Source of the DNA: an uncultured beta proteobacterium
GTDB lineage: Bacteria > Pseudomonadota > Gammaproteobacteria > Burkholderiales > Burkholderiaceae_C
Assembly: GCA_903920405.1 (NCBI GenBank)
Contig: CAIXMC010000067.1
Location: forward strand, 1 to 13,546
Reading direction: 5' to 3'
DNA: 13,546 nt
Shown here in pieces: positions 1-13,546 of this stretch. The notes beneath the pieces were generated by a model, which saw nothing but the letters and a program-made list of their open reading frames with translations, did not search any database and had not been told where the DNA came from. The number at the start of each line of letters is the position of its first letter. Within the stretch, counting starts at the first letter, position 1. A program made the position numbers and the translations under genes.

Positions 1-66
1 CTCACGCCTGAAATGCTGGAGTTTGCAGCAGCCAAAATTGAGAGTTATCTGGGGGTTAATTTTTGA
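1..66 (+). CDS. C-terminal end of an unidentified protein (partial)
   Basis: The first reading frame is open from base 1 and ends at TGA 64-66, giving 21 residues that finish in ESYLGVNF. The start lies outside the window. I do not recognise the family. About 55 bases later the sequence switches abruptly to the vapC tail, so this gene lies just outside the duplicated cassette. It could equally be a chance open frame, as 22 codons are too few to judge. Confidence 0.35.
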   Translation, partial: LTPEMLEFAAAKIESYLGVNF

Positions 67-120
67 GAATGTGCAACTTTTTTGGGGAAGATTTATTTTC
101 AGACTATTGTTGACCCTATC

Positions 121-189
121 CTAATCACCTGTGATGCCCATTTTGAGGGTCTCCTAGGTGTGAACTACCAATCCAAAGCAATCGCCTGA
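121..189 (+). pseudogene. vapC 3' fragment (last 22 codons of a PIN toxin)
   Basis: The frame reads LITCDAHFEGLLGVNYQ and ends at TGA 187-189. It matches the C-terminus of the intact PIN toxin at 12549-12941 with two differences in 22 residues. It contains the last conserved PIN aspartate (TCD). Everything upstream of this point is unlike vapC: no start, no first acidic residues, no antitoxin gene. The fragment cannot make a nuclease. It is the left edge of a long direct repeat whose right copy starts at 12873, so it records a duplication or recombination breakpoint inside vapC. Sequence upstream of 121 stays in frame for a few codons but does not resemble the toxin. Confidence 0.85.
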
Positions 190-795
190 TAACCTATTTT
201 CACCCATGCCCCGCGACCCCCATACCCAACCCCTGTTCAGCCCCAAGCTGATAGCCAACCGTTTCCCAGCAAAAGAGCTGCCACCCACGCACCGCGAAGC
301 CATTCTTCAATGGATTGGCAGCCTCAAAACTGGGCTAAACAAGGAAAAGGAAGAATCCATCCGGCCAGCGTTTTTACAGCGCTTTTTTGTTGATCTGCTG
401 GGTTATCAATTGATGGGGGGACCGGTGTGGACGCTGCACCATGAAAAGGGCGCGGCCACAGGTTCTGCCGATGCGGCTTTGGGCACGTTTACAGGTGAGC
501 AGCGCCAGGTGGTAGCCCCGTTCGAGCTGAAAGGCCCCAAGACCAGCAACCTCGATGCCTTGATGTCCGGTCGTCACAAAAGCCCGGTGCAGCAAGCCTG
601 GGAATACGCCAATGACCTGCCGGGCAGCCAGTTTGTGCTGGTCAGCAATTGCGTTGAAATTCGCCTGTACGCGCTGGGCTATGGTCGGGCTGCTTACGAG
701 AGCTGGCAGATAGCCGAGCTGCTGCAACCTGAGCGCTACGCCAGTTTTATCGGGCTGCTTTGTGCCGCCAACCTGCTCTCTCACGCCACCCAGTC
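121..795 (+). repeat. Left copy of 12.75-kb-spaced direct repeat (vapC tail + R-M gene start)
   Basis: This stretch is closely related to 12873-13546: vapC codons to stop, a short spacer (18 versus 17 bases), the ATG, and at least 196 codons of the restriction-methylase gene. Comparing the two translations by eye gives about 16 differences in 196 residues. Many synonymous changes also separate the copies, so they are not a fresh duplication. The right limit is set only by the end of the window; the homology probably goes further. Confidence 0.9.
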
Positions 796-1864
796 GCTGC
801 TCAAAGACAACGCGGTGCAAGAGCGGGAAATTACCCAGGCGTTGTACTGCGATTACAAGGCGCTTCGTCAGGATTTGATTTTGGGTCTGCACCACCAAAA
901 CCCGACGGTTGTTTTTGCCGATTTGGTTCGCCATGCCCAAAAGTTAATTGACCGGCTTTTGTTCATTGCCTTTGCCGAAAGTCGCAACCTGTTGCCCAGA
1001 GGCTCGATTGCAAAGGCCGCCAGCCACATTGACCCCTACAACCCGCAGCCTCGCTGGGCGAACTTTGTGGCACTGTTCAAGGCGGTGGACAAAGGCAACC
1101 CCTACCTGAAAATCCCGTCCTACAACGGCGGCCTGTTTGCGCCGGATGCTGCGTTGGAGCAGTTAAAGGTCAGTGACACCCTGGTGAACAGTTTTCTCAA
1201 ACTGGCTGGCTATGACTATGCACAAGAGGTCAGTGTGACGGTGCTGGGGCGCATTTTTGAGCAAAGCATCAGCGATTTGGAACACATTGCCAGCCTGGGC
1301 GACATCAGCAGCTTTGCGCAGACTGTCCAAAGCACAACCAGCAGCAAAAAGGCAGTGCAGGGCAAACGCAAGCGTGATGGCGTGGTCTATACGCCCGACC
1401 ACATCACCCGATTTATCGTTGAACAAACGCTCACCCCCACTTTGCAAGCGCGCTTTGATCAACTTCATAAAGACTATTATTCTGATAGTGAACTATGCAC
1501 GTCTGACAAGCGTTTGCGGCCATTTATACCCTCATCGGTGTCGGCTGAAAATGTTGCCGAATATGGGTTCTGGCTGGCCTGGCAAGAGGTACTGACGCAT
1601 TTCAGGGTGTGCGACGTGGCCTGTGGATCGGGGGCTTTTTTGGTGGCAGCGTTTGATGTGTTCAAGGAGCAATACACCCATTTGATATCAGCCGAGCGTC
1701 ACTGTGCGACCGGCAAGAATTGGCTGAATAGATTCAGACTTCCTGATCCGCACCAAGCACAGGTAGCAAAAATGATGGAATCGAGAATGGCACCTTGTGG
1801 AAGCGGCATCCTGCCGCTTTTAGTTTGTCAATCGCCAAGATGGCGCTTCCCCGAACGCAGATGA
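206..1864 (+). pseudogene. Truncated type IIG restriction-methylase (nuclease domain and MTase motif I only)
   Basis: An intact family member would be a single-chain restriction endonuclease and adenine-N6 methyltransferase (Eco57I-like). The N-terminus has a PD-(D/E)xK-type nuclease: D89 in SADAALG and E107-x-K109 in FELKG. A helical linker follows, then DGVVYTPDHITRFI (about 391-404) at the start of the methylase, and motif I, CDVACGSGAFL (about 469-479). Family similarity stops around residue 490-500; the catalytic NPPY motif and target-recognition domain are absent. The last 60 or so codons run into inverted repeats, and the frame ends at TGA 1862-1864. The ATG at 206 is 17 bases after the vapC stop with no clear Shine-Dalgarno, so start by coupling is likely, as in the right copy. 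No internal stop precedes the break, so the loss may be recent. The product should lack methylation and sequence recognition. Confidence 0.85.
1799..1850. repeat. REP-like palindrome
   Basis: GGAAGCGGCATCCTGCC (1799-1815) pairs with GCCAAGATGGCGCTTCC (1834-1850), 14 of 17 positions, across an 18-base loop. The left arm also contains a smaller perfect hairpin, AGCGGC-ATCCT-GCCGCT. The GCGGC-ATC-TGCC character is typical of dispersed extragenic palindromes in proteobacteria. The palindrome at 11841-11885 has a similar start (GTAGGCGCGG against GTGGAAGCGG). Confidence 0.7.
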
Positions 1865-1937
1865 ATTTGATTCAAAAAGCCATCATCTGTAGAGCTGGTT
1901 TTGAGGATATTCAACTCAAATCCGCCTGCGTTCGGGG
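1849..1937. repeat. 89-bp inverted repeat with 22-base arms
   Basis: Arms at 1849-1870 and 1916-1937 match at 19 of 22 positions, including a perfect CCCCGAACGCAG / CTGCGTTCGGGG pair and an ATTTGA / TCAAAT pair. The 45-base middle adds a weaker CAAAAAGCC / GGTTTTG pairing. As RNA this would be a long hairpin on either strand. It lies 87 bases past the last gene of the leftward cluster and could help end transcription there, although no U-run follows. Confidence 0.65.
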
Positions 1938-2023
1938 CTTCAACAAAGTGCCATTGGGCATTCCACGCGGATCAGGAAATCTGAGATTGGTTGGCGTTTC
2001 TGAAATCATGGTGATATGTCGTA

Positions 2024-2503
2024 TCAGGAATCAGTGCCAAGTAAAATTGCAACAATTGAATCACCTGACGATACACGATCACCAGGCCGTTTTAGTAATT
2101 CTTTTACAAAACCAGAACAACTGCAATAAAATTCAAGTCCTTCTGCCTTGGACAATAGGTCACCTTTCTCAACAAACGCACCCTTTTCTATAAAACATTC
2201 TCCCAATACAATGGGGTACCTCCAGTTGATTGCCAGCTTTATTTCACGCAGGGATGTTTTATTGCCGTTTGAATATAATTCTGCAACAAGTCTGTTGATG
2301 CCATGGTTTGTTTTTTTGATTTTCTCTTTGAGATTGATATTCAATTTCTCAATCGTTGTTATTTTTTCTAATAGCTTATCCACTTCAAATTGCTTGTTCT
2401 GTAGGGTTTTTTGATGCTCTTTCAATGTATTTACAGAAGATTTAGCGAGGGTATTCAGGTAATCGACTGCATTTTTATTCAGAGTATGGTCAAGAAAATT
2501 CAT
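2024..2503 (-). CDS. Shared N-terminal coiled-coil module with C-terminal biotinyl/lipoyl-like domain
   Basis: 159 aa. It opens with MNFLDHTL...YLNTLAKSSV, the module also found at the start of the proteins encoded at 2743-3729 and 4292-4570. A charged coiled coil follows to about residue 70. Residues about 100-155 read like a biotinyl/lipoyl hammerhead: FVEKGDLLSK, then a short strand, CSGFVKELL, and PGDRVSSGDSIVAIL. The turn that carries the modified lysine in carrier proteins is LEFYCSCSG here, so no lysine is available and the domain is probably a binding or assembly fold rather than a cofactor carrier. The ATG at 2503 has AAGGAAA about 7 bases upstream. It is the last gene of the leftward cluster, 239 bases after the FGE-like gene. 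The domain call rests on pattern alone; function is unknown. Confidence 0.75.
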   Translation of the reverse strand: MNFLDHTLNKNAVDYLNTLAKSSVNTLKEHQKTLQNKQFEVDKLLEKITTIEKLNINLKEKIKKTNHGINRLVAELYSNGNKTSLREIKLAINWRYPIVLGECFIEKGAFVEKGDLLSKAEGLEFYCSCSGFVKELLKRPGDRVSSGDSIVAILLGTDS

Positions 2504-2703
2504 CTTTGATTTCCTTTTTTATCGAGTGTTGCCTGATAGTTGGTGAAAAATCAGCATCGCTGGCCTGCAACATTCATGCATTGATGCAAAAATGGTTGAA
2601 TCTGTTAATAATAATGATAGCAACCTACGCTTATTCCAAGCGGGATGGAGGCCATTTTGATGAATAAAACCGCTTCAAGAGGGCCGCTGGATGTTTCTAA
2701 CAA

Positions 2704-2723
2704 GTAACCAGGGAACTGGTAAC
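2704..2723 (-). terminator. Small hairpin after the FGE-like gene (weak terminator or processing site)
   Basis: GTAACCAG (2704-2711) faces CTGGTAAC (2716-2723) across GGAA, with one A-A mismatch. It lies about 20 bases after the stop of the FGE-like gene in the direction of transcription. No U-run follows, so it is at most a weak stop. The rest of 2504-2742 shows no gene that I can support. Confidence 0.3.
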
Positions 2724-2742
2724 AACGTATAGAAGAGAAGAT

Positions 2743-3729
2743 TCAAGGAGTAAGCAGAGTTTGTGCCAGACGCAAACCGATATTGCCAAAGCGGTTATCA
2801 GTGCTGTCACTGCCGCGAAAGGCCAAACGCAAACTTGCAGGCGTGTCGAGCCAGGAGCCACCCCGAAGTACCCTTTTTTTGTAATTGCCTCGACTCGTCC
2901 AGGCACTTCCGTCGGTCGCTGCTCCGTTGTAGTCGTTGTGCTTGATGTCTTGCACCCATTCCCAGACATTACCGTGTACATCAAAGAGTCCAAAGTCATT
3001 GGCCTGTTTCTGGGCGACGGGATGGGGACGGGAACCACTGTTGTCTCTGTACCAGGCGTATTGACCCAGTTGTTTTTCCTCATTGCCAAAACACCACTTG
3101 CCGGCAGTCCCTGCCCGGGCTGCGTATTCCCATTCGGCCTCGCTTGGCAAGCGATAGGTATTGCCGGTTTTACTGTTGAGCTTCTGGATAAATTGCTCAA
3201 CCTCAAGCCAACTGACATTTTCTACCGGACAGTCATCGCCATCCTCCTTGAAATGACTTGGGTTGCTGCCCATCACGGCCTGCCATTGCTTTTGCGTGAC
3301 GGGAGTCTTGCCCATTGCAAAACTGCTGACTTTGACGGTATGAGGGGGCTTTGCATCCTCGAAGTCGTTGCTGCCCATCGTAAAGCTGCCTGCTGGTATC
3401 ACCACCAATTCCGGACAAATGGCCGCCCACAATAGCTTGTCATAGTTTTTTTCCAATATCTCTAAATTTTTCTCGACAGCTTGAATATTACCTTCCAGAG
3501 CAGTGATTCTATTTAATAAAACATGATTCTGCTTCAGACTATTTTCCAGTAATTTTGTTTGCCCTGTCAAATTTTCTGTCAGCATGGCCACCTGATTTAC
3601 AAAATCAGGAACTTTAGCTTGAGTTTTTTCCAGCAAATTATTTTGCTCAGCCAGTTTGACTGATAAAAGAGCCAATACATCGAGATAACCTTTAGAAATC
3701 TCAGGCAGGGTGTAATCCAGAAAATGCAT
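2743..3729 (-). CDS. Shared N-terminal coiled-coil module with FGE-sulfatase (SUMF1-like) domain
   Basis: 328 aa. Residues 1-100 are the shared module (MHFLDYTLPE..YLDVLALLSVK.AEQN) and a coiled coil. Residues about 107-324 are a full formylglycine-generating-enzyme-type domain: VVIPAGSFTMGS, KTPVTQKQWQAVMG, CPVENVSWLE, YRLPSEAEWEYAARAG, FGLFDVHGNVWEW and VLRGGSW. True FGE has two active-site cysteines just after RGGS; here that stretch is LDTPASLRLAFR with D295 and L300 at those places, so oxidase activity is unlikely. Such domains often serve as C-lectin-like binding units in conflict-system proteins. The ATG at 3729 follows AAAAAGGTAACAC, the same leader as the gene at 4570. Its 5' flank also keeps a remnant like the end of the third GTPase gene (3730-3780). 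Confidence 0.9.
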   Translation of the reverse strand: MHFLDYTLPEISKGYLDVLALLSVKLAEQNNLLEKTQAKVPDFVNQVAMLTENLTGQTKLLENSLKQNHVLLNRITALEGNIQAVEKNLEILEKNYDKLLWAAICPELVVIPAGSFTMGSNDFEDAKPPHTVKVSSFAMGKTPVTQKQWQAVMGSNPSHFKEDGDDCPVENVSWLEVEQFIQKLNSKTGNTYRLPSEAEWEYAARAGTAGKWCFGNEEKQLGQYAWYRDNSGSRPHPVAQKQANDFGLFDVHGNVWEWVQDIKHNDYNGAATDGSAWTSRGNYKKRVLRGGSWLDTPASLRLAFRGSDSTDNRFGNIGLRLAQTLLTP

Positions 3730-3780
3730 GTGTTACCTTTTTAGAAAATGCTGTCAAATCAATCGCGTAGTCATTGAACA
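3730..3780 (-). other. Relic similar to the 3' end of the third GTPase gene
   Basis: Read leftward, this stretch carries a frame containing NDYAIDLTAFSKK followed by AAGGTAACACATG. The end of the GTPase gene just before 4570 reads DDYAIHSAATSER followed by AAGGTAAAAACATG. Aligning the two flanks by eye gives about 24 matches in 33 bases through the coding part, plus the shared ribosome-binding leader. This suggests the FGE-like gene arose by copying an adaptor gene together with the tail of the GTPase gene. The remaining bases to 3863 show nothing I recognise. Confidence 0.5.
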
Positions 3781-3863
3781 AAAGCCAGAGCTTGCAGTCA
3801 GACTGGAGGGGGTTTTGGAATGGATGGCAAGAAATCATTGTTGTGAACCACAAGCCAAAAACG

Positions 3864-4220
3864 TCATGACTGACTGGTGCGCACCAAACGCACTGCCAAT
3901 CTTTGGGTGCGTAGGTAGTGGGTGCTTTTACCATTTTGAAAAAATACACCCCAAGCATCAGTCGAACCGAACTCGGTTGACGACCAAAACCATGTTTCAG
4001 AGTCAGGAAATACTTCTTCGGAAATATTTGGATGAATATCCCTCAAAATCAGCGTTTTGAGTTGCTCAACCGTCGGTAATCGCCAGTGACAAAATTCTGC
4101 AAATGATATGCGGTTAAAGCGATTCATGGCATCTTGCCAAGTGTATTGACCACACTCTCGTTCACATTTCCACATTAACCCGGTTTTTGGGTCGGTGATC
4201 GTTCCATTGCCATTGTCCAA
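3864..4220 (-). CDS. DUF1566 (Lcl C-terminal-like) domain, downstream half of a frameshifted adaptor gene
   Basis: The frame gives a classic DUF1566 domain: YLDNGNGTITDPKTGLMWKC, YTWQDAMNRFN, CHWRLPTVEQLKTL, then ETWFWSSTEF and AVRLVR near the end. No ATG or GTG exists in frame; the only possible start is TTG 4220, which lies inside the opening motif and has no Shine-Dalgarno. The frame is open upstream to 4310, across the end of the coiled-coil frame at 4292-4570. A -1 shift at the A-run (4307-4310) would join the two into one protein of about 235 aa with the same build as the FGE-like neighbour. I think it is the second half of that gene, split by a real mutation, a sequencing error or programmed slippage. 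DUF1566 is a probable lectin- or adhesin-like binding domain without known catalysis. Confidence 0.7.
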   Translation of the reverse strand: MDNGNGTITDPKTGLMWKCERECGQYTWQDAMNRFNRISFAEFCHWRLPTVEQLKTLILRDIHPNISEEVFPDSETWFWSSTEFGSTDAWGVFFQNGKSTHYLRTQRLAVRLVRTSQS

Positions 4221-4291
4221 ATAACCGTATTTAAGCTGCCAAACTTTGCTGCCTCTTGTATCACTCCGTTCTAAAAACTTATTTTGATTTT

Positions 4292-4570
4292 CTACGACAG
4301 TTCTACTTTTCTATCCAACCACGCCGCGTTCTTTTCCAGTTTTACCAACTTATTCTCTAAAACATCAATTTGCATCTGGCATTTTTTCATCAGATTGGCT
4401 TGTTCTGCCGAATGGGTGGACAATGCTGCGATTTGACTGGCCTGAAAAAGATTTTGCGCTTTTGTTTTTTCCATCAAATCATTTTGTTCCGCCTGCTTGA
4501 CGGATAACTGCGCCAATGCATCCAGATAATGTTGCGCTGCGTCAGGCAAGGTATGGTCTAAAAAATTCAT
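4292..4570 (-). CDS. Shared N-terminal coiled-coil module, upstream half of a frameshifted adaptor gene
   Basis: 92 aa as read: MNFLDHTLPD..HYLDALAQLSVKQAEQN, then coiled coil to about residue 85, ending at TAG 4292-4294. It is the clearest copy of the module shared with the genes starting at 3729 and 2503, and unlike them it has no C-terminal domain in frame. Bases 4307-4310 (AAAA on this strand) lie five codons before the stop; slipping back one base there enters the DUF1566 frame. The ATG at 4570 has AAAGG about 6 bases upstream and comes 4 bases after the stop of the third GTPase gene, which implies tight coupling. An upstream in-frame start at 4621 would overlap the GTPase gene and lack the module's conserved beginning, so I reject it. 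Confidence 0.8.
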   Translation of the reverse strand: MNFLDHTLPDAAQHYLDALAQLSVKQAEQNDLMEKTKAQNLFQASQIAALSTHSAEQANLMKKCQMQIDVLENKLVKLEKNAAWLDRKVELS

Positions 4571-4574
4571 GTTT

Positions 4575-6086
4575 TTACCTTTCAGAAGTGGCTGCCGAAT
4601 GAATGGCATAGTCATCCGCATAACGGGATTGCAATAACGAGAGTGTCATCAGTGTGGCAATCACTTTTTCGGCTAGGGGTTCGTTGATCACTTGCTGTGC
4701 TGTCTCGACCAACGCCGTAAAGCTGTTGTCCACGGCGGCTAGGGCTTGCTTGTAGGCTGGCGCAAGTTTGGCATCGAAGTGTGCAGGTAGATCTTCCGTT
4801 TTGGGGGTCAGATCGCCGATCGCCTGTTCGGCTTGTTTGAAAAACGCCTTGACCGGCTCCAGGGCTTGCCTGCAATTGGCCAGCCAGTAATGTTTCCACC
4901 AGGCCGATAGCGGATGTTCTGCCGGCAGGTCTTGCGGGGCTTTGGACATAAAACTGGCCAAATCAGTCGCACTGCACCCCAGTTGGTACAACCAGGTATC
5001 TCGCACTTTCTGCACCATGCCCTTCGTATCCAGACCGCGCAGGCGGTGGATGTTCATGCCGCCCACAAATTCATCGCCCTTGCGTGCGCGCCCCAGCAGT
5101 TGACGTGCTTGCACCAGCATCGCTTGGGTGTGGGCTACCGGCGGGCCAACATTCCATTCCTTTGGCCACTGCCGCAAGGCCGACAGCCAAGGGTCGGCTA
5201 CCTTGTCTTTGTGCCCCAGGGGCAACAGCAGTGCCTGCCAGAAATCGTCTCGAAAAGTCTGAAGTGCCTGCATTTTCATTGTGCCGAAATCAACGCAAAA
5301 CAGGTTTAGATTCAGTTCATCGGCAGCACGATCCAGTTTTTCCCACTGAGCCAACACCAGTGTTAGTGCGATGTTTTCCATACGTGGGGCATCTTTGGCG
5401 GGGCAGTGGGTAACGATAAACAGCAGTGTCGGTTCTTCGAGAAAATCAGCATTGGCGAGTGCATCAAGAAATTCAAGCAGACGGGCTGCATTTATTTCAC
5501 TTTGCAGCCGGGTGACATTCGTCACATAGACAAGCGCCAGGTTGTGGTGGCCGGCCATGATCTGCGTGGCATCACTCTCGGCCAGCACATCATCGCCCGA
5601 ATTCCAGCCCGGCGTGTCAATCAGAAACAGGCGTTTCGGGCTGGCATCATCGCTAAAGCCATCGCCAGAAGGCAGGATCAGCCGTGGTTCAGGCAGAGTC
5701 AGTCGCAGGCGGTGCAGCAGCGGGTTGTAGGCTGTCAGTGCATCACGCTCTGGGAAATCGGTCAGTATCTTGAGCGTTACTGCCGGGGTGTAATCCTGTT
5801 CGCGTGCTATCAGTGTCAAGACGGGCACCTCGCCGTGGGTGATTTCGAGTTGCAGCCGGGTTTGCCGCTCCAGCGAACTCACCGGAAACAGTGCGGGCGG
5901 AATCAGTTCGCCCAACAGCTCGCGCAGCAGCCGCGTTTTGCCAGCAGAAAACTCGCCAATCACACGCGCAGTCAGCACGCCATCACTGAGGGTTGTGGTG
6001 CGCTCCATCTGGTCGGCAAAAGCTTGCAAGGCTTTTTCTACGGTTTGAGAGCGGGGAAATTGGCTAGGGTTGGATGGGGTGTGCAT
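4575..6086 (-). CDS. Third GTPase, dynamin/GTPase-superfamily-like, 503 aa
   Basis: The P-loop is GEFSAGKT (44-51) and the G3 motif is LIDTPGWNS (155-163). No standard G4 (N/T-K-x-D) is visible; the expected place reads VTHCPAKD (about 225-232). The C-terminal half is helical (repeated AxxQAL-type helices to the end), without a clear membrane segment. GEFSxGK is shared with the larger GTPase at 9076-11391, which suggests common descent or partnership. I chose ATG 6086: it sits 19 bases after the previous stop with GGAT just upstream, while the longer frame from 6176 would overlap that gene by 71 bases. The gene is followed 4 bases later by the first adaptor gene. A role as regulatory or heteromeric partner of the two larger GTPases is inference. 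Confidence 0.85.
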   Translation of the reverse strand: MHTPSNPSQFPRSQTVEKALQAFADQMERTTTLSDGVLTARVIGEFSAGKTRLLRELLGELIPPALFPVSSLERQTRLQLEITHGEVPVLTLIAREQDYTPAVTLKILTDFPERDALTAYNPLLHRLRLTLPEPRLILPSGDGFSDDASPKRLFLIDTPGWNSGDDVLAESDATQIMAGHHNLALVYVTNVTRLQSEINAARLLEFLDALANADFLEEPTLLFIVTHCPAKDAPRMENIALTLVLAQWEKLDRAADELNLNLFCVDFGTMKMQALQTFRDDFWQALLLPLGHKDKVADPWLSALRQWPKEWNVGPPVAHTQAMLVQARQLLGRARKGDEFVGGMNIHRLRGLDTKGMVQKVRDTWLYQLGCSATDLASFMSKAPQDLPAEHPLSAWWKHYWLANCRQALEPVKAFFKQAEQAIGDLTPKTEDLPAHFDAKLAPAYKQALAAVDNSFTALVETAQQVINEPLAEKVIATLMTLSLLQSRYADDYAIHSAATSER

Positions 6087-6105
6087 AGGGATCCATTCAA
6101 GATTT

Positions 6106-6822
6106 TCAGGATTGAAGAACGGTGACCAACTGGCGGCTTTCCCAAACGATGCGTTCGGCTGCACCAAGCCAGCCATGTTGCACCAGGTTGGCCAAGGGTT
6201 GCGCTTCCAAAAAGACCGGCAGACAGGTCAAAAAATCATACCGAACGTGGTGGGTGTCAAGTACGCCCTGACGCCATTCGTCGCCAGCCTGGACCAGGGT
6301 GATGAGTGTCGATAGGCCAGCGCGGCAGGTTTGGTAGGCCAGACTGTTGCCAGACAACACCAGTGGGGCCAGCAGCAGGTGATGATTTTTTTGCCCCCAG
6401 TGCTGCGTCTGCCGCTGGGCGTCGTCGTGCTGCACGGCATTCACCGTTTCGCTGATCAGTGCTGTTGTTTCAGCGGTCAGCGCCGGATGGTAGGTGGCCA
6501 ACCCACAACACGCCTGCCACAGCACCGGCTGGGCGCGCAGCAGGTTCTGGCGATGCACGGGCAGGTTTTCATCGATTGCATCGTCCAAAATTCGGGCGTA
6601 CAGATGCACCCGTGCGCAATCAGCCAGCAGGGCATGGGTGGTGGCGGGAACAGGCTCTGCCAGCCACGGCTCGGCGAGCAAGCATAAAAAGTCAGGGAAA
6701 TGATCGGCCACATCATGCAGCCGCCGAACTGCCTGCGTGGCCACTGCGCCCTCGCTGGAGGGCTGAATTTGCGCAATGTCGGCTTTCAGGACATCGCTCA
6801 GGTGCTTTTTAATGCAGGACAT
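6106..6822 (-). CDS. All-alpha protein resembling class I isoprenoid synthases
   Basis: 238 aa from ATG 6822. The predicted chain is almost all helix. Two acidic motifs are spaced as in trans-isoprenyl/terpene synthases: LYARILDDAIDEN (74-86, like the first DDxxD) and LVQAGDEWRQGVLD (176-189, like the second Asp-rich QxxDDxxD). The second is weak (GDEW rather than DDxxD), so activity is uncertain; the fold could serve lipid binding. Its start overlaps the end of the preceding GTPase gene by 14 bases and the next gene follows after 19, so it is co-translated with the GTPases. A GTG start at 6855 is possible but would increase the overlap to 47 bases. If active, the substrate would be a prenyl diphosphate at or near the membrane. 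The family call is moderate; place in the operon is firm. Confidence 0.65.
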   Translation of the reverse strand: MSCIKKHLSDVLKADIAQIQPSSEGAVATQAVRRLHDVADHFPDFLCLLAEPWLAEPVPATTHALLADCARVHLYARILDDAIDENLPVHRQNLLRAQPVLWQACCGLATYHPALTAETTALISETVNAVQHDDAQRQTQHWGQKNHHLLLAPLVLSGNSLAYQTCRAGLSTLITLVQAGDEWRQGVLDTHHVRYDFLTCLPVFLEAQPLANLVQHGWLGAAERIVWESRQLVTVLQS

Positions 6823-9064
6823 CGATCGCGTTTTGGATGGCGACCGCTTCCTCACGCAGTCGGGTCAGTGTGGCCTCTTTTTCACGCGGGCCGGCGTTGG
6901 CTTGTTCAGTCAGTGCATCAATTTCAACCAACCGTTCGCCCACCAAAGCATCAACACGGTCTTCCCAGTAGCTTTTGATGCGCGATCGCATCAGATCGGT
7001 CATGCTGGCGGTTTGCTGGTCGAAATTGCGCAACCACTGGCTGACCGCTCGCTCGGCGTGGCGCAACAGCAGTGCCTGGCGCTCCTGGCGCTGGCTGATT
7101 TGGGCATCGCGGTGTTTTTGTTCGGCTTGCTGCTGGCTGCGGGCAAGCTCAAACTGCAAGCGTGCCTGTTCCTTTTTGTTTTGTTCCAGCGCCAGGCCGG
7201 TCAATTGGCGTTCGTTGGCGATGTCTTCGTTGCGCGCCAGCGCACGGCGCAATTGCTGGGTTTGGGAATCAATCTCGGCCAGCACTTGTGCCTGCTCGGC
7301 ACGCGCTTGCGGATCGATGATTTCCTCGTCTTGCGGTGCGCTGCCGAACATGCTACCGAACTTTTCGCCCCAATAACCCAGCGAGAGGACTTCGAGCACC
7401 CCCAGCTTGTTCATGGCTTGTTCGGGAATGCCAGCCACCTTGCGACCGAGTTGAATGCCCTTGGCTACCTTCACGGTCTTCGTTACGGTGTTGGCCACTT
7501 TGGCTGTCTTAACGGCCACATTGACCATTTTTGCGCCCTTGGCCACCAACGTGGCCACTTTAGCCCCGACCGCTGCCGGACTGACAAACATCAGTCCGAT
7601 GTCGGCAATTTCACCCAAAAAGCGACCGACCGCAGCGCCACTGCCGCCTTCGCTGATGCGCTGCACAATGCGCGGCAGGGGTTGCTCAGCAATTTGCTGA
7701 CGCTGCATCAGCAGTTCACGCATGGCACGCTCTTCTTCGTTCATGTCAGCGACTGACAGGGAGGCCAGTTTCTGCTCGACGGCTGCAAAATCTTCCTGCC
7801 TGTCTTGCAGTTCGTGCTGCAACTGGGTGAGTTTGCCGATGTCGAGAAAGTCATTCAATTCGATACTTTCTGGCGCGGGCAGACGCAGGTTGAACGCGTC
7901 CACCTGCGCAGGTGGCAGTTGCAACTTGCCGTAACTGCCTGACAGTTCAACCAAACTTTGCGCCATGTCGGCCTGCGATGTGCGCAACAGTTTGCCACCC
8001 TGGTTGCCAAAATCTTCCCAGCCCGACTCATCAGTCAGTTGGCTGCAAAGCGACTTGAGCTGGCCGGCCAGGCGCTGGCGCGCTTTTTCAGTGGCTAAGG
8101 CGCATTGCTGCAAGGTGCTGTCGCGGTCGTGCTGCTGCTGGTTGTAGAGGCCGGCCTTGAACTCGGACAGGGCTTGTTTGCGTTGCATCAGTTCTGCGTG
8201 AAAGGCTTGCATGGCCTGCTCTGACAGGACTTCGCAACTGCGCTGTGCCTGAGCGTTTTGCCCCAGTGCGTTTTGCAGGATGGGCTTTAATTCGGCGCGA
8301 AACCGACGTTGGCGAATATCGGCCAGATCTTCTTTGGCGCGGGCGATGAAATCCAGCACATCATCCTGCCCCAGGCCGTTTTTGCTGCAAGAGGCCAGGC
8401 GAGTTTTCAAGCCGGTGGCAGCTTCAATTTGCGCTGCCCACTGGGTTAGAGACGGCGCTTTTTCGCCACGTGCCACAGCGGACTCGACCTCGTCCCAGCG
8501 GGTTACCATGACTTTGACGCGCTTGCCGTTCTGGCTGATGATTTGCAGGGTTTCGAGATCGGTCTGCGACGGGCCACGCGGGTCAACCAGGTACAGCACC
8601 GCATCGGATTGCTGAATTTGCGCCACGGTGTATTCGCGGTGCGAGGCAGACAGGCTGCCCAGGCCCGGCAGGTCGATGATGGACAGTCCCTTGAGCCAGT
8701 CCAGTGGCAGATTCAGAACGGCACAGGCAGCGCCTTCTGGCGCCTGTGTGGTGGCCGCGGCAAAACCCGGTTCGTCGATCGGCAGCAGACTGCCATCCGA
8801 GCCTAACAGTTGCATCAGGCGCTGGGGGCCATATTCGATAAAGGTCGGCAAGGCGGTGGTTTCCTCCATGGCGGCCTGTAACAAAAGCACGCCCAGCAGC
8901 ATGTTGAGCAAGCTGCTTTTGCCGACCGAAAACGACCCGACCAGAGTCAATCGCAGCGGTGCATCGGTTTGCAACAGGGTGGCAGCCAGGTCGTCAAGGG
9001 CGCTTTGCCAATCGGCAGGCAGCAGGTTTTGGAGTTGGGACAGGAGGGGTTGAGGGGCAGTCAT
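6809..9064 (-). CDS. Dynamin-like GTPase with hydrophobic Gly/Ala-rich segment, 751 aa
   Basis: The G domain is N-terminal: P-loop VGSFSVGKSSLLN (42-54), switch-I threonines in MEETTALPTF (66-75), G3 IDLPGLGS (130-137) and G4 VTRWDEV (187-193). Long helical stalk regions follow (about 250-460). A glycine/alanine/valine-rich segment at about 475-545 (RFLGEIADIGLMFVSPAAVG, then repeated AKV/KTAKVA units) could insert in or lie on a membrane as a paddle does in bacterial dynamin-like proteins. A second coiled coil (580-680) and a charged C-terminus follow. ATG 9064 begins 11 bases after the preceding GTPase stop; the upstream AGAAAG is a weak ribosome site. Bacterial dynamins often occur in pairs encoded side by side, and this gene with 9076-11391 fits that. 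Membrane remodelling is the family role; the target here is unknown. Confidence 0.9.
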   Translation of the reverse strand: MTAPQPLLSQLQNLLPADWQSALDDLAATLLQTDAPLRLTLVGSFSVGKSSLLNMLLGVLLLQAAMEETTALPTFIEYGPQRLMQLLGSDGSLLPIDEPGFAAATTQAPEGAACAVLNLPLDWLKGLSIIDLPGLGSLSASHREYTVAQIQQSDAVLYLVDPRGPSQTDLETLQIISQNGKRVKVMVTRWDEVESAVARGEKAPSLTQWAAQIEAATGLKTRLASCSKNGLGQDDVLDFIARAKEDLADIRQRRFRAELKPILQNALGQNAQAQRSCEVLSEQAMQAFHAELMQRKQALSEFKAGLYNQQQHDRDSTLQQCALATEKARQRLAGQLKSLCSQLTDESGWEDFGNQGGKLLRTSQADMAQSLVELSGSYGKLQLPPAQVDAFNLRLPAPESIELNDFLDIGKLTQLQHELQDRQEDFAAVEQKLASLSVADMNEEERAMRELLMQRQQIAEQPLPRIVQRISEGGSGAAVGRFLGEIADIGLMFVSPAAVGAKVATLVAKGAKMVNVAVKTAKVANTVTKTVKVAKGIQLGRKVAGIPEQAMNKLGVLEVLSLGYWGEKFGSMFGSAPQDEEIIDPQARAEQAQVLAEIDSQTQQLRRALARNEDIANERQLTGLALEQNKKEQARLQFELARSQQQAEQKHRDAQISQRQERQALLLRHAERAVSQWLRNFDQQTASMTDLMRSRIKSYWEDRVDALVGERLVEIDALTEQANAGPREKEATLTRLREEAVAIQNAIDVLH

Positions 9065-9075
9065 GATGTTCTTTC

Positions 9076-11391
9076 TCAGGCTTTCAGGGCGGTTTGGGTT
9101 TGTGTCTGTAAGGCAGCCAGTTCAATTTGTGCGGTTGCCAACTGGGCTTTACGCTGGGCAATGGTGGCCTGGCTTTGCTGCAACAGGGTTTGAACTTCCT
9201 CACGTTTGGCGCGTTTGGCGTTGTTGGGTTCCAGGTATTGATCTTGTACGCAGCCTTGTAGCAATTCCAACTGGTTCATAAACAGCGTGTGAATGGCCTT
9301 GGCAGCGTGGTCTTGCAGGTAGCGGATGCGCTGGTCAAGCTGACCGGCTGTGCTTTTAATGAGTCGATTGACCGAGTCACGGATCAGGTCGGCTTGATCT
9401 TCTTTCGCCTGCTTCTCCAGTGCAGCTTGCTTGCGTTCAAAATCCGCGAGCTCCCGCTCGTATTTCTTTTGTGCTCTCTCCAGCGACTGGCGAGTGCCGG
9501 TCTTGCGCTCTTCTTCAGCAGTAATTTGGGCCATGCGCGTCTCCTTGTCAGCCAGTGCTTTTCTCTGTTCTTCGCGCTCGGCTTTCCAAGCCTCAACATT
9601 GCTGTTATCGGTGCGCTCAACGGTTGCGTATTTATCGTCGCTCCACATGCCACCTTTCTTGACTCGCTCTCTTTCATGGTGCACACTGGGTGACGGTTGT
9701 GGCCCGAGTTGTTCCAACATGCGTTCAGCCCTCTTGACAGCTTGACGAGCCATATCATGCGCTGCGGTGTTGGCACTATGCCGATCCTTGTCGGATTCAA
9801 TGCTGTCGATCTGTTCCCTGCGTGCGGCAATCTCTTGCTGGAGTTCAATTGCCTTCTGGTGGTGCGTTTCGATGCCTGATAAATCCAGATCGAATCGAAC
9901 ATCCAATGACGGAAGCTCGATGTCCACTTTGGCCATCTGGCCTTTGATTTGCGATACATGCTTGGCCATTTGCTCTTTGTAGTTAGTGCGCAGCCCTTCA
10001 AGAACCTTGGTCAATGCCTGCTTTTGGCTTTCCCACTCTTGGGTCACTTGTGCAGAGACGCTGTGAAACTGTTCGTCCAGACTTTCGGGCAAACCGATTT
10101 GTTTGACACCTTTGGCGATGGATTTTTTGATGTAGGCTTCATTCACTTGGATTTCGATCTCCGTTTTCAGATCGGCCAGTGGGGCAACCAGTTTGTGACG
10201 TACCTCCTCCTTGCAGTGATTGGCAGCAGCGTCATGCTCGAACTTTGAGTCCGAAGTGACACGTCTGAACTTTTCATCGAGCAGCTTGATGTCTTTCTCA
10301 AGGCTTTCCAGTTCACGCTGCCGCTCTGCCAGCGATTTATCTGAATTCAACTGCTCAGCCTCATCCTTGAGACCGGCAGACAGTTGGCTCTGGATATGCG
10401 AAAGCTGCTGTAGCGGCTTGCGGTAAATCTGCTCCATGGCTTCTCCGCTGGTAAACATGTGGGCGATACGCTGGGTCAAATGTGCGATGCCGGATCGTCT
10501 CTGGTGATCGGGGTTGTTGCTCAGCGCCCACTTTGCACTGACACCCATCAAATGGCTTGAATTGGTCAGTAAATCAACTTCGGCCTTGGGTTGTTTCTCA
10601 AGGCGCTTCGCAAAATTGTTTTTGACCTTGTCCATTTTTTCCTGAACCCGAACGGACTCTGGCTTTTTCTGATCTTGCGCATCTTCGGGTTCCAGCACTT
10701 TGTCCCACCAGTTGACGACAGTGATGAACTTGTTGAAATTGGTGCGAATCGTGCTTGAGAGGAAATCCCACTCTGAAGCCGATCCGCCCAGTTGCGTGGT
10801 GTTCTGCACCCAAAGTGCAATATGGGCTTCGGCGATGGCTTTGCGCGTGATGCCTTCATGGTGCTTCATCACTGACTCCAGTCCGGGTGTGTCAATCAGC
10901 ACCAGGCCTTTTTTGAGCAAGTCGTGATCCATGAACACCTCGATGTAATCCAGCGACCGGCGCACATGGGCATGGTTTTCATCAAGTTCGGTGCCCCAGC
11001 GAACCAGTTCCGAGTCATCGTGCCACGGCATGTCTTCAAAGGGCTTATCGTCCTGGTAGTGGATGCGAATGAACCGGTTATGTTGTCCAGCAGGCAGGGC
11101 ACGGATAAAGGTATTGATGGCGGTGGTGGCCTCCATCGCCGTTGGCAGCAATTCAATCCCCAGCAGGGCATTGACCAGACTGGATTTGCCGCGTGAAAAC
11201 TCGCCAATCACCACCAGACGCACCTGATCAGCGTTCAGTGCATCCAGCAGTTCGTCAAACTTGGCGTGCGAAGTCTTGAGTTCGGCGCTACCGAACTCAT
11301 CAAACAGCACTTTAGTTTTTGCAAGGTAATCCTTGGCCGTCTTAATATGGCTTTGGCGCTTTGCAAGGCTCTCATCGAGGACATTTGACAT
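9076..11391 (-). CDS. Dynamin-like GTPase with long coiled coil, 771 aa
   Basis: The G domain starts after an N-terminal helix: P-loop VIGEFSRGKSSLVNALLG (61-78), switch-I threonines MEATTAINTF (86-95), G3 LIDTPGLES (165-173) and G4 VVNWWDKV (225-232), where the usual lysine of N-K-x-D is replaced by tryptophan. From about 380 to the end the chain is dominated by charged coiled coil (LESLEKDIKLLDEKFRR, AERMLEQLG, KYERELADFERKQAALEKQ). There is no obvious transmembrane segment, so membrane contact may come from the partner encoded at 6809-9064. ATG 11391 is preceded by GGAG with good spacing; the longer frame from 11538 would overlap the zinc-ribbon gene and adds residues unlike the family. 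Residues 49-78 and the layout match bacterial dynamin-like proteins. The nearest known group (for example LeoA-like) cannot be settled by eye. Confidence 0.92.
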   Translation of the reverse strand: MSNVLDESLAKRQSHIKTAKDYLAKTKVLFDEFGSAELKTSHAKFDELLDALNADQVRLVVIGEFSRGKSSLVNALLGIELLPTAMEATTAINTFIRALPAGQHNRFIRIHYQDDKPFEDMPWHDDSELVRWGTELDENHAHVRRSLDYIEVFMDHDLLKKGLVLIDTPGLESVMKHHEGITRKAIAEAHIALWVQNTTQLGGSASEWDFLSSTIRTNFNKFITVVNWWDKVLEPEDAQDQKKPESVRVQEKMDKVKNNFAKRLEKQPKAEVDLLTNSSHLMGVSAKWALSNNPDHQRRSGIAHLTQRIAHMFTSGEAMEQIYRKPLQQLSHIQSQLSAGLKDEAEQLNSDKSLAERQRELESLEKDIKLLDEKFRRVTSDSKFEHDAAANHCKEEVRHKLVAPLADLKTEIEIQVNEAYIKKSIAKGVKQIGLPESLDEQFHSVSAQVTQEWESQKQALTKVLEGLRTNYKEQMAKHVSQIKGQMAKVDIELPSLDVRFDLDLSGIETHHQKAIELQQEIAARREQIDSIESDKDRHSANTAAHDMARQAVKRAERMLEQLGPQPSPSVHHERERVKKGGMWSDDKYATVERTDNSNVEAWKAEREEQRKALADKETRMAQITAEEERKTGTRQSLERAQKKYERELADFERKQAALEKQAKEDQADLIRDSVNRLIKSTAGQLDQRIRYLQDHAAKAIHTLFMNQLELLQGCVQDQYLEPNNAKRAKREEVQTLLQQSQATIAQRKAQLATAQIELAALQTQTQTALKA

Positions 11392-11444
11392 GGTGGGTTC
11401 TCCAAAAAAAGTGACAGATTTGAAAGGCTTTGTTTGCAGGGCTA

Positions 11445-11654
11445 TCAGCGCCAGAAGCGTTTGATCTGGTCGCTCAACTGCCCAAGTGCCGCCTGTGCAG
11501 CGTTGGCTCTGCTGGTTGTTAGCGGCGCATGGGCGCACTTGGGGCAGACAGTGTAATAGTCGCCGGGCCCCAGGGCATCGCTGCGCGGGGTCACGGTTTT
11601 TGACCAGCCGCAGGCCGGGCAGGTGTAGGTTTTGGGGGATGGTGCAATCGGCAT
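11445..11654 (-). CDS. Small zinc-ribbon protein, 69 aa
   Basis: Two CxxC pairs, CPAC (C12, C15) and CPKC (C37, C40), about 22 residues apart form a likely zinc ribbon, followed by a helical tail (SRANAAQAALGQLSDQIKRF). It is the first gene of the leftward cluster, 53 bases before the dynamin-like gene. The frame is open up to 11762, but the extra N-terminal residues look noncoding and ATG 11654 sits directly before the ribbon (MPIAPSPKTYTCPACGW). The Shine-Dalgarno is weak. It could be a nucleic-acid-binding regulator or a structural partner of the GTPases; nothing in the sequence decides. Confidence 0.65.
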   Translation of the reverse strand: MPIAPSPKTYTCPACGWSKTVTPRSDALGPGDYYTVCPKCAHAPLTTSRANAAQAALGQLSDQIKRFWR

Positions 11655-11755
11655 GGGATGAACTCGGTTAAATGACGAAAAAAGTGGGGCTATCGTAAAC
11701 GCAAGGACTGACAAATCCTGTCGTTTTTGGCAGGGCGGGCTGCTTGCAACACAAT

Positions 11756-11922
11756 AATTCAAACTGAAATGATATGCATCTTCTGACAGTCAAGGGGTGC
11801 GATTCAAAGTGATGTGGAAATTGACCGAACTGCAATATCTGTAGGCGCGGTCTTGCCCGCGCAGCGCGGCCAAGGCCGCGCCCACAAAAACAGATCAATT
11901 TCAACCGCAAGTGGTATGCATC
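11756..11922. repeat. Imperfect direct repeats flanking a palindrome
   Basis: AATTCAAACTGAAATGATAT with GCATC after it (11756-11780) resembles AATTTCAACCGCAAGTGGTA with TGCATC after it (11897-11922): both give AATT-CAA, a variable core, then TATGCATC. The two copies bracket the REP-like palindrome at 11841-11885. They may be remnants of a mobile element's flanks or binding sites; the match is imperfect. Confidence 0.4.
11841..11885. repeat. REP-like near-perfect palindrome
   Basis: Arms of 22 bases at 11841-11862 and 11864-11885 match at 19 positions around a single base; the left arm begins GTAGGCGCGGTCTTGCCCGC and the right arm ends GGCCGCGCCCAC. A further inverted 8-mer, GAAATTGA (11817-11824) and TCAATTTC (11895-11902), flanks it. 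GC-rich and gene-free, it resembles paired REP units. No REP-associated transposase gene is in the window. Confidence 0.75.
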
Positions 11923-11962
11923 ACCCGTGAATGTTTTGATCTTCGACATTACTTTGAATGAC

Positions 11963-11989
11963 GGCGGGTATATTCCCCGCCTCTCGGGG
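11963..11989. repeat. Two mutually exclusive GC hairpins
   Basis: GGCGGG (11963-11968) can pair with CCCGCC (11976-11981), or CCCCG (11975-11979) can pair with CGGGG (11985-11989). The two share bases, so only one can form at a time. This may be another degenerate extragenic repeat; no leader peptide or regulated gene follows directly. Confidence 0.4.
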
Positions 11990-12025
11990 CGATCCCTTTG
12001 TCTTTGGTTTTTTTGATGTCCGATA

Positions 12026-12050
12026 CCCCTCAGCTTGCTGCGGAGTTTTT
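12026..12050 (+). terminator. Terminator-like hairpin with T-run
   Basis: CCCCTCAGC (12026-12034) faces GCTGCGGAG (12037-12045) around TT, with one wobble and one mismatch, then TTTTT (12046-12050). The shape is that of a rightward Rho-independent terminator, yet no rightward gene ends here. It may insulate the antitoxin promoter from read-through or be a decayed repeat unit. Confidence 0.45.
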
Positions 12051-12237
12051 CATTTTTCTGAAATGGCCAACTGTCCAAAAATCAAAATTATTCATCAAAA
12101 TCAATTATTTAAGTTATATTTTAGAAAAACCGGGGATGTCTGGTTTCCTGCCATTGCCAGGAAATTGGGGACGTTTGTTGCTGTCAGCGACTGCGTTCTT
12201 CATGATTGACACGCCAGGCAGACCGTGACAAAACACA

Positions 12238-12266
12238 AACTATCGTGAAAATCATCTTCTTACAAT
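12238..12266 (+). promoter_or_regulatory. Candidate promoter of the antitoxin-toxin operon
   Basis: TACAAT at 12261-12266 is a good -10 box and lies about 28 bases before the antitoxin ATG. The -35 position (about 12238-12243, AACTAT) is poor. TTGACA at 12206-12211 is a perfect -35 box but has no good -10 at the right distance. An activator or the AbrB-fold antitoxin itself could compensate; toxin-antitoxin operons are usually autoregulated. No clear operator palindrome is visible. Confidence 0.35.
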
Positions 12267-12294
12267 GAGTTGATCGATTTAGAAGGAGTAAGAC

Positions 12295-12552
12295 ATGTCC
12301 GTAGCAACACTCTCATGCAAATTTCAAATTTCAGTGCCCAAAGATATTCGTGAGGCATTGCAGCTCAAACCAGGGCAGAAACTGGTTTTTTTGAACACAG
12401 GCTCATCCATCAAACTCATCCCACAACAGCCCATGACCGAACTGTTTGGCATTGCCCGGGGAGCAGACACCGACCATTACCGCGATCGCAGCGATGAACC
12501 AGAACCCTACACGCAAGCCTTGAACACTCTTCTGAACCAGGGCACGACATGA
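12295..12552 (+). CDS. vapB: AbrB/MazE-type antitoxin (VapB-like)
   Basis: 85 aa. Residues 1-47 form a swapped-hairpin AbrB DNA-binding domain: LSCKFQISVPKDIREALQLK, then PGQKLVF and IKLIPQQP. The C-terminal half is acidic and polar (GADTDHYRDRSDEPEPYTQA) and should wrap the toxin. The ATG has AAGGAG 6 bases upstream, the best ribosome site in the region, as expected for an antitoxin made in excess. The gene overlaps the toxin start by ATGA (12549-12552), so the two are translationally coupled. The protein would bind its own promoter and neutralise the PIN nuclease. There is no left-hand copy of this gene at the 121-189 fragment. Confidence 0.9.
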   Translation: MSVATLSCKFQISVPKDIREALQLKPGQKLVFLNTGSSIKLIPQQPMTELFGIARGADTDHYRDRSDEPEPYTQALNTLLNQGTT

Positions 12553-12941
12553 AGTTGCCAGACACCTGCGTCTGGATTGAAGCACTGGCGGGCACTCCCA
12601 CCGGTCAGCGTTATTACGATGTATTGCAACGCACAGACACCCTGATCGTGCCCACCTTGGTGCAATACGAACTGCGCCGCTGGTGTTTGCGTGCCATTGG
12701 TGCTGGTATGGCCGAAGACATCGCCGACAAAGCCATTGCCGCCATGCGAGCATCTCGTGTGCTTGTTTTGGATGAAGGTATCGCTCTTTATGCCGCCGAA
12801 CTAGCCCACCAGCACAGATTGGCCACCGCTGATGCCCTGATTTATGCCACAGCCTTGCGCGAAAAAGCCGAGTTGATCACCTGTGATGCCCATTTTGAAG
12901 GTCTTTTAGGTGTGAACTACCAACCCAAAGCACTCGCCTAA
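12549..12941 (+). CDS. vapC: VapC-type PIN-domain toxin ribonuclease
   Basis: 130 aa, a normal VapC length. The PIN acidic residues are in place: D5 in PDTCVWIE, E41 in VQYELRRW, D95 in LATADALIYATA and D113 in LITCDAHF. These bind a divalent metal and cut RNA, in known VapCs usually tRNA or rRNA; the target here is unknown. It starts within the antitoxin stop (ATGA). The final 22 codons recur at 121-189 as a fragment, and the next gene, the restriction-methylase, begins 15 bases after its stop, so all three may be one transcript. Loss of this locus by recombination between the repeats would remove the antitoxin as well. Confidence 0.92.
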   Translation: MKLPDTCVWIEALAGTPTGQRYYDVLQRTDTLIVPTLVQYELRRWCLRAIGAGMAEDIADKAIAAMRASRVLVLDEGIALYAAELAHQHRLATADALIYATALREKAELITCDAHFEGLLGVNYQPKALA

Positions 12942-13546
12942 CAACCCCTGCAGCCCATGCCCCGCGATCTCTACACCCAACCCCTGTTCAGCCCCAAGCT
13001 GATAGCCAACCGTTTCCCCGCAAAAGAGCTGCCACCCACACACCGCGAAGCCATTCTTCAATGGATCAGCAGCCTTAAAAGCGGACTGGACAAGGAAAAG
13101 GAAGAATCCATCCGGCCAGCGTTTTTACAGCGCTTTTTTGTTGATCTGCTGGGTTATCAATTGATGGGGGGCCTGGTGTGGACGCTGCACCATGAAAAGG
13201 GCGCGGCCACAGGTTCTGCCGATGCGGCTTTGGGTACGTTTACCAGCGAGCAGCGTCAGGTGGTCGCACCGTTTGAACTCAAAGGCCCCAAAACCGGCAA
13301 CCTGGATGCCCTGATGCCCGGCCGTCACAAAAGCCCGGTGCAGCAAGCCTGGGAATACGCCAACGACCTGCCGGGCAGCCAGTTTGTACTGGTCAGCAAT
13401 TGCGTTGAAATTCGCCTGTATGCACTGGGCTACGGTCGCGCGGCGTATGAAAGCTGGCAGGTATCCGAACTGTTGCAACCCGATCGCTACGCCAGCTTTG
13501 TCGGGCTGCTCAGTGCGGACAACCTGCTCTCGGATGCCACCCAGGC
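12873..13546 (+). repeat. Right copy of 12.75-kb-spaced direct repeat
   Basis: This is the counterpart of 121-795, beginning inside vapC at the codon for L109 and continuing into the restriction-methylase gene to the window edge. The left boundary of homology is sharp: upstream of 12873 the sequence is intact vapC, upstream of 121 it is unrelated. The repeat is direct and could recombine. Confidence 0.9.
12957..13546 (+). CDS. Type IIG restriction-methylase, N-terminal part (runs off the window)
   Basis: 196 codons are visible without a stop. The protein begins MPRDLYTQPLFSPKLI and carries the PD-(D/E)xK-type nuclease residues D89 (SADAALG), E107 and K109 (FELKG), followed by the conserved SPVQQAWEYANDLPGSQF region. 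By comparison with the left copy, the methylase (YTP and motif I near residues 395 and 470) should follow beyond the window. The role would be cutting unmodified foreign DNA and methylating host DNA with one polypeptide. There is no Shine-Dalgarno before ATG 12957, which is 15 bases after the vapC stop, so reinitiation after vapC is likely. It is probably the functional copy, the left one being truncated; this cannot be confirmed here. Confidence 0.85.
   Translation, partial: MPRDLYTQPLFSPKLIANRFPAKELPPTHREAILQWISSLKSGLDKEKEESIRPAFLQRFFVDLLGYQLMGGLVWTLHHEKGAATGSADAALGTFTSEQRQVVAPFELKGPKTGNLDALMPGRHKSPVQQAWEYANDLPGSQFVLVSNCVEIRLYALGYGRAAYESWQVSELLQPDRYASFVGLLSADNLLSDATQ

Follow-up and report, generated by a model that had tools for sequence, protein, structure and literature searches.

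An operon of three dynamin-type GTPases, a prenyl-synthase-fold protein and modular head proteins: a putative membrane machine, not described before and possibly protective

The window analysed here, a stretch of 13,546 nucleotides from an uncultured beta proteobacterium, contains an operon that runs leftward as a single unit and encodes three dynamin-type GTPases (DynA, DynB and DynC), a protein with a prenyl-synthase fold (Iso) and three modular coiled-coil proteins (adaptors 1 to 3, or head proteins), in the order A-B-Iso-C-heads. All of the genes described lie on the reverse strand, and the eight open reading frames checked all start with ATG and have no internal stops. DynA (9076..11391, 771 aa) and DynB (6809..9064, 751 aa) are adjacent, with a gap of 11 bases; Iso (6106..6822, 238 aa) overlaps DynB by 14 bases, and DynC (4575..6086, 503 aa) and adaptor 1 follow after 19 and 4 bases respectively. 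These spacings, already given in a preliminary description of the locus, proved exact when the gene calls were rechecked. A candidate zinc-ribbon protein of 69 aa (11445..11654) lies 53 bases upstream of DynA. Its earlier assignment as a zinc ribbon stands only weakly, the Zn_ribbon_3 match (E 2.4e-5) reaching 24.0 bits, short of the cut-off of 27.

The three GTPases had been called dynamin-like, and all of them match Pfam Dynamin_N above the cut-off (DynA 1e-24, DynB 8e-12, DynC 2.6e-6). The G1 and G3 motifs are intact in the adjacent pair DynA and DynB, being GEFSRGKS and DTPG in DynA. By sequence, DynA matches the PDB entries for BDLP1 (2j68, 5e-13) and the C. jejuni DLP (5owv, 1.5e-10), and DynB matches IniA (6j72, 4e-9) and 5owv (1e-8). 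Around residues 479-535 DynB carries a paddle-like hydrophobic stretch, with a hydropathy peak of 1.74; a hydropathy scan of the window copy of DynA found no strongly hydrophobic segment. DynC consists of a dynamin G domain with a short helical part of about 200 aa, and its G4 motif is degenerate (THCP).

The preliminary description took Iso to be isoprenoid-synthase-like, and the AlphaFold model (pLDDT 97) agrees, predicting a class I isoprenoid-synthase/prenyltransferase fold. Its match to MoeN5 and to class I prenyl synthases covers 227 of the 238 residues, at 8-14% identity among the structural alignments listed. With MoeN5 and the class I trans-prenyl synthases Iso shares the fold and the first Asp-rich motif DDxxD, which is an invariant DDxxDE in 60 of 60 homologues. 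It differs from them in its length of 238 aa, in its second motif, which is QxxDExxQ and not the canonical DxxxD/DDxxD (position 181 being D in 54 of the 60 and E in 6), and in matching no prenyl-synthase family of Pfam. A KNHH motif is also present. Iso itself gave no Pfam match at E<=1, and none of the 60 members matched a Pfam prenyl-synthase family at E<=0.1; at that threshold they matched 11 scattered families, the best at 2.8e-4 in two members. A PDB sequence search with the Iso profile returned a single match, at chance level (E 0.034). The atypical second motif makes the enzyme role that our best explanation proposes for Iso less certain. One relative, P0235, has an N-terminal extension that resembled a head by eye, but a fusion of head and Iso was rejected because equally high scores came up in 1840 of 20000 shuffles.

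The small proteins have one N-terminal head in common and differ in their tails. Adaptor 1 in the window is a head and coiled coil of 92 aa (4292..4570), and an Lcl_C tail (Pfam Lcl_C 4e-24) lies in a separate reading frame (3864..4220). A longer reading of 109 aa, from the ATG at 4621, overlaps DynC; the start at 4570, with its gap of 4 bases, was adopted. The first adaptor of the preliminary description is thus present as a gene but is incomplete as described, since the two frames form one gene in a 96%-identical locus (L008), where an intact protein with its Lcl_C tail is encoded by a single 235-aa frame (6401-7105). The region is 707 bases long in the window and 708 in L008, and a frameshift splits the window copy. 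Adaptor 2 (2743..3729) has a head, a coiled coil and an FGE-sulfatase domain (Pfam FGE-sulfatase 5e-50), its head being 42% identical to that of adaptor 1. Active FGE enzymes carry two cysteines at a characteristic place; adaptor 2 has Cys only at 105, 167 and 213, none of them there. Adaptor 3 (2024..2503) joins a head, which matches the head profile, to a barrel-sandwich (biotinyl/lipoyl-like) tail, with Pfam matches that are weak and under the cut-off (RnfC_N 0.033, Biotin_lipoyl 0.042). Its tail has AEGLEF at what we take to be the site of the modified-lysine motif in biotinyl/lipoyl-like domains. The tails look catalytically dead.

In the searches made, clear matches to the head stayed with this operon. 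A search of its own genome (E<=1) found only the three places in the operon, a search of 303 genomes gave strong matches only in the three genomes that have the operon, and of 102 candidates in a protein search a single one, P0121, was matched; it is related to the window FGE protein and has a head region 97% identical. The window heads show weak kinship to the small proteins of a distant copy of the operon (in the genome G056, described below): the summed score was reached by 2 of 10000 shuffles in one direction, only one of the three heads was clear in the reverse direction, the profile-profile P was 0.036 and single-profile E values were 0.2-2. Other genomes gave seven weak head matches (E 4e-4 to 9e-3), six of which cover the model only from position 18 onward, the coiled coil.

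The four core genes (DynA, DynB, Iso and DynC) are a conserved unit. The preliminary description had looked to conservation elsewhere as its test, and all four occur together in G056, a distant gammaproteobacterial MAG; the test did not refute it. The gene set recurs, but not the order, which is C-A-B-heads-Iso in G056. A sister genome, G193, has DynA-B-C and heads on a contig that ends before Iso. Core homologues in these two genomes are 28-43% identical to those of the window; for G056 the figures are 40% for DynA and 35% over its length for DynB, the hydrophobic stretch of which is retained. Three further genomes (G250, G057 and G136) gave weak DynB matches (E 5e-15 to 2e-11) over the GTPase part only. 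These were set aside as other dynamins, and in the regions fetched from them neither Iso nor DynC was matched at E<=1e-3.

DynC and Iso appear, from sequence comparisons, to behave as a co-inherited pair. Among 120 Iso homologues listed, 21 share an exact contig size with one among 120 DynC homologues listed, compared with 0-3 at 20 offset controls. The DynC and Iso distances correlate (r = 0.91; 0 of 5000 shuffles), contigs of 2620 and 2689 bases hold only 382 and 436 bases besides the two genes, and in Psychromonas the locus tags are CXF72_13110 for DynC and CXF72_13115 for Iso. At E<=0.001 there were 186 homologues of DynC and 151 of Iso, with 7998 candidates scored per search, and DynC is 46-53% identical in distant named genera, among them Pseudomonas, Aeromonas and Halomonas. 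Presence is sparse: DynC was found in 3 of 369 genomes of the class and 1 of 399 of the order, and Iso in 1 of 398 of the phylum.

The restriction and toxin-antitoxin neighbours reported earlier are present, as a restriction gene and a MazE-like antitoxin with a PIN partner. The restriction gene is of type IIG and truncated: it matches PADLOC REase_MTase_IIG (E 1.2e-51) over positions 40-463 of a profile of 1066. In G056 a 118-aa PtuA-type ATPase fragment lies about 4 kb downstream of Iso. We infer a possible role in defence from location and distribution; the patchy distribution and the restriction and toxin-antitoxin flanks would suit it, but the G056 copy has what look like housekeeping genes next to it. 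A diversity-generating retroelement was considered and rejected, as the Pfam scans of window proteins brought up no reverse-transcriptase family; the whole genome has one RVT_1 match, on another contig (C350).

To our knowledge, the bacterial dynamins described so far mostly come in pairs. The window operon shares side-by-side dynamin genes with C. jejuni DLP1/DLP2, Nostoc BDLP1 and B. subtilis DynA, its DynA and DynB matching structures from C. jejuni and Nostoc at the sequence level. What it adds is a short third dynamin, the partner with the prenyl-synthase fold and the modular head proteins. PMC8844932 reports a delay of phage lysis by B. subtilis DynA. The plan also resembles that of the DO-GTPase/GAP1 conflict systems, which, according to Kaur et al. 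(2020; PMC7159879), often combine two GTPases with another component that stays constant and with variable domains. These domains are often inactive, in some systems of FGE type, and in some cases attached through a small helical adaptor domain that occurs in these systems only. The window differs in having dynamin-family GTPases, and Iso in place of GAP1. Its heads may be analogous to the published GAAD adaptor domain. Pfam holds models for the DO-GTPase and GAP1 families, and at E<=1 no window protein matched a family of either name. The paper titles and abstract openings from a literature search contained no description of this combination of genes.

It is possible, if somewhat unlikely, that the operon is an accessory envelope-maintenance machine of certain environmental bacteria, in which the dynamins, together with an enzyme of prenyl lipids, serve to remodel or repair the inner membrane or to produce a particular isoprenoid membrane lipid, the toxin-antitoxin and restriction neighbours being incidental. 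The predicted fold and intact first Asp-rich motif of Iso suggest lipid chemistry, and the genes just downstream of Iso in G056 look like gltX and cysS, which we presume from their appearance to be housekeeping genes. No copy was found in plasmids (searched with DynB, DynC and Iso), in phages (DynC) or in viral contigs (Iso and DynC), and on these searches carriage by viruses or plasmids was rejected. Such a machine fits poorly with the very patchy distribution and with an L008 downstream flank that differs from that of the window; in our judgement, heads with exchangeable dead domains would also be unusual for housekeeping. We think it unlikely that two or more modules merely lie side by side, a standard DynA/DynB pair and a separate DynC-Iso, with the heads belonging to only one. 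DynC and Iso appear linked on many contigs and were seen with DynA and DynB only in two lineages, GC content is 0.36-0.51 in the adaptor region and 0.51-0.61 in the core, and DynA is 84-90% identical between the window and L008 while the remainder is 93-100% identical. Nevertheless, both lineages have A, B, C and Iso along with small head-like proteins, in an order that differs between them, and the starts in the window overlap or are tightly spaced.

It seems improbable that the operon is a diverged form of the LeoABC (Eleos-type) dynamin defence systems to which further genes have been added. DynA and DynB share with such systems a match to the PADLOC LeoA profile, both in the window (1.9e-16 and 5e-11) and in G056 (3.7e-19 and 1.3e-12), and LeoBC matches DynB in G056 (1.3e-6, residues 7-185 only). 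Set against this, the window bit scores are modest (58 and 40), LeoBC has no window match at E<=1, and Iso, DynC and the head proteins have no convincing PADLOC match: DynC reaches LeoA at only 0.004, with no LeoA match at E<=0.1 for its G056 homologue, Iso in the window matches no PADLOC family at E<=1, and the head proteins give chance-level matches only (the FGE protein to Cas12c at 0.001, over the coiled coil, and adaptor 3 to DruC at 0.14). LeoA together with a LeoB/LeoC partner, as a LeoABC/Eleos-type system would have, was not recovered in the window at E<=1.

We return to the operon as a membrane-surveillance module, a reading that we favour tentatively. DynA and DynB would form a heterotypic bacterial-dynamin pair assembling on the inner membrane, with DynB inserting through its hydrophobic stretch. 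DynC, with its short G domain and degenerate G4, would form a control unit with Iso, which would bind, and probably transfer or condense, an isoprenoid diphosphate or a polyprenyl-linked lipid. In this way the state of the envelope lipids, or lipid made on the spot, would set DynC, and DynC would then set DynA/DynB assembly. The head proteins would dock on the GTPases, their dead domains (the C-type-lectin-fold FGE and Lcl_C, and the barrel-sandwich) serving as recognition or decoy parts. The outcome would probably be that the membrane is sealed or remodelled, so that phage attack or another assault causes less damage or lysis. A bolder version, which we regard as rather unlikely, is an immune machine of a categorically new kind. 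In it Iso, bound to DynC, would be an enzyme or sensor of isoprenoid diphosphate that gates the dynamin triad and reads the state of the envelope lipid carriers, the exchangeable dead domains docked through the heads being for recognition or decoy.

The operon has the look of a membrane machine that is undescribed and possibly protective. With their common head, the small proteins follow a plan described for other conflict systems, a constant core with exchangeable modules, here in a different GTPase family. DynC and Iso provide two clean markers for surveying the system, and for the question of what triggers bacterial dynamins, the co-inherited prenyl-synthase-fold partner offers a concrete handle that may link lipid chemistry or isoprenoid sensing to dynamin.

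The operon runs leftward from 11654 to 2024 in a window whose source genome (2.68 Mb) is fragmented into 458 contigs. Its order is a zinc-ribbon ORF, the dynamin-type GTPases DynA and DynB, an isoprenoid-synthase-like protein (Iso), the GTPase DynC, and three small modular proteins. The preliminary description of three dynamin-like GTPases is borne out, with DynA, DynB and DynC each matching Dynamin_N above the Pfam cut-off, and the gene gaps that it gave as 11, -14, 19 and 4 bases are exact by the gene-call check; its zinc ribbon is present as an ORF, but the match is weak. The same genome has a second dynamin-family GTPase gene pair, with one more ORF in between (contig C252, locus L021, 162-4270).

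DynC is present in three of 369 genomes of the class, the window genome counted, and the same three carry DynB over near-full length; at E ≤ 1e-10 DynB is matched in six of the 369, three of these by the GTPase part only. The two other carriers, G056 and G193, are distant gammaproteobacterial MAGs of one genus. In G056, DynC, DynA, DynB, three small coiled-coil ORFs and Iso are consecutive on a single strand, with identities to the window of 40% (DynA), 35% (DynB), 28-29% (DynC) and 42-43% (Iso). G193 has the first five genes of this row, its contig stopping within the fifth, and a search of that genome did not find Iso anywhere else in it. Co-occurrence in conserved order had been put forward as the check on a system: the core set (the three GTPases and Iso) does recur in G056, but its order is rearranged from that of the window (A-B-Iso-C-heads), and it is therefore not one block copied recently. 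We are confident that the core is a conserved unit, and that the unit itself is real. Downstream of Iso in G056, at a distance of about 4 kb, lies a 118-aa fragment that matches PtuA-type AAA ATPases (L019, 6930-7286, E 1.7e-23).

DynC and Iso behave as though inherited together. A protein-database search at E ≤ 0.001 gave 186 DynC and 151 Iso homologues, 120 of each being listed, and identical contig size was used as a proxy for both genes lying on the same contig. The longest contig of 21 of the 120 listed Iso homologues is identical in size to that of a listed DynC homologue, as against 0-3 among the matches listed when sizes were shifted by 1-10 bases in both directions. Two of the equal-size contigs, of 2620 and 2689 bases, have only 382 and 436 bases left outside the two genes, which therefore adjoin there. 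Pairwise distances for DynC and for Iso, taken over the 21 pairs, the window and G056, are correlated with r = 0.91, a value reached by none of 5000 label shuffles (maximum 0.45).

The set is rare; DynC was found in one of 399 genomes of the order and Iso in one of 398 of the phylum, each time the window genome itself. Among the matches listed, both genes lie on equal-size contigs in the named carriers Pseudomonas sp. WPR_5_2, Psychromonas sp. MB-3u-54 and a Methylococcaceae MAG; for both proteins there is also Aeromonas, but in separate rows, Halomonas and Thiorhodospira for DynC alone, and Thiothrix, Methylovulum and Citrifermentans for Iso alone. That so rare a set yet shows 46-53% DynC identity in named distant genera, among the matches listed, suggests its horizontal spread. 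One DynC homologue (P0031, 704 aa) has an N-terminal PF08364 region, presumably the translation-initiation-factor IF2-associated region, which is perhaps another borrowed module.

Several features point to turnover at the locus. A type IIG restriction gene lying to the operon's left is truncated, breaking off near 1740, where an interspersed repeat (1740-2023) begins at the operon boundary; with 40 of its 51 candidates scored, at least 26 further pieces of the genome match this repeat. A direct duplication (124-793 and 12876-13544, 89.6% identical), spanning the end of a PIN-toxin gene and the start of a type IIG restriction gene, flanks the operon on both sides. The closest named locus found, L008, comes from isolate Loclat, an uncultured betaproteobacterial MAG; this 9.1-kb contig has an operon 96.4% identical to the window's across 8.8 kb. 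DynA DNA (window 9000-10750) is 84-90% identical between the two and the remaining operon 93-100%, with a mosaic boundary near 9000; the DynA N-terminus is absent from L008, where the gene runs off the contig start, and beyond adaptor 3, the third small modular protein, the sequence is unlike the window's. In another Loclat MAG, an isolated fragment covering DynB residues 243-397 (L009, 5883-6347) is probably a remnant.

The three small modular proteins (adaptors 1-3) have a common head (MNFLDHTL..., MHFLDYTL... and MNFLDHTL...) followed by a coiled coil, beyond which the tails differ (Lcl_C, FGE-sulfatase and barrel-sandwich-like). Searched against its own genome at E ≤ 1, the head matches at the three operon places only. 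Adaptor 1, a single 235-aa ORF in L008, is split in two in the window because the copy is one base shorter. Active FGE enzymes carry cysteines at a defined place and barrel-sandwich domains a modified-lysine motif; read from the sequence, the FGE tail has no cysteines at those positions, and the adaptor 3 tail is without the lysine motif.

Kinship of the window heads with the three small G056 proteins is suggestive only. They have FL...YLxxLA in common, with six invariant columns over 8 rows. Against 1442 ORFs, the best non-self matches of a window-head profile were two G056 heads (E 0.94 and 2.2); a search the other way reached adaptor 3 at E 0.21. The G056 head scores were matched by 54, 167 and 234 of 10000 shuffles and their summed score by 2 of 10000; in the reverse direction the window heads gave 3485, 1139 and 28 of 10000, and a profile-profile comparison gave P 0.036. 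A combined head profile matched 10 of 303 genomes at E ≤ 0.01: the eight strong places (E < 1e-10) all lie within the three operons that either supplied the profile rows or belong to a sister of their source, and another seven matches, all weak, lie in seven other genomes.

A literature search of titles and abstract starts, with most subscription journals and preprints outside its coverage, did not find the combination described. In plan, the operon resembles the DO-GTPase conflict systems, which often contain two GTPases and one more protein that stays constant, together with domains that vary and are in some cases joined on through a small helical adaptor (PMC7159879; Kaur et al., 2020). However, the protein families differ, and the likeness is therefore one of 'works like' and not 'is a'. 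Phage lysis is delayed by B. subtilis DynA (PMC8844932), and Pseudomonas genomic-island dynamins were reported to lack activity against the phages tried (PMC12595487). A defence or membrane mechanism for the operon may be proposed tentatively, as a plausible reading that we hold to be somewhat less likely than not.
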